Below are positions 1 through 62,421 of a DNA stretch of 62,421 nucleotides, one piece after another. The stretch comes from Gammaproteobacteria bacterium (lineage in GTDB: Bacteria > Pseudomonadota > Gammaproteobacteria > Chromatiales > Chromatiaceae), in NCBI GenBank assembly GCA_018812525.1, contig JAHJDE010000112.1:1-62421 (forward strand). The letters run 5' to 3'. Below the pieces are notes generated by a model. That model worked only from the letters and a program-made list of their open reading frames with translations, was not told where the DNA came from and searched no databases. Numbering within the stretch: the first letter of the stretch is position 1; every line of letters starts with the position of its first letter. A program made the position numbers and the translations under genes.

Positions 1-7
1 AAATGAT

Positions 8-141
8 GATGAACTTGCAAAATGGCCCTTGCTGCCAGTTTGCAAGGCGAAAACGAAAAATGCGATTTTTCGTTTTCTTCATTTTCAATGGCTTAGGCCA
101 TTGAAAATGGCGGTTCATCCCTGAACCGCAAGAGGTTCTTG
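8..141 (+). repeat. MITE-like 152-bp repeat family, copy 1 (truncated)
   Basis: First of five related copies (others at 25425-25576, 38478-38620, 47217-47368 and 50884-51035). It keeps the left end, the A/T-rich palindrome around CGAAAAATGCGATTTTTCG, the palindrome with arms TTCAATGGC and GCCATTGAA, and the segment GGTTCATCCCTGAACCG. It stops at AGAGGTTCTTG, so the right terminal inverted repeat is missing. The window edge prevents checking what lies to the left. Confidence 0.85.
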
Positions 142-185
142 AATACCGGAATGCTTTGCATTTGAGTCAAATTTTGCTGTAACGC

Positions 186-246
186 GTAGGAGCGCCTTGC
201 AGGCGCGATCTTCATCACCCCAATCGCGCCTGCAAGGCGCTCCTAC
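186..246. repeat. REP-type hairpin (GTAGGAGCGC family), copy 1
   Basis: Two 24-bp perfectly complementary arms (186-209 and 223-246) begin and end GTAGGAGCGC...GCGCTCCTAC, with a 13-nt loop. A related copy is at 32165-32221. It lies about 60 bp beyond the tlpA-like stop codon and could fold as a transcript-end hairpin, but there is no U-tract. The same style of repeat is common in pseudomonads and related gammaproteobacteria. Confidence 0.85.
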
Positions 247-304
247 GGTATGGCGGCCAATTTTGTTATCGCCGATCGCTCCAGCATGGCGCCCGTTATT
301 CACA

Positions 305-778
305 TCAGTTCTTGTGGGCCTCGATAAAGCCCTCCAGGTCCGCGGCGGTCACAGTCCCCACCTGCCGGGCGACTATCTTGCCGTCGGGGGCGATCAGGAA
401 TGAAGTCGGCATGCCGGGGACCCTGCCCAGTTCGGTACTGGCCTTGGGGCCGCTAAGCAGCACAGGATAGCTGATGAACTGTCCGTCGACGAAATCCCGC
501 AAGGCATTCGGGCTGATCTGTTCCAGATTTACACCCAGAACCACCGCGTCCTTGTCCTTGTGATTGTTGTGGAATAGCTCCAGCTCCGGCATCTCTTCCA
601 GGCAGGGGGGGCACCAGGTTGCCCAGTAATTGACCACCACCCACTTGCCGCGATAATCGGAAAGCTTGCGCGCCTTGCCTTCGAGGTCCGGCAACTCGAA
701 ATCCACCACAGCGGCTTGCGCGAAGGGTGCCGCCATGCCGAGAATGGCCGCCATAAGGAACGCCGGTATCAATTTCAT
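305..778 (-). CDS. TlpA/ResA-family thiol:disulfide oxidoreductase
   Basis: 157 aa exported thioredoxin-fold protein, predicted to reduce or oxidise periplasmic disulfides, for example in cytochrome c or other envelope-protein maturation. Residues 1-22 form a signal peptide ending AQA. The mature protein has the redox motif WCPPC (Cys56, Cys59) after YWAT, and the cis-proline loop GMPTSF near residue 121, both typical of the TlpA/ResA/AhpC-TSA group. The length fits a soluble single-domain member. It is transcribed alone, divergent from the gene at 919. Which partner it serves cannot be told from the neighbourhood. The family call is firm; the physiological role is inferred. Confidence 0.9.
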   Translation of the reverse strand: MKLIPAFLMAAILGMAAPFAQAAVVDFELPDLEGKARKLSDYRGKWVVVNYWATWCPPCLEEMPELELFHNNHKDKDAVVLGVNLEQISPNALRDFVDGQFISYPVLLSGPKASTELGRVPGMPTSFLIAPDGKIVARQVGTVTAADLEGFIEAHKN

Positions 779-918
779 GGAGGACTCCGATCAGATATTT
801 TGGAAAAAGGCTGTGCATTGCCAACGGTTCCCGTTGCATGGCCGGCCCCGTGGTCGTTTCCCCTTCTCATACGGGGGAGTATGGTCTTAAATGGTATGAG
901 TTTTAATGGTCGGAATAA

Positions 919-2529
919 ATGCCTGTAATGGATGAGAACAAAGACAAGAAAATCAGGCTGACGGTTCCCGCAACCGACGGCAGACTCCCAGACCCGGCCA
1001 TCACCCGGCCGGGCGCCTTGCAGGAATGGCTGGACCAACTGCCCAACATCGATGTGGAGGGGATGATCGCAAGGATCACCCGGGCACTGGGGGGCCTCAA
1101 CAGGCACCCTGAAGCGCCGGCCCAATTCCCCGCGCTTCTCCAGTGTTATCAGAAGTCCTTCGATGAAACCTGCGAGCAGTTCGTCAAGGGTCGCGGCCTG
1201 CACCAGAACAGGGGGGCCGGCCGCAGGTCCACCGCCCTTTTGAACGGCTTTCTGGAATTCAACCGGGAGCTGGCCTTCGGTTACAGCCGATTGCTCAACG
1301 ACCGGGCCGACAGCCTCAAGCGGGACGAGCTTGTCAATGTCATCGCACGTGCCATGGAAAGCCACGAGCGCGACATCCTCTTTTCCTACGAACGATACCG
1401 GAAGGCGCCCCCCCGCTCCCGGCTGGAGCTGTATCAGCTCTTTCTGATCGCAGAGGACCGGGGTGTGGCGGTCGAGCCCAGCGAGGCCGCCGGCTCCTCC
1501 CCCGGCGCCATCATCAATCGTGTGCTCCTGTTACAACTGGCCGACCCCTTCAGTCTGCCCCAGCAGGCCCTCTGGGCGACCCATGCCTATCTTGCCAGAC
1601 ATGCCCCCCTGGCCAGCCTGGGCCAGGAACCGGGCAGCGGCATCCTGCTGGACATCCAGGGCGGCCTCTCCCCGCGGCTGATTGTCGGGATGGCCAGTCC
1701 CTCCGACGATCCCAGGCGTTACCGTTATCTGGACACCCGCCTCCTGTGCGAGGCCACCCGCCGCCATCTCTCCCTGGCGGTCAAGGACACCTCGAAACTG
1801 CCCAAGAGCCTGGAGCAGCTGGACCAGCTCATGGCCCTCCAATTGCTGCGGCAATGGCATCAGAACTGGAGCCTGCCGCCCAGCCGCGAGATCCAGCGCC
1901 AGGAGAGGCACCACAGGGTCATGCTGGCCTGTGGACTGACGGCCAGCCACCATTATCTGACGAAGGGCTCGCTCAGCCCGGACGGCACGGACAAGGAGAG
2001 CCTGGACGAGGAGGTCATTCTCGAAGGCGCCACCTTCTACCAGGGCTCTGCCGGTCCTCAGGCCGATTTCCCGCTCCAGGAGTGGCGCCTGTTCGACCTG
2101 ACCGAAAAGGGGGCCGGCCTGAGCGAGGAAGAGAACAACGGCTCCTGCTTCCAGGTCGGCCAATTGGCGCTGATGTCCACGCGGGCCATTCTTGATGAGC
2201 CAAGACCCTGGACAGTCGCGGTGATCCGCCGCCGGCTGGAGGGCGGCCCCCACGAAAACGAGATCGGCCTCGAATTCCTCAAGGGCCAACTCCATCCCCT
2301 GGAGGTGAAACCCCTGATCATGGAGGCGACCGACCCGCCTGATTTCGCCCCCGCGCTCATCATCGAGCAGCCGGACGCCCCCGCCCTGCTGCTGACCCTG
2401 CGCGGCCTCTTCAAGCCGAACCGTGCCTTCATTCTGCGCAAGAACAACCAGAGCCGGCGCGTCAGGGCGGCCAATCTGGACGAATCGACCCGTTACTTCG
2501 ACCTCTTCTCCTTCACCGTGGGAGACTGA
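919..2529 (+). CDS. Uncharacterised cytoplasmic protein, possible C-terminal PilZ-like region
   Basis: 536 aa protein with no signal peptide or membrane segment. The N-terminal 150 residues are helical and Leu/Arg-rich, with phrases such as LQEWLDQLPNIDVEGMI, and recall conserved proteobacterial proteins sometimes annotated as chaperone-like or cyclic-di-GMP-binding. The last 120 residues (from about 420, WTVAVIRRRLEG...EIGLEFLKG) look beta-rich and could be a degenerate PilZ-like barrel. No RxxxR plus D/NxSxxG PilZ signature is clear, so c-di-GMP binding is only a guess. A second ATG lies three codons downstream at 928. It is followed 55 bp later by arsC and may be co-transcribed with it. 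Function unknown. Confidence 0.75.
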   Translation: MPVMDENKDKKIRLTVPATDGRLPDPAITRPGALQEWLDQLPNIDVEGMIARITRALGGLNRHPEAPAQFPALLQCYQKSFDETCEQFVKGRGLHQNRGAGRRSTALLNGFLEFNRELAFGYSRLLNDRADSLKRDELVNVIARAMESHERDILFSYERYRKAPPRSRLELYQLFLIAEDRGVAVEPSEAAGSSPGAIINRVLLLQLADPFSLPQQALWATHAYLARHAPLASLGQEPGSGILLDIQGGLSPRLIVGMASPSDDPRRYRYLDTRLLCEATRRHLSLAVKDTSKLPKSLEQLDQLMALQLLRQWHQNWSLPPSREIQRQERHHRVMLACGLTASHHYLTKGSLSPDGTDKESLDEEVILEGATFYQGSAGPQADFPLQEWRLFDLTEKGAGLSEEENNGSCFQVGQLALMSTRAILDEPRPWTVAVIRRRLEGGPHENEIGLEFLKGQLHPLEVKPLIMEATDPPDFAPALIIEQPDAPALLLTLRGLFKPNRAFILRKNNQSRRVRAANLDESTRYFDLFSFTVGD

Positions 2530-2584
2530 TTCCGGGCCTCGAATCTCCTACAATAGCCTTTTTGAAGCCCCTTGGAGTTTGCCC

Positions 2585-3525
<941 letters not shown>

Positions 3526-4093
3526 AGATCCGTTTCGCGCAAAGACGCAAAGGCGCGTGGTCCGGATCATCCCGGGGTCATGCGGTATATCCCTATACCG
3601 CACCCTTCGGGCGCGTTTCCGTTCACCCCCCCTCCCTCTGGGAGGGGGTTGGGGGGAGGGCGGTTGTGGATAAGGCTCTGGATTTATTAGGCCACCCCCT
3701 CCCCAACCCCCCCCCAGAGGGGGAGGGGGCTGAACGGTTACTCGGGCGCAAGGCGTGCAAATCGGCTGTCCTGCCGACTTGTCCGCTTTGCTCCATCCGG
3801 GCTACTGCTATTCAGCCCCCCCTCCCTCCGGGAGGGGGTTGGGGGGAGGGTCGGCGTAGACCAAGCACCCATGCCCGAATCGACCTCTCACCCCCTCCCC
3901 AACCCTCCCCCAGCAAAGGAGGGTGTCGTAAAACTGAAAATGTAGGGTGGATAAGCGAAGCGCATCCACCATTCGGCGCGGTTTCGGTGGATGCGCTTCG
4001 CTTATCCACCCTACGCTCACCACGTTTTGCGACACCCTCCAAAGGGGGAGGGGGCAATTTCCGAATTGAGCTGAATTCGCCAAGGGCTTTAGA
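3526..4093. repeat. 568-bp gene-free interval made of three inverted-repeat blocks
   Basis: No credible gene. Two blocks (about 3627-3730 and 3815-3912) are inverted repeats of C/G-runs (CCCTCCCT...GGGAGGGGGTTGGGG and its complement) separated by unique spacers; the same G-rich unit recurs near 22439, 49696 and 60013. The third block (about 3918-4047) is a compound element: GTGTCGTAAAACTGAAAATG, then two facing copies of GGTGGATAAGCG/CGCATCCACC hairpins, then GCGACACCC. This third block is the same REP unit that surrounds the RAYT transposase at 13.9 kb. Long reading frames here are low-complexity artefacts of the G/C runs. Confidence 0.85.
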
Positions 4094-4456
4094 ATGAACC
4101 GGACCGGGCTTTTCGGCGGGGTCGCCCTCGCCAGCTACTTTCTGTTGCTGGGCCTGCTCTTTCTCTGGGTGGTCGCCTTCACGCCGCCCCTGCACTGGCC
4201 CCGTCCGATCCTGCTGCTGATCGTGGTCCTACCCCTGGCCCTGCCCGTGCGCGGGGTGCTCCACGACAGGCCGCGCGCCTGGTTCGCCGTCATCTTTCTC
4301 AGTCTGGTCTATGCCCTGCACGGGGCGGCGGAGGTCTATGTGGCCCCCCGCGCCTCCGTCCTGCCCTATGCCGAGCTGGGCCTGGCGCTGACGCTCTTTT
4401 TCAGTGCCCTGCTCCATTTGCGCGGGTCGGACTCTGGGGAGAACCCCGTCCCGTGA
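4094..4456 (+). CDS. DUF2069 inner-membrane protein
   Basis: 120 aa protein with about four hydrophobic helices (residues roughly 8-30, 35-53, 58-77 and 85-103) and short loops, matching the small DUF2069 membrane family often found beside hda in gammaproteobacteria. The last four bases overlap the GTG start of hda (GTGA), so the pair is probably one transcript. No biochemical role is established for the family; linkage to Hda suggests only that the gene order is conserved. Confidence 0.8.
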   Translation: MNRTGLFGGVALASYFLLLGLLFLWVVAFTPPLHWPRPILLLIVVLPLALPVRGVLHDRPRAWFAVIFLSLVYALHGAAEVYVAPRASVLPYAELGLALTLFFSALLHLRGSDSGENPVP

Positions 4457-5160
4457 GCCGACAGTTGGCCTTGCCCCTCCGGTTGATCGGCGATATCGGC
4501 TTCGAGGGTTTCCTCGCTGGCGAGAACGCCGAGGCCGTCGCGGTCCTCAAGGCCGCTGCCCAGGGAGAAGGAGAACACTTCCTCTCCCTCTGGGGCGGAA
4601 CCGGCTGCGGCAAGAGCCACCTGTTGCAGGCCGCCTGCCGGCTGGCCGACCGCTCAGATCATAGCGCCTTCTACCTGAGCCTGGCCGAAGCACCCCAGTC
4701 CGATCCCGTACTCCTTCAGGGGCTGGAGGGGATGGACCTGGTGGCCATCGACGATATAGACCGAATTGCGGGTGATCCGGCCTGGGAAGAGGCCCTTTAC
4801 CGGCTCTACAACGCCATTCGCCAGGCGGGCGGGCGCCTGCTCGTCGCCTTCCGTCCACCCCTGGCGGAACTGCCGATCGGCCTTCCCGACCTCAAGTCTC
4901 GCCTGGCCTGGGGGCCGGCCTATCGGCTGCTGCCCCTGGGCGACGCCGACAAGGGGCAAGTCCTGCAACGGGCCGCGGTCCAGCGGGGGCTGTCGCTACC
5001 CGATGAGACCCTCAATTATCTGATGCACCATTACAGCCGCGACCTGCCGGAACTCCTGCGGCTGCTCGACCGGCTCGACCAGGCATCCCTGGAGGCCCAG
5101 CGGCGCCTCACCCTGCCCTTCGTGCGGCAGTGGCTGCTCACCCCCGGCGCCGACAAATAG
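4453..5160 (+). CDS. hda: DnaA regulatory inactivator Hda
   Basis: 235 aa AAA+ protein that works with the DNA-loaded beta clamp to stimulate ATP hydrolysis by DnaA after replication starts. The clamp-binding motif QLALPL is at residues 4-9, as in E. coli Hda. Walker A GGTGCGKSH lies at about 48-56, and Walker B-like LVAIDDIDRI at about 96-105. The C-terminal half has the DnaA-like lid (LLRLLDRLDQASLEAQRRLT). The GTG start at 4453 is chosen because it puts the clamp motif at the extreme N-terminus and overlaps the upstream gene by four bases. Confidence 0.93.
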   Translation: MSRQLALPLRLIGDIGFEGFLAGENAEAVAVLKAAAQGEGEHFLSLWGGTGCGKSHLLQAACRLADRSDHSAFYLSLAEAPQSDPVLLQGLEGMDLVAIDDIDRIAGDPAWEEALYRLYNAIRQAGGRLLVAFRPPLAELPIGLPDLKSRLAWGPAYRLLPLGDADKGQVLQRAAVQRGLSLPDETLNYLMHHYSRDLPELLRLLDRLDQASLEAQRRLTLPFVRQWLLTPGADK

Positions 5161-5175
5161 GCACTGTCAAAAAAG

Positions 5176-5209
5176 TTGCACTAGCCCCCCCCCCCCCTCG
5201 CACTACAAT
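5176..5209 (+). promoter_or_regulatory. Promoter-like hexamers separated by a 13-C homopolymer
   Basis: TTGCAC at 5176-5181 and TACAAT at 5204-5209 resemble sigma70 -35 and -10 boxes. They are 22 bp apart, and that spacer contains a run of 13 C (5185-5197). Spacing would reach the optimal 17 bp if five C were lost. The region lies 64-97 bp upstream of the CheB-CheR fusion start. Homopolymers between -35 and -10 are a known means of phase variation, for example in Neisseria. The -35 match is only moderate, and a homopolymer of this length may also be miscounted in sequencing. Confidence 0.4.
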
Positions 5210-5272
5210 TGAAAATAGTCAAGGGGATGCAGCCCTGAACGCAGGCCCCACAATGAGGAAGGTAGAGACCCC

Positions 5273-8200
5273 ATGACCAAGCGAAGGCCCCCCGCCGGCA
5301 AGGCAACACCCCCAGCCGAAGATCTGCCCGCTGTCCCGGTGGAGAAGACCGGCCTTCCCGCCGCCAATCCCGCCCAGGGCTTTCCGATCATCGGCATCGG
5401 CGCCTCTGCCGGGGGCCTGGCCGCCTTCGAGGCGTTTTTTTCGGCCCTCCCCGCCGAGGCCGGCAACGGCATGGCCTTCGTGCTGGTGCAACACCTTGCC
5501 CCGGACCACAAGAGCCTGCTCGCCGACCTGGTCCGGCGTTATACCCGCATGGAGGTCCGGGAGGTCGAGGACGGCATGGCAGTTCAGTCCGGCCGTGCCT
5601 ACATCATCCCCCCCAACCGCGACATGGCCTTCATCGACGGCAGCCTGCAACTGCTGGAGCCTGCGGCACCGCGCGGCCTGCGGCTGCCGATCGACTTCTT
5701 CTTCCGCTCCCTGGCCCAGGACATGCGAGAGCGCGCCATCTGCATCGTCCTCTCCGGCACCGGCAGCGACGGCACCCTGGGCATCCGGGCGGTCAAGGGC
5801 GAGGGCGGCATGGTCATGGCGCAGGACCCCGACTCCACCGAATTCGACGGCATGCCGCGCAGCGCCATCGCCACCGGTCTGGTGGACTATGTCCTGCCGC
5901 CGGCCGCGATGCCCGAGCAACTTATCGCCTACACCCGCCACGCCTTCGGCCTGGCGCGGCTACCCGCCGTGGACAAAATCCCCAATGCCGAGGACTGCCT
6001 GAAAAAGATCTGTGTCCTGCTGCGCGACCGCACGGGCCACGACTTCTCCCAATACAAGCAGAACACCCTGGTGCGCCGGGTTCAGCGGCGCATGGCCCTG
6101 CACCAGATCGACCGCCCCGCCGACTACCTGCGTTACGCCCAGCAAAGCCCCAAGGAACTCGATGCCCTGTTCCGGGACCTCCTGATCGGCGTCACCAATT
6201 TCTTTCGCGACCCCGAGGCCTTCGAGGCACTGGAGCAGGGCGTCATCCCCCGTCTGTTCGCCGACAAGCCCGCCGGCGCCCCGGTGCGGGTCTGGGTGTG
6301 CGGCTGCTCCACCGGCGAGGAGGCCTATTCCATCGCCATCCTGCTCCAGGAGCATCTGGATAGCCTGCGGCTGACCTTCAGGGTGCAGATATTTGCCACC
6401 GACATCGACCCGCAGGCCATCGAACGGGCGCGCAGCGGCATCTACCCCGCCAGCATCGCCGCCGATATCTCACCCGAGCGGCTGGCGCGATTCTTCGTGC
6501 AAAACCCGGACGACGGCAGCTACCGCATCCAGAAAGCGATCCGCGACCTCCTGATATTCTCCGAGCAGGATGTCATCAAGGACCCGCCCTTCTCCAAGCT
6601 GGACCTGATCAGTTGCCGCAACCTGCTGATCTACCTGAACGGGGACCTGCAAAAGCGCCTCATCCCCCTGTTCCACTACGCCCTGAACCCCGGCGGGATG
6701 CTGTTTCTGGGGACCTCCGAGACCATTGGCGAGTTCCTGACCCTCTTCTCCCCCCTGGACCGCAAGTGGAAGCTCTACCGGCGCCAGATGGATTCGCTCT
6801 TGGTCCCCAGCCAGGTAATGAGCCAATACCTTCCCTTCCGTCACAATCCTGCTCCCGCCGGCCAGGCGGCCAAGGACGGCAGCCGTTTTAATCCCCGCGA
6901 GCTGACCGAGCGGGCATTGCTGGGGCACTATGCCCAGGCCGGCATCCTCATCAACGGACAGGGCGACATCCTTTACATCCACGGCCGCACCGGCCAATAC
7001 CTGGAGCCCGCCGTCGGCGAAGCAGGCATGAACATCCTCGCCATGGCGCGGGAGGGACTGCGGCGCGAACTGTCCAGCACCCTGCACCGGGCGGTCAGCC
7101 AGAGGACAGTGGTCCGCTGTGCCGGGCTGCGGGTCCGCACCAACGGCTGCCACATCGGCGCCGACCTCTGCCTGCTGCCGGTCATGGCCGATCCGGAGAG
7201 CGGCACGGCAGCGGACCTCTACCTCGCCATCCTGGAAGAACGGCCCGAAGAACCGCCGCCGCCCGCCCCGGCGACGGACGAAACGGCCTCCGAAGGGGAC
7301 CGCCGCATCGCCGCCCTGGAACAGGAGTTACGGTCCAAGGAGGAGTACCTCCAATCCACCCTCGAAGAGATGGAGACCGCCAACGAGGAACTCAAATCCA
7401 CCAACGAGGAGATGCAGTCGGTCAACGAAGAGCTGCAATCCACCAACGAGGAACTGGAGACCTCCAAGGAGGAGCTGCAATCGGTCAACGAGGAGCTGGC
7501 CACGGTCAATGCCGAACTCCAGGTCAAGCTGGCCGACCTCACCCGCGCCAACAACGACATGAACAACCTGCTGGCCGGCACCGGCGTCGCCAGCCTGTTC
7601 GTGGACCTGCAACTGCGCATCACCCGCTTCACCCCCGCCACCACCGAGATCATCAACCTGATCCCCGCCGACGTGGGCCGCCCGGTGGCCCACATCGTCT
7701 CCAACCTGGAGGGTTACGACCGGTTGATCGAGGACCTGAAGTCGGTGCTGGACAACCTGATCCCGCTGGAGGCCGAGGTGCGCACCAAACAGGGCGCCTG
7801 GTTCCTGATGCGCATCCGCCCCTACCGCACCCTGGAGAATGTCATCGAGGGGGCGGTCATCACCTTCGTGGAGATCAGCGAACGCAAGCGGCTGAACGAG
7901 GCGTTGCAGCGCGAGAGCGCACTCAATCAGCACTATCTCGATACCGTGCAGACCATCATGGTCGCCCTCGGCGCCGATGGCCGCGTCACCCTGATCAACC
8001 GCCGGGGCTGCGAGCTGCTCGGCTACCGGGTGGAGGAGTTGCGGGGGCGTGACTGGTTCAGGACCTGCCTGCCCCAGCCGGAGGGCATGCTGAGGATCTA
8101 TCCCTTCTTCCTCCGGCTCATGGCGGGGGAACTGGAGGGGGTCGAGTATGCGGAAAACCCGGTCCTGTGCCGCGACGGCAGCCAGCGTCTGATCGCCTGG

Positions 8201-8605
8201 CACAACGCCCCATTGCGCGACAATGAAGGCAATATCTGCGGCACCCTCAGCTCGGGCCAGGACATCACCGACGTTGAGGAGGCGCGGGCGGAGGCCGCCG
8301 ACCTGGCGCGCTTCCCTGCCCAAAACCCCAACCCGGTGCTGCGTTTGAGCGGTGAGGGCCGGATGCTCTATGCCAATCCCGCCGGGGAATCGCTGCTGTT
8401 CGACCGGGACGGCGCGGACGGCGGTCTCGCCCCGGAACCCTTGCGGACCGCGGCGTTAGAGGCAGCGGCCACGAAGGTTAGCGCAACCCTGGAGCTGGAG
8501 CAGGGCGGCACCCGTTTCGTCTTCTCCGTCGTCCCGGTCCCGTCACGGGGCTATGTGAATTTCTACGGCATGGATATCAGCCGCTACACAAGGCAAGAAG
8601 CGTGA
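5273..8605 (+). CDS. CheB-CheR-PAS fusion chemotaxis-type regulator
   Basis: 1110 aa cytoplasmic fusion. CheB methylesterase domain at about 38-220 with the triad Ser in GIGASAGG, His in VQHLAPDHKS and Asp in SGTGSDGT. CheR methyltransferase at about 235-500 with NFFRDPEAFE and the SAM-binding VWVCGCSTGEEAYSIA. A coiled coil at about 677-765 is made of seven-residue repeats (ELQSTNEE, EMQSVNEE and so on). Three PAS-like domains follow at about 765-880, 882-1005 and 1009-1105. Many homologues end in a histidine kinase; this one has none, so output presumably passes to the next genes. Such proteins are thought to couple receptor methylation to a separate pathway. No chemoreceptor or CheA is nearby. 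Domain calls are firm, the role is inferred. Confidence 0.92.
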   Translation: MTKRRPPAGKATPPAEDLPAVPVEKTGLPAANPAQGFPIIGIGASAGGLAAFEAFFSALPAEAGNGMAFVLVQHLAPDHKSLLADLVRRYTRMEVREVEDGMAVQSGRAYIIPPNRDMAFIDGSLQLLEPAAPRGLRLPIDFFFRSLAQDMRERAICIVLSGTGSDGTLGIRAVKGEGGMVMAQDPDSTEFDGMPRSAIATGLVDYVLPPAAMPEQLIAYTRHAFGLARLPAVDKIPNAEDCLKKICVLLRDRTGHDFSQYKQNTLVRRVQRRMALHQIDRPADYLRYAQQSPKELDALFRDLLIGVTNFFRDPEAFEALEQGVIPRLFADKPAGAPVRVWVCGCSTGEEAYSIAILLQEHLDSLRLTFRVQIFATDIDPQAIERARSGIYPASIAADISPERLARFFVQNPDDGSYRIQKAIRDLLIFSEQDVIKDPPFSKLDLISCRNLLIYLNGDLQKRLIPLFHYALNPGGMLFLGTSETIGEFLTLFSPLDRKWKLYRRQMDSLLVPSQVMSQYLPFRHNPAPAGQAAKDGSRFNPRELTERALLGHYAQAGILINGQGDILYIHGRTGQYLEPAVGEAGMNILAMAREGLRRELSSTLHRAVSQRTVVRCAGLRVRTNGCHIGADLCLLPVMADPESGTAADLYLAILEERPEEPPPPAPATDETASEGDRRIAALEQELRSKEEYLQSTLEEMETANEELKSTNEEMQSVNEELQSTNEELETSKEELQSVNEELATVNAELQVKLADLTRANNDMNNLLAGTGVASLFVDLQLRITRFTPATTEIINLIPADVGRPVAHIVSNLEGYDRLIEDLKSVLDNLIPLEAEVRTKQGAWFLMRIRPYRTLENVIEGAVITFVEISERKRLNEALQRESALNQHYLDTVQTIMVALGADGRVTLINRRGCELLGYRVEELRGRDWFRTCLPQPEGMLRIYPFFLRLMAGELEGVEYAENPVLCRDGSQRLIAWHNAPLRDNEGNICGTLSSGQDITDVEEARAEAADLARFPAQNPNPVLRLSGEGRMLYANPAGESLLFDRDGADGGLAPEPLRTAALEAAATKVSATLELEQGGTRFVFSVVPVPSRGYVNFYGMDISRYTRQEA

Positions 8606-8653
8606 ATCGCCGCTCTGATCGTGCCCAGGCTGATCGTTTTGATCGGCCCCACG

Positions 8654-8795
8654 CTGATCGTTCCCAGGCTCCGCGTGGGAATGCATCCCTGGACGCTCCA
8701 GCGTCCCGAGATCCGCGCACGGCACTGGTATCCGGTAACCCGCGACGCTGGAGCGTCGCGGGCGGCATTCCCACGCAGAGCCTGGGAACGATCAG
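8654..8795. repeat. 142-bp inverted-repeat element (MITE-like)
   Basis: Outer arms 8654-8683 and 8766-8795 are complementary at 29 of 30 positions and read CTGATCGTTCCCAGGCTC... inward. Inside are two smaller palindromes, around GGACGCTCCAGCGTCC (8691-8706) and CGCGACGCTGGAGCGTCGCG (8741-8760). The unit sits in the gap between two signalling genes. A collapsed single-hairpin relative (GATCGTTCCCAGGC...GTGGGAACGATC) is at about 49780-49812. No target-site duplication is evident. Confidence 0.8.
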
Positions 8796-8843
8796 AGCGA
8801 GATAACAGTTGAGTCTTGAGAAAAAATTGCGGAAGGAGGCGTT

Positions 8844-11094
8844 ATGGAAGGGGGGAGAAAAGAGATGGGCAGCGAGGACATCAAACGGGAATCGAGGCAG
8901 CGGCTGCGCGAAGAGGCGGAACGGCTGGTCCGAACAGGGCAGGCCGGAACCGGCGAGACCGGGCACCTGCTCCACGAGTTGAGTGTCCATCAGATCGAAC
9001 TGGAGATGCAGAACGAGGAGCTGCGCCGGACCCAGCAGGAGCTGGACGCCTCCCGCGAACGTTACCGGGAGCTGTTCGAGCTGGCCCCCGTGGGCTATCT
9101 GGTCATCGAAAACGGCCTGGTCCGGGAGGCCAACCTCACCGCAGCCGAGCTGTTGCGCCTGCCGAGGGGGGAGTTGGTGGAGCGGTCTCTGTCCCGCTTC
9201 ATCATCCCCGCCTATCAGGACCCCTACTACCTGGGCCTCAAACGGCTCTTCGATAGGGGACAGCCCCAGACCCTCGAACTGGAGCTGAAACGGGCCGACG
9301 GGACCCTCTTCTGGGCACGGCTGGAGCTGACCCCGGTCCAGGGTTCGCCCAGTTGCCGCATCATCCTCAGCGACATCAGCGAACAGCGGCTCGCCGAGGA
9401 ACAGAAACGTATTGCCGCCGTGGCCTTCGATGCCCGCGACGGCATGCTGGTGACCGACGCCAAAGGCGTCATCCTGCGGGTCAACGGCGCCTTCACCCAG
9501 GTCACCGGCTACAGCCCAGAGGAGGCCGTGGGCAAGACCCCCGCCCTGCTGCACTCGGGGCGCCACGATGCCGGCTTCTACCGCGCCATGTGGGAGGCGA
9601 TCCGGCGCGAGGACCATTGGGAGGGGCAGGTCTGGAACCGGCGCAAGGACGGCGAGATCTACCTGGAATGGCTCGCCATCTCCGCCGTGCGCGATCCCCA
9701 GGGAACCATCACCCACTATGTGGGGCACTTCTCCGACATCAGCGAACCCCGCCTGGCGGAGCGTAAGCTGCATGAGCTGGCCTACTACGATCCGCTCACC
9801 GGCCTGCCCAACCGCCGCCTGCTGCTCGACCGGCTGCAACAGGCAGCCGCCGCTTCCGAGCGCAACGACCAATACGGCGCCCTGCTGCTGTTAGACCTGG
9901 ATCGCTTCAAGAACCTCAACGACAGCCTGGGCCACCCGGCGGGCGACCGCTTGCTGGCCGGCACGGCGCAACGCCTGACCGCCAGCCTGCGCCAGTCCGA
10001 TACCGCCGCCCGGCTCGGCGGCGACGAGTTCGTGGTGCTGCTGGAGGACCTTGGCCCGGAAGAGATCGCCGCCGCGACCGCCGCCGAGTCCATCGCCGAG
10101 AAGCTGCAAGCCGCCCTCGAACCCCCTTTTCAGCTCGACGACGGAAACCATCACCTCAGCGCTTCTATCGGCATCACCCTCTTTTGCAGCCGGGGCCAGG
10201 TGGTGGAGACCCTGCTCCAGCAGGCCGAGCTGGCCCTCTATCAGGCCAAGAAGGACGGCAGCAGCAACATCCGCTTTTTCTGCGCCTCCATGCAAGAGGT
10301 CATCGACGCGCGCACCGCCCTGGAGGAGGGGCTGCGCCACGCCCTGGCGAAAGACGAACTACGGCTCTTCTACCAGCCCCAGGTGGACTACAACGGCCGC
10401 CCGACCGGCGCCGAGGCCCTGCTGCGCTGGCTGCCGGCGGGCAAACCCATGGTCTCTCCCGCCCTCTTTATCCCCGCCGCAGAGGAGAGCGGGCTCATCC
10501 TCCCCATCGGCCGCTGGGTGCTGGAGACCGCCTGCCGCCAGCTTGCCCTCTGGGGCAGGGACCCGGCCACCCGCGACCTGCAACTGGCGGTGAACATCAG
10601 CGCCATCCAGTTTCACCAACCCGGGTTTATCGATCAGGTGCGCGCCGCGCTCGACAGCAGCGGGGCCGATCCGTCGCGGCTCAAGCTGGAACTGACCGAG
10701 AGCCTGCTGGTGAGGGAGCTGAGCAACGTCATCTTCACCATGCGGGAACTCAAGTCGATCGGTGTCGGCTTCTCCCTGGACGACTTCGGCACCGGTTATT
10801 CCTCGCTCGCCTATCTCAAGCGTCTGCCCCTGGATCAGCTCAAGATCGACCAGTCCTTCGTGCACGGTATCCCCGCCGACCCGGACGACTGCGCCATCGC
10901 CGCCGCCATCATCGCCCTCGGCCACAGCCTGCGCCTGGATGTCATCGCCGAGGGGGTGGAGACCGAGGCCCAGCGCGACTTCCTGGCCGGGGAGGGTTGT
11001 ACCTCCTACCAGGGTTATCTGTTCGCCCGGCCGGGACCGCCCGAGGCCATCGAGTCGATGGCCCATGCCATCCCTTCCCCTGAGGAACCAGCCC

Positions 11095-11105
<11 letters not shown>
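8844..11105 (+). CDS. PAS-PAS-GGDEF-EAL cyclic-di-GMP turnover protein
   Basis: 753 aa cytoplasmic protein. An N-terminal helical segment (LLHELSVHQIELEMQNEELR, about 33-52) leads into PAS1 (about 70-185) and PAS2 (about 190-310). The GGDEF domain (about 315-480) keeps the GGDEF active site near 391, with an RQSD inhibitory I-site five residues upstream. The EAL domain (about 490-740) keeps EALLRW, NISAIQF, LTESLL, DDFGTGYSSLAYLKRL and AEGVET. Both cyclase and phosphodiesterase could therefore be active. The ATG at 8844 follows AAGGAGG with a 4-nt gap, so the start is well supported. The gene overlaps the next one by 11 bp. Confidence 0.93.
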
Positions 11106-13698
<2,593 letters not shown>

Positions 13699-13726
13699 AT
13701 CAGGCCCCATAGAGATGTAGGCCTTT

Positions 13727-13814
13727 TGGTGGATGCGCTATCGCTTATCCACCCTACATAGGGGGGTGTCGTAAAACTGAAAATGTAGGGTGGATAAGCG
13801 GAGCGCATCCACCA
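13727..13814. repeat. REP/BIME unit, left flank of RAYT
   Basis: An 88-bp unit with two hairpins based on GGTGGATGCG...CGCTTATCCACC, separated by GTGTCGTAAAACTGAAAATG. It is identical, base for base, to 14432-14519 on the other side of the transposase gene and in the same orientation. A further half-unit (GATAAGCGATAGCGCATCC) is at about 13871-13893. Related material occurs at 3918-4047. Confidence 0.9.
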
Positions 13815-13909
13815 GGGCTATTCCACCTCCATGCCGGCGATATTCCCTGGCTGCTGCTTACCCCAGTCAGGATAAGCGATAGCGCATCCACCAAAAGGCC
13901 TTCCGCGTC

Positions 13910-14428
13910 ATGAGTGAATATCGTCGAGCACGGATACCCGGAGGGACCTTTTTCTTTACCCTCGTCACCCATGATCGCATTCCCTACTTCGACTCCGGAG
14001 CACGGGTTGCTGTCCTGCGGGAAGCCTTCCGCCAAGTGATGTCATCACGACCCTTCCGCATTGAGGCAATTGTGGTACTGCCGGATCATCTCCACTGCCT
14101 TTGGAAGCTGCCCGTGGGGGATGGGGATTATTCCAGCCGTTGGCGGGAGATCAAAAAGGCCGCTTCGCGGAGAATCGCAACTGACAGCAACCAGCGCAAG
14201 GAGCGCCCTGTCTGGCAGCGGCGTTTTTGGGAACACGCCATTCAAGACGAGTCGGATTGGCGTAGCCATGTGGATTACATCCATTACAACCCGGTCAGGC
14301 ACGGGCTGGTTCAAGCCCCTGGAGATTGGCCTTGGTCATCCTTTGGAATGGCGGTGCGGCGTGGGTGGTATGAGCCTGGCTGGGGTAAGCAGCATCCAGG
14401 GAATATCGCCGGCATGGAGGTGGAATAG
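13910..14428 (+). CDS. REP-associated tyrosine transposase (RAYT)
   Basis: 172 aa Y1/HUH single-strand transposase related to IS200/IS605 TnpA. The metal-binding HUH motif appears in VVLPDHLHCLWKLP (about 63-76), and the catalytic tyrosine in HVDYIHYNPVRHG (about 121-133). The gene is intact and begins RRARIPGGTFFFTLVTHDR, a typical RAYT start. RAYTs are single-copy housekeeping-like transposases believed to move REP hairpins, and here REP units flank the gene on both sides. Fifty-six bp at 13817-13872 are an inverted copy of the gene's own 3' end (14377-14432) with two mismatches. This gene lacks the C-terminal helix-turn-helix of the broken RAYT at the right end of the window, so it belongs to a different subgroup. 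Confidence 0.93.
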   Translation: MSEYRRARIPGGTFFFTLVTHDRIPYFDSGARVAVLREAFRQVMSSRPFRIEAIVVLPDHLHCLWKLPVGDGDYSSRWREIKKAASRRIATDSNQRKERPVWQRRFWEHAIQDESDWRSHVDYIHYNPVRHGLVQAPGDWPWSSFGMAVRRGWYEPGWGKQHPGNIAGMEVE

Positions 14429-14431
14429 CCT

Positions 14432-14519
14432 TGGTGGATGCGCTATCGCTTATCCACCCTACATAGGGGGGTGTCGTAAAACTGAAAATGTAGGGTGGAT
14501 AAGCGGAGCGCATCCACCA
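14432..14519. repeat. REP/BIME unit, right flank of RAYT
   Basis: Identical 88-bp direct repeat of 13727-13814, starting 4 bp after the transposase stop codon. Each hairpin has the arm GGTGGATGCGC pairing with GCGCATCCACC-type sequence. Recombination between the two direct copies would remove the transposase gene. Confidence 0.9.
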
Positions 14520-14649
14520 AAAATCTGAAAGAGCAGAACGGAATCAGGCCCCGTAATTCGGCGGCTTTGGAGACTGTGCACCAGTTCGCCCAATCTCCCC
14601 CCTTCCTCGGCTATCATTCGCGGGTTGGAATCGTTTCGGGAGGCCCCTC

Positions 14650-15165
14650 GTGGCTAAGTTGCGCCAGATGAACGTGCAGTTCGTGCCCCAGGAGGATCGC
14701 CTGATCCTCCGGGTCCGTTCGGATGACGACAGTGAGATACGGGCTTGGCTGACGCGCCGATTTACGCGGCTGCTCCTGGGTATCCTGCAGAAGATCCTCG
14801 CCAAGGAGCAGCCCCGGACGGAGCCTGTCTCGCTACAATCCGCCATGCAGTCATTCCGGCGCGATGCCGCCCTGATCGGCGCCGACTTTGCCACCCCATA
14901 CGACAGCTCGACCGCCTCCCACCCCCTCGGCGTGGCTCCCGTGATGCTCTCCACCATCAAATATCAGCGCACGGATCAGGGGATCATTCTCCTGACCCTG
15001 GGGATGCCCGACGGTAAGACCATCAGCCTGCAACTGGACCGCAACCTGCTCCATGTCTTGATCAAGCTGCTGGAGGACGGGGCCAACAGCGCCGAGTGGG
15101 AGGTCGGCGCCCTACCGCAGCCGGAGGGGACCCTGAGCACGCCGGTGGTCAGGACGGTTCATTGA
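14650..15165 (+). CDS. Conserved-looking hypothetical protein
   Basis: 171 aa soluble protein with no signal or membrane segment and no family recognised. The central part is helical and basic (RAWLTRRFTRLLLGILQKIL, about 31-50). The C-terminal half is beta-rich (GIILLTLGMPDGKTISLQLD, about 110-129) and is followed by a helix (LLHVLIKLLEDG). Start ATG or GTG alternatives are close; the ATG at 14650 follows a GGGAGGCCCCTCGTG stretch holding an acceptable ribosome site. It ends within 1 bp of a perfect palindrome that probably acts as its transcript end. Codon use matches the neighbours, so it is likely a real gene. Confidence 0.65.
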   Translation: MAKLRQMNVQFVPQEDRLILRVRSDDDSEIRAWLTRRFTRLLLGILQKILAKEQPRTEPVSLQSAMQSFRRDAALIGADFATPYDSSTASHPLGVAPVMLSTIKYQRTDQGIILLTLGMPDGKTISLQLDRNLLHVLIKLLEDGANSAEWEVGALPQPEGTLSTPVVRTVH

Positions 15166-15236
15166 AATTACGGTGACACTTTACTAAATGCACTTAATTA
15201 CTAATTAAGTGCATTTAGTAAAGTGTCACCGTAATT
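15166..15236. repeat. 71-bp perfect palindrome (35-bp arms), copy A
   Basis: Arms 15166-15200 and 15202-15236 are perfectly complementary around a single central base; the outer sequence is AATTACGGTGACACTTTACT. It starts immediately after the stop of the gene at 14650 and ends 5 bp before the glgB stop codon, so it lies between two converging genes and may terminate both. A near-identical copy is at 20636-20710, just beyond the other end of the glgB/glgC/GH57 cluster. Confidence 0.9.
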
Positions 15237-15241
15237 CCGCG

Positions 15242-17380
15242 TCAGTTCGCTGCCAGCACTAGCCCCGCCAGTGGCGGCAGGATCAGGTTGAGCGACTGAT
15301 CGAAGCCCATCCAGGGGACGGATTCGGTCTGTAGGCCCTCGTTGCCGAGGTTGCTGCCGTTGTAGTAGGCGGAGTCGGAGTTGATCAGCTCCCGGTAGCT
15401 GCCCGCCCGGGGCACGCCGATGCGGTAGCCGTAGCGGGGCACCGGGGTGAAGTTGAGCACGATCACCAGGGTACGCCCCTGGCGGTCGCGCCGCAGGTAG
15501 CTGATGACCGACTGGGTGCTGTCGTGGCAGTCGATCCAGGAGAAGCCCTCGTGGGAGAAGTCGAGTTCGTGCAGGGCCGGCTGTTCCCGGTAGAGCCTGG
15601 CCAGATCGCCGACCAGCAGTTGCACGCCTCGGTGCTGGGGGTCCTGGTTCTGGTGCCAGTCGAGGGCCTCGGCGGCATTCCATTCGCGACCCTGGCCGAA
15701 CTCGCTGCCCATGAACAGCAGCTTCTTGCCGGGGTAGCTGAACATGTAGGTGTAGAGCAGGCGCAGGTTGGCGAACTGCTGCCAGGCGTCACCCGGCATC
15801 TTGGAGATCAGCGAGCCCTTGCCGTGCACGACTTCATCGTGGGAGAAGGGCAGGACAAAGTTCTCGGTGAAGCAGTAGAGCAGGCCAAAGGTGAGCTGGT
15901 CATGGTGATAACTGCGGTGTACCGGGTTTTCATGGAAATAGGTCAGGCTGTCGTGCATCCAGCCCATGTTCCATTTCATGCTGAAGCCGAGCCCGCCCAG
16001 CCAGGTGGGGCGCGAGACCTGGGGCCAGGCAGTGGATTCCTCGGCCATCACCAGGGCGCCGGGGAAGTGCCTGTGGACCTCTTCGTTGAGGTGGCGGATG
16101 AAATCGACGGCGCGCAGGTTTTCACGGCCGCCGTACTCGTTGGGGATCCAGTCGTTGGCCTCGCGGGAATAGTCGAGATAGAGCATGGAGGCCACGGCAT
16201 CGACCCGCAGCCCGTCCAGGTGGAACTCCTCCAGCCAGTAGACGGCGCTGGAGAGCAGGAAGTTGCGCACCTCGTTGCGGCCGTAGTTGTAGATCAGGGT
16301 GCCCCAGTCGCGGTGCTCGCCCAGGCGCGGGTCCTCATGCTCGTAGAGGGCTGTGCCGTCGAACTTGGCCAGGGCGAAGTCATCCTTGGGGAAGTGGGCC
16401 GGGACCCAGTCCAGGATGATGCCGATGCCGCGCTGATGCAGGTGATCGACGAAGTAGCGGAAGTCGTCGGGGCTGCCGAATCGGCTGGTGGGGGCGAAAT
16501 AACCGGTGGACTGGTAGCCCCAGGAGCCGTCGAAGGGGTGTTCGGTGATCGGCAGGAGCTCGATGTGGGTGAAGCCCAGCCAGTTGACGTATTCGGCCAG
16601 GCGGTGGGCCAGTTCCCGGTAGTTGAGGAAGTGGCCCTGGTCATCCCGCTGCCAGGAGCCCAGGTGGACCTCATAGACGCTCATGGGGGTATGCTGCCAG
16701 TCCTGCCAGGCGCGCCGGTTCATCCAGGCCTCGTCGTCCCAGCGATAGTCGCTCCGGTTCACCCAGCAGGCGGTCTCCGGGCGCATCTGGAAGGCATTGG
16801 CATAGGGGTCGGCCTTGACCCTGAGAAAGCCCTCTTTGGTGCGGATCTCGAATTTGTAGAGGACGCCGGCGCCGAGGCCGGGGATGAACAGTTCCCAGAT
16901 GCCGCTGTCGCCGCGCACGCGCATGCAGTGGGTGCGCCCATCCCAGCGGTTGAAGTCGCCGATGACGCTGACGCGCTCCGCGTTCGGCGCCCAGACCGCA
17001 AAGAGCACGCCGTCCACGCCGTCCGCCTGGTGCTCGTGGGCGCCCAGGAAACGATAGGCGTGCAGGTGGCGGCCCTCGGCGAAGAGGTGCATATCGAGAT
17101 CGCCCAGTTGCGGCGGGAAGCAGTAGGTATCGTACTGTTCGTGGGCATGGCCCTGATCATCGGTCCAGCGCAGACGGTAGCGCTTGGGCAGGCCGGCGGC
17201 GGGCCCGCGCCATTCAAACAGATCCGTGCCTTCCTTGCGGGTCATGGCCTCGCCGTTTTCAACCAGGGTCAGGGCCTGACAGCAGGGGATGAAGGTGCGG
17301 ACCACGGCATCTTTGCCTTCGATATGGCGGCCCAGGACCGCGAATGGGTCGTGGTGGCGAAAATCGAGAAATTTCTCCAT
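15242..17380 (-). CDS. glgB: 1,4-alpha-glucan branching enzyme
   Basis: 712 aa GH13 enzyme that introduces alpha-1,6 branches into glycogen. The N-terminal CBM48-type module (about 10-210) includes [21 protein letters not shown]. The catalytic barrel has [16 protein letters not shown] (nucleophile Asp), [13 protein letters not shown] (acid/base Glu) and [12 protein letters not shown] (third acid). The C-terminal beta domain ends [11 protein letters not shown]. Length is close to E. coli GlgB (728 aa). It is divergent from glgC across a 268-bp gap, so the two could share regulatory sequence. The minus strand opposite it also carries a long open frame, which is a GC-composition shadow. Confidence 0.96.
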
Positions 17381-17648
17381 TACTTGCTCCTGCCCCGGCA
17401 GACCTCAGCGAGGCTGACCGTTGTCATGAAAGATTGGTGAGTTGCGGGAGAGAATAGCATTAAGGAACTGTCCGGAAATAACTTGAACATCTCGCATCTC
17501 ATCCTCAGGCCATCTTTGGCCGATCTTCAATTTTCGCGCCAGCCCGTAGGGTGAGGCGCAGGGAAGCGCCGAACAAAAAATTTGAAGCCGATGGCTTATC
17601 CCGCTAATGTCTGCCATTGCTGCAGTATCGCACACAAAGGAGCCGTAG
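17381..17648. other. Divergent glgB-glgC intergenic region with repeat fragments
   Basis: 268 bp between two divergent starts, so both promoters should lie here, but no convincing -35/-10 pair stood out. Two repeat fragments are visible. GAACTGTCCGGAAATAACTT at about 17465-17484 is the reverse of the AAGTTATTTCCGGACAG-type unit found at 20755, 23765 and 51150. CGTAGGGTGAGGCGCAGGGA near 17545 is half of another hairpin. The glgC ribosome site AAAGGAG is at 17636-17642. Confidence 0.6.
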
Positions 17649-18920
17649 ATGGTCATGCCTCATGACAACAACCCACGTTTCGTTAGCCGCCTCACCCGCA
17701 ATACCCTGGCGCTGATCCTGGCCGGGGGGCGCGGGTCCCGGCTCAAGCACCTGACCCTGTGGCGCGCCAAACCGGCGGTCCATTTCGGCGGGAAGTTCCG
17801 CATCATCGATTTTCCCCTCTCCAACTGCATCAACTCAGGTATCCGCCGCGTCTGCGTCCTGACCCAGTACAAGTCCCATTCCCTGCTGCTGCACCTGCAA
17901 CGGGGCTGGAGCTTCCTGCGCGGCGAATTCGGCGAGTTCGTCGAGCTGCTGCCGGCCCAGCAGCGGATCGAGTCCAACTGGTACGAGGGGACCGCTGATG
18001 CCGTCTACCAGAACCTCGACATCCTGCGCTCCCATGGTCCCGAGTATGTGCTGATCCTGGCGGGCGACCATATCTACAGGATGGACTATGGCGCCATGGT
18101 CGCCGAGCACGTGGCCACCGGGGCCGACATGACCGTGGGATGCATCGAGGTGGATGTGGATACGGCCAGGGCCTTCGGCGTCATGAGCGTCGATACCGAC
18201 AGCCGCGTGGTAAAGTTCACCGAGAAACCGGACAAGCCCGAGACCATTCCGGGCAAGCCCGACACCGTCCTGGCCTCCATGGGGATCTATGTCTTCAACC
18301 GGGGCTTTCTGTTCGAGCAGTTGATCAAGGACGCCGACGACAAGAAATCGAGCCACGACTTCGGCAAGGACATCATCCCCAATGTGATCCAGAAGTACCA
18401 TGTGATGGCCTATCCCTTCCGCGACAGGGAGGGCAAGCAGGCCTATTGGCGCGATGTGGGGACCGTGGACTCCTTCTGGGAGGCCAATCTGGAGCTGACC
18501 GGCGTCACCCCGCCGCTCAATCTCTATGACGACACCTGGCCCATCTGGACCCACGCCGCCCAGTTGCCGCCGGCCAAGTTCGTGTTCGACAATGAGGACC
18601 GGCGCGGCATGGCCGTTGATTCCATGGTCTCTGGCGGCTGCATCATCTCGGGCTCTGTGGTGCGCCACTCGTTGCTGTTTTCCAGCGTCAAGGTAAACTC
18701 CTACAGCCTGGTGGAGGACTCGGTGATCCTGCCCGAGGCCAACATCGGACGGAACTGCCGCATCAAGAAGGCGGTGATCGACAGGGGCTGTCACGTGCCC
18801 GAGGGCACGGTGATCGGGGAGGATCTGGAAGATGACGCCCGCCGCTACCATGTGACCGCCGGCGGGGTCGTGTTGGTGACACCTGAAATGTTGGGACAAT
18901 CCTTGCACCATGCGCGTTGA
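17649..18920 (+). CDS. glgC: Glucose-1-phosphate adenylyltransferase
   Basis: 423 aa ADP-glucose pyrophosphorylase, the committed and usually allosterically controlled step of glycogen synthesis. The nucleotide-binding [15 protein letters not shown] is at about 18-32, [13 protein letters not shown] near 114-126 and [12 protein letters not shown] near 139-150. The C-terminal left-handed beta-helix (about 310-400) has repeated hexapeptides such as [20 protein letters not shown]. The ATG at 17649 follows AAAGGAG with a 6-nt gap; another ATG is two codons later. Its last 11 bases overlap the GH57 gene, showing a co-transcribed pair. No glgA is in the window. Confidence 0.96.
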
Positions 18921-20628
18921 CAATAAAACCGACGAAAAACCCCTGAAGGTCGTTCTTTGCTGGCACATGCACCAGCCCTACTACCGCGGTCCGGACGGGA
19001 GTGACTATGAGCTGCCCTGGGTCTATCTCCACGGAATCAAGGACTATTCCGACATGGCCTGCCACCTGGAGAACCATGAGCAGGCGCGGGCGGTGGTCAA
19101 TTTCGCCCCCCTGCTGCTGGAGCAGATCGAGGACTACAGCCATCAGACCCGGCGCTGGCTGAAGACCGGGGAACGCATCCGCGATCCCCTGCTGGCAGCT
19201 CTGGCGGGTCACGGCCTGCCCCTGAGGCTGCGGGAGCGGCGCAAGCTGGTCAGGGACTGCCTGCGGGCCAACGAGAAGCGGCTGATAAACCGCTTCGAGG
19301 GTTTTCGCGACCTGGTGGAGATCGCCCGCTGGATCGACCAGCAGCCCTATAATCACAGCTATCTCAACGACCAGTTCCTGATCGATCTGCTGGTCTGGTA
19401 TCACCTGGCCTGGATGGGGGAGAGCATTCGCCGCAACGACCTGCGGATCATTTCCCTGGAGAAAAAGCGGCACAACTACACCGAGTCCGACCGGCGCCAA
19501 CTGATCGAGGTCATCGCCGAGGTCCTGGGCGGCCTGATCGACCGTTACCGGCGCCTGGCCGAGGAGGGCCGGATCGAGTTGTCGGTGACCCCCTACGCCC
19601 ATCCCATCATGCCGCTCTTCTACAATTTCCATGTGGCGCGGGAATCCCTGCCCGACATGCCCCTGCCCGATGCCGAGGACTATCCCGGCGGCCGGGAGCG
19701 GGCGGTATGGCATGTGCGCAAGGGGATAGAAATCTTCGAGCGCCATTTCGGTTTTCGCCCCAAGGGCTGCTGGCCCTCCGAGGGGGCGGTCAGTGACGAC
19801 ACCGTGCGGCTGCTGGAGGAGGAGGGTTTTCGCTGGCTGGCCAGTGGTCAGCAGGTGTTGAGCAACAGCCTGGGGGCCATCCACGCCGACAGCGGTGCTC
19901 CCGCATCCTGGGTGCACGGCTGCTACAGGCTGGGCCAGGGTAAGCTGCACGGCTTCTTCCGCGACGACGGCCTCTCGGACCTGATCGGTTTCACCTATTC
20001 CGACTGGCACGCGGATGACGCGGTCAGTAACCTGATCCATCACCTGGAGGACATTGCCCACAAGACCAAGGGTGACCCGAACCGGGTGGTTTCCATCATC
20101 ATGGATGGGGAGAATGCCTGGGAATACTACCCTGAGAATGGCGTCTATTTCCTCGATGCCCTTTACAAGCGCCTGAGCAATCACCCGACCCTCGCCCTCA
20201 GCACCTTCTCAGACTGTCTCGATGGCATCACCCGGGAGCCGGCCTACCTGAAGCATCTGGTCGCCGGCAGTTGGGTCTACGGCACCCTCTCCACCTGGAT
20301 CGGCGACATGGACAAGAACCGGGGCTGGGAGATGTTGGTGGACGCCAAGAAGGTCTACGATCAGGCCTTGAAAAAGCGTAAATACGACGCGGAGACCCTG
20401 CGCAAGATCGAGCTGCAACTGGCCACCTGCGAGGGCTCCGACTGGTTCTGGTGGTTTGGCGATTACAACCCCGGCCAGGCGGTCTCCGACTTCGAGCACC
20501 TGTTTCGTTTGCAGTTAGGCCATCTCCATACCCTGCTGGGGGAGAAGCCCCCGGACTACCTCCATCATGTCTTTGCCCACGGCAGTGGCGATCCCTCCGC
20601 GGGCGGCGTCATGCGGAGGAATAATTAG
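18910..20628 (+). CDS. GH57-family alpha-glucan hydrolase/transferase
   Basis: 572 aa cytoplasmic enzyme of glycoside hydrolase family 57 (alpha-amylase, 4-alpha-glucanotransferase or branching activities). The N-terminal [11 protein letters not shown] (about 16-26) is family region 1. [10 protein letters not shown] (about 285-294) carries the expected nucleophile Glu. [16 protein letters not shown] (about 396-411) carries the expected acid/base Asp. It overlaps glgC by 11 bp and should act on glycogen, but the exact reaction cannot be set from sequence alone. GH57 enzymes beside glgC are seen in several bacteria that store glycogen. A 75-bp palindrome begins 7 bp after its stop codon. Confidence 0.92.
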
Positions 20629-20635
20629 GCCTGGG

Positions 20636-20710
20636 AATTACGGTGACACTTTACTAAATACACTTAATTAATTAGTAATTAAGTGTATTTAGTAAAGTGT
20701 CACCGTAATT
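20636..20710. repeat. 75-bp palindrome (35-bp arms), copy B
   Basis: Arms 20636-20670 and 20676-20710 are perfectly complementary with a 5-nt centre (ATTAG). It differs from copy A (15166-15236) by compensated changes in the stem (TACAC versus TGCAC) and by the centre. It lies directly downstream of the GH57 stop codon and could end the glgC-GH57 transcript. Confidence 0.9.
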
Positions 20711-20923
20711 TCACATCTGACCTGAATCTGAAATCTGAGCGCGCTATTGTCCAACTTATTTCCGGACAGCTCCTAACCTTCACCGCCCAGGGCGATTAGG
20801 CCATCCCGGTGGGTGAAAGATGGACAGGCCGTAGGATGGGTCGAGGTACGAGACCCATAGCACTTCCGAGATCAATGATGGGTTTCGTGCCTCAACCCAT
20901 CCTACTTATCAGGGACAAACCCT
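20711..20923. repeat. Repeat mosaic between the GH57 gene and malQ
   Basis: From left to right: a fragment of the ATCTGACCTGAATCTGA/CAACTTATTTCCGGACAG unit (20715-20776, also at 23735-23787 and 51127-51167). Then an inverted repeat with arms TAGGATGGGTCGAGG (about 20833) and CCTCAACCCATCCTA (about 20891-20905), enclosing a second facing pair, GAGACCCAT and ATGGGTTTC. No gene and no clear promoter was seen; malQ may depend on a promoter within these repeats or on read-through. Confidence 0.75.
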
Positions 20924-22384
20924 TTGCGCGATCTTCCTCTGCCGCCGCGTCAGGCCGGCGTACTCCTGCACCTGACCTCCCTGCCGGGACTGGGAAGGCA
21001 GGGTCGTCTCGGTGCCGATGCCTTCCGTTTCGTCGATTTCCTGGCCGCCTCCGGTTTTTCCGTCTGGCAGATGCTGCCGATCAATCCCGTCGGCCTGGGG
21101 GGCTCGCCCTATCAGACCTCCTCGGCCTTCGCCGGGGACCAGACACTGATCGACCCCGTCCCGCTCATGGAGCGGGGCTGGCTTCCCAAGCAGGCGGCGA
21201 TGGGGCAGGTCGGCTATGACGATTTCAGGGCCGCCCTGCGGGGATTCTGTCTCCACTCCGAGGGGGTCGAGCGTCAGGCCTTCATCGAGTTTGTCGAGCG
21301 CGAGGCCTATTGGCTCGACGACTATGCCCTCTTTCATGTCCTGCACCAGGAGCTGGGGTGCGGCTGGTGGGAGTGGCCGGATGAACTCCGGGACCGTACG
21401 CCCCAGAGCCTCTCCCAGGCCCGCGCCCGCCTGGCCGACCGGATCACCTGCTACCGATTCCAGCAATTTCTCTTCTTTGAACAGTGGCGCGCCCTGAAAA
21501 AATACGCCAACGAGCGGGGTATCCTCCTGTTCGGCGATGTCCCCATCTTCGTCGCCCACGACAGTGCCGAGGTCTGGGCCCATCGTGAGCTGTTCGAGGT
21601 GGACGAGTACGGGCATCCCACCATCGTTGCCGGCGTCCCTCCGGATTATTTCTCCGCGACCGGGCAGCGCTGGGGCAATCCCCTCTACCGCTGGGAGGTC
21701 ATGCACCAAAACGGCTACCGCTTCTGGGAACAGCGCATCAATACCCAGTTGGAGCTGTTCGACCTGATCCGCATCGACCACTTCCGCGGCTTCGAGTCCT
21801 ACTGGGCGATCCCCGCCCACGAGCAATACGCCATCAACGGCTGCTGGCTGCCGGGACCGGGCAATGCCCTCTTCGACCGGTTACGGGAAAAGCTGGGCCG
21901 CCTGCCGCTGGTTGCCGAGGATCTGGGGATCATCACCGACGAGGTGCGGGCCTTGAAGGAACGGCAGGGTCTGCCCGGTATGAAGATCCTCCAGTTCGCC
22001 TTTTCCGGCGGGGCCGACAACCCCTATCTGCCCTACAATCACGAGCGGCGCTCGGTGGTCTACACCGGCACCCATGACAACGACACCACATTGGGTTGGT
22101 ACAATGGTCTGGACGAGGCCACGCGGCGGCGCCTCTACGACTATCTGGGCAACCCCGCCGAACCCATGCCCTGGCCCCTGATCCGCTCTGCCCTGGCCTC
22201 GCGGAGCCAACTGGCGATGCTGCCCATGCAGGACCTGCTGGGGCTGGATGGCAACCATCGCATGAACACCCCCGGCACGAACGGGGGGGACAATTGGCGC
22301 TGGCGTTTCACCTGGGAGCAGACACCGACCGATCTCGCCGCCCGGCTGCGGGGCCTGCTGTCACTCTATGGCAGGCTTAATTGA
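20924..22384 (+). CDS. malQ: 4-alpha-glucanotransferase (amylomaltase)
   Basis: 486 aa GH77 enzyme that disproportionates alpha-1,4-glucans. The catalytic nucleophile Asp is in LIRIDHFRGFESYW (about 282-295), the Glu acid/base in VAEDLGIITDEV (about 329-340), and the third acid in YTGTHDNDTTLGWY (about 380-393). The start is a TTG at 20924, giving the typical N-terminus RQAGVLLHLTSLPG; no better ATG or GTG is in frame nearby. It continues the alpha-glucan theme of the cluster. The stop codon lies inside a TTGAGGC tandem repeat. Confidence 0.93.
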   Translation: MRDLPLPPRQAGVLLHLTSLPGLGRQGRLGADAFRFVDFLAASGFSVWQMLPINPVGLGGSPYQTSSAFAGDQTLIDPVPLMERGWLPKQAAMGQVGYDDFRAALRGFCLHSEGVERQAFIEFVEREAYWLDDYALFHVLHQELGCGWWEWPDELRDRTPQSLSQARARLADRITCYRFQQFLFFEQWRALKKYANERGILLFGDVPIFVAHDSAEVWAHRELFEVDEYGHPTIVAGVPPDYFSATGQRWGNPLYRWEVMHQNGYRFWEQRINTQLELFDLIRIDHFRGFESYWAIPAHEQYAINGCWLPGPGNALFDRLREKLGRLPLVAEDLGIITDEVRALKERQGLPGMKILQFAFSGGADNPYLPYNHERRSVVYTGTHDNDTTLGWYNGLDEATRRRLYDYLGNPAEPMPWPLIRSALASRSQLAMLPMQDLLGLDGNHRMNTPGTNGGDNWRWRFTWEQTPTDLAARLRGLLSLYGRLN

Positions 22385-22408
22385 GGCTTGAGGCTTGAGG
22401 CTTGAGGC
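22381..22408. repeat. TTGAGGC tandem repeat, four units
   Basis: Four exact 7-bp units overlap the last codon and stop of malQ. Similar short tandem material (GCCTCAA reversed, then CCTAAAA units) occurs near 22655-22688. Unit number could vary by slippage. Confidence 0.85.
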
Positions 22409-22436
22409 CTTACTGTGAAAGTCGCGAAGCGCGCGT

Positions 22437-22650
22437 TTGCCCCCTCCCCTGGGGGGAGGGTTGGGGAGGGGGTGACCTAATAAATTCAAGGCATTATTTT
22501 GGATTGCCCTCCCCCCAACCCCCTCCCGAAGGGAGGGGGGTGAACGGATACAGCGAGGCGGCCTTTCCATCCTTTGGTCCATAACCGGCGCATCCTTGCG
22601 CCATTTCTCATCATCCGGGGTGGCTCGACTCGCCCCATGATTGTTAGGCT
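22437..22650. repeat. Compound repeat: G-rich inverted repeat plus CCATCCTTTGGTCCATAACC unit
   Basis: Covers most of the 333-bp gap between malQ and galU; no gene is present. The left part (22437-22548) is an inverted repeat of CCCTCCCC/GGGGAGGG runs around a unique spacer. The right part (about 22565-22650) starts TTTCCATCCTTTGGTCCATA and contains the small hairpin GGCGCATCCTTGCGCC. The same two parts in the same order occur upstream of lpd (about 60013-60158), each time about 35-70 bp before a start codon. Confidence 0.8.
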
Positions 22651-22717
22651 TCAGACCCAAGCCTCAAGCCTAAAACCTAAAACCTAATCCCAAACTCCAA
22701 AACTGGATGAACCACCG

Positions 22718-23596
22718 ATGACACGTACCGTTCGCAAAGCCGTTTTCCCCGTTGCGGGTATGGGTACCCGCTTCCTTCCCGCCACCAAGGCCAGCCCCAA
22801 GGAGATGCTGCCCATCGTGGACAAGCCCCTGATCCAGTACGCCGTGGAGGAGGCCGTCGAGGCCGGGATAGAGACCATGGTCTTCGTCACCGGCCGCAAC
22901 AAGGATGCCATCATCAACCACTTCGATACCGCCTACGAACTGGAGAGCGAGCTGCGCACCCGCGGCAAGGACAAGCTGCTGCGGCTGGTGGAGGATATAA
23001 TCCCGCCCCACGTCTCCTGCGTATTCATCCGCCAGAACATGCCCCTGGGCCTGGGGCATGCCGTGCTCTGCGCCCAGCCTGTGGTGGGTGACGATCCCTT
23101 CGCCGTCATCCTGGCCGACGACCTCATCGACGGACAGGGCCACGGCTGCGTCTCTCAGATGGTCAAGCGCTACGCCGAGAGCAGCTGCTCCATCCTGGGG
23201 ACGGAGCGGGTACCCCAGGACGAGACCAACAGGTACGGGATCGTCGATGTGGATGGCGACGCCCAATTGATGAAGGTGAATGGCATCGTGGAAAAACCGG
23301 CCCCCGCCGATGCCCCCTCCAATCTCGCCGTGGTTGGCCGTTACATCCTCACCTCAAGGATCTTCCATCATCTGGCCCAGACCGGCCGCGGCGCCGGCGG
23401 CGAGATCCAGCTCACCGACGCCATCGCCCGCCTCATGGTCGAGGAGGATGTGCTTGCCTACCAGTTCAAGGGCGCTCGCTACGACTGCGGCAGCAAACTT
23501 GGCTACCTCCAGGCCACCGTCGACTACGCCCTGAAACACGACGAGCTGGCCCAATCCTTCCAGGAGTGGTTGGCGAGCCGCTGTAAGTCGGGCTGA
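22718..23596 (+). CDS. galU: UTP--glucose-1-phosphate uridylyltransferase
   Basis: 292 aa enzyme making UDP-glucose from UTP and glucose-1-phosphate. The nucleotide-binding signature [18 protein letters not shown] is at about 15-32, followed by [23 protein letters not shown] (about 127-135) and [19 protein letters not shown] (about 188-206) are conserved GalU elements, and [14 protein letters not shown] near 248-261 is the C-terminal signature. Length is normal. It branches glucose-1-phosphate away from glgC toward cell-envelope sugars. Confidence 0.96.
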
Positions 23597-23823
23597 AGGC
23601 CTCCCAGCCGGTATCTGATCGCAGACTACCCGTCGATCCTCTCCCCGATCTGTTTCGCGGCAGAGCCGCTCCCACGGCGGTGGGAGCGGCTCTGCCGCGA
23701 AAATAGGCGGTTTTGCTCAATCAGATCGACCAAATCTGACCTGAATCTGAGCGCGATATTGTTCAACTTATTTCCGGACAGCTCCTAACAGCCAAGCCAT
23801 CTGGGAGGACGTAGTGGGGCGGG
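23597..23823. repeat. Convergent galU/lnt gap with long palindrome (compound repeat, copy A)
   Basis: The main element (about 23653-23787) begins with a near-perfect hairpin, TTTCGCGGCAGAGCCGCTCC paired with its complement around GGCGG. It then continues through TAGGCGGTTTTGCTCAATCA, GATCGACCAAATCTGACC and TTATTTCCGGACAGCTCC. The same order of parts occurs at 51047-51172 between ilvC and the PuuD-like gene, again between converging genes. The hairpin could serve as a two-way transcript end although no U-tract follows. Confidence 0.8.
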
Positions 23824-25407
23824 CTAAGCCCGCCAGTCGAAACCTCGGCGCATCCCGGTGCCGGGCACAGCCCGCCCTATGATCATCAGCCCCGCGAGCA
23901 GCAGCCCCAACAGCCCCAGGACCGGCCAGTTGCCCAAGCGGGCATAGGGGGTGAGCCCTTGCAGGGGTATGACCCGGTGGGTAAGCACATGCTCCTTCAG
24001 CAAGGGGGAGCGTTCCAGTACCTGCCCGTCGGGGCCGATGACGGCCGAGATACCTGTGTTGGTCGATTTCAGCAGGTAGCGGCCCGTCTCCAGGGCACGC
24101 AGGCGGGCGATCTCCAGATGTTGATGGGGGGCGATGGAGTCGCCGAACCAGCCGTCGTTGCTGGCGTTGATGAGAAAGGCCGCCTCCGGCAGGGCCTGGA
24201 TCAGCTCCGCGCCGAAGGCATCCTCATAGCAGATGGAGATCCCGGCCTGATACCCTGCCACCCTGAGCAGGGGCTTCCCGGCCGTGCCGGGGATGAAATC
24301 CGACATGGGTATCCCCAGGGAATCGATCAGTGGCTTCAACAGGGAGCGGAAGGGGGCGTATTCGCCGATGGGGACTAGGTGGCGCTTGTAATAGGTCACA
24401 ACCTCTGGCAGCCCGGGGGGGGGTAATGCGGCGGGTGTCCGGATGCCGGGAGCGGCCTTGCCCAGCCTGAGCATGGCGTTGTAATAGCGGTCGCTTTTGA
24501 AATCCATGATGGGAACGCCCAGCAGCACCTCGCTGTTGTGCTCCCGCGCGTCCGATTCCAATGGGTCCAGCAGGAAGGGGCGGACCGTATGTTCGTAGGC
24601 GCTCACTGCCGTCTCGGGCCAGATGATCAGGTCGCTGTCCCAATGGGCCGCAGTCAGCTCCAGGTGCTTCTTCATGGAGATGCCGAACTGGTCCGGGTCC
24701 CACTTGAACGTCTGAGCGATATTGGCCTGCACCAGACTGACCTTGATCGCTTCACCAGCCGTTTGGCTCCAGGTCAGCGGCTGAAGTCCCCAGCCCCCCA
24801 GCAGGATCACCCCGGCCATCGCCGCCAGGATGGCACGAACGCCAAGGGCCGAGGAGAACATCAGGGCCAGGGCACCCGCCAGCAGGGCCAGCAGCCAGCC
24901 GAGGCCATAGACACCAAGCAGGGGGGCATAGCCCGCCAGGGGGGTGTCGAGGGTGGCATAGCCCATTCCGAGCCAGGGGAATCCGGTCAGGAACCAGCCG
25001 CGTAGCCACTCCACCAGTATCCAGACGGCGGGAGCCACGCCGAGCAATCCCAGCCCCCCCCGCCCCCCCCGCCCTGATGCGAGGCGGGCGATCAGCCAAC
25101 CGGCCAGGCCGAAGTAGAGGGCAATGAAGGCGACGAAGGCCAGGGTGAAGAGGATCGAGGCCAGAAACCCCACCTCGGCGAACAGGTCCAGGCTGATTTG
25201 CAGCCAGGAGACCCCCGCCCCCATCAGTCCCAGCCCGTAGGCATAGCCCGCGAAAAAGCCGGCGCGGGGGGGCAGTCGGACAAGATGAAAGAAGAGGAAG
25301 GCGAGCCCGATGGGAAGCAGGGGCCTCCATTCGAAGGGTGCGAAGGCTAAGACACCCAGGGCACCGCACAGCAGAAAAGGCAAGAAGCGGAGGCGGGGCG
25401 GAATCAT
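23824..25407 (-). CDS. lnt: Apolipoprotein N-acyltransferase
   Basis: 527 aa inner-membrane enzyme adding the third acyl chain to lipoproteins. The N-terminal half has about six to seven hydrophobic helices; the C-terminal nitrilase domain faces the periplasm. Catalytic residues are visible as Glu in WPETAVS (about 262), Lys in YKRHLVPIGEYAPF (about 340) and Cys in ISICYEDAFG (about 392). The start is set at the ATG at 25407 (MIPPRLRFLPF). An in-frame ATG further upstream lies inside the inserted repeat at 25425-25576 and gives the peptide MARKAILQVP, also encoded by another repeat copy near ilvC, so it is not part of the protein. It is last in the miaB-phoH-ybeY-corC-lnt order. Confidence 0.95.
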   Translation of the reverse strand: MIPPRLRFLPFLLCGALGVLAFAPFEWRPLLPIGLAFLFFHLVRLPPRAGFFAGYAYGLGLMGAGVSWLQISLDLFAEVGFLASILFTLAFVAFIALYFGLAGWLIARLASGRGGRGGLGLLGVAPAVWILVEWLRGWFLTGFPWLGMGYATLDTPLAGYAPLLGVYGLGWLLALLAGALALMFSSALGVRAILAAMAGVILLGGWGLQPLTWSQTAGEAIKVSLVQANIAQTFKWDPDQFGISMKKHLELTAAHWDSDLIIWPETAVSAYEHTVRPFLLDPLESDAREHNSEVLLGVPIMDFKSDRYYNAMLRLGKAAPGIRTPAALPPPGLPEVVTYYKRHLVPIGEYAPFRSLLKPLIDSLGIPMSDFIPGTAGKPLLRVAGYQAGISICYEDAFGAELIQALPEAAFLINASNDGWFGDSIAPHQHLEIARLRALETGRYLLKSTNTGISAVIGPDGQVLERSPLLKEHVLTHRVIPLQGLTPYARLGNWPVLGLLGLLLAGLMIIGRAVPGTGMRRGFDWRA

Positions 25408-25424
25408 CGCCAGCACAGCCTGTC

Positions 25425-25576
25425 GAGGAACTTGCAAAATGGCCTTCCTGGCCATTTTGCAAGACGAAAACGAAAAATGCGATTTTTCGTTTTCCTCATA
25501 TTCAATGGCTTAGGCCATTGAATATGGCGGTTCATCCTTGAACCGCAAGAGGTTCTTGCAGTTTTGCAAGAACCTC
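25425..25576 (+). mobile_element. MITE-like repeat family, copy 2, inserted between corC and lnt
   Basis: 152 bp with terminal inverted repeats GAGGAACTTGCAAAA and TTTTGCAAGAACCTC (13 of 15 paired) and four internal hairpins. It is flanked by a perfect 4-bp direct repeat TGTC (25421-25424 and 25577-25580), a target-site duplication. The right duplication overlaps the corC stop codon. Removing the element restores a gap of about 15 bp between corC and lnt, so the insertion split an originally tight operon. Confidence 0.85.
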
Positions 25577-25578
25577 TG

Positions 25579-26445
25579 TCAATTCCCATTTTCCGGGGAG
25601 CCCGGTGCCTCGGTCTCGCTTCGCACATCGAGGAGGTGGATGCGGCGGCTGTCGGAACGCAGCACCTTGAAGTGGAATCGCCCGAGCCCCACCGTCTCGC
25701 CGCGCTTGGGCAGGTGTCCCAGGGCGTTGGTCACCAGGCCGCCGATCGTATCGAAATCCGCGTCGTCGAAATCGCAGCCGAAATAGTCATTGAAGTCCTC
25801 GATGCTGGTGTGGGCCTTGACGGTGTAGGCATTCGCACCCCGTTTGAGGATGGCGGCGCCCTCGTCGAAGTCGTATTCATCCTCGATCTCGCCGACGATC
25901 TGCTCCAGCACGTCCTCGATGGTCACCAGACCGGCGGCCTCGCCGTACTCGTCCACCACGATGGCCATGTGGTTGCGGCTGGCGCGGATCTCCTTGAGCA
26001 GCACATTCAGGCGTTTGCTCTCGGGGACAAAGACGGCGGATCGCAGCAGATCGCGCATGTTGAAACGGCTGGCGGTCTGGCCGCAGTAGCGCAGGAGATC
26101 CTTGGCAAGCAGGATGCCGACCACCTCTCCCCTGTCATCGCCGATAACGGGAAAGCGTGAGTGGGCGGACTCGATCACTACCGGCAGGATCTCCTCCAGG
26201 GGCGCGTCGCGGCTCACCACAGACATTTGGGCGCGGGGGATCATGATGTCGCGGACCTGGAGCTCGGCGACCTCCATCACCCCCTCGATCATGCTGAGGG
26301 CTTCGCCATCGAGCAAGGCACGCCGCTTGGCGTCCCGGAGCAGCGCGACGAGCTGCTCCCTGTTCCTGGGTTCGGCGCCGAAGACCTGGAGCAAACGCCC
26401 CTTCCAGCCTACCGGCGCCTGGCTACTACTGGAGTCGTCAGTCAT
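25579..26445 (-). CDS. corC: CorC/YbeX-type CBS-domain protein
   Basis: 288 aa cytoplasmic protein of the CorC/HlyC family, linked to magnesium/cobalt efflux and ribosome function in enterobacteria. Two CBS domains span about 60-185 (DIMIPRAQMSVVSRD; VDEYGEAAGLVTIEDVLEQ), followed by the CorC-HlyC C-terminal domain (about 200-280). The ATG at 26445 (MTDDSSSSQ) is chosen because family members start with this kind of short polar stretch; the upstream in-frame extension runs antisense-like through the ybeY 3' end. It lies 4 bp downstream of ybeY and was probably co-transcribed with lnt before the repeat inserted. Confidence 0.92.
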   Translation of the reverse strand: MTDDSSSSQAPVGWKGRLLQVFGAEPRNREQLVALLRDAKRRALLDGEALSMIEGVMEVAELQVRDIMIPRAQMSVVSRDAPLEEILPVVIESAHSRFPVIGDDRGEVVGILLAKDLLRYCGQTASRFNMRDLLRSAVFVPESKRLNVLLKEIRASRNHMAIVVDEYGEAAGLVTIEDVLEQIVGEIEDEYDFDEGAAILKRGANAYTVKAHTSIEDFNDYFGCDFDDADFDTIGGLVTNALGHLPKRGETVGLGRFHFKVLRSDSRRIHLLDVRSETEAPGSPENGN

Positions 26446-26449
26446 GGTT

Positions 26450-26902
26450 TCAACATGCCTCGTAGGGGTCCGGGAGGCCGAGACGGGCAAGTATCGCCAC
26501 CTCAAGGGCCTCCATTGCCTCGGCCGAGGCATCATTTTGATGGTCATGGCCCAACAGATGCAAGACACCATGCACCACCAGGTGGGTCCAATGGGCCTCC
26601 GGGGCCTTGCCCTGCTCCAGGGCCTCGCGCTCCACCACCGGGGCGCAGATTACCAGATCGCCCAGGTAATCACTGGGAAAACCGGGCGGGGCCTCGAAGA
26701 GAAAGGAGAGGACATTGGTCGGCATCTCCTTGCCGCGATACTGGTGATTCAGCTCCCGGCCCTCCCCCTCATCGACGATGCGAATGACCAGCCCGGCGGA
26801 CCCAAGTTCGGCCACCGGGGTTGCCATGACCCATGTCTTCAGTTGCCCGTCCGCCGGCTGGCCAGGGCATTCCGAGACGCGCTGTATCTCGACTTTGACC
26901 AT
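26450..26902 (-). CDS. ybeY: Endoribonuclease YbeY, 16S rRNA maturation factor
   Basis: 150 aa single-domain zinc-dependent RNase needed for 16S rRNA 3' processing and ribosome quality control. The metal-binding motif HGVLHLLGHDH (H-x3-H-x5-H) is at about 113-123, and the conserved KEMPTNVLSFLFE at about 57-69. The ATG at 26902 overlaps the phoH stop by one base (TGATG); a GTG one codon earlier is the alternative. Confidence 0.95.
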   Translation of the reverse strand: MVKVEIQRVSECPGQPADGQLKTWVMATPVAELGSAGLVIRIVDEGEGRELNHQYRGKEMPTNVLSFLFEAPPGFPSDYLGDLVICAPVVEREALEQGKAPEAHWTHLVVHGVLHLLGHDHQNDASAEAMEALEVAILARLGLPDPYEAC

Positions 26903-27885
26903 CACTTATCGCCCCCCTGCGTCTTATCAAAGGCCTCGTAGGCATTGACCACCCGCTGCACCAGGGGGTGGCGCACCACATCGCGGGCATTGAAGAAGGT
27001 GAAGGCGATCCCCTCCACCTCACGCAGGACATCGATGGCCTGGCGCAGGCCCGATTGCTGTCCGCGCGGCAGATCGATCTGGGTCACGTCGCCGGTAATG
27101 ACGGCGGTGGCGCCGAACCCAAGCCGGGTGAGAAACATCTTCATCTGTTCCGGCGTGGTGTTCTGGGCCTCGTCCAGGATAATGAAGGACTCGTTCAGGG
27201 TGCGCCCGCGCATATAGGCCAGGGGCGCAACCTCGATCACATTACGCTCGATGAGCTTGGCCACCCGTTCGAAGCCCAGCATCTCGTAGAGGGCGTCGTA
27301 GAGCGGGCGCAGATAGGGATCGATCTTCTGGGTCAGGTCGCCGGGCAGGAAACCGAGCCGCTCGCCCGCCTCCACCGCCGGCCGCACCAGGATGATGCGC
27401 CGCACCAGGTCCCGCTCCAGGGCATCCACCGCGCAGGCCACCGCCAGATAGGTCTTGCCGGTGCCCGCAGGGCCGACGCCGAAGTTGATGTCATGGGTCA
27501 GGATGCGGTGTAGATACTCGCGCTGGTTGGGACCGCGTGGCTTAATCAGGCCCCGGCGGGTCTTGATGCTGACATCCTGAGCCTCGGGCGCAGCCTCCCC
27601 CTGGGCAGCGTCCAGGCCTGAATCCTGTAGAAACAGGTGGACCCGCGCCGGGGTCAGCACCTCCGTGTCCGTCTCGCAGTACAGCTCGCTCAATACCCGC
27701 TCCCCGGCGCGCACGCCGTCCTCGTCGCCGATCAGTTGAAAGCGCCCACCGCGATTGTTGATCTCGATCCCCAACCGCCGCTCGACCAGGCGCAGATGCT
27801 CGTCCAGCCGGCCGCAGAGATTCGCCAGCCGGGCGTTGTCGAAGGGGTCCAGTTCCAGTTCAAGGCTGATGGGTTGGTCGGTCAT
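26902..27885 (-). CDS. ybeZ: PhoH-family ATPase (YbeZ type)
   Basis: 327 aa cytoplasmic P-loop ATPase normally encoded beside ybeY. Walker A GPAGTGKTYLAV is at about 140-151 and the Walker B-like SFIILDEAQNTTPEQMKMFL at about 234-253. The N-terminal part includes an RNA-binding-type segment (residues about 15-80). In most gammaproteobacteria it directly follows miaB; here about 2.8 kb of insert separates the two. The first 150 bp of the gene are duplicated as a decayed fragment at 29957-30110. Confidence 0.94.
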   Translation of the reverse strand: MTDQPISLELELDPFDNARLANLCGRLDEHLRLVERRLGIEINNRGGRFQLIGDEDGVRAGERVLSELYCETDTEVLTPARVHLFLQDSGLDAAQGEAAPEAQDVSIKTRRGLIKPRGPNQREYLHRILTHDINFGVGPAGTGKTYLAVACAVDALERDLVRRIILVRPAVEAGERLGFLPGDLTQKIDPYLRPLYDALYEMLGFERVAKLIERNVIEVAPLAYMRGRTLNESFIILDEAQNTTPEQMKMFLTRLGFGATAVITGDVTQIDLPRGQQSGLRQAIDVLREVEGIAFTFFNARDVVRHPLVQRVVNAYEAFDKTQGGDK

Positions 27886-27892
27886 AGTTTGT

Positions 27893-28201
27893 TTATTCGC
27901 ATGGCGAGGGAGATCGATCCGGAGGATATCTCCTCGCCGTATGGATGAGATTCAAAAGGGAAACCGACGCCTCGCCGATCTCCACCACCGCAATGTAGGG
28001 CAAGCGGTGGATGACATATTCCTTGGTGCCGGAGACCCGCCCTGGCCGGCAACGGTCCGGAAACTGGGCCAAGGCGCCGACATGGGCCATGATCCTGGCG
28101 TAGACCGCTTCGGCGACCCGCGACTCCCCTTGCTCCAGGTAGTAAGCCAGGATGTTTTCCAGGTCCCGCTCCGCCTCATTCGTCCATCTGAGTTCGAACA
28201 T
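27893..28201 (-). CDS. RelE/ParE-family toxin
   Basis: 102 aa basic protein of the RelE/ParE fold. The N-terminus ELRWTNEAERDLENILAYY (about 3-21) and the central GTKEYVIHRLPYIAVVEI (about 58-75) are typical, ending in LNLIHTARRYP. It could be a gyrase-type (ParE) or ribosome-dependent (RelE) toxin; sequence alone does not decide. It follows its antitoxin by 9 bp and ends 7 bp before phoH, so toxin transcription could run into phoH-ybeY-corC-lnt. Confidence 0.85.
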   Translation of the reverse strand: MFELRWTNEAERDLENILAYYLEQGESRVAEAVYARIMAHVGALAQFPDRCRPGRVSGTKEYVIHRLPYIAVVEIGEASVSLLNLIHTARRYPPDRSPSPCE

Positions 28202-28210
28202 GGGCGATGG

Positions 28211-28519
28211 TCAGGGGGCATCCGGTTTCAGTTGCAGCTTTTGCCGCAGGCGCCCCATGACCTCCTCGTGGGAAGAGGTGGTTGTCTTTCCGCTATGAAA
28301 GGCATCGAGGGTGCGCGTCACCTTGGCCTGAAACCAGGCGTCGTAGCCCTCATCCTTTTCCATGAACATCTCCGGGATGAGGGTATCGGCGGCATCCTCA
28401 ATGGAAATCATGATGCCAACAGGACGATTGTTCTTGGTCACAAGCACGGGTTCACGCTGCATCGTGTCCAAGAACTCGCCGAAATGGATCTTTGCGTCAC
28501 GAGCCGTCATCGTTTTCAT
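28211..28519 (-). CDS. Phd/YefM-family antitoxin
   Basis: 102 aa partner of the toxin at 27893. The N-terminal DNA-binding half MTARDAKIHFGEFLDTMQRE (about 4-23) and the strand VLVTKNNRPVGIMISIED (about 25-42) are characteristic of Phd/YefM antitoxins; the charged C-terminal half should wrap the toxin. It has its own promoter-like boxes just upstream, fitting autoregulation by the antitoxin. Confidence 0.87.
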   Translation of the reverse strand: MKTMTARDAKIHFGEFLDTMQREPVLVTKNNRPVGIMISIEDAADTLIPEMFMEKDEGYDAWFQAKVTRTLDAFHSGKTTTSSHEEVMGRLRQKLQLKPDAP

Positions 28520-28552
28520 GGGCGCGCCTTGAATGGAGGGATTGATGTGCTC

Positions 28553-28580
28553 ATTGTAGTCACAATAATCACTCTCACAA
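28553..28580 (-). promoter_or_regulatory. Candidate sigma70 promoter of the Phd/ParE module
   Basis: Read on the minus strand: TTGTGA (28580-28575), 16-bp spacer, TACAAT (28558-28553), followed 34 bp later by the antitoxin ATG. The -10 matches consensus at five of six positions and the -35 at four of six. Confidence 0.5.
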
Positions 28581-28619
28581 GCCCTAACCCCTTTGCGGCT
28601 TGGCGCCTTTGCGCGAGGT

Positions 28620-28715
28620 TCATGACTGGGATTCCGGCTCGTCCACCAACTCTCCCCGCAGAGAGCTGGGCAGGGCCTCCAGAATGCGCACCGCGACGAA
28701 CTAGCCGATCAGTGA
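28620..28715 (-). pseudogene. Remnant of a second miaB 3' end
   Basis: Translated on the minus strand it reads SLIG, then a stop in place of Gln, then FVAVRILEALPSSLRGELV, ending at a TGA. This lines up with the C-terminus of the intact MiaB ([20 protein letters not shown]...) but differs at about one residue in three. It is therefore a diverged allele, not a fresh copy. It is cut at 28716, where an 80-bp repeat begins. It sits upstream of the Phd/ParE module exactly as the intact miaB end sits beside the DUF433/DUF5615 module. Confidence 0.8.
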
Positions 28716-28795
28716 TTAAAGGGACAAGCTCGAATAATTTCTCGGTCGTATTTCCGAAGCGGTTAATCCGCATTTAATTCGACCCAGGCACCTGC
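28716..28795. repeat. 80-bp direct repeat, left copy, flanking the nuclease-like gene
   Basis: Starts TTAAAGGGACAAGCTCGAAT and ends in ATTCGACCC-AGGCACCTGC. It matches 29871-29950 in the same orientation over its whole length with scattered differences. The unit is an imperfect palindrome (GGTCGAAT-type end facing ATTCGACCC), so it is a REP-like hairpin. Confidence 0.8.
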
Positions 28796-28803
28796 CGCTC
28801 TCT

Positions 28804-29847
28804 TCATCCTTCTGATTCCCGCTCAGAAGTCTCTATCAAGACAACGGATACTCCGCTTTCCGGCTCCTGAAAGTCACAGTTCCGGTCACGATCCTCTGGA
28901 GGAGCGTCATTGTTCCTTCCATAGATGGCGCGTGCGCCATCTGGGCCTACGATGTCACTGACCGTCGAACAGGAAAGCCGCGACGTCGCATGGGCCACAA
29001 CCGTTCCGTCAAGCATCGCAACTGTGTCGCCCACTGAACGTGGGTGTGGAGGTCGGCCTGAATTCTTTCTTCTGAAAGACTTCTTCACCCCGGTTTCCAG
29101 TAGGTCCCAGACTACTTGTGACCAATCCTGTTTCTTTGCCGACGAAGATTTGCCTTCAAACGGGCGCCCTGTGCGGAAGATGAAGAGGTTGAACAGTTCA
29201 GCAGCCAGATGACTATGATCCCGCAGTGACTCATCTGGCATACAACAGCCCACTGGGTATGTTCCTGGAAGTCCCAACAAGCCACTCATTGGTTCACTTG
29301 GCGGCCTGTCGTCGATCAGGAGGTATTGTGCGCCTGGATGCGGTGTCTTTGGGGTCACTGCACGTTTCTGACCGTTGAGAAATGACGATCTCTTGTACTC
29401 GAAGTCCGGCCAATCCCTGTAGAGCCGTAGTTGGTCTGTCTCGCCAGTAGGGATGCGATACGGTTGCTGAGCAGATGCCTTTGCCTGAAACAGGAGGGCG
29501 TTTCGCCTTGGGGCTCCAGTTCTCGGTGTGTGGACATAAGCGAAAAGGATGTCACCGAGTTCGCACGATCTCGGCGGGCGAGAGTTGAAAGTGACTTCAG
29601 GTTTCTGGTGGCAGAAGACAGCGAGTACGGAGACCGAGATGCGCCGAGGCGAAAGCACTGAGTTGAGGGCAGAATGAATGAGTGGAGTGCTTTCAGTCAC
29701 AAGTCCTGCCACGAAATCCGGTTCCTGCGGTGTCGTATTCAGACGTCTGCACCGCCGCCAAGTATCCAGTATTCCGTAGATGGTGGCGATGTGGAAAGAC
29801 TGAACCAATTCCTCACGATCATGCCAGAGTGCTGCAGTGATAGACAT
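28804..29847 (-). CDS. Uncharacterised protein with PD-(D/E)XK-like residues
   Basis: 347 aa soluble protein not recognised as any named family. Residues 96-123 contain ELGDILFAY (Asp99), then NALLFQAK (Gln121, Lys123), preceded by EPDF near 42-45. This spacing resembles the D...QxK active site of Mrr-type restriction endonuclease-fold proteins, with Gln in place of Glu. The ATG at 29847 follows AGAGGGA by 6-8 nt; a longer frame upstream runs into the flanking repeat and is rejected. Base composition is visibly less GC-rich than in the neighbours, and 80-bp direct repeats bracket the gene, both suggesting acquisition. It sits between two toxin-antitoxin modules, so a defence or DNA-processing role is possible but unproven. 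Confidence 0.7.
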   Translation of the reverse strand: MSITAALWHDREELVQSFHIATIYGILDTWRRCRRLNTTPQEPDFVAGLVTESTPLIHSALNSVLSPRRISVSVLAVFCHQKPEVTFNSRPPRSCELGDILFAYVHTPRTGAPRRNALLFQAKASAQQPYRIPTGETDQLRLYRDWPDFEYKRSSFLNGQKRAVTPKTPHPGAQYLLIDDRPPSEPMSGLLGLPGTYPVGCCMPDESLRDHSHLAAELFNLFIFRTGRPFEGKSSSAKKQDWSQVVWDLLETGVKKSFRRKNSGRPPHPRSVGDTVAMLDGTVVAHATSRLSCSTVSDIVGPDGARAIYGRNNDAPPEDRDRNCDFQEPESGVSVVLIETSERESEG

Positions 29848-29870
29848 TGTTGCTTCCCTCTGTTTTGGAG

Positions 29871-29950
29871 TTAAAGGGCCAGGGTCGAATGAATTCGCGG
29901 TCGTATTTCTGCGGCGGCTAATTCGCATTTGATTCGACCCTGTCCCCTGC
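29871..29950. repeat. 80-bp direct repeat, right copy, flanking the nuclease-like gene
   Basis: Begins TTAAAGGGCCAGGGTCGAAT and closes with GATTCGACCC-TGTCCCCTGC. It pairs with 28716-28795 as a direct repeat about 1.15 kb away. Its palindromic ends (GGGTCGAAT / ATTCGACCC) are better preserved than in the left copy. Confidence 0.8.
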
Positions 29951-29956
29951 TTTTCT

Positions 29957-30110
29957 GATCAGTTGAAAACGACCGCCCCGGTTGTTGATCTCGATCCCCA
30001 ACCGCCGTTCGACCAGACGCAGAGCTCGTCCAGCCGGCCGCACAAATTCGCCAGACGGGCGTTGTCGAAGGGGTCCAGTTCAGCCTAAGGCTGATGGGTT
30101 GGTCGGTCAT
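29957..30110 (-). pseudogene. Decayed duplicate of the phoH 5' end
   Basis: About 154 bp closely match the first codons of the intact phoH (27730-27885), including the start MTDQPISL. At least two single-base deletions break the frame after a few residues (GCAGAGCTCG here versus GCAGATGCTCG in the gene; TTCAGCCTAAGG versus TTCCAGTTCAAGG). It stands downstream of the DUF433/DUF5615 module relative to miaB, so miaB end - module - phoH start is repeated twice in this locus. Confidence 0.85.
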
Positions 30111-30202
30111 GGCTTGGATTTTCTTTCACGGCAGGTGCAAAAGTCTAACAGCCTTTTCCCGCAAGGCATGTGTCCAAGCGGGCGACGTGCTAGAGTTGAA
30201 TC

Positions 30203-30421
30203 ATGATTGATTGGTCCACCTGTCCCGCCGTCGAACGTGATCCCCAGCGCCTTAGTGGCGCCTGGGTGTTTCGTGGCACTCGTGTGCCCGTAACCGCCCT
30301 GTTCGAAAACCTCGAAGACGGGGCTCAGCTCTCGGAGTTCGTGGCCTGGTTTCCCGGTGTCACCCTCGAACAGGCCCGTACCGTGCTCGAACACGCCGCC
30401 CGCACGCTGGAAGCGGCTTGA
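30203..30421 (+). CDS. DUF433-family antitoxin
   Basis: 72 aa protein of the DUF433 winged-helix-like family, predicted antitoxin. The pattern is typical: NP/DP-x-R...SGAWVFRGTRVPVTALFENL (about 18-37), then a helix with FVAWFPGVTLEQARTVLEHA. The toxin gene starts directly after its stop codon (TGAGTG), so the two are coupled. It runs opposite to miaB and phoH, unlike the Phd/ParE module. Confidence 0.85.
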   Translation: MIDWSTCPAVERDPQRLSGAWVFRGTRVPVTALFENLEDGAQLSEFVAWFPGVTLEQARTVLEHAARTLEAA

Positions 30422-30751
30422 GTGGTCGTGCTTTTCGACCAAGGCACGCCGGTGCCGCTCCGTCATTTTCTGCCAGGACACCAAGTTTCAACAGCCTATG
30501 AGTTGGGCTGGAGCGGGCTCACCAACGGCGACCTGCTGCAACAGGCCGAGTCCCATGGGTTCGAGCTGCTGGTCACCACCGACCGGAATCTTCGCTACCA
30601 GCAAACCCTCTCCTCTCGAAGAATCGCCATCGTCGTTTTGGGATGCACCAGTTGGCCACGCATCTCCAGGGTCGTCTCCCAGGTTGTGGCGGCCGTCGAA
30701 GGCAGCAAGACCAACAGCTACACAGAGGTTCCCATCCCTTATGGCGACTGA
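30422..30751 (+). CDS. DUF5615 PIN-like toxin
   Basis: 109 aa PIN-like predicted ribonuclease paired with DUF433. Acidic residues in LFDQGTP (Asp6) and LLVTTDRNL (Asp53) match the family's expected metal site. It starts with GTG immediately after the antitoxin stop. Its 3' end overlaps the miaB 3' end by 13 bp on the opposite strand, so the module is fused tightly to the miaB terminus. Confidence 0.82.
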
Positions 30752-32115
30752 TCCGAATCGCATTCGGCGTTGACCAACTCCCCCCGCAGGGAATTGGGCA
30801 GGGCATCGGTGATGCGCACATCGACGAACTGGCCAATCAGCGAGGCGTTCCCGCCCTGAGCGAAGCCGAAGGGGCCATCGAAGTTGACCACCCGGTTGTT
30901 CTCGGTGCGGCCGGAGAGCTGATTCGAATCCCTGCGGGCGAAGCGGTCCACCAGCACCCGTTGCACCGTCCCCACCATCTGGCGGCTGATGCGCTGGGCG
31001 TTGCCGTTGATGGCCTGTTGCAGGCGTTGCAACCGTTGCTGCTTGGCCTCCAGGGGCACGTCGTCGGGATATTCGGCGGCCGGGGTGCCGGGGCGGCGGC
31101 TGTAGATGAAACTGAAGGAGTGATCGAAGCCGATCTCCTCGATCAGTTGCATCGTGTAACCGAAGTCCTGCTCCGTCTCGCCGGGGAAGCCGACGATGAA
31201 ATCGGAGGATAGGCTGATGTCGGGCCGGATCTCCCGCAGGCGGCGGATCTTGGCCTTGTAGTCGTAAGCGCTGTGGCCGCGCTTCATCTGCATCAATATC
31301 CGGTCGGAACCGCTCTGCACCGGCAGATGGAGATGGCTGACCAGCTCCGGCACCTCCCGGTAGACCTCGATCAGGGCATCGGTGAACTCCAGCGGGTGGG
31401 AGGTGGTGAAGCGGACGCGGCCGATGCCCTCGATGGCCGCCAGGTAGCGGATCAGGCTGGCCAGATCGGCGATGCCGCCATCATGGGTAACGCCCCGATA
31501 GGCGTTGACGTTCTGCCCCAGCAGATTGACCTCCCGCACCCCCTGCCCCGCCAGGGACGCCACCTCGGCGATCACGTCGTCGAAGGGGCGGCTGATCTCC
31601 TCACCGCGGGTGAAGGGCACCACGCAGTAGGTGCAATACTTCGAACAACCCTCCATCACCGAGACGAAGGCAGTCGGCCCCTCGGCACGGGGCTCGGGCA
31701 GGACATCGAACTTCTCGATCTCGGGGAAGGAGACATCCACCACCGGCCGGCGATCGGCCCGCGCCTGCTCGATCATCTGGGGCAGACGATGCAGGGTCTG
31801 GGGACCAAAGACCAGATCGACGAAGGGGGCGCGCTCCAGGATCAGCCCGCCTTCCTGGCTAGCGACACAGCCGCCGACGCCGATGATCAGACGGGGATTG
31901 CGTTTCTTCCAGGGCCGCCAACGGCCCAGTTGGGAAAAGACCTTTTCCTGCGCCCTCTCCCGCACCGAGCAGGTGTTCAGCAGCAGGACCTCCGCCTCCT
32001 CCGCGTTCTCCGTCGGCTCCAGCCCGTGAGACTCCCTGAGCAGATCCAGCATCTTGGCCGAATCGTACTCGTTCATCTGACAACCGAAGGTCTTGATGTA
32101 CAGCTTGGGGGGCAT
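30739..32115 (-). CDS. miaB: tRNA-2-methylthio-N6-dimethylallyladenosine synthase
   Basis: 458 aa radical-SAM methylthiotransferase modifying A37 of tRNAs. The N-terminal cluster-binding cysteines are in [13 protein letters not shown] and [15 protein letters not shown]. The radical-SAM motif is [12 protein letters not shown] (C-x3-C-x2-C, about 157-168), and the C-terminal TRAM domain spans about 380-445. The ATG at 32115 ([14 protein letters not shown]) matches E. coli MiaB. A more upstream in-frame ATG lies within a REP hairpin and is rejected. The usual downstream neighbour phoH is displaced by the inserted modules. Its last residues (ECDSDQSP) are probably altered by the insertion. Confidence 0.95.
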
Positions 32116-32164
32116 TTGGATGGATAGTGCAGGAAATTGAGGAGTGGATTCTACATCAAAGGCC

Positions 32165-32221
32165 GTAGGAGCGCTTTTCAAGCGCGATCTTCTCCCAATC
32201 GCGCCTGCAAGGCGCTCCTAC
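32165..32221. repeat. REP-type hairpin (GTAGGAGCGC family), copy 2
   Basis: Arms 32165-32188 and 32198-32221 (GTAGGAGCGC...GCGCTCCTAC) are complementary apart from three positions in the middle. It lies in the 140-bp divergent gap between miaB and rsmA, close to where both promoters must be. Related to 186-246. Confidence 0.8.
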
Positions 32222-32255
32222 TGACAGGCGCCATCAACCCCTGTACCCTTCCGCC

Positions 32256-33029
32256 ATGAGTCATCAACCGCGCAAACGCTTTGGCCAGAATTTCCTGCAG
32301 GATCCGGGGATCATCAACCAGATTGTTGTCGCCGTTGCTCCCAGGCCCGGGGACCGGCTGGTGGAGATCGGCCCCGGCCAGGGGGCGATCACCAAGGAGT
32401 TACTGAAGGCGGCAGGCTCTCTCCAGGCCATCGAACTGGACCGGGACCTGATCGGTCCCCTGGCCAGTCTTTGCGCCCCCTTCGGCGACCTGAGCATCCA
32501 TTCGGCCGACGCCCTGCGCTTCGATTTTTCTACCCTGGCCGGGGACGGCAAGCTGCGGGTGGTCGGCAATCTCCCCTACAACATCTCGACGCCGCTGCTA
32601 TTCCATCTTTTAGAACAGAAGGCAGTCATCGCCGACATGCACTTCATGTTGCAGCGGGAGGTGGTGGAGCGCATGGCGGCCGACCCCGGCGGCAAGGATT
32701 ATGGCCGGCTCTCGGTAATGCTTCAGGCCTGGTGCCGGGTGACCCATCTATTCGACATCGGCCCTGGCGCCTTCAACCCGCCGCCGAAGGTCCATTCAGC
32801 CTTTGTGCGGCTGACCCCTTACCTGGAACAACCCCATCCGATCCAGGACCGCGGCCGCTTCGCCCAGGTGGTGACCACCGCCTTCGGCCAGCGGCGCAAG
32901 ACCCTGCGCAACGCCCTGAAACTTATCCTCAGGGCAGAACAGATCGCAGCCTGCGGCATCGACCCCGGCGCCCGGGCGGAGACCCTGTCGGTGGCTGATT
33001 TCGTGCGGCTGGCCAATCTAGCCCCTTAA
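32256..33029 (+). CDS. rsmA: 16S rRNA (adenine1518/1519-N6)-dimethyltransferase
   Basis: 257 aa KsgA-type SAM methyltransferase that dimethylates two adenosines near the 3' end of 16S rRNA. The N-terminus KRFGQNFLQDPGIINQIV is characteristic. SAM-binding EIGPGQGAIT is at about 38-47, the catalytic NLPYNIS near 106-112, and FNPPPKVHSAFVRL near 172-185. Length is normal. It is followed 68 bp later by lon in the same direction. Confidence 0.95.
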   Translation: MSHQPRKRFGQNFLQDPGIINQIVVAVAPRPGDRLVEIGPGQGAITKELLKAAGSLQAIELDRDLIGPLASLCAPFGDLSIHSADALRFDFSTLAGDGKLRVVGNLPYNISTPLLFHLLEQKAVIADMHFMLQREVVERMAADPGGKDYGRLSVMLQAWCRVTHLFDIGPGAFNPPPKVHSAFVRLTPYLEQPHPIQDRGRFAQVVTTAFGQRRKTLRNALKLILRAEQIAACGIDPGARAETLSVADFVRLANLAP

Positions 33030-33035
33030 CAGCCC

Positions 33036-33065
33036 TTGCCAATTCGCCGATTGCTGCCATATAGG
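33036..33065 (+). promoter_or_regulatory. Candidate sigma70 promoter for lon
   Basis: TTGCCA (33036-33041, five of six) and TATAGG (33060-33065, four of six) are separated by 18 bp and lie 33 bp before the lon ATG. No clear sigma32-type CTTGAA...CCCAT pair was seen, which is notable because lon is often heat-shock controlled. Confidence 0.4.
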
Positions 33066-33097
33066 ATGGAACAACCCCGCATGAGAAAGGAAAGGGC

Positions 33098-35482
33098 ATG
33101 ACCGAAGAGACCCCCGCTATCCCCGAAGCCACCCTGGAGACACCCATCGCCCGTCCGGATGATCTGCTGCCCGGGCTGATCACGCTGCTACCGGTCGCCA
33201 CGCGGCCCTTTTTCCCCGGCCAGATGATCCCCCTGCTCATGGAGGAGGTCCATTGGGGCGAAACCATCAAGACCGTGGCCGATAGCGCCCAGCATGTCAT
33301 TGGCCTCGTGCTGGTCAGAAACGAAGACGCAACGGACGCGCGACCCGAGGACTTTGCCGCCGTGGGCGCGGTCGGCCGGATTCGGCGGGTGCAGACCGCA
33401 GGTCCCCACCTCCAGGTACTGATCGAGTGCGTGCAGCGCTTTCGTATCGAAAGCTTCGTCAAAACAAAACGGCCCTTTTCGGCCCAGGTCAGCTACCTCA
33501 CAGAGCAGAAGGGGCGGGGCGATGAGCAGCTCAAGGCCTATTCCCTGGCCGTCATCAATACCATCAAGGAGCTGCTACCGCTTAATCCTCTCTACGCCGA
33601 GGAGCTGCGAATGTTCCTCGACCGCTTCGGTCCCGAGGAACCTTCCCACCTGGCCGACTTCGCCGCCAGCCTGACCAGTTCCAGCGGTGAGCAACTCCAG
33701 CCTGTGCTGGAGGCTGTCGATCTGATGCCGCGCATGGAGATCGTGCTCGAACTGCTGCACAGGGAGCTGGAGCTGGCCAAGGCCCAGAGCAAGATCCGCC
33801 AGGCGGTGGAAGAGCGCATGGAGACGCAGCAGCGGGAGTTCTTCCTGCGGGAGCAGCTCAAGGCCATTCAACAGGAATTGGGCATCGCCAAGGACGACCG
33901 CACCGCCGATCTGGACCGATTCAAGGAACGGCTGGCGGCGCTGACCCTGCCGCCGGAGGCGGCCAAGCGCATCGACGACGAGATGGAGAAGCTGGCGATC
34001 CTGGAGCAGGGCTCGCCGGAATACGCCGTCACCCGCAACTACCTGGACTGGTTGAGCCTGCTGCCCTGGGGCCAGTATTCGAAAGACAACCTGGATATCG
34101 CCCGCGGTCGCAAGGTCCTGGAGCGCGGCCACTACGGCCTGGAGGATGTGAAGAAGCGCATCCTGGAGTTCCTGGCCGTGGGCATCATGAAGGGCGAGGT
34201 GGCGGGCTCCATCATTCTACTGGCGGGACCGCCTGGCGTGGGCAAGACATCCCTGGGGAAATCGATCGCCGACACCCTGGGGCGCAAGTTCTACCGCTTC
34301 TCCGTCGGCGGCATCCGCGACGAGGCCGAGATCAAGGGCCACCGCCGCACCTACATCGGCGCCATGCCGGGCAAGTTCGTCCAGGCCATGAAGGATGCGG
34401 GTACCCAGAACCCGGTCATTATGCTGGACGAGGTAGATAAAATCGGCGCCTCCTATCAGGGCGACCCGGCCTCGGCCCTACTGGAGGTGCTGGACCCGGA
34501 GCAGAACAGCGACTTCCTCGACCACTACCTGGACGTGCGCTTCGACCTCTCCAAGACACTTTTTATTTGCACCGCCAACCAGCTCGACAGCATCCCCGGA
34601 CCGTTGCTCGACCGCATGGAGCTGATCCAGCTCTCCGGCTACATCTCCAGCGAGAAGCGGGAGATCGCTCGCAAGTACCTGCTGCCACGCCAATTGAAGC
34701 GGGCCGGCCTGAAACGGGGTCAATTGAAGCTCAAGTCCGCAGCCCTCGATGCCATTATCGAGGACTACGCCCGCGATGCCGGGGTTCGCCGGCTGGAGAA
34801 GAGCCTGGGCAGCATCGCCCGCAAGGTGGTGGTTAAGCTCCTGGACGGGGCAGAGCCGCCCATCGCCGTAGGACCCAAGGAACTGCGCGACTACCTGGGT
34901 CCGCCCCTGTTCCGGGACGAGCGCAACCTGCGCGGGGTCGGGGTGGTCACCGGCCTGGCCTGGACCGCCATGGGCGGCGCCACACTCAGCATCGAGGCGG
35001 TCCGGGTCCACGGCTTCAACCGGGGTTTCAAACTCACCGGGCAATTGGGTGAAGTCATGCGCGAATCGGCGGAGATTGCCTACAGCTACATCCTCGGCCA
35101 CCTCCAGGAACTGGGTGCCGATCCCGATTATCTTAAGGAGGCCTTCATCCACCTCCACGTTCCCGCCGGGGCGACCCCCAAGGATGGCCCCAGCGCCGGC
35201 ATCACCATGGCCAGCGCGTTACTGTCACTGGCCCGCAACGAACCCGTCGCCCGGCCCATTGCCATGACCGGTGAACTGACCCTCACCGGCCAGGTATTCC
35301 CGGTCGGCGGCATCCGGGAAAAACTCATGGCCGCCCGCCGCGCCGGGCTGCGCGAGATCATCCTCCCCGGCGACAACAGGGGGGAATTCGAGGAAGTGCC
35401 GGAGCACATCCGCAAGGGGATGCAGGTCCATTTCGCCAACCACTACAGCGAGGTGGCACCCCTGTTGTTCGAGTTCGGGTAG
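33098..35482 (+). CDS. lon: ATP-dependent protease Lon
   Basis: 794 aa LonA-type AAA+ serine protease that degrades misfolded and regulatory proteins. N-terminal substrate domain about 25-220, coiled-coil region about 220-310. Walker A GPPGVGKTS lies near 375-383 and Walker B VIMLDEVDKIG near 442-452. The protease domain has catalytic Ser in PKDGPSAG (about 698) and Lys in GGIREKLMAA (about 741). Preceded by AAAGGAAAGGGC as ribosome site. The usual clpX neighbour is absent; it stands after rsmA. Lon is the protease that typically removes antitoxins, which is relevant to the two modules 3 kb away. Confidence 0.96.
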   Translation: MTEETPAIPEATLETPIARPDDLLPGLITLLPVATRPFFPGQMIPLLMEEVHWGETIKTVADSAQHVIGLVLVRNEDATDARPEDFAAVGAVGRIRRVQTAGPHLQVLIECVQRFRIESFVKTKRPFSAQVSYLTEQKGRGDEQLKAYSLAVINTIKELLPLNPLYAEELRMFLDRFGPEEPSHLADFAASLTSSSGEQLQPVLEAVDLMPRMEIVLELLHRELELAKAQSKIRQAVEERMETQQREFFLREQLKAIQQELGIAKDDRTADLDRFKERLAALTLPPEAAKRIDDEMEKLAILEQGSPEYAVTRNYLDWLSLLPWGQYSKDNLDIARGRKVLERGHYGLEDVKKRILEFLAVGIMKGEVAGSIILLAGPPGVGKTSLGKSIADTLGRKFYRFSVGGIRDEAEIKGHRRTYIGAMPGKFVQAMKDAGTQNPVIMLDEVDKIGASYQGDPASALLEVLDPEQNSDFLDHYLDVRFDLSKTLFICTANQLDSIPGPLLDRMELIQLSGYISSEKREIARKYLLPRQLKRAGLKRGQLKLKSAALDAIIEDYARDAGVRRLEKSLGSIARKVVVKLLDGAEPPIAVGPKELRDYLGPPLFRDERNLRGVGVVTGLAWTAMGGATLSIEAVRVHGFNRGFKLTGQLGEVMRESAEIAYSYILGHLQELGADPDYLKEAFIHLHVPAGATPKDGPSAGITMASALLSLARNEPVARPIAMTGELTLTGQVFPVGGIREKLMAARRAGLREIILPGDNRGEFEEVPEHIRKGMQVHFANHYSEVAPLLFEFG

Positions 35483-35537
35483 GGCGGGCGGCACCCGGCA
35501 TCGGGATGCGCCGAGGTTTCGACTGGCGGACTCGAAA

Positions 35538-36503
35538 TCATCCGCGCAACCGCCGCAATACCGCTTCCAGGTTTTCATCCAGCGGAGCGGTAAAGAGCCG
35601 ATCCTCGTTCTCGCCCGGCCAGCGGAAGCGCAATTCCGCCGCATGGAGGAACAGCCGGTTCAACCCCTTCTTGCGCAGTTCGGCGTTGATGTTCTGGTTC
35701 CCGTACTTGGTATCGCCGCAAATCGGTGTTTCCAGATGGGCGGCATGGACGCGGATCTGGTGGGTCCTCCCTGTTTCGAGCAGGGCATTGACCAGGCTGT
35801 AGGCCCCCAGTCGCTCCACCACGCTGAAGCGGGTCCGGGCCGCCTTACCTGCGGGATCGACCCGCACAACTCGCTCTCCCCCTTGCAGGGTGTTTTTTCG
35901 CAACGGGGCGTCCACATTTACCTTGTCGCGCCGCCACTTGCCCGCCAGCAGGGCCAGATAGCGCTTTTCGACCGCTCCTGCTCGCATGCGTTCATGCAAG
36001 ACCCGCAGGGCGCTCCGCTTCTTTGCCACCAGCAGGCAGCCCGAGGTCTCACGGTCGAGGCGATGGACCAGTTCCAGTTCACGCTGCTCCGGCCGCATGG
36101 CCCTGAGTGCCTCGATCAGACCATAGTCAAGACCGCTGCCGCCATGTACCGCCAGCCCGGTCGGCTTATTGATGACCAACAGGCGCTCGTCCTCGAACAG
36201 GATGCAGTGACCCAAGCGTTCAAGAAGCCCGGCAGCGGGCCTGGGCGCGGGCTCCGAATCGACGGAGAGCCTGATGGGGGGGATGCGGATGGCGTCGCCC
36301 ACAGCGATGCGATAGCTTGGCGCGACCCGGCCCTTGTTCACCCGCACCTCGCCCTTGCGCAATATCCGGTAGATACGGCTGCGAGGGACGCCCTTCAATC
36401 GGGTGAAGAGAAAATTATCCAGCCGCTGCCCCTCTTCCGCCTCGGTGGCACTGATGATCTGGGGGATGGAATGGTCTGTTGTCTGATCCAGCATGGGCGG
36501 CAT
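35538..36503 (-). CDS. rluC: RluC-type 23S rRNA pseudouridine synthase
   Basis: 321 aa RluA-family synthase. An S4 RNA-binding domain at about 20-85 (QRLDNFLFTRLKGVPRSRIYRILRKG) precedes the catalytic domain, with the HRLDRETSGCLLVAKK loop holding the catalytic Asp near 150. LETGRTHQIRVHAAHLETPI is the conserved C-terminal motif. Among RluA-like proteins the S4 domain and length fit RluC (U955/2504/2580 in E. coli numbering). An in-frame ATG three codons downstream (36494) is an equally good start. Confidence 0.88.
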   Translation of the reverse strand: MPPMLDQTTDHSIPQIISATEAEEGQRLDNFLFTRLKGVPRSRIYRILRKGEVRVNKGRVAPSYRIAVGDAIRIPPIRLSVDSEPAPRPAAGLLERLGHCILFEDERLLVINKPTGLAVHGGSGLDYGLIEALRAMRPEQRELELVHRLDRETSGCLLVAKKRSALRVLHERMRAGAVEKRYLALLAGKWRRDKVNVDAPLRKNTLQGGERVVRVDPAGKAARTRFSVVERLGAYSLVNALLETGRTHQIRVHAAHLETPICGDTKYGNQNINAELRKKGLNRLFLHAAELRFRWPGENEDRLFTAPLDENLEAVLRRLRG

Positions 36504-36549
36504 TCTAGCCCGAATATTTCATAAATTCGCAGTTCCCTCGCTTGGCGAG

Positions 36550-37716
36550 TCATTGTGGGGCCGTTTCGCCTTGCTGCTGGCGTTCCTGGATCAGGATGGG
36601 AAGCTCGATCCGTTGTTCGCCCCGCCAACCCTGGACGATAGCCTTGGCGCCGGGCTGGATTTCGGCGATGCCCTGCATCATGACCACTGAATCGCGCATT
36701 TCAAGGCCATTCAAATGGGTGAGGATGTCTCCCGGCTGGAGCCCGGCCGCGTCGGCGGGGCTGTCCTTGATGATGCCGGTGATGACCACGCCCTTGATCT
36801 CTTTGGTCTTCAGGATTTCGGCCAGTTCGGGCGTCATGTTCTGGGCCGAGACACCGATCCAGCCGCGCACCACCCGCCCGAAACGGACGATCTGATCGAC
36901 CACGCCCAGGGCCATGTCGGCCGGGATGGCGAATCCGAGGCCCTGGGAACCGCCAGATTTTGAGAGGATGAAGGTGTTGATGCCGATCAGCTCGCCCTGG
37001 GCATTGACCAGGGCGCCGCCGGAGTTGCCGGGGTTTATGGCGGCGTCGGTCTGGATGAAGTTCTCGTAGCTGTTGATGCCGAGCTTATTGCGGCCGGTGG
37101 CGCTGATGATGCCCTGGGTGACGGTCTGGCCGACGCCGAGGGGGTTGCCGATGGCCAGGACCACGTCGCCGATGCGGAGCCCGTCCATGGCGCCGATGGA
37201 GATGACCGGCAGATCCTTTTGGTCGGTCTTGAGTACAGCCAGGTCGGTCTCGGGATCGGCGCCGATCACCTGAGCCTCAAGGGTGCGGCCGCTGGGCAGC
37301 ACGGCCTGGATGAGGGACGCTCCCTGGATGACATGGTTATTGGTGAGGATGTAGCCGCCCGGCACCACGACCCCGGAGCCGAGGCTGGTCTCGACCCGCT
37401 TGTGGGGCTCCACCAGGTAACGATTGCCGAACAGGCGCTGTAGCAGCGGATTGGGGAAGAGGGGGCGTGCCTCCTGCTGGATACGCACCTTGGCGACGAA
37501 GAGGTTGGCCACCGACGGCAGTGCCCGGTTCACGGCATCCGCATAGGAAAGGACGGGGGCGGTATGATGAACGGGTTGAGCCGGTTGCGGCTGGGGCCGA
37601 TGTTCCGGTTGCCCGGTTTGTAACAGTTCGGGCCTGGCGAGGACGATGAGAAAGGCAAGCGCCAGGCCGACGATGACTGACTTGAGGAAAAATGAGATGA
37701 GGGATCGGATGTTCAT
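36550..37716 (-). CDS. degS: DegS/AlgW-type periplasmic serine protease
   Basis: 388 aa trypsin-like protease with a single N-terminal membrane anchor (about 7-27) and one C-terminal PDZ domain (about 275-370). The catalytic triad is His in ILTNNHVIQGA (about 128), Asp in TDLAVLK (about 158) and Ser in NPGNSGGALV (about 232). Anchor plus a single PDZ points to DegS/AlgW, which starts the sigmaE envelope-stress cascade by cleaving RseA, rather than to DegP/DegQ with two PDZ domains. It is divergent from the Nif3-like gene by 14 bp, so their promoters must overlap each other's 5' ends. Confidence 0.88.
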   Translation of the reverse strand: MNIRSLISFFLKSVIVGLALAFLIVLARPELLQTGQPEHRPQPQPAQPVHHTAPVLSYADAVNRALPSVANLFVAKVRIQQEARPLFPNPLLQRLFGNRYLVEPHKRVETSLGSGVVVPGGYILTNNHVIQGASLIQAVLPSGRTLEAQVIGADPETDLAVLKTDQKDLPVISIGAMDGLRIGDVVLAIGNPLGVGQTVTQGIISATGRNKLGINSYENFIQTDAAINPGNSGGALVNAQGELIGINTFILSKSGGSQGLGFAIPADMALGVVDQIVRFGRVVRGWIGVSAQNMTPELAEILKTKEIKGVVITGIIKDSPADAAGLQPGDILTHLNGLEMRDSVVMMQGIAEIQPGAKAIVQGWRGEQRIELPILIQERQQQGETAPQ

Positions 37717-37730
37717 GACGGAGGGCTGCG

Positions 37731-38477
37731 ATGGCGGATCTGAGTGAAATTGAGACCTATTGTAACAGCTTGCTGAATGCGGATCGTTTCCGTGACTATT
37801 GTCCCAATGGCCTCCAGGTGGATGGGGGCAGGGTAGAGGTCAAACATTTGGCCACCGCCGTCACCGCCTCCCTGGCCGTGATCGAGGCGGCGGCGGCCTG
37901 GGGGGCGGACCTGCTGCTGGTACACCACGGTTATTTCTGGAAGGGGGAGCCGGAGCGCCTGACCGGGGTAAAGGGGAGACGGATCAGGGCCTTGATGCAG
38001 AATGGCCTGAGTCTCATGGCCTATCATCTGCCCCTGGATGTCCATCCCGAACTCGGCAATAACCGCGGCCTGGGTGAGGCCCTTGGTCTGCGGGGCGAGC
38101 CGGTGGACGAGGAGGGACTACTCTGGTCGGCGGCCCTGCCCAAGCCCATGGGAGGCGAAGCGGTCGCCGGACTTATCGAACGGGCGCTCGGCCGACCGCC
38201 GCTGCATCTGACGGCTTGCCGCAATATCGAGCGGCTTTTCTGGTGCAGCGGCGCAGCCCAGGGGCAGATGGAACGGGTAGCCGAGAGGGGAGGGCATGCC
38301 TACCTCAGCGGGGAGGTCTCGGAGCAGAGCTACCACCTGGCTCAGGAACTGGACCTGCACTATTTCGCTTGCGGGCATCATGCCACCGAGCGCTTCGGCG
38401 TCCGTTCCCTGGGCAGCCATTTGGCGGGACGGTTCGGGGTCGAGCATCGATTCATCGATCAGGACAACCCGGTCTGA
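37731..38477 (+). CDS. Nif3-like dinuclear metal-centre protein (YbgI)
   Basis: 248 aa Nif3/YbgI family member, forming toroidal hexamers with two metals per subunit; related enzymes act as GTP cyclohydrolase-type proteins but the cellular role is unsettled. Metal ligands are visible in LLLVHHGYFWKG (about 61-72) and YFACGHHATERFGV (about 211-224). The N-terminal NGLQVDGG is conserved. The stop codon directly touches copy 3 of the MITE-like repeat. Confidence 0.9.
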   Translation: MADLSEIETYCNSLLNADRFRDYCPNGLQVDGGRVEVKHLATAVTASLAVIEAAAAWGADLLLVHHGYFWKGEPERLTGVKGRRIRALMQNGLSLMAYHLPLDVHPELGNNRGLGEALGLRGEPVDEEGLLWSAALPKPMGGEAVAGLIERALGRPPLHLTACRNIERLFWCSGAAQGQMERVAERGGHAYLSGEVSEQSYHLAQELDLHYFACGHHATERFGVRSLGSHLAGRFGVEHRFIDQDNPV

Positions 38478-38620
38478 GAGGTTTTTTCACAACCTCTTGC
38501 GGTTCAGGGATGAACCGCCATTTTCAATGGCCTAAGCCATTGAAAATGAAGAAAACGGAAAATCGCATTTTTCGTTTTCGCCTTGCAAAATGGCCAGGAT
38601 GGCCATTTTGCAAGCTCCTC
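38478..38620 (-). mobile_element. MITE-like repeat family, copy 3
   Basis: 143-bp copy in reverse orientation, beginning at the base after the nif3-like stop codon. The outer right-end hairpin is degenerate (GAGGTTTTTTCACAACCTC). The inner TTCAATGGC/GCCATTGAA and CAAAATGGCC/GGCCATTTTG hairpins are intact. A target duplication is unclear: CTGA flanks the left edge and CTGA recurs 2 bp beyond the right edge. Confidence 0.85.
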
Positions 38621-38763
38621 CTCTGAGAAATCACCCAAAAAAGCATTAGCACCCTTTTGCACCCTGAAGAACGCGAAGGGCACGGGGATGACGATTTCTC
38701 CTCACCGCATCATTGCCTTCGTGGCGAACCGCTTTTTCCGGGGTCCTGCGAATCGCCATTCCC

Positions 38764-38818
38764 TTGACCGGAAGGGGGGCATATAAGAGAATGCCGAATC
38801 TTTTGATCAGGTTCGGCA
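38764..38818 (+). promoter_or_regulatory. Candidate pet operon promoter and 5' hairpin
   Basis: TTGACC (38764-38769) and GAGAAT (38787-38792) are 17 bp apart. Immediately after comes a hairpin TGCCGAA...TTCGGCA (38792-38818). Both precede the petA ATG by 40-90 bp. The -10 box is weak (four of six). The rest of the 379-bp gap between the Nif3-like gene and petA holds only MITE copy 3 and unremarkable sequence. Confidence 0.35.
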
Positions 38819-38856
38819 ATTCCTTATATACCACCATTCAGTAGGGAGTCCAGCGT

Positions 38857-39450
38857 ATGAGCGCAGACGAGGTAGATCTGAAAAAGCGGCGGTTCCTCAC
38901 CGCCGCGACTTCCGTGGTTGGCGCTATTGGCGCGGTCTATGCGGCCGTGCCCTTCGTGGCGTCGATGAATCCCAGCGCCAGGGCAAAAGCGTCCGGTGCC
39001 CCCGTCGAGGCAGACATCGGCAAGCTCGAGCCGGGCCAGATTATTCGCATCAAATGGCGCGGCAAGCCGGTCTGGGTCGTGCGTCGCACCGAGCAGAATC
39101 TGCAGGATATGGCATCCCTGAACGACCGGCTGGCGGACCCCATGTCGGAGACGCAGCAGCAGCCAGACTACTGCAAGAACGAAGGTCGCTCCATCAAGCC
39201 AGAGTACCTGGTGGCCGTCGGCATCTGCACCCATCTGGGATGCTCGCCGACCTTCCGCCCGGAGGTTGCGCCAGCGGATCTGGGGCCAGAATGGAAGGGC
39301 GGCTTCTTCTGTCCCTGCCACGGTTCCTTTTTCGATCTGGCCGGGCGCGTCTACAAGGGTGTTCCGGCGCCCACCAACCTGGTCATTCCGCCGCACCACT
39401 ACGTGTCCGACACGAAGATCCTGGTCGGCCTTGATGGAGGAGCAGCCTGA
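38857..39450 (+). CDS. petA: Ubiquinol-cytochrome c reductase, Rieske iron-sulfur subunit
   Basis: 197 aa membrane-anchored subunit of the cytochrome bc1 complex. The N-terminus has a twin-arginine-type signal (KKRRFLT) followed by one membrane anchor (about 14-36). The 2Fe-2S ligands are in ICTHLGCSPTF (about 125-135) and CPCHGSFFD (about 151-159). The ATG follows TAGGGAG. The last base of the stop overlaps petB (TGATG). Confidence 0.96.
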   Translation: MSADEVDLKKRRFLTAATSVVGAIGAVYAAVPFVASMNPSARAKASGAPVEADIGKLEPGQIIRIKWRGKPVWVVRRTEQNLQDMASLNDRLADPMSETQQQPDYCKNEGRSIKPEYLVAVGICTHLGCSPTFRPEVAPADLGPEWKGGFFCPCHGSFFDLAGRVYKGVPAPTNLVIPPHHYVSDTKILVGLDGGAA

Positions 39451-40679
39451 TGAGCTTCATTAACTGGATCGACGAGCGCTACCCCCTCACCAAGGTGTGG
39501 AAGGAGCATTTGGCTGAATACTACGCGCCAAAGAACTTCAACTTCTGGTACTACTTCGGCTCCCTGGCCATGCTGATTCTGGTGATGCAGATTCTCACCG
39601 GCCTCTGGCTTGCGATGAGCTACAAGCCCGATGCGCAGTTGGCCTTTGGTTCCGTCGAGTACATCATGCGTGATGTCGACTGGGGCTGGCTGATCCGCTA
39701 TATGCATTCCACCGGGGCCTCGTTCTTCTTTATCGCGATCTATCTGCACATGTACCGCGGCCTGATCTACGGCTCATACCGCAAGCCGCGCGAACTGCTC
39801 TGGATCATCGGCGTGATCCTTTATGTGGCAATGATGGCGACCGCCTTTACCGGCTATCTGCTCCCCTGGGGTCAGATGTCCTACTGGGGCGCGCAGGTCA
39901 TCGTCAATCTGTTCGCTGCCGTACCCTACGTGGGAACCGAGCTGTCCGAATGGGTGCGCGGCGACTACGTCATCTCCGACGCCACGCTTAATCGGTTTTT
40001 TGCCTTCCATTTCATGCTGCCCTTCGTCCTGGCTGCCCTGGTCTTCGTCCACATCGTGGCCCTGCACAAGGTAGGCTCCAACAATCCGGATGGCGTCGAG
40101 ATCAAGAAGGGTCCCAAGGGCAACCGCTGGAGCGAGACCGCCCCCGCCGATGGCATCCCCTTCCATCCCTATTACTCGGTCAAGGATATCGTCGGTATCG
40201 GCGTATTCCTGATGCTTTTCGCCGCAGTCGTGTTCTTTTCGCCGGAGATGGGCGGCTACTTCATCGAGGCGCCGAACTTTGAGCCGGCCAACCCGCTGAA
40301 GACTCCGGACCACATCGCCCCGGTCTGGTACTTCACCCCCTTCTACGCCATGCTGCGCGCCGTTCCACCCATGTTCGGCTCCCAGTTCCCCGGCGTGGTG
40401 GTGATGTTCGGCGCCATCATCATGTTCTTCCTCCTGCCTTGGCTGGACAGGAGTCCGGTGAAGTCGATCCGCTACAAGGGCATGCTGACCAAAATCTGGA
40501 TCGCCATCTTTGTGGTCTCTTTCGTGGTGCTGGGCTGGTTGGGCGTCCAGGCGTCCACGCCGGCCAAGACACTGATGGCGCAGATATTTACCGGGTTGTA
40601 CTTCCTGTTCTTCTTCTTGATGCCTTGGTACAGCAAGATCGACAAGACCAAGCCCGTTCCGGAGAGGGTGACAAAATGA
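39450..40679 (+). CDS. petB: Ubiquinol-cytochrome c reductase, cytochrome b subunit
   Basis: 409 aa membrane protein with about eight helices carrying hemes bL and bH and both quinone sites. Paired heme-ligand histidines appear in MHSTGASFFFIAIYLHMYRG (about 85-104) and in HFMLPFVLAALVFVHIVALH (about 187-206). The PEWY-type quinol loop is modified to PVWYF near 293-297. Starts one base into the petA stop and ends overlapping petC (ATGA). Confidence 0.95.
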   Translation: MSFINWIDERYPLTKVWKEHLAEYYAPKNFNFWYYFGSLAMLILVMQILTGLWLAMSYKPDAQLAFGSVEYIMRDVDWGWLIRYMHSTGASFFFIAIYLHMYRGLIYGSYRKPRELLWIIGVILYVAMMATAFTGYLLPWGQMSYWGAQVIVNLFAAVPYVGTELSEWVRGDYVISDATLNRFFAFHFMLPFVLAALVFVHIVALHKVGSNNPDGVEIKKGPKGNRWSETAPADGIPFHPYYSVKDIVGIGVFLMLFAAVVFFSPEMGGYFIEAPNFEPANPLKTPDHIAPVWYFTPFYAMLRAVPPMFGSQFPGVVVMFGAIIMFFLLPWLDRSPVKSIRYKGMLTKIWIAIFVVSFVVLGWLGVQASTPAKTLMAQIFTGLYFLFFFLMPWYSKIDKTKPVPERVTK

Positions 40680-41401
40680 AAAAGCTGATTGTTGCATTCC
40701 TGATGGCGATGGCCACCTCCACGACCATGGCCGGCGGCGGAGGGGTCCATCTGGACAAGGCCAATGTCGACCTGACCGACCAGGCGTCCTTGCAGCGTGG
40801 TGCCAAGCTGTTCGTCAACTACTGCCAGGGCTGTCACTCGCTCCAGTTCCAGCGCTATCAGCGCATGGCGGACGACATCGGCCTGACCTATGAAGAGGTG
40901 CAGAAGAACCTGATGTTCGCTGGCGGCAAGATTGCCGACCACATGACCTCCTCCCTTGATGTGCAGGCGGCGGGAAACTGGTTCGGCACAGCGCCACCCG
41001 ATCTGTCCGTCATCACCCGTGCCCGTGGCGTGGATTGGATCTACACCTATCTGCGAAGCTTCTACGCCGATGAGAAGCGTCCCTTCGGTGTCAACAACAG
41101 GGTCTTCCCTGACGTGGGCATGCCCCATGTCATGGCGGAACTGCAAGGGGTTCAGAAGGCCAAGTTCAGCGGGGAGGGCAGTCACAAGGTCTTCGAAGGC
41201 TTCGAACTGGCCAAGGCCGGTTCCATGTCCGCCGAGGAATTCGACGGCGCCATGCGCGATCTGACCGCCTTTCTGACCTATGTGGGCGAGCCGATCCAGG
41301 TCAAGCGCCAGAGCATGGGTCTCTATGTGATCCTGTTCCTGTTGGTGTTTACGGTTCTGGCCTATCTGATGAAGAAGGAATACTGGAAAGACGTCCACTG
41401 A
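40676..41401 (+). CDS. petC: Ubiquinol-cytochrome c reductase, cytochrome c1 subunit
   Basis: 241 aa c-type cytochrome that passes electrons from the Rieske protein to soluble carriers. An N-terminal signal peptide (about 1-18, ending TTMA) is followed by the heme-binding CQGCH (about 51-55), and a C-terminal anchor (about 213-232) precedes MKKEYWKDVH. The ATG at 40676 is chosen because it provides the signal peptide and overlaps the petB stop by four bases. It is the last gene of petABC; a hairpin-plus-T terminator follows. Confidence 0.95.
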   Translation: MKKLIVAFLMAMATSTTMAGGGGVHLDKANVDLTDQASLQRGAKLFVNYCQGCHSLQFQRYQRMADDIGLTYEEVQKNLMFAGGKIADHMTSSLDVQAAGNWFGTAPPDLSVITRARGVDWIYTYLRSFYADEKRPFGVNNRVFPDVGMPHVMAELQGVQKAKFSGEGSHKVFEGFELAKAGSMSAEEFDGAMRDLTAFLTYVGEPIQVKRQSMGLYVILFLLVFTVLAYLMKKEYWKDVH

Positions 41402-41423
41402 TTTCCAGTCAGTACGAACATAG

Positions 41424-41457
41424 GGGCGCACGGTTTGTTATACTGTGCGCCCTTTTT
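41424..41457 (+). terminator. Rho-independent terminator after petC
   Basis: Stem GGGCGCAC (41424-41431) pairs with GTGCGCCC (41445-41452), followed by TTTTT. It begins 22 bp after the petC stop and closes the petABC transcript. The loop contains TATACT, a possible -10 box for sspA. Confidence 0.8.
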
Positions 41458-41493
41458 CATGTGGATAGATAACGAAAATGACCGGGGTGACGA

Positions 41494-42117
41494 ATGGCAC
41501 TGGCTGCTAGCAGAAGATCTGTAATGACCCTTTTCTCCAATCCGCAAAGCGCGCAGAGTCATCGCGTGCGCATGGTGCTGATGGAGAAGAACATTACTGT
41601 TGAGATCCTGGATGCCGATCCCCAGGCACTGCCCGAGGACGTTATCGACCTCAATCCCTACGGCACCCTGCCGACCCTGGTCGACCGCGACCTGGTGCTG
41701 TACGAGTCGCGTATCATCATGGAGTATCTGGATGAACGCTTTCCCCATCCGCCCCTGCTGCCGGTCGATCCCGTCAGCCGCGCCACGACCCGTCTCTACC
41801 TCTGGCGCATCGATTACGACTGGTATCGTTTGATGGGCATCATCCTGGCGGAGGGCAAGGAGGCTCCCAAGGCGCGCAAGCAGCTCAGGGAGCGCCTGAT
41901 CGCCAGTGCCCCCGTCTTTGCCAACAAGCCCTTTTTCATGAGCGATGAGTTCACCCTGGTGGATTGCAGCATCGGCCCGCTCCTCTGGCGGCTGCCCCAG
42001 CTCGACATCGAACTGCCGCCCCAGGCCAAATCCATCTCGGACTATGCCGATCGTCTCTTCCGGCGCGAAGGCTTCAGGCAGGGCCTGAGCGAATTCGAGC
42101 GAGAACTCCGTGGCTGA
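41494..42117 (+). CDS. sspA: Stringent starvation protein A
   Basis: 207 aa glutathione-S-transferase-fold protein that binds RNA polymerase rather than acting as an enzyme. The N-terminus MALAASRRSVMTLFSNPQSA closely follows E. coli SspA, supporting the ATG at 41494. The thioredoxin-like half has NPYGTLPTLVDRDLVLYESRIIMEYLDE. The gene directly after petABC and before sspB is a common gammaproteobacterial order. It overlaps the sspB region, with sspB starting 14 bp after its stop. Confidence 0.94.
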   Translation: MALAASRRSVMTLFSNPQSAQSHRVRMVLMEKNITVEILDADPQALPEDVIDLNPYGTLPTLVDRDLVLYESRIIMEYLDERFPHPPLLPVDPVSRATTRLYLWRIDYDWYRLMGIILAEGKEAPKARKQLRERLIASAPVFANKPFFMSDEFTLVDCSIGPLLWRLPQLDIELPPQAKSISDYADRLFRREGFRQGLSEFERELRG

Positions 42118-42130
42118 GGAGGGGGATGAC

Positions 42131-42529
42131 ATGACCTCCAGCCGCCCCTATTTCATCCGGGCGCTGTACGACTGGCTGGTGGATAACGGAACGACCCCCT
42201 ACCTGCTGGTCAAGGCCCAGATGCCGGGTGTGCAGGTCCCCGCGCAATTCGTTGAGAACGGCCAGATCGTGCTCAATCTGAGCCCGACGGCGGTGCAAGC
42301 CCTCGACCTGGGTAACGAGCTGATCCGTTTCAGCGCACGCTTCGGCGGCGTCCCCATGGAGGTCCGGGTGCCGCCCGGAGCTGTGCTGGGGATCTACGCA
42401 CGGGAGAATGGCCGTGGCATGCTCTTCCCGGAATCCGAGGGGACTGGCGTCCTTGATGCGGAGTCCGGGGGGGATGAGCCAAATCCGCCCCCGACGGGGG
42501 GAAGGCCCAGCCTGCGGGTCGTCAAATAG
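42131..42529 (+). CDS. sspB: ClpXP adaptor SspB
   Basis: 132 aa adaptor that delivers ssrA-tagged proteins to ClpXP. The N-terminal substrate-binding domain (TSSRPYFIRALYDWLVDNGTTPYLLV) is followed by an acidic/proline linker and the ClpX-binding tail RPSLRVVK at the extreme C-terminus. The ATG at 42131 follows GAGGAGGGGG by 4 nt and gives the standard N-terminus; an in-frame ATG seven codons upstream is less likely. Confidence 0.94.
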   Translation: MTSSRPYFIRALYDWLVDNGTTPYLLVKAQMPGVQVPAQFVENGQIVLNLSPTAVQALDLGNELIRFSARFGGVPMEVRVPPGAVLGIYARENGRGMLFPESEGTGVLDAESGGDEPNPPPTGGRPSLRVVK

Positions 42530-42532
42530 CCC

Positions 42533-42925
42533 TCAGGAGGGTTCCCTGGGTTTGAAAGGGACGACGTTCGATCCCGTCGGGTCGATTGGGTTTGTTTCCT
42601 TTTCGGCCTCTGCCTCCAGCCAATGGGTCCCCTCCAGCTCGAAGTGATGGACCCGGGTCCCGATCAGTATGATCGAGCCCCTGTGTCTCGTCATTCCCTC
42701 CTCGGTGTATTCGAAGGCGAATTCCCGCTGTAGCCTGAGCCCTCCGGGTGTCCGGCGTAGGGATGTGGCACGCAGTACGGCTGTCTCTTCCAGAAATTGA
42801 AGATTGTGCTGCCGGCAGATCCGGCTGCCCTGGGTCGTCGCAAGTTCCTTGGCGCGGGCGTTGTCGAGCCAGAACCAGAGGATTCCGACGACTATGATGA
42901 GGAGCAGAAGTCCGCTGTCATACAT
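42533..42925 (-). CDS. DUF3301 single-pass membrane protein
   Basis: 130 aa protein with one N-terminal membrane segment (LLLLIIVVGILWFWL, about 5-19) and a soluble beta-rich part (LRRTPGGLRLQREFAFEYTE), matching the small DUF3301 family of gammaproteobacteria. It converges on sspB with a 3-bp gap. The ATG at 42925 is preferred; a GTG at 42946 would add seven residues. Function unknown. Confidence 0.8.
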   Translation of the reverse strand: MYDSGLLLLIIVVGILWFWLDNARAKELATTQGSRICRQHNLQFLEETAVLRATSLRRTPGGLRLQREFAFEYTEEGMTRHRGSIILIGTRVHHFELEGTHWLEAEAEKETNPIDPTGSNVVPFKPREPS

Positions 42926-43051
42926 GGTGAAAGGGGGGGATTGCACTGGCGGTGATGTGCCGAAGTGAGCTGGAATTCGAACAGGCCATTGCCTGCTGCT
43001 ACAGCCCGGAAGATGTTGACATTTACCGGCGGCTACAGGATGGGCCGTGCC

Positions 43052-43429
43052 TTACTCCATGAGGGCGCGGGCACTGCGCAGCAGCTTGAGGACTGCCTCC
43101 AGCTTGTCGATGGGGAGCTTTTGCAACCAGATGAGCGTCTCCCTCAGATCGCCGGTGATCGGTCTTCCTGAGAGGTTATCGAGCCCGTTTGGCTCGTTCA
43201 TATCCCCCTGGTTGTCGGGCTCGATATTGCCCCTGCCGGTCGCGAGCCATTCGAAACTGACCTCAGTCACCTTGGCCAATTCAATCATATGGTTGACACT
43301 GGGTGTCGAGACCCCCTGTTCCCACTGACCGCAGGCCCCGCGGCTGACGCCAAGGATGGAAGCCAACTGCGCCTGGGACAGGCCTAACCGCTTGCGGGCG
43401 AAAGTGATTCTATCGGAGAACTGTTGCAT
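43052..43429 (-). CDS. XRE-family helix-turn-helix regulator
   Basis: 125 aa cytoplasmic repressor-like protein. The HTH domain at about 8-62 reads ITFARKRLGLSQAQLASILG, then VSRGACGQWEQGVSTPSVNH. The C-terminal part (LRETLIWLQKLPIDKLEAVLKLL) is helical and probably for dimerisation. A perfect 14-bp palindrome lies 25 bp upstream of its start, suggesting autoregulation. Target genes unknown; neighbours on both sides are unrelated in function. Confidence 0.85.
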   Translation of the reverse strand: MQQFSDRITFARKRLGLSQAQLASILGVSRGACGQWEQGVSTPSVNHMIELAKVTEVSFEWLATGRGNIEPDNQGDMNEPNGLDNLSGRPITGDLRETLIWLQKLPIDKLEAVLKLLRSARALME

Positions 43430-43453
43430 GCGTGGAGAATAAAGGGAAATTGG

Positions 43454-43467
43454 TTCTATGCATAGAA
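43454..43467. promoter_or_regulatory. Palindromic candidate operator of the XRE regulator
   Basis: TTCTATGCATAGAA is a perfect 14-bp palindrome 25-38 bp upstream of the regulator's ATG, in an A/T-rich stretch where the -10/-35 would fall. This is the usual layout for XRE autoregulation. Confidence 0.5.
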
Positions 43468-43548
43468 TAATTTTTCGTTCTGTCCTGTTGTAAATGGTTC
43501 CTATCTTGGCGGCATGTTGCGTCCAATTTCTTCCAACAGGTTGCCATT

Positions 43549-44352
43549 CTAATCCCGGGCCGGTCTCAGGCGGTCGAGACGGAGCCTCTGGCGTTCGTCA
43601 AATAACCGCCTCGCACCGACATAGACAGCAAAGATACTACCAAGACCTGTGCCGAAGGCAATCAAAAGCAGGATCAATATTTGATATTTCGCAGCTTCCA
43701 GGGGAGGGGTGCCACCCAGGATCTGACCGGTCATCATGCCCGGCAGGCTGACCACGCCGGCAACGGACATGCTGTTGATGATGGGGATCAGCCCGGAACG
43801 CAAGGCATCTCGGCGGATCTCGCGGATCGCCTCGCCCGGTTCCGCCCCCAGGATCAGGCGCGCCTCGATCTCACCCCTTTTTGACCAAGCCGTCTGTGAG
43901 AGGTTATCCAGACTGAGCGCCACCCCCGACATGGTATTGCCGAGCAGCATCCCGAGCAGGGGAATCAGGTATTGCGGGCTGTACCAGGGCTCCACCCGGA
44001 TAATGAGCAGCAGACAGAGCAGGGTGACGGAAAAGGAGGAGAGCATCATGGAAAGGGCGCCGATGCCGTAGCCCCAGCCCCCGACGTAGCGGTGTTTCTG
44101 CCGAGCCGTAACTTCGCGGCTGGCGACGCTCAGCATCACGAGGGTAATCAGGCCGATCAGCCAGGGGTTGCGCTGGTCGAACAGGATGGTCAGCACCATC
44201 CCCAGCAGCAGGAGCTGCACCAGGCTACGCGAGGCGGCAATGATCATGCGTCGGCCAATCCCCAGGTGCAGCAGCTGAGAGAGCAGGCCGAGCAGCAGGA
44301 CCAGCAAGGCGCTTATTCCAAGGGCGGTGGGCGTGAGGCTGATCAGTTCCAT
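43549..44352 (-). CDS. fetB: Iron export ABC transporter permease FetB
   Basis: 267 aa membrane protein with about seven hydrophobic helices, matching the YbbM/FetB family that exports iron with FetA. Conserved PRYxxPLLGMLLGN-like element is seen as YLIPLLGMLLGNTMSGVALSLDNL (split by position near 125-148), and LPGMMTGQILGG near 207-218. The ATG at 44352 overlaps the fetA stop by 10 bp; the longer upstream frame is a shadow of fetA. Confidence 0.88.
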   Translation of the reverse strand: MELISLTPTALGISALLVLLLGLLSQLLHLGIGRRMIIAASRSLVQLLLLGMVLTILFDQRNPWLIGLITLVMLSVASREVTARQKHRYVGGWGYGIGALSMMLSSFSVTLLCLLLIIRVEPWYSPQYLIPLLGMLLGNTMSGVALSLDNLSQTAWSKRGEIEARLILGAEPGEAIREIRRDALRSGLIPIINSMSVAGVVSLPGMMTGQILGGTPPLEAAKYQILILLLIAFGTGLGSIFAVYVGARRLFDERQRLRLDRLRPARD

Positions 44353-44945
44353 GCCTGTTCCCTCAGGCCATCCGGCCCCAGGACCCAATGGCGATCCCCG
44401 ATGCGGCGGCATTGCGCCTCGTCGTGGGAGACCCAGATGACCGGAATCCCCTGCAGCCGGCTGTAATTCTTGATCAGGGACGCGACCCGGTTGCCGTTGG
44501 CGGCATCGAGATTGGCGGTGGGCTCGTCCAGCAACAGGGCCTGGGGCGATCCGGCCAGTAGCCGGGCCAGAGCCAGCCGTTGCCGCTCCCCGCTGGAGAG
44601 GCGGGAGATATTCCAATCGAGGGCCTCCGCCGGCAGGCCCAATTCCGCCAGGGGGAGGCCGTCCCTGCCGGTAAAGTGGTCTCCAACCCTATCCCGCCAC
44701 CAATGGCTCTCAGCGGGCAGGAAGCCGACCAGGCGCCGCCACTGGGGCGCGGGCATACGGTTTCTGGTCTGCTCCCCCAGGGCGGCATCGCCCTCGTTGG
44801 GGTCCAGATCAACGATGGCGCGCAGGAGCAGGGTCTTGCCGATCCCGGAGGGGCCGCTGAGGGTACTGATGGTGCCGGTGGGCACATCCAGGTCGATGGG
44901 GAAAAGGGTAGGGGGACTGAGGGCCTGGAGCCGGAGCGCGGTCAT
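44343..44945 (-). CDS. fetA: Iron export ABC transporter ATP-binding protein FetA
   Basis: 200 aa short ABC ATPase. Walker A GPSGIGKT (about 32-39), signature LSSGERQRLALARLL (about 116-130), Walker B ALLLDEPTANLD (about 136-147) and switch His in VIWVSHDEAQ are all present. The short length without extra domains and coupling to a YbbM-like permease point to FetA (YbbL), linked to iron homeostasis and peroxide stress. Starts 1 bp after the trmB stop. Confidence 0.88.
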   Translation of the reverse strand: MTALRLQALSPPTLFPIDLDVPTGTISTLSGPSGIGKTLLLRAIVDLDPNEGDAALGEQTRNRMPAPQWRRLVGFLPAESHWWRDRVGDHFTGRDGLPLAELGLPAEALDWNISRLSSGERQRLALARLLAGSPQALLLDEPTANLDAANGNRVASLIKNYSRLQGIPVIWVSHDEAQCRRIGDRHWVLGPDGLREQAWN

Positions 44946-44946
44946 T

Positions 44947-45633
44947 TCAGCGGCGGCGGAAAAGTAGGTCCCAGACCCCGTGCCCCAGGCGCCGGCCCCG
45001 TTGCTCGAACTTGGTCAGGGGCCGCGTGGGGGGGCGGGGGGCGTATTGACCGGCCCCCGCCAGGTTCTCGAAGGCATCGGAAGCGCCTGTGACAGCCAGC
45101 ATCTGGCGGGCGTAGTCCTCCCAATCCGTGGCCATGTGCAGGATGCCGCCGGGCTTCAGCAGCCGGGCGCAGAGCGCGATGAAACCCGGCTGGACGATAC
45201 GCCGCTTCTGGTGTTTCCGCTTGTGCCAGGGATCGGGGAAGAAGAGCCTGATGCCGTCCAGGCAGTGCTCCGGGAGTCCCTGCATGACCTCCAGGGCATC
45301 CTGGCGAATGAGGCGCAGATTTCCGATGTCCTGTTCCTCCAGCTTGAGCAGCAGGTATCCGACGCCGGGGCGGTGGACCTCGACGCCAAGATAACCGATG
45401 CCGGGATTCTGTCGGGCCGCCTCCAGCAGCGCCTCGCCATTGCCGAAGCCGATTTCGAGATGGACCGGCCGGTCAGGGCCGAAGAGCCGGGCCGGGTCGA
45501 TCGGTGCATCGGCCGGATCGATTCCAAACTTTGGCCAAAGCAGCTCGAAGGCACGTTCCTGCCCCTCGGTCATCCGGCCAGAGCGCAATACGAAGCTACG
45601 GATGGGGCGGTGATGCTGTTGTGTCTCGTCCAT
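44947..45633 (-). CDS. trmB: tRNA (guanine-N7)-methyltransferase
   Basis: 228 aa SAM-dependent enzyme making m7G46 in tRNA. The SAM motif LEIGFGNGEALLEAA is at about 58-72 and the catalytic FFPDPWHKRKHQKRRIVQ at about 130-147. TKFEQRGRRLGHGVWDLLF forms the conserved C-terminus. Second gene of a dacB-trmB-fetA-fetB run on the minus strand. Confidence 0.95.
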   Translation of the reverse strand: MDETQQHHRPIRSFVLRSGRMTEGQERAFELLWPKFGIDPADAPIDPARLFGPDRPVHLEIGFGNGEALLEAARQNPGIGYLGVEVHRPGVGYLLLKLEEQDIGNLRLIRQDALEVMQGLPEHCLDGIRLFFPDPWHKRKHQKRRIVQPGFIALCARLLKPGGILHMATDWEDYARQMLAVTGASDAFENLAGAGQYAPRPPTRPLTKFEQRGRRLGHGVWDLLFRRR

Positions 45634-45686
45634 GTTGGGGTTCAGTTGTTACAAAAAATGGTTCATCCAACAAACCGGGGTGCTGC

Positions 45687-47123
45687 TCACTGTCCCTGAT
45701 AGAGGCCTTCGTACAGGCGCTGCTCGAACTGTACTATGGACTTTTTACTGCCGTCCGCCTTGCTGGGGAAGTAATTGGTCACGAATTGGGTGACCAGGAG
45801 ACGGTTGCCCTTGGCGGTGGTCAGGATGCCTGCCAGATTCTTGGTGCCGAAGAGGGTGCCGGTCTTGGCGACGAGCTTGCCTTTGAGGGGGGGCTTGGTG
45901 AGGCCGCGATGGTACGTGAGGGTGCCGCTCACGCCGGAGACAGGGAACAGGGCAAGGAGTTGCAAGTCCTTGTCGTTTAGACCGATATAGCGAATCACCT
46001 CGGTCAGTTGCCGGGCACTTACCCGATTGTCGCGCGAAAGACCGGAGCCGTCCCTCAGAATGGCCCGCGACAGGTCGATCCCCGCCTTCTCCTTGAGGAC
46101 CTCCTTGACGGCGGCGCTGGCGTTGGCGAAGGAACCGGGCTGGTTATAGTAGTGTCCGCCCAGGGTCTTGAAGAGGTTGTCGGCGATCAGGTTGTCCGAG
46201 CGTTTCAGCATCTGGTCCATCAGGTTCGGCAGGGGGGCGGAGAGGTGGCTCGCGATGGACTTGGCCGCGCCGTCTTCCGGCTTGCCGATCTTGATCTCGC
46301 CCGCCGGCTTGATGCCGAGCTGCTTGAGTTGATTCTCCAACACCTCCAGGGTGAATAGCGTCGGATTCTGCACGGCGAATTTCAGGGGCAGGGGCTCCTT
46401 GCGCTTACCCAGGCAACCGGAGAGGAGGTATTGGTTGTCGGGGTACGGGCTCAGCGCCAGATAACAGCGGGTGGCCTTGATCTCTTCGACGGTGACGACG
46501 GGTGCGGTGGTCCTGACGCGGATGGGCTGGTTGGCGGGGACATTGACGCGGGTCGGTTTGCCTGGCTCGCCGTCGCTGTAGATGGCGCCATACACACAGT
46601 TTCTATCCAGGGTGACCGCCGCGTTCGGTGCGCTGTAACAGGAGCCCATGTTGTCCCAGGGCAGACCCTGGGTGTGCTCGACGCCGGTAAAGGCGCTGTC
46701 GTCCAGCCAGACATTTCGTGGCTGTTCCTTGCCTTGCTGTTGTTTGTACTGGGTCAGGAGCTTCTGTAGGTCCTCGCGGGTCAGGGTGGGATCGCCGCTG
46801 AAGCGGATCACCAGGTCCTCGCCGACCTGCTCCAGGCTGGTGGTGAAGCGGAAGTCCTGCGGCAGGATGAGCCTCGCAGCCAGGGCGGTGATGACCTTCT
46901 GGGTGCTGGCGGGCGGCAGCAGCAGATCGCTGTCGTGTTCGTACAGGGGCGCGGCGTTCCCGGCCAGGGGTTGCACCAGGACCGCGTACTGGCTCCCCTC
47001 GGGCAGCAGGCCGTTCAGATCGAGGGATGCGGCCACTGCAGGTCCGGAAGCGAGACCGATCAGTACAAGGCTGAGGTGAAGCCGGGAGAAGTTCTCGAAT
47101 AACCTTGAGGTGCGAAACACCAT
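45687..47123 (-). CDS. dacB: D-alanyl-D-alanine carboxypeptidase/endopeptidase (PBP4 type)
   Basis: 478 aa periplasmic penicillin-binding protein of the PBP4/DacB class that trims peptidoglycan cross-links. Signal peptide about 1-32 (ending AVAAS). The SxxK motif is STQK (Ser73, Lys76), the SxN motif is in KRSDNLIADNLF (about 307-318) and the KTG motif in VAKTGTLFGTKNL (about 418-430). Length matches E. coli DacB. The start region is separated from the ilv genes by a repeat. Confidence 0.94.
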   Translation of the reverse strand: MVFRTSRLFENFSRLHLSLVLIGLASGPAVAASLDLNGLLPEGSQYAVLVQPLAGNAAPLYEHDSDLLLPPASTQKVITALAARLILPQDFRFTTSLEQVGEDLVIRFSGDPTLTREDLQKLLTQYKQQQGKEQPRNVWLDDSAFTGVEHTQGLPWDNMGSCYSAPNAAVTLDRNCVYGAIYSDGEPGKPTRVNVPANQPIRVRTTAPVVTVEEIKATRCYLALSPYPDNQYLLSGCLGKRKEPLPLKFAVQNPTLFTLEVLENQLKQLGIKPAGEIKIGKPEDGAAKSIASHLSAPLPNLMDQMLKRSDNLIADNLFKTLGGHYYNQPGSFANASAAVKEVLKEKAGIDLSRAILRDGSGLSRDNRVSARQLTEVIRYIGLNDKDLQLLALFPVSGVSGTLTYHRGLTKPPLKGKLVAKTGTLFGTKNLAGILTTAKGNRLLVTQFVTNYFPSKADGSKKSIVQFEQRLYEGLYQGQ

Positions 47124-47216
47124 CTGTTTTTCCCTATGACAAAATTCGGAGAACTATACGCATCTGTCCTCGAATACCGCAACTGGCCCGGCTTATCAAA
47201 TAAAGGGTTCAGAATG

Positions 47217-47368
47217 GAGGTTCTTGCAAAACTGCAAGAACCTCTTGCGGTTCAGGGATGAGTCGCCATTTTCAATGGCCTAAGCCATTGAAAATGAAGA
47301 AAACGAAAAATCGCATTTATCGTTTTCGCCTTGCAAAATGGCCAGGATGGCCATTTTGCAAGTTCCTC
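47217..47368 (-). mobile_element. MITE-like repeat family, copy 4
   Basis: Full-length 152-bp copy in reverse orientation, flanked by a perfect 4-bp direct repeat AATG (47213-47216 and 47369-47372). It occupies the middle of the 342-bp divergent gap between dacB and ilvB; the remaining 93 bp on each side must carry both promoters. No clear leader peptide or attenuator for ilvB was found in 47373-47465. Confidence 0.85.
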
Positions 47369-47465
47369 AATGGGTTCAGATCCTTGACCTGCCATTGGTA
47401 TATGGGTACGTTGTGCGATTCTGATTTTTGACTTCTTTAAGCCTGATCCCAAGGGGAGGTATGAC

Positions 47466-49196
47466 GTGGAGTTGAGTGGCGCCGAGATCCTCGTGCAATG
47501 TTTGCAGGACGAGGGTGTCGACTATGTTTTCGGTTACCCCGGCGGGTCCGTGTTGCACATCTATGACGCCCTGTTCCAGCAGGACAGGGTGCGTCACATC
47601 CTGGTGCGTCATGAACAGGGTGCCGTCCATGCCGCCGATGGCTACGCCCGTGCGACGGGCCGCCCCGGCGTCGCCCTGGTGACCTCCGGTCCCGGCGCGA
47701 CCAATGCCGTGACCGGTATTGCGACGGCCTATATGGATTCGATTCCCCTGGTGGTACTGACCGGGCAGGTCCCGACCCCCTTCATCGGCAGCGATGCCTT
47801 TCAGGAGGTGGATGCCGTGGGCATTACCCGCCCCTGCGTAAAGCACAACTTCCTGGTGAAGCGGGTGGAGGACCTGGCGGAGACCCTCAAGAAGGCCTTC
47901 TATATCGCTACCACGGGCCGGCCTGGCCCGGTGGTGGTTGATGTTCCCAAGGACGTGACCGACCCCAACATCAAGATTCCCTACCTCTACCCGAAAAAGG
48001 TCGAGATGCGTTCCTACAACCCCGTCACCAAGGGGCATCCGGGACAGATCAAGCGCGCGGTGGACTTGCTGCTCCAGGCCAAGCGGCCGGTCATCTATTC
48101 CGGCGGCGGGGTCGTCATAGGCGAGGGCTCGGAGTCCTTGCGGGAATTGGTGCGCGAGACCGGGTTTCCCATCACCAGCACCCTCATGGGGCTGGGGGCC
48201 TTTCCGGGGCAGGACCGGCAATTTCTGGGCATGCTGGGGATGCACGGCACCTACGAGGCCAACATGGCCATGCACGAGACCGACGTGCTGCTGGCCGTGG
48301 GCGCCCGCTTCGATGACCGGGTCACCGGCAAGATCGCCCACTTTTGCCCTAACGCCAAGATTATCCACATCGATATCGACCCGGCCTCCATCTCCAAGAA
48401 TGTCAAGGTGGATGTCCCTATCGTCGGGCCTGTCCGGCAGGTGCTTCAGGATATGGTCAAGGTGATCCAGGAGCGGAAGAAGGAGATCGACCGTCCGGCC
48501 ATCGAGCAGTGGTGGCAGCAGATCGAGAAGTGGCGCGGGATCGACTGTCTGCACTATGAGCAGAGCGACGAGGTGATCAAGCCCCAGTTCGCGGTCCAGA
48601 CCCTGTATAAGGTGACGGGAGGTAATATCTACCTGACCTCCGATGTGGGCCAGCACCAGATGTTCGCAGCCCAGTTCTTTCCCTTCGACAAGCCGCGCCG
48701 CTGGATCAATTCGGGCGGACTGGGAACCATGGGCTTCGGCCTGCCAGCCGCCGTGGGAGTCAAGATGGCCTTTCCGGACGAGGATGTGGCCGTGGTCACG
48801 GGTGAGGCCAGCATTCAGATGTGCATCCAGGAACTGGCCACCTGCAAGCAGCACGACCTGCCGCTCAAAATCATCCTGCTCAACAACGGCTACATGGGCA
48901 TGGTGCGCCAGTGGCAGGAGTTCTTCTACGACGGCCGCTACTCCCACTCCTACGTCGATTCCCTGCCCGATTTCGTCAAGCTGGCCGAGAGCTTCGGCCA
49001 TGTGGGGATGCAGGTGACCAAGCCCGGCGACCTGGAGTCGGCCTGCCGGGAGGCCTTCGCCATGAAGGACCGGCTGGTGTTCCTGGACGTGATCGTAGAC
49101 CCATCCGAGAACGTCTATCCCATGATCGAGGCGGGCAAGGGACATCATGAGATGTATCTTTCGCCCCATCTATCCTCGGAAAGGGAGCTGGCCTGA
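47466..49196 (+). CDS. ilvB: Acetolactate synthase, large subunit
   Basis: 576 aa TPP enzyme, first common step of branched-chain amino acid synthesis. Catalytic Glu is in [16 protein letters not shown] (about 43-58). The FAD/regulatory middle domain has [17 protein letters not shown]. The TPP/Mg motif, usually GDGS, here reads [15 protein letters not shown] (about 447-461), a variant also seen with Glu in related bacteria. Start is GTG at 47466, 7 nt after GGGGAGG. Ends one base into ilvH (TGATG). Confidence 0.95.
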
Positions 49197-49687
49197 TGCG
49201 ACACATTATCTCCATTCTGATCGAGAACGAATCCGGCGCCCTGTCGCGTGTGGCGGGCCTCTTCTCCGCGCGCGGCTACAATATCGAATCCCTGACCGTG
49301 GCGCCAACCCAGGACGAGACCCTGTCCCGCATGACCCTGGTGACCCGCGGCAGCGAGGCCATCATCGAGCAGATCACCAAGCAGCTCAACAAGTTGGTGG
49401 ACGTGGTCAAGCTGGTGGACCTCTTCGAGGTGCCACACCTGGAGCGGGAACTAATGCTCATCAAGGTTCGCGCCGAGAAGGACGACCGCGAGGAGATCAA
49501 GCGCCTGGCGGACATTTTCCGCGCCAGTATCATCGATGTGACCGACAGCAGTTACATCATCGAGATGACCGGTAGCGGCAATAAGCTTGATAACTTCATC
49601 AGTGTCTTGAAGCCGGAGCAGATCCTTGAGCTGGTTCGTACCGGTCCCTGCGGCATCGCCCGCGGGGATAAGGGGTTGGTTCTGTAA
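49196..49687 (+). CDS. ilvH: Acetolactate synthase, small regulatory subunit
   Basis: 163 aa regulatory partner of IlvB. The N-terminal ACT domain begins [20 protein letters not shown] and contains RGYNIESLTVAPTQD; a C-terminal ACT-like domain follows from about 85. It should confer valine feedback inhibition. Translationally coupled to ilvB. Confidence 0.96.
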   Translation: MRHIISILIENESGALSRVAGLFSARGYNIESLTVAPTQDETLSRMTLVTRGSEAIIEQITKQLNKLVDVVKLVDLFEVPHLERELMLIKVRAEKDDREEIKRLADIFRASIIDVTDSSYIIEMTGSGNKLDNFISVLKPEQILELVRTGPCGIARGDKGLVL

Positions 49688-50869
<1,182 letters not shown>

Positions 50870-50883
50870 TCTTCGGTTCCATA

Positions 50884-51035
50884 GAGGAACTTGCAAAATG
50901 GCCTTCCTGGCCATTTTGCAAGACGAAAACGAAAAATGCGATTTTTCGTTTTCGTCATATTCAATGGCTTAGGCCATTGAATATGACGGTTCATCCCTGA
51001 ACCGCAAGAGGCTCTTGCAGTTTTGCAAGAACCTC
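50884..51035 (+). mobile_element. MITE-like repeat family, copy 5
   Basis: Full-length 152-bp copy in the same orientation as copy 2, 14 bp after the ilvC stop. Flanks are CATA (left) and AATA (right), three of four matching, which is a weak target duplication. The terminal arms GAGGAACTTGCAAAA and TTTTGCAAGAACCTC are intact. Confidence 0.85.
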
Positions 51036-51046
51036 AATAGATCTCT

Positions 51047-51172
51047 TTTCGCGGCAGAGCCGCTCCCACGGCGGTGGGAGCGGCTCTGCCGCGAAAATAG
51101 GCGGTTTCGCTCAATCAGATCGACCAAATCTGAGCGCGATATTGTCCAACTTATTTTCCGGACAGCTTCTTA
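51047..51172. repeat. Compound palindromic repeat, copy B (convergent ilvC/PuuD-like gap)
   Basis: Same order of parts as 23653-23787: the long hairpin TTTCGCGGCAGAGCCGCTCC with its complement, TAGGCGGTTTCGCTCAATCA, GACCAAATCTGAGCGCG, and TTATTTTCCGGACAGC. Its right end overlaps the stop codon of the gene at 51170. Together with MITE copy 5 it fills the 300-bp convergent gap. Confidence 0.8.
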
Positions 51173-51766
51173 GAAAGGCATGCCGTGGGCGAAGGCAGTC
51201 ATGCCCAGCAGCATGGGGATGGAGAGCATGCTGTTGGTGCGCGAGGCGAGGAAGGCGATGCGCTTGGCGCTGGCCTTTTGCTCATCGGTGGCCGGGGTCA
51301 TGCCCAGGAGTTTCTTCTGGTTGGGCCAGATCAGGACCCAGACATTGAACAACATGATGGTGCCGAGCCAGGCACCCATGCCGATGACCTCGAAGCCCGG
51401 CTGGAAGCTAAATGCAGCCATAACGCCGGAACCGGGGGCAGAGTGGAGTGCTTCCAGGGCCATGCTGCCGCTCAGCCAGGTGGCGACGGCGGCCCAGCGG
51501 AACCAAAACAGGGCGCGAGGGGCGATGTACTTATTGATGGCGGCGGGGCCGGGTTCCTTGTCGGCTATGGCCTGGGCCACGGCGGGGATCTGTACGAAGT
51601 TGAAGTAGTAGAGCAGGCCGACCCAGGCAATGCCGACAATCACATGGAACCAGACCCAGACCTCCCAGAGATTGATGGCGCCCTTGGGACCGAGCAGGAA
51701 GATGAAGATAACGGCCAGGACGATGCCGGCGATGATTGTGCCGCCACGGGTTTCTAAGGGATTCAT
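51170..51766 (-). CDS. PuuD-like (urate hydroxylase N-terminal type) membrane protein
   Basis: 198 aa membrane protein with about five helices, starting RGGTIIAGIVLAVIFIFLLG. It resembles the membrane part of PuuD, but the cytochrome c domain that follows in true urate hydroxylases is absent. Conserved WVWFHVIVGIAWVGLLYYFNF (split near 37-57) and SRTNSMLSIPMLLGM are typical. No purine-degradation genes are nearby, so assigning urate oxidation would be premature. Confidence 0.78.
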   Translation of the reverse strand: MNPLETRGGTIIAGIVLAVIFIFLLGPKGAINLWEVWVWFHVIVGIAWVGLLYYFNFVQIPAVAQAIADKEPGPAAINKYIAPRALFWFRWAAVATWLSGSMALEALHSAPGSGVMAAFSFQPGFEVIGMGAWLGTIMLFNVWVLIWPNQKKLLGMTPATDEQKASAKRIAFLASRTNSMLSIPMLLGMTAFAHGMPF

Positions 51767-51942
51767 GGAAATTGCCTCCGGTGAATGATATGGATCAAGT
51801 CTAAACTCAAGTCATGGCCGAGGACTTTACTTGGTTATTGCCAAGGTTTCAATGTCGCCTGTGGCGATTCATCTCCCTTGTGGATGCCGGCCTCCTCTGG
51901 CAGATTGCCTGTGAACAGTTTTTTGTGCAGGGGGACTGAAGC

Positions 51943-53724
51943 ATGTGCGGCATCTGCGGTGAATTGAGATTCGACGGCCGGCCGGCCGGCATGGGGGCCG
52001 TTGGCCGGATGATGGAACGGTTGGAGCAGCGCGGGCCGGACCATGGCGGCAGTTACAGTGACGGGCCGTTGGGCTTCGGTCACAGGCGGTTGGCCATCAT
52101 CGACCTGTCGGAACAGTCGAACCAGCCCATGGTGGATGCGGAGCTGGGGCTGGCCCTGGTCTTCAACGGCACCCTCTACAACTACCGGGAGCTGCGCGAG
52201 GAGCTGCGCGGCCGGGGCTATCACTTTTTCTCCGGCGGCGATACGGAGGTCATCCTCAAGGCCTACCGGGAGTGGGGTGACGGCTGCGTGGGGCGGCTGC
52301 ACGGCATGTTCGCTTTCGCCCTCTGGGACATGCGGGCGAAACGGCTGTTCCTGGGCCGGGACCGCTTCGGCATCAAGCCGCTCTATTTCACGAGCGACGG
52401 GCAGCGGTTCCGCTTCGCCTCCAATACCCAGGCGCTGCTGGCGGGGGGCGGTGTGGATACAGCCATCGACCCGGTGGCGCTCCACTTCCAGTTCAGCCTG
52501 CACGGGGTGGTGCCCGCCCCGCGCACCATCTTCCAGGGTGTACGCAAGCTGCCCCCGGCCCATGTGATGGCGGTGGAGTCCGGCGCTGTGCAGCCCGCCA
52601 GGCCCTATTGGCGGCTCGAAGCCACCCGGCCAGAACGTCCCCTGAGCGAGGGCGAATGGATCGAGACCATTCACGCCGGGCTGCGTTCGGCGGTACAGAA
52701 GCGCAATAAGGTGGCCGACGTGCCCGTGGGGGTGCTGCTCTCCGGCGGGCTCGATTCCAGCCTGCTGGTGGCCCTGTTGGCCGAGGGCGGTGTCTCCGAT
52801 CTGCGCACCTTCTCCATCGGTTTCGAGGACCATCCCGACGAGAAGGGGAGCGAGTTCGAGTTTTCCGATCCGGTGGCGGAACGTTACCGGACTCGCCATC
52901 GCAAGTTCCTGGTCCCCAACGATCAGGTCCTGCGACGCCTGCCCGAGGCGGTGGATGCCATGGCCGAGCCCATGTTCGGCCAGGATGCGGTGGCCTTCTA
53001 TCTGTTGGGCGAGCAGGTCTCGCAGGAGGTCAAGGTGGTGCAGTCGGGGCAGGGGGCGGACGAGGTCTTCGGCGGCTATTTCTGGTATCCGCGCATGGCA
53101 GCCGAGACCGGGGGCAGCCGGCTGGAGCGCTTCCGCAAGCACTACTTCGACCGCGACCATTCGGAGTTTCTGACCCTGGTCCGGCCCGCCTACCGGGGCG
53201 AGGACCACACCGGAGAATATATTGCCGGGCGGCTCGGCGAGCCGGGGGCGGGGACCTTCATGGATGCGGTCCTGCGTCTGGATGCCACCACCCTGATCGT
53301 CGATGACCCGGTCAAGCGGGTGGACAACATGACCATGGCCTGGGGCCTGGAGGCGCGCGTCCCCTTCCTCGATCACCACCTGGTGGAGCTGGCCGCCCGT
53401 TGCCCGCCGGAGCTGAAACTTAGGGACAACGGAAAATACCCCCTCAAGGCCATCGCCCGCGGGCTGTTGCCCGATAGCGTCATCGATCGCCCCAAGGGCT
53501 ATTTCCCCATGCCCGCGCTGAAATACGTGCGTGGCGAATTTCTGCACTTCATGCGGGATATCCTCGACTCCAGGGCCTGCCGTGAGCGCGGCGTTTTCGA
53601 GCGCGGCACTATCGAATTGCTGCTCTCGGCCCCGGAGATGCATCACACCCGCATCCACGGCAGCAAGCTCTGGCATTGCGCCCTGTTCGAGTTCTGGCTG
53701 CAACGCCATATCGACCGGGGTTGA
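51943..53724 (+). CDS. N-acetylglutaminylglutamine amidotransferase (asparagine-synthase fold)
   Basis: 593 aa asparagine-synthetase-like enzyme. The N-terminal glutaminase domain begins MCGICGELRF with Cys2 as nucleophile; the synthase domain has the PP-loop LLSGGLDSSLLVAL (about 266-279). The sequence and length fit the amidotransferase that makes the osmolyte N-acetylglutaminylglutamine amide rather than ordinary AsnB. The partner dipeptide ligase normally encoded beside it is not in this window. Transcribed alone; divergent from the PuuD-like gene. Confidence 0.8.
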   Translation: MCGICGELRFDGRPAGMGAVGRMMERLEQRGPDHGGSYSDGPLGFGHRRLAIIDLSEQSNQPMVDAELGLALVFNGTLYNYRELREELRGRGYHFFSGGDTEVILKAYREWGDGCVGRLHGMFAFALWDMRAKRLFLGRDRFGIKPLYFTSDGQRFRFASNTQALLAGGGVDTAIDPVALHFQFSLHGVVPAPRTIFQGVRKLPPAHVMAVESGAVQPARPYWRLEATRPERPLSEGEWIETIHAGLRSAVQKRNKVADVPVGVLLSGGLDSSLLVALLAEGGVSDLRTFSIGFEDHPDEKGSEFEFSDPVAERYRTRHRKFLVPNDQVLRRLPEAVDAMAEPMFGQDAVAFYLLGEQVSQEVKVVQSGQGADEVFGGYFWYPRMAAETGGSRLERFRKHYFDRDHSEFLTLVRPAYRGEDHTGEYIAGRLGEPGAGTFMDAVLRLDATTLIVDDPVKRVDNMTMAWGLEARVPFLDHHLVELAARCPPELKLRDNGKYPLKAIARGLLPDSVIDRPKGYFPMPALKYVRGEFLHFMRDILDSRACRERGVFERGTIELLLSAPEMHHTRIHGSKLWHCALFEFWLQRHIDRG

Positions 53725-53781
53725 AATGCTGGCCCGCAGGCTCCACCTATGCGAATTGTCAAAATAAACGAGGCAAGCGCA

Positions 53782-54102
53782 ATGGACGTAATGGAACGAA
53801 TCAAACAACAGGTCGAAAACAACCCCGTCATCATCTTCATGAAGGGCACTCCGCAATTCCCCCTGTGCGGTTTCTCATCTCGCGCGGCGGCGGCGCTCAA
53901 GGAATGCGGCGAACCCTTCGCCCACGTCAATGTACTGCAAGACCCTGAGATCTTCGAAAACCTCCCCCGCTTCGCCGACTGGCCGACCTTTCCCCAGGTC
54001 TATATCAAGGGCGAGTTGATCGGCGGCTGCGACATCACCCTGGAGATGCAGGCCAGCGGGGAGTTGCAGCGGATGGTCAAAGAGGCGGTCGGCAAGGTCT
54101 GA
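53782..54102 (+). CDS. grxD: Monothiol glutaredoxin (Grx4 type)
   Basis: 106 aa CGFS-type glutaredoxin that carries 2Fe-2S clusters and partners with BolA proteins. The active site CGFSSRAA is at about 30-37, preceded by FMKGTPQFPL. WPTFPQVYIKGELIGGCDI near 67-85 is the glutathione-binding loop. The ATG at 53782 follows GAGG by 8 nt and gives the usual MDVMERIKQQV start; an ATG at 53749 is in frame but has no ribosome site. Confidence 0.94.
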   Translation: MDVMERIKQQVENNPVIIFMKGTPQFPLCGFSSRAAAALKECGEPFAHVNVLQDPEIFENLPRFADWPTFPQVYIKGELIGGCDITLEMQASGELQRMVKEAVGKV

Positions 54103-54129
54103 AATCGCTTCTTGGGGCGGAAGCCCGCC

Positions 54130-54771
54130 TCACAACTCCCAGGGCTTCTCCACGCAGAGCCGGTCCCACTGGTTGAGGATGTGACAGAAGAGCCCCGCCG
54201 TGCCTTCGGCATCATAGATGGCGGAGTGGGCCTCGTGGCCGTTCCAGTTCATGCCGGCGGCCTTGGCGGCCTTGGCCAGGACGGTCTGGCCGAAGGCGAG
54301 GCCGGCGAGGGTGACGGTGTCGAAGGTGCTGAAGGGGTGGAAGGGGTTGCGTTTGATCTGTGCCCGCTGCACGGCGGCGTTGAGAAAGCCCAGATCGAAG
54401 AAGGCGTTGTGTCCTACCAGGATGGCCCGGGTGCAGCCGCTGGCCTTGACCGCCTTGCGGATGGGTTCGAAGATTTTTTTCAGGGCTGCCGCCTCGGGCA
54501 GTGCGTCCCGGAAGGGGTGTTCGGGATCGATGCCGTTGAACTCCAGGGCCTTGGGGTCGAGGCGCGCGCCGGGGAATGCCTCTACATGGCAGGCCAGGGT
54601 CTCGCCGGGATGGAGCAGCCCCGCATCGTCCATGTAGAGGGTCACCGCCGCGATCTCCAGCAGGGCATCGGTGGCGGCGTTGAAGCCGCCCGTCTCCACA
54701 TCGACGACGACTGGCAGATAGCCGCGAAAACGCTTGGCGATGGCGTGGTTGTAAGGGACTTCTGCCTTCAT
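54130..54771 (-). CDS. rnt: Ribonuclease T
   Basis: 213 aa DEDDh 3'-5' exoribonuclease that trims tRNA and other stable RNA ends. Exo [11 protein letters not shown] (about 22-31), Exo [14 protein letters not shown] (about 119-130) and Exo [17 protein letters not shown] (about 180-193) carry the four acidic residues and the catalytic His. Converges on grxD with a 27-bp gap. Confidence 0.94.
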
Positions 54772-55072
54772 GGACGGGGGGCTCGGTGTTGTATTCGGAA
54801 TAAAGGGGCATGCACAAGGGTCCCTGTCATTTGTTTTTATGTTACAGGCTGTTGCGGAATATATCTAAGACGGTTTTTGCTGGATCGGTAATCCCCGAAT
54901 TTCTGTTTCCCAATTAAGGGCTTGCCGCGAACTGGGACGACCGCTATTCTACGCTGCAGTATTGGGCTAAGGCGCCAAAATAGCCAAATCGTTGTATTGA
55001 GGGGACACCGATTCTATCTCCGTGGCCAGGAGAGGGCCGGTGAAAAAGATTTTCCTGCCTGGAAACCGACCG
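54772..55072. other. Divergent rnt-mlaA gap, no gene or repeat recognised
   Basis: 301 bp, more A/T-rich than its surroundings. No member of the window's repeat families, no tRNA-like fold and no good ORF was seen. Promoters for rnt and mlaA should lie here. AGGAGA at 55028-55033 precedes an in-frame GTG at 55040 that is a possible alternative mlaA start. Confidence 0.5.
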
Positions 55073-55816
55073 ATGACAACAAAACTAAGAGTGCAGACGA
55101 TTTTGCTTGTCGGCTTGCTGGCCATACTGGCCGGTTGTGCCACCAACGGCGAGCGGGACCCGCGCGATCCCTGGGAAGGCTACAATCGCGGCATGTACAA
55201 TTTCAACGACAAGCTGGACAGGGCCATCCTCAAGCCCCTGGCAAAGGGATATCAGGCCATCACGCCCGATCCGGTTGACCGCGGCGTCACCAACTTCTTC
55301 TCCAACCTCGCCGATGTCAATTCCGCCGTCAACAATATCTTGCAGTTTAAGCTGGCGCGGGCCTCGTCGGATGTCTGGCGTGTGATCATCAACTCCACCA
55401 TCGGCCTCTTCGGGGTGGTGGACGTGGCCAGCAAGCTGCACCTCGATAAGTATGGCGAGGACTTCGGGCAGACCTTCGGCTACTGGGGTGTCGGCCCTGG
55501 ACCTTATTTCGTTTGGCCCCTCCTGGGTCCCAGCACCGTGCGCGACTCGGTGGGCATGGTCGGGGACTGGTATATGGACCCGGTCAACTATGTCGATCCG
55601 GATGCCCTGCGCTACGGCTTGAAGGGTTTGCGCATCATCGACAAGCGCGCCGATCTCCTGAGTGCTTCCAATGTCCTGGAAGAGGCGGCGCTGGACCCCT
55701 ACGCCTTCGTGCGCGATGCCTACTTGCAGAAGCGTGAGGATCAGGTCGAAGACGGTGCCTCGGATGAGCCCGCACCGGGCGAGGCTGGTACTGGCGAGAT
55801 CCCGGAAAAGTGGTGA
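55073..55816 (+). CDS. mlaA: Phospholipid-retrograde transport lipoprotein MlaA (VacJ)
   Basis: 247 aa outer-membrane lipoprotein that removes misplaced phospholipids from the outer leaflet. The lipobox is LAGC with Cys22. The family signature DPWEGYNRGMYNFNDKLDRA comes next, and the ring-forming helices contain YWGVGPGPYFVWPLLGPSTVRD. The ATG at 55073 gives a normal lipoprotein signal; the GTG at 55040 has a better ribosome site and would add 11 residues. Other mla genes are not in the window. A strong terminator follows. Confidence 0.93.
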   Translation: MTTKLRVQTILLVGLLAILAGCATNGERDPRDPWEGYNRGMYNFNDKLDRAILKPLAKGYQAITPDPVDRGVTNFFSNLADVNSAVNNILQFKLARASSDVWRVIINSTIGLFGVVDVASKLHLDKYGEDFGQTFGYWGVGPGPYFVWPLLGPSTVRDSVGMVGDWYMDPVNYVDPDALRYGLKGLRIIDKRADLLSASNVLEEAALDPYAFVRDAYLQKREDQVEDGASDEPAPGEAGTGEIPEKW

Positions 55817-55852
55817 CCCCGGTTTCTTCCGCCTGAAGCCATCCTCAAAAAT

Positions 55853-55880
55853 AGCCCCCCGTCAGGGGGCTTTTTTTTTT
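55853..55880 (+). terminator. Rho-independent terminator after mlaA
   Basis: Stem AGCCCCC (55853-55859) and GGGGGCT (55865-55871) with a 5-nt loop, followed by ten T. It lies 36 bp after the mlaA stop and isolates the pyruvate dehydrogenase genes. Confidence 0.9.
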
Positions 55881-56010
55881 GCTGAAAAACAAGGTTTTCT
55901 CTGTCTATATCCGGTTTCTCCGGCCTGATATCCTCCAGTGATAAGAAGTTGACTGCCACGCTCATGCATTAGGCTGGCAGACGAATCCTGACAAGCGAGG
56001 ATGGCACTGC

Positions 56011-58668
56011 ATGACCTTGAACCCCGACACAGACCCCTTGGAGACCCAGGATTGGCTCGATGCCCTCGACTCCGTACTGGAGAACGAAGGCGTCGACCGG
56101 GCCCATTATCTGATCGAGCGCCTGATCGACAAGGCGCGCCGGTCCGGCGCCTATCTCCCCTACAGCCCGAATACGGCCTATGTGAACAGCATCCCGGTGG
56201 CCCAGCAGGAGCCGTATCCCGGCGATAAGGCCATGGAACGGCGCATCCGTTCCTTTATCCGCTGGAACGCCATGGCCATGGTGGTGCAGGCCAATCGTCT
56301 CTCCACCGAGCTGGGTGGCCATATCTCCAGCTTCGCCTCGGTGGCGACCCTGTTCGATGTGGGATTCAACCATTTCTTCCATGCCCGCGATAAGGACCAT
56401 GATGGGGACCTGATCTTCTTCCAGGGTCATTCTGCCCCCGGCATCTATGCCCGCGCCTTCCTGGAGGGCCGCATCAGCGAGGAACAACTCTACAATTTCC
56501 GCCAGGAGGTGGACGGGGCCGGTCTTTCCTCCTATCCACATCCCTGGCTGATGCCCGGTTTCTGGCAATTTCCCACCGTCTCCATGGGCCTGGGGCCGCT
56601 CATGGCCATTTACCAGGCCCGTTTCATGCGCTATCTGCACGACCGGGGTCTGATCGACGGCGATGGGCGCAAGGTCTGGGCCTTTTGTGGCGACGGGGAG
56701 ATGGACGAGCCTGAATCCCTCGGCGCCATCTCTCTGGCGGCCCGCGAGCGCCTGGATAACCTGGTCTTTGTGGTCAACTGCAACCTGCAACGTCTGGACG
56801 GTCCGGTGCGCGGCAACGGCAAGATCGTTCAGGAGCTGGAGGCGGTCTTCCGGGGTGCGGGTTGGAACGTCATCAAGGTGATCTGGGGGGGGTACTGGGA
56901 CCCCCTCTTCACCCGGGACAAGAAGGGCATCCTGCTCAAACGTATGGAGGAGGCTGTGGATGGCGACTATCAGGCCTACAAGGCCCATGGCGGCGCCTAT
57001 ACCCGCAAGCATTTTTTCGGCAAATACCGGGAATTGGCGGACATGGTCGCCAATATGTCGGACGAGGACATCTGGCGCCTCAACCGCGGCGGCCACGATC
57101 CGATCAAGGTCTTTAACGCCTACGCCGCAGCCATGCGCCACCAGGGCCAGCCAACCGTGATCCTGGCCAAGACGGTCAAGGGCTATGGTATGGGCGTGGC
57201 CGGGGAGGGACAGAACATCACCCACTCCCAGAAAAAAATGGGCGAGGTCCATCTGCGTTCCTTCCGCGACCGATTCAATATCCCCATCCCGGACGAGATC
57301 ATCGGTTCGGCCCCCTTCTTCAAGCCGGCCGAGGACAGTCCGGAGATCCAGTATTTGCACGAACGCCGTCGGAAACTGGGCGGCTATCTGCCCCGGCGCA
57401 CGACCGATGTCCCGCCCCTGCGGGTCCCCGATCTCTCATTCTTCAAGGCACTGACCGAGGGTAGCGGCGAGCGGGAGATGTCCACCACCATGGCCTTCGT
57501 CCGGCTGCTGACCGCCCTGACTCGCGACAAGGCGCTGGGCCCTCTGGTGGTGCCCATCATCCCCGACGAGGCCCGCACCTTCGGCATGGAGGGTATGTTC
57601 CGCCAGCTCGGCATCTACTCCTCGGTCGGCCAGCTCTACGAGCCGGTCGATTCCGATCAGGTGATGTACTACCGCGAGGACAAGCAGGGACAGATCCTGG
57701 AGGAGGGGATCAACGAGGCCGGGGCCATGTCCTCCTGGATCGCCGCCGCCACGGCCTACAGCAACCACGGGGTCAGCATGATCCCCTTCTACATCTTCTA
57801 CTCCATGTTCGGCTTTCAGCGCATCGGCGACCTGGCCTGGGCCGCCGGCGACATGCGGGCGCGCGGGTTTCTCATCGGCGCCACCGCCGGCCGCACCACC
57901 CTGGCGGGCGAGGGGCTGCAACATCAGGATGGCCACAGCCCTCTGGTTGCGGCCACCATCCCCAATTGCGTTGTGTACGACCCCTGTTTCGCCTACGAGC
58001 TGGCGGTCATCGTCCAGAATGGCCTCTACCGTATGTTCGAGCGGCAGGACGATGTTTTCTACTACATCACGGCCATGAACGAGAACTACCTCCAGCCGGC
58101 CCTGCCCCAGGGCGTGGAGGAGGGGATTGTCAAGGGGATCTACCTCTTCCGCAAGGGGGGCAGGCACAGGGTCCGCGTGCAATTGCTGGGCAGCGGGGCC
58201 ATTCTGCGTGAGGCCCTGGCCGCCGCCGAGCTGCTGGAGAAGGACTTCAAGATCGCCGCCGATGTCTGGAGCCTCACCAGCTTCAGCGAGCTGCAACGGG
58301 AGGGGGCGGCGGTGGCGCGCTGGAACATGCTCCATCCAGACCAGCCCCAGCGGGCCAGCTACCTGGAGACCCAACTGGCGGCCAGCCGGGGGCCGGTCAT
58401 CGCCCTGACCGACTACATCCGCAACCACGCCGAGCAGATACGGCCCTACATCAAGGATCGCAGCTATTTCACCCTGGGTACCGACGGCTTCGGCCGTTCG
58501 GACATGCGGGCGCAGTTGCGCAAGCATTTCGAGGTCGACCGCCACTATGCGGTGGTGGCGGCCCTCAAGGCCCTGGCGGCTGAGGGTCTGGTCGAGGCCG
58601 GGCTCGTCCGGGAGGCAATCGGAAAATACAAGATCGACCCCGAAAAGCCGAACCCCATGAAGGTGTAG
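56011..58668 (+). CDS. aceE: Pyruvate dehydrogenase E1 component, homodimeric
   Basis: 885 aa TPP enzyme that decarboxylates pyruvate and acetylates the E2 lipoyl group. It starts TDPLETQDWLDALDSVL like E. coli AceE. The TPP/Mg motif is GDGEMDEPES...NCNLQRLDGP (about 229-262). The long single chain is the homodimeric gammaproteobacterial type. The ATG at 56011 is chosen by homology; GAGG is 10 nt upstream. An out-of-frame ATG at 56001 could compete. Confidence 0.96.
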   Translation: MTLNPDTDPLETQDWLDALDSVLENEGVDRAHYLIERLIDKARRSGAYLPYSPNTAYVNSIPVAQQEPYPGDKAMERRIRSFIRWNAMAMVVQANRLSTELGGHISSFASVATLFDVGFNHFFHARDKDHDGDLIFFQGHSAPGIYARAFLEGRISEEQLYNFRQEVDGAGLSSYPHPWLMPGFWQFPTVSMGLGPLMAIYQARFMRYLHDRGLIDGDGRKVWAFCGDGEMDEPESLGAISLAARERLDNLVFVVNCNLQRLDGPVRGNGKIVQELEAVFRGAGWNVIKVIWGGYWDPLFTRDKKGILLKRMEEAVDGDYQAYKAHGGAYTRKHFFGKYRELADMVANMSDEDIWRLNRGGHDPIKVFNAYAAAMRHQGQPTVILAKTVKGYGMGVAGEGQNITHSQKKMGEVHLRSFRDRFNIPIPDEIIGSAPFFKPAEDSPEIQYLHERRRKLGGYLPRRTTDVPPLRVPDLSFFKALTEGSGEREMSTTMAFVRLLTALTRDKALGPLVVPIIPDEARTFGMEGMFRQLGIYSSVGQLYEPVDSDQVMYYREDKQGQILEEGINEAGAMSSWIAAATAYSNHGVSMIPFYIFYSMFGFQRIGDLAWAAGDMRARGFLIGATAGRTTLAGEGLQHQDGHSPLVAATIPNCVVYDPCFAYELAVIVQNGLYRMFERQDDVFYYITAMNENYLQPALPQGVEEGIVKGIYLFRKGGRHRVRVQLLGSGAILREALAAAELLEKDFKIAADVWSLTSFSELQREGAAVARWNMLHPDQPQRASYLETQLAASRGPVIALTDYIRNHAEQIRPYIKDRSYFTLGTDGFGRSDMRAQLRKHFEVDRHYAVVAALKALAAEGLVEAGLVREAIGKYKIDPEKPNPMKV

Positions 58669-58696
58669 GCAGACCGGCAGCGATTTGGGAGGAAGC

Positions 58697-59989
58697 ATGG
58701 CGAACGAGATAACAGTAGTATTGCCGGACATCGGCGATTTCCATGACGTGGCGGTGATCGAGATCCTGGTCGCCCCCGGTGACCGAATAGAGCGGGACGC
58801 CTCGCTCATCACTCTGGAGAGCGACAAGGCATCCCTGGATATCCCCGCGCCCCAGGCCGGGACCCTGAAGGAACTCAAGATCAAGCTGGGCGACCGGCTG
58901 AACCGGGGCGATCCGATCCTGACCCTGGTGCCCGATGAGCGGGACGAGGCGGAACCGGCCGAGACCGCGGAACCGGGCGAGGACATCCCCCCCTTGCCGG
59001 CCCGTCCTGTCGGCGAGAAGGAGCCGCAGCGGCCGCCGATAATGCCCAGGCCAGCGGACATGGCAGCCATTGCCAAGGGACGATCCGCCCATGCCAGCCC
59101 CGCAGTGCGCCGCTTTGCCCGCGAGTTGGGGGTGGACCTCTCCCTGGTGACGGGCAGGGGTCCCAAGGGCAGGGCATTGAAAGAAGATGTGCAACACTTC
59201 GTCAGGCAATCCTTGCAAGGGGAGCACCAGCCCGCCGCCGCCAGTTGCCCCTTGCAGTTACCTGCGGCGCCGGAGGTCGATTTCGGCAGGTTTGGCGAGA
59301 TCGAACGGGTGCCGCTCGGTCGCATCAAGAAGATCGCCGGTGCCCACCTGCACAAATGCTGGCTTAGCCTGCCCCATGTCACTCAGTTCGACGAGGCCGA
59401 CATCACCGACCTGGAGGCATTCAGAAAGGGCCTCAAGGCCGAGGCCGACAGGAAGGGTCTCAAGCTGACCTTCATGCCCTTCCTCATGAAGGCATGCGCC
59501 ACCGCCCTGAAGACGATGCCCGAGTTCAACAGCTCCCTGGCCCCGGACGGCGAGGCCCTGGTACTGAAGAAGTACATCCACATCGGCGTTGCCGTGGACA
59601 CCCCCGATGGCCTGCTGGTCCCGGTGATCCGCGATGTGGACCGCAAGCCGCTGTTCGACCTGGGGGCCGAACTGATGACCCTCAGCGGCCGGGCGCGGGA
59701 CGGCAAGCTCTCCCCCGCCGACCTGCAAGGGGGGACCTTCTCCATCTCCAGCCTGGGCGGTATCGGCGGCACGGCCTTCACCCCCATCGTCAACGCGCCG
59801 GAGGTGGCCATTCTCGGCGTCTCGCGCTCGACGATGAGGCCCGTATGGAACGGGGGCGCGTTCGAGCCGCGACTGATGCTGCCCCTCTCGCTCTCCTACG
59901 ACCACCGCGTCATCGACGGCGCCCAGGGGGCGCGCTTCACCGGCCTGCTGGGGACCCTGCTGGGTGACATCCGCCGGTTGCTGCTTTAG
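58697..59989 (+). CDS. aceF: Pyruvate dehydrogenase E2, dihydrolipoyl acetyltransferase
   Basis: 430 aa core enzyme with a single lipoyl domain (about 3-78; lipoylated Lys in ESDKASLDIP near 43), where E. coli has three. A flexible acidic/proline linker is followed by the peripheral-subunit-binding domain (SPAVRRFARELGVDLSLVTG, about 135-154). The catalytic domain ends with SYDHRVIDGAQGARF (about 399-413). The ATG at 58697 follows GGGAGGA; the upstream in-frame ATG is not needed. Confidence 0.95.
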   Translation: MANEITVVLPDIGDFHDVAVIEILVAPGDRIERDASLITLESDKASLDIPAPQAGTLKELKIKLGDRLNRGDPILTLVPDERDEAEPAETAEPGEDIPPLPARPVGEKEPQRPPIMPRPADMAAIAKGRSAHASPAVRRFARELGVDLSLVTGRGPKGRALKEDVQHFVRQSLQGEHQPAAASCPLQLPAAPEVDFGRFGEIERVPLGRIKKIAGAHLHKCWLSLPHVTQFDEADITDLEAFRKGLKAEADRKGLKLTFMPFLMKACATALKTMPEFNSSLAPDGEALVLKKYIHIGVAVDTPDGLLVPVIRDVDRKPLFDLGAELMTLSGRARDGKLSPADLQGGTFSISSLGGIGGTAFTPIVNAPEVAILGVSRSTMRPVWNGGAFEPRLMLPLSLSYDHRVIDGAQGARFTGLLGTLLGDIRRLLL

Positions 59990-60012
59990 CATGAAAATAC
60001 GCGAAGCATCCT

Positions 60013-60158
60013 TGCCCCCTCTCCCTCCGGGGGAGGGTTGGGGAGGGGGAGCGATCAGGGGCGAGGTGACATTTTTCCATCCTTTGGTCCATAACCGGTG
60101 CATCCCCGCACCATTTCTCATCTTACGGGGCGGCTCGCCTCGTCCCATGATCATTAAC
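60013..60158. repeat. Compound repeat upstream of lpd
   Basis: A G-rich hairpin unit (CCCTCTCCCTCCGGGGGAGGG-like, about 60013-60050) is followed by TTTCCATCCTTTGGTCCATA, the small hairpin GGTGCATCCCCGCACC and the tail CGTCCCATGATCATTAACCT. It is the same two-part arrangement as at 22437-22650 upstream of galU. It fills the 202-bp aceF-lpd gap. Confidence 0.8.
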
Positions 60159-60191
60159 CTGAAAGCCGAATCGATTGAATGGAGAAGATAG

Positions 60192-61652
60192 ATGACTGAG
60201 AAGAGCCTGGAAGCAGCGGTATCCACCGGGGGGATCGATATCCAGGCCCAGGTGGTAGTCCTGGGTGCCGGTCCCGGCGGCTACACGGCGGCCTTTCGCG
60301 CCGCCGATCTGGGTCTCAAGACGGTCCTGATCGAGCGCTACGCCCACCTCGGCGGGGTCTGTCTCAATGTGGGCTGCATCCCCTCCAAGGCCCTGCTCCA
60401 TGCCGCCGCCGTCATCAATGAGGCGGCCGAAATCGGCCGTATGGGCATCGGCTTCGGTTTGCCCCAGGTCGATCTCGAAGCCATGCGCGCAGGCAAGGAC
60501 AGGGTGGTGAAGAAGCTGACGGCTGGCCTCAAGGCCATGGCCAGGCAGCGCCAGGTCGAGGTCCTGACCGGTGTCGGCCGCTTCGAGAGCCCCAACCGCC
60601 TCTCGGTCGAGACGGGCGAAGGGACAAAAAGGGTGGGGTTCGATCACTGCATCATCGCCTGCGGCTCCAGCCCCGTGCGCATCCCCGGCTTCCCCTACGA
60701 GGACCCGCGCCTGATGGATTCCACGGGCGCCCTGGAACTGCGCGACATCCCCGGCAGGATGCTGGTCATCGGCGGCGGCATCATCGGCCTGGAGATGGCG
60801 ACGGTCTACAGCGCCCTGGGCACGGTGATCGACATCGTCGAGCTCCAGCCAGGCCTGATCCCCGGCTGCGACCGGGATCTGGTCAAGCCTCTGGAAAAGC
60901 GCCTCAGGCAGCGGGTGAAAAATATCCTGCTGGAGACCCGCGTCACCGCGATCCACCCCCGCACGGAGGGGCTTGAAGTCCATTTCGAGGGCAAGAACGC
61001 GCCCGAACAGGCCCAGCTCTATGACCGCGTCTTGGTGGCGGTGGGGCGTGCGCCCAACGGCAGGCTCATCAATGCCGAGGCGGCGGGGGTGCGGGTGGAC
61101 GAACGCGGCTTCATTCCCGTGGATACGCATATGCGCACCAACCTGCCGCACATCTTCGCCATCGGCGATCTGGTCGGGAATCCCATGTTGGCCCACAAGG
61201 CAACCCGTGAGGCCAAGGTGGCGGCCGAGGTGATCGCCGGCCTGCCGGGCCTGTTCGATCCCTTGACCATTCCCTCGGTGGCCTACACAGATCCCGAGAT
61301 CGCCTGGATGGGTCTGACCGAGACCCAGGCCAAGGAGAAGGGCATCGCCTATGAGAAAGGGGCCTTTCCCTGGGCCGCCAGCGGCCGCGCCCTGGGGATA
61401 GGCCGAGACGAGGGCATGACCAAGCTGCTGTTCGACCCCGAGACCAAGCGCATCCTGGGTGCCGGCATCGTCGGCGTCAACGCCGGGGAACTGATCGGCG
61501 AGGCGGTTCTGGCCCTGGAGCTGGGGGCGGATATGGAGGACATCGGCCTCAGCGTCCACCCCCATCCCAGCCTCTGCGAGACCCTCGGCCTCGCCGCCGA
61601 GATGGCCGAGGGGACCATCACCGATCTGATGCCGCCGAGGAAACGCAAGTGA
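60192..61652 (+). CDS. lpdA: Dihydrolipoyl dehydrogenase (E3)
   Basis: 486 aa FAD flavoprotein that reoxidises the lipoyl groups of E2. FAD-binding VVVLGAGPGGYTAAFRAADL is at about 21-40. The redox disulfide motif GGVCLNVGCIPSKALL (about 55-70) has both cysteines, and the NAD-binding MLVIGGGIIGLEMATVY is at about 190-206. The C-terminal HPHPSLCETLGLAAE carries the active-site His-Glu pair. There is no N-terminal lipoyl domain, unlike some homologues. Ribosome site GGAGAAG precedes the ATG. Last gene of the complex. Confidence 0.96.
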   Translation: MTEKSLEAAVSTGGIDIQAQVVVLGAGPGGYTAAFRAADLGLKTVLIERYAHLGGVCLNVGCIPSKALLHAAAVINEAAEIGRMGIGFGLPQVDLEAMRAGKDRVVKKLTAGLKAMARQRQVEVLTGVGRFESPNRLSVETGEGTKRVGFDHCIIACGSSPVRIPGFPYEDPRLMDSTGALELRDIPGRMLVIGGGIIGLEMATVYSALGTVIDIVELQPGLIPGCDRDLVKPLEKRLRQRVKNILLETRVTAIHPRTEGLEVHFEGKNAPEQAQLYDRVLVAVGRAPNGRLINAEAAGVRVDERGFIPVDTHMRTNLPHIFAIGDLVGNPMLAHKATREAKVAAEVIAGLPGLFDPLTIPSVAYTDPEIAWMGLTETQAKEKGIAYEKGAFPWAASGRALGIGRDEGMTKLLFDPETKRILGAGIVGVNAGELIGEAVLALELGADMEDIGLSVHPHPSLCETLGLAAEMAEGTITDLMPPRKRK

Positions 61653-61835
61653 CCCAACGGTAGGACGCAATAGCGAAGCCGATTCATCTTTACAGGGACG
61701 GATCGTTCGGCCTCATGATCGCCTATTGACAACCCGCGTTGACACTCCCCATGGAGAATCAAGACGCGGCATGGCCAGATTCATTAACCTGCCAATCAGG
61801 TAGGCCAACGTCATGATGGGGGGGGGAGATGAAGT
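61653..61835. other. Gap after lpdA, nothing recognised
   Basis: 183 bp with a nine-G run (61818-61826) but no gene, clear terminator or family repeat identified. It separates the pyruvate dehydrogenase genes from the transposase remnant. Confidence 0.5.
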
Positions 61836-62107
61836 GAGGTGGGGTCAGGTCTTGCTCCGTGCCTTCTGTTCGAGTTTAATGATCCGGCTAATCCTTGAGT
61901 AATGTAGTCTGACATGGTCGCCGATCTCACGCATGCTATAGCCGCCACTGCGGAAGGCTGCGATGATTGCTGAGGTGGGGTCAGGTCTTGATCCGTGCCT
62001 TCTATTCGAGTTTAATGATCCGGCTAATCCTTGAGTAATGTAGTCTGACATGGTCGCCGATCTCACGCATGCTATAGCCGCCATTGCGGAAGGCTGCGAT
62101 GATCGCG
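61836..62107. repeat. 136-bp tandem duplication, two copies
   Basis: 61836-61971 and 61972-62107 match with only a few differences (for example CTTGCTCCG versus CTTGATCCG, CCACTGCGG versus CCATTGCGG). Each begins GAGGTGGGGTCAGGTCTTG and encodes, on the minus strand, the HTH end of the transposase. The period is not a multiple of three, so the copies are out of frame with each other. Confidence 0.9.
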
Positions 62108-62189
62108 CTATTCCTGTCCCGGTATTCCTGGAAATATCAGCCCAATGGTCGGGCCATTGGTCGGCGCTGAGTCATTGGTATCTCGCTTA

Positions 62190-62320
62190 AGGGGGTAGTC
62201 GGTTAGCGCCTCCTGGAACAAGCCGTTGTCACCGAGCCCGTCACCGAAGCCGCGGTGACGCATGGCTATGAATGGTGACCACAACATGTAGGGGGTGGAG
62301 GCGCTAACCGACTACCCCCT
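62190..62320. mobile_element. 131-bp MITE inside the RAYT pseudogene
   Basis: Perfect 24-bp terminal inverted repeats at 62190-62213 and 62297-62320 (AGGGGGTAGTCGG... and its complement) enclose about 83 bp with no reading frame of note. Direct repeats of 8 bp (CTCGCTTA, 62182-62189 and 62321-62328) flank it; if the TIR is taken as starting at the G run, the duplication is 10 bp (TCTCGCTTAA). Removing the element and one repeat restores the transposase frame (RHLSEIPMTQRR). Confidence 0.92.
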
Positions 62321-62421
62321 CTCGCTTAAATGTCGTCCGGCCTCGACCTTGTCCTGCATCTGCTCCACAAAGGCATCTGAACCCAGGTAAATCTGATTTT
62401 TCAGTGATTGCCAGGGGGAGG

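Follow-up and report, generated by a model that had tools for sequence, protein, structure and literature searches.

A candidate family of stand-alone PD-(D/E)XK-type nucleases, found in a Chromatiaceae genome as a one-gene cassette between palindromic repeats

Introduction

How does a single gene that looks like one for a DNA-cutting enzyme, from an apparently unnamed family, come to lie between two palindromic direct repeats in a gammaproteobacterial genome, and what is it for? The gene lies in the window analysed here, by which we mean the whole stretch of 62,421 nucleotides of contig JAHJDE010000112.1 (Chromatiaceae, assembly GCA_018812525.1). An earlier note on this DNA had described it as an acquired, possibly defence-related orphan with a nuclease-like site. 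Below we follow the gene through its relatives, its conserved residues, the insert that holds it, the repeats that border it and its genomic company. The most likely answer is that the gene represents a new family of nucleases, of PD-(D/E)XK type and acting on their own, and that in this genome it forms a one-gene cassette bordered by palindromes of a transposase type.

Results

A protein without a recognised family

The gene under study is the following.

28804-29847, minus strand: putative PD-(D/E)XK-type nuclease gene, ATG start, 347 aa, with conserved residues E42, H80, E96, D99, Q121, K123 and Q139

Its GC content is 0.54 against 0.62 for the window, in line with the lower value given earlier. 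The product (P0001) had no Pfam family at E ≤ 1, Mrr_cat (PF04471) included, no NCBIfam, PHROG or PDB-sequence match, and 0 families in PADLOC-DB 2.0.0 at E ≤ 1, a scan of the window protein only. None of the seven relatives scanned against Pfam matched, ten relatives scanned against NCBIfam gave two matches far below cut-off, both to unrelated families, and a PHROG scan of the window protein and part of the relatives returned nothing. These searches likewise showed no profile similarity to any curated PD-(D/E)XK member family (Pfam with P0001 and 7 relatives, NCBIfam with P0001 and 10). A profile search of PDB sequences listed three chemokine entries (E 0.11), which we dismissed as chance. 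The protein thus matches no recognised family, as the earlier note had it, and the same holds for the relatives scanned. Its claim that no partner gene is adjacent also stands: reading the neighbouring ORFs, with the four toxin-antitoxin ORFs scanned as well, we found no methylase, helicase or second nuclease among them.

Relatives are rare and scattered

Thirteen relatives of P0001 were found, 11 of them intact or nearly so. P0001 itself retrieved three loci from genome contigs (L004 from Chlorobiaceae, 80% identical; L005 from Nitrospirae, 62%; and L006, a Brocadiaceae fragment), two from plasmids (L007 from Paraburkholderia, 22%; and L008 from Thioclava, a broken copy with an internal stop) and, from 92 related genomes, the window genome alone. 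With the L005 protein as query, 7 of 398 genomes in the window's phylum matched, the window genome counted, and seven genomes from this phylum hold family members at 24-40% identity. Searches with alignment A2, for which all counts are lower bounds, gave at least 1 of 289 genomes in the class of G308 (G308 itself), at least 2 of 148 in the phylum to which the L005 genome belongs (that genome being one of the two) and, for the class of the window, at least 2 of 274 (G980, which holds locus L036, and the window genome). The second match in L005's phylum was weak, lay in a 62-aa open frame and was excluded from the family count.

One member is borne by a phage. A motif pattern run on viral contigs led to L040, 19% identical, which an HMM built without it confirmed at E 6.7e-15; the contig is that of a tailed phage, and the family gene sits between head-protease-like and head-morphogenesis genes. 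Of nine viral loci that the last motif pattern caught, L040 is the one with a family gene. On viral contigs one other motif pattern, a repeat pattern and the P0001, L019 and L016 proteins gave no relative, and the L040 protein as query matched its own contig alone. Phage records had no match for three family proteins (P0001 included), E. coli genomes none for the L040 gene, the only query used there, and plasmid searches with other family proteins returned the two known records or nothing. The L040 contig also carries, at coordinates 11855-12778 and 8965-9891, a BstA homologue and the nuclease-like family member, about 2 kb apart.

The family is therefore rare and scattered, and the best explanation is an unnamed family that moves horizontally. 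This patchy spread, together with the gene's location inside an insert (below), bears out the earlier view of an acquired gene.

Conserved residues point to a nuclease-like site

To PD-(D/E)XK enzymes belongs a signature of a glutamate in a helix, ExxD in a strand and QAK in the next strand. In alignment A4, which has 12 rows with the window included and the fragment L006 and the broken L008 omitted, H80, P83, E96, D99, Q121, K123, Q139, L142, F149 and Y175 are invariant in 12/12, and for D99 and QxK this invariance extends to 19% identity. E42 is kept in 11/11 alignable rows, the listed ORF of L036 beginning downstream of it. The family thus has an acidic strand residue followed by (D/E/Q)xK in D99, Q121 and K123, on strands that are a low-confidence prediction, and an acidic residue of the N-terminal core helix in E42. 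The earlier note had placed D99 and Q121-A-K123 within the 347-aa ORF exactly where we find them and had let its reading hang on the conservation of the D and the K, which all 12 rows retain. Between the window gene and L004, dN is 0.119 and dS 1.04, the latter near saturation, which argues that the protein is maintained by purifying selection.

AlphaFold2 models computed from 4 and then 5 sequences had pLDDT values of 35 and 36. Both low-confidence models agree on a helix within residues 42-68 and on two strands, at about 97-107 and 114-121; a further strand, at 73-81, appears in the second model alone. This series would correspond to the order of the PD-(D/E)XK core, an agreement that is no proof at this confidence. 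Foldseek returned nothing at E ≤ 0.001; its list consisted mostly of aminopeptidase-fold proteins, with E values all above 0.1 from a poor model, and we deemed it meaningless. Of the nuclease-like site proposed earlier, the conserved D99 and QxK thus stand, the nuclease core being a low-confidence prediction.

If the protein cuts DNA, metal binding and cleavage would fall to E42 on the N-terminal helix, E96 and D99 on a strand and Q121-x-K123 on the strand after it, with H80, P83 and Q139 as additional, family-specific residues. Alternatively, the E/ExxD/QxK residues may be structural or serve a different hydrolase, so that the protein would not be a DNA nuclease. Such a reading would suit the lack of fold evidence, the aminopeptidase-fold proteins listed for the poor model and the fact that H80 and P83, of a kind atypical of PD-(D/E)XK sites, are as invariant as D99 and K123. 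However, the residue spacing and strand order match those generally known from PD-(D/E)XK nucleases, and restriction-modification or other defence genes lie in several neighbourhoods (below). We regard the non-nuclease reading as quite improbable and a nuclease, judged from sequence, as the probable identity of the protein.

At L005 a 282-aa protein with a D and a QAK is encoded at 127-975, upstream of the family gene; as a candidate homologue of the family it was rejected, since hhalign gave a probability of 2.7% and no homology is detectable.

The gene lies in an insert between miaB and phoH

The surroundings of the gene comprise the following features, of which the names miaB and phoH-like are our own assignments from the translations.

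26902-27885, minus strand: phoH-like gene, left flank of the insert
27893-28519, minus strand: ParE toxin and Phd/YefM antitoxin pair, which the sister genome has between miaB and phoH
28640-28715, minus strand: copy of the miaB 3' end, a remnant of 76 nt, 79% identical to 30768-30843
29957-30112, minus strand: copy of the phoH 5' start, truncated and with indels, 156 nt, 91% identical over 155 nt
30203-30751, plus strand: DUF433 and DUF5615-like pair, a second toxin-antitoxin-like module, inside the insert
30739-32181, minus strand: miaB, right flank of the insert

In the sister genome G001, of the same genus, miaB, ParE/Phd and phoH stand in a row and the insert is absent. G001 aligns to 26502-28584 and to 30780-32116, which leaves about 2.2 kb (28585-30779) as inserted in the window. 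In the seven other family members compared (L043-L049), miaB and phoH align, the sequence between them has a short match or none, and neither toxin-antitoxin module is matched. By these comparisons, three things came in with the insert: the nuclease cassette, the pair of DUF433 and DUF5615-like genes, and the pieces of host genes. Because the ParE/Phd pair is present in the insert-free state, it is no natural partner of the nuclease, and a pairing of the two is not supported. The gene's position between two toxin-antitoxin modules was borne out for ParE/PhdYefM and for DUF433 (30203-30421), but the DUF5615-like partner (30422-30751) falls below the Pfam cut-off, with 21 against 23.8 bits.

The insert may have arisen through a tandem duplication or through the integration of DNA from a relative. 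We also considered a circular, Campbell-type integration as the source of the miaB and phoH copies; the comparison of the miaB tails with G001 (0.72 for the fragment, 0.84 for the full gene) was not decisive. Two further observations concern miaB itself: its 3' part has a short in-frame insertion, at about 30846-30877, that is absent in the same-genus relative, and at the start of its ORF (32165-32221) there is an inverted repeat, REP-like of the GTAG type, whose 24-nt arms start with GTAGGAGCG.

Two palindromic direct repeats enclose the gene

The cassette is bordered by the following repeats, their hairpin z-scores being relative to shuffled sequence.

28716-28806, no strand assigned: palindromic direct repeat 1, on the 3' side of the gene, hairpin z -1.27, no better than chance
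29871-29961, no strand assigned: palindromic direct repeat 2, on the 5' side of the gene, hairpin z -4.15

Both are 91 nt long, in direct orientation, 78% identical and spaced by 1155; blastn extends over 80 nt at 81%, in agreement with the flanking direct repeats reported earlier. By the 80-nt extent they lie about 8 nt past the stop codon and about 23 nt ahead of the start codon, and by the 91-nt extent repeat 1 overlaps the stop codon. The 3.5-Mb genome holds no further copy at E ≤ 0.001, an exact pattern of the inner palindrome, which catches the second copy only, found no extra copy in it, and blastn of the repeats against plasmids gave no match.

Canonical REPs carry a GTAG or CGTC tag at the palindrome, as outlined in PMC8266576 and PMC3733652. 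Neither repeat contains such a tag or its complement, two copies in 3.5 Mb fall short of the copy number of canonical REPs, and the cassette has no transposase inside it, tnpA-REP (PF01797) included. Because of the missing tag and the few copies, the repeats are not REPs in the strict sense. What remains of the earlier label "REP-like" is the palindromic direct repeats themselves and a motif at their ends that, in three related genomes, lies next to Y1 transposases (below). An identity as attC sites was dropped by eye.

A distant relative is enclosed in the same way

At L016, in genome G142, the gene for a protein 40% identical to P0001 lies between the palindromes AATCTGGGG...CCCCAGATT, whose sequence is unlike that of the window's. 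They are 1146 nt apart and 24 and 16 nt from the ORF, and a third, weaker copy (z -0.72) is at 9437-9496. Of the 5 exact palindromes of this type in the G142 genome, 2 flank the family gene. At L005, a three-gene unit is followed immediately by a tandem pair of 50-nt copies that contain ATGGGGTCAAGTCTTG, the opposite side being the contig end; behind these repeats a start codon reads MARPLRIEGPT and then a stop, which we take to resemble the start of Y1 transposases.

Repeats of at least 30 nt on both sides of the gene were absent from the ten other loci tested (L004, which is 80% identical, L005, readable on one side, L007, L017, L018, L019, L020, L021, L036 and L040), and the 139-nt tandem repeat of L036 is on one side of the gene only. 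Palindromes thus occur on both sides in 2 of the 12 full-length loci, the window included. The window gene and its similarly placed distant relative suggest a small mobile package that may perhaps aid virus resistance.

The repeat ends resemble sequences beside Y1 transposase genes

The window holds one Y1 transposase unit, which served for comparison.

13726-14521, plus strand: Y1 transposase unit, PF01797 match at 13955-14236, the window's only one

It is bounded by imperfect palindromic direct repeats of about 90 nt (13726-13815 and 14430-14521) that are nearly identical to each other and unrelated in sequence to the cassette repeats. It therefore has the architecture of the cassette with a transposase as cargo, and is a REPtron-like unit.

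An outer motif, GGGNCAGNSTCGAWTNAATT, was built from the window repeat and locus L059 of G001. Allowing one mismatch, it occurs at 43 places in 14/92 genomes, the window genome and G001 included; G029 alone accounts for 18 places, and a reversed control pattern occurs at 2. It is found at the ends of a Y1 transposase gene at L059, together with a full palindrome of about 74 nt beside a Y1 transposase gene in G026 (L134), and near a Y1 transposase gene in G029 (L122). Most of the 16 motif stretches inspected are without a Y1 transposase gene, and no cassette-type repeat was seen beside the window genome's seven Y1 transposase matches. When both repeats were aligned locally with 15 Y1 loci (30 comparisons), L059 was not singled out; two comparisons passed p ≤ 0.05, those of repeat 2 with the G001 loci L051 (p 0.05) and L061 (p below 0.01). 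This result speaks against a movement of the cassette via its palindromes, to which we give somewhat less than an even chance.

In G029, the repeat class lies beside DUF4351 or DUF2887 genes at 10 of 18 sites compared with 1 of 20 evenly spaced control windows, and 8 of the 18 sites have no such gene within about 2 kb. Once the 8 sites from the three clusters that had suggested the test are removed, the count is 2 of 10 windows against 1 of 20 (p=0.25). The link is thus largely post hoc and serves as a lead. Repeat ends of the GGGCCAGGCTCGAATTAATT type at L121, L122 and L123 of this genome stand beside DUF4351, DUF2887 and Y1 transposase genes, in duplicated blocks present in several copies.

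The palindromes might instead be miniature elements that landed by chance on both sides of a real nuclease gene, the gene itself having arrived by ordinary recombination with a relative's miaB-phoH region. The copies of miaB and phoH show that recombination took place, repeats on both sides are confined to 2 of the 12 full-length loci, and the 8 G029 sites distant from DUF4351/DUF2887 genes fit such elements as well. On the other hand, the only two copies in the window genome both hug the ORF, 2 of the 5 exact palindromes in G142 hug the homologous ORF, and the Nitrospirae operon at L005 is bordered by repeats of similar style on its readable side. We judge a chance placement rather unlikely.

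Defence genes near family members

Scanned with PADLOC, 124 ORFs at 14 family loci matched 230 models at E ≤ 1e-5 and 114 ORFs at 13 control loci, with coordinates fixed beforehand, matched 16, the number of models being inflated by redundancy. Twenty of the 124 family-locus ORFs, chosen by hand, were also scanned singly, while the controls were read from the pooled scan. At E 2.4e-20 or better, at least 8 of the 14 family loci have a match (L006, L007, L017, L018, L020, L036, L037 and L040) compared with at most 5 of the 13 controls (at most 5 proteins), a difference for which the one-sided Fisher p is 0.28. The neighbours include a type I restriction-modification operon (L036), a type II methyltransferase (L037), NsnB with GmrSD_N (L006), GajB (L007), RhuM (L018), DUF4365 (L020), a PbeC/DndD-like protein (L017) and BstA (L040). 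No defence genes were found at the window, L005/L038, L008, L016 or L021, the last three partly scanned singly. The association with defence is suggestive. The earlier "possibly defence-related" thus finds company in these loci, but the excess over the controls is not significant, and we consider a defence role of the protein about as probable as its opposite.

In some loci the gene could be part of a larger system. The clearest case is L036, where it directly follows hsdM, hsdS, DUF3800, hsdR, HD and DUF429 on the same strand. At L019 it directly precedes, on the same strand, a gene for a 1481-aa protein with a GSGKT motif (3171-7613) that has no PADLOC or Pfam match, and at L005 it is the middle gene of a closely spaced set of three. 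L019 also has, at a distance of about 3 kb, a patatin-like gene, which PADLOC does not match. From such arrangements the protein could be an effector or accessory subunit of multi-gene defence systems, with the window copy an orphan whose coding sequence has been kept. However, the neighbours vary between loci, and the copies in the window, at L016 and in the phage are apparently alone; a subunit is thus an unlikely reading, and the stand-alone nuclease is the one we prefer.

Discussion

Our results suggest how the lone gene may have reached its place. In the window and in G142 an imperfect palindrome, present in two copies, encloses the gene closely on both sides, which we read as a one-gene cassette. 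Because the outer sequence of the window palindrome is like that at some Y1 (RAYT-type) transposase genes, the cassette would probably be non-autonomous and mobilised in trans. Together with the pieces of miaB and phoH, it would then have been captured by recombination between miaB and phoH, and its role would most likely be defence by cutting foreign DNA. As a whole, this reading of a nuclease of PD-(D/E)XK type that acts alone, sits in a non-autonomous cassette bounded by palindromes and probably serves defence has in our estimate an even chance of being right. The wider generalisation is doubtful: it would make palindromes of the Y1 (RAYT) transposase class the borders of cassettes that carry single nuclease genes as non-autonomous cargo between genomes, the present family being one such cargo and the DUF4351/DUF2887 genes of one relative another.

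With its fixed, catalytic-looking residues, the purifying selection on it and a phage-borne member, the family may reasonably be put forward as a new defence protein encoded by one gene. According to PMC8266576, transposases associated with REPs are widespread and probably domesticated, and the way in which REPs disseminate is still open. A palindrome-bounded unit with a different enzyme as cargo would allow a direct test of gene movement by these transposases. If they do move genes, one-gene defence systems would have a route by which to spread on a small scale: palindromes and a trans-acting transposase would play for nucleases the part that attC sites and integrases play for integron cassettes. 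Among the literature matches listed, no title or opening of an abstract describes a nuclease cassette between RAYT-type palindromes.

The family protein shares with the PD-(D/E)XK superfamily (for example Mrr-type enzymes and QxK variants) the order and spacing of the helix acidic residue, the strand acidic residue and QxK, as well as the order of its low-confidence secondary structure, whereas its extra invariant H80, P83 and Q139 and the absence of a profile match of P0001 in Pfam, NCBIfam, PADLOC or PDB sequences set it apart; its fold is a low-confidence prediction. Rpn, DUF4351 and DUF2887 proteins are PD-(D/E)XK-related, and G029 has the same repeat class beside DUF4351 and DUF2887 genes, but P0001 matches none of these Pfam models and the G029 association is the post hoc one given above. 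Rpn proteins themselves are described as anti-phage toxin-antitoxin proteins (PMC10327210).

Collectively, the arrangement is analogous to two kinds of mobile unit. In IS200/IS605-type elements and the miniature elements derived from them, the ends are palindromic, and single-strand transposition in trans may be possible for the cassette too; unlike them, the window cassette has no Y1 transposase inside and a whole palindrome on each side. In REPtrons, a TnpA-REP/RAYT gene is flanked by REPs, as summarised in PMC8266576. In the window cassette, likewise, imperfect palindromes in direct orientation stand on both sides of a coding sequence, and a Y1 unit of this build lies in the same window; unlike a REPtron, the cassette carries a nuclease-like gene rather than a transposase as its cargo, between two copies of a palindrome that is free of the GTAG/CGTC tag.
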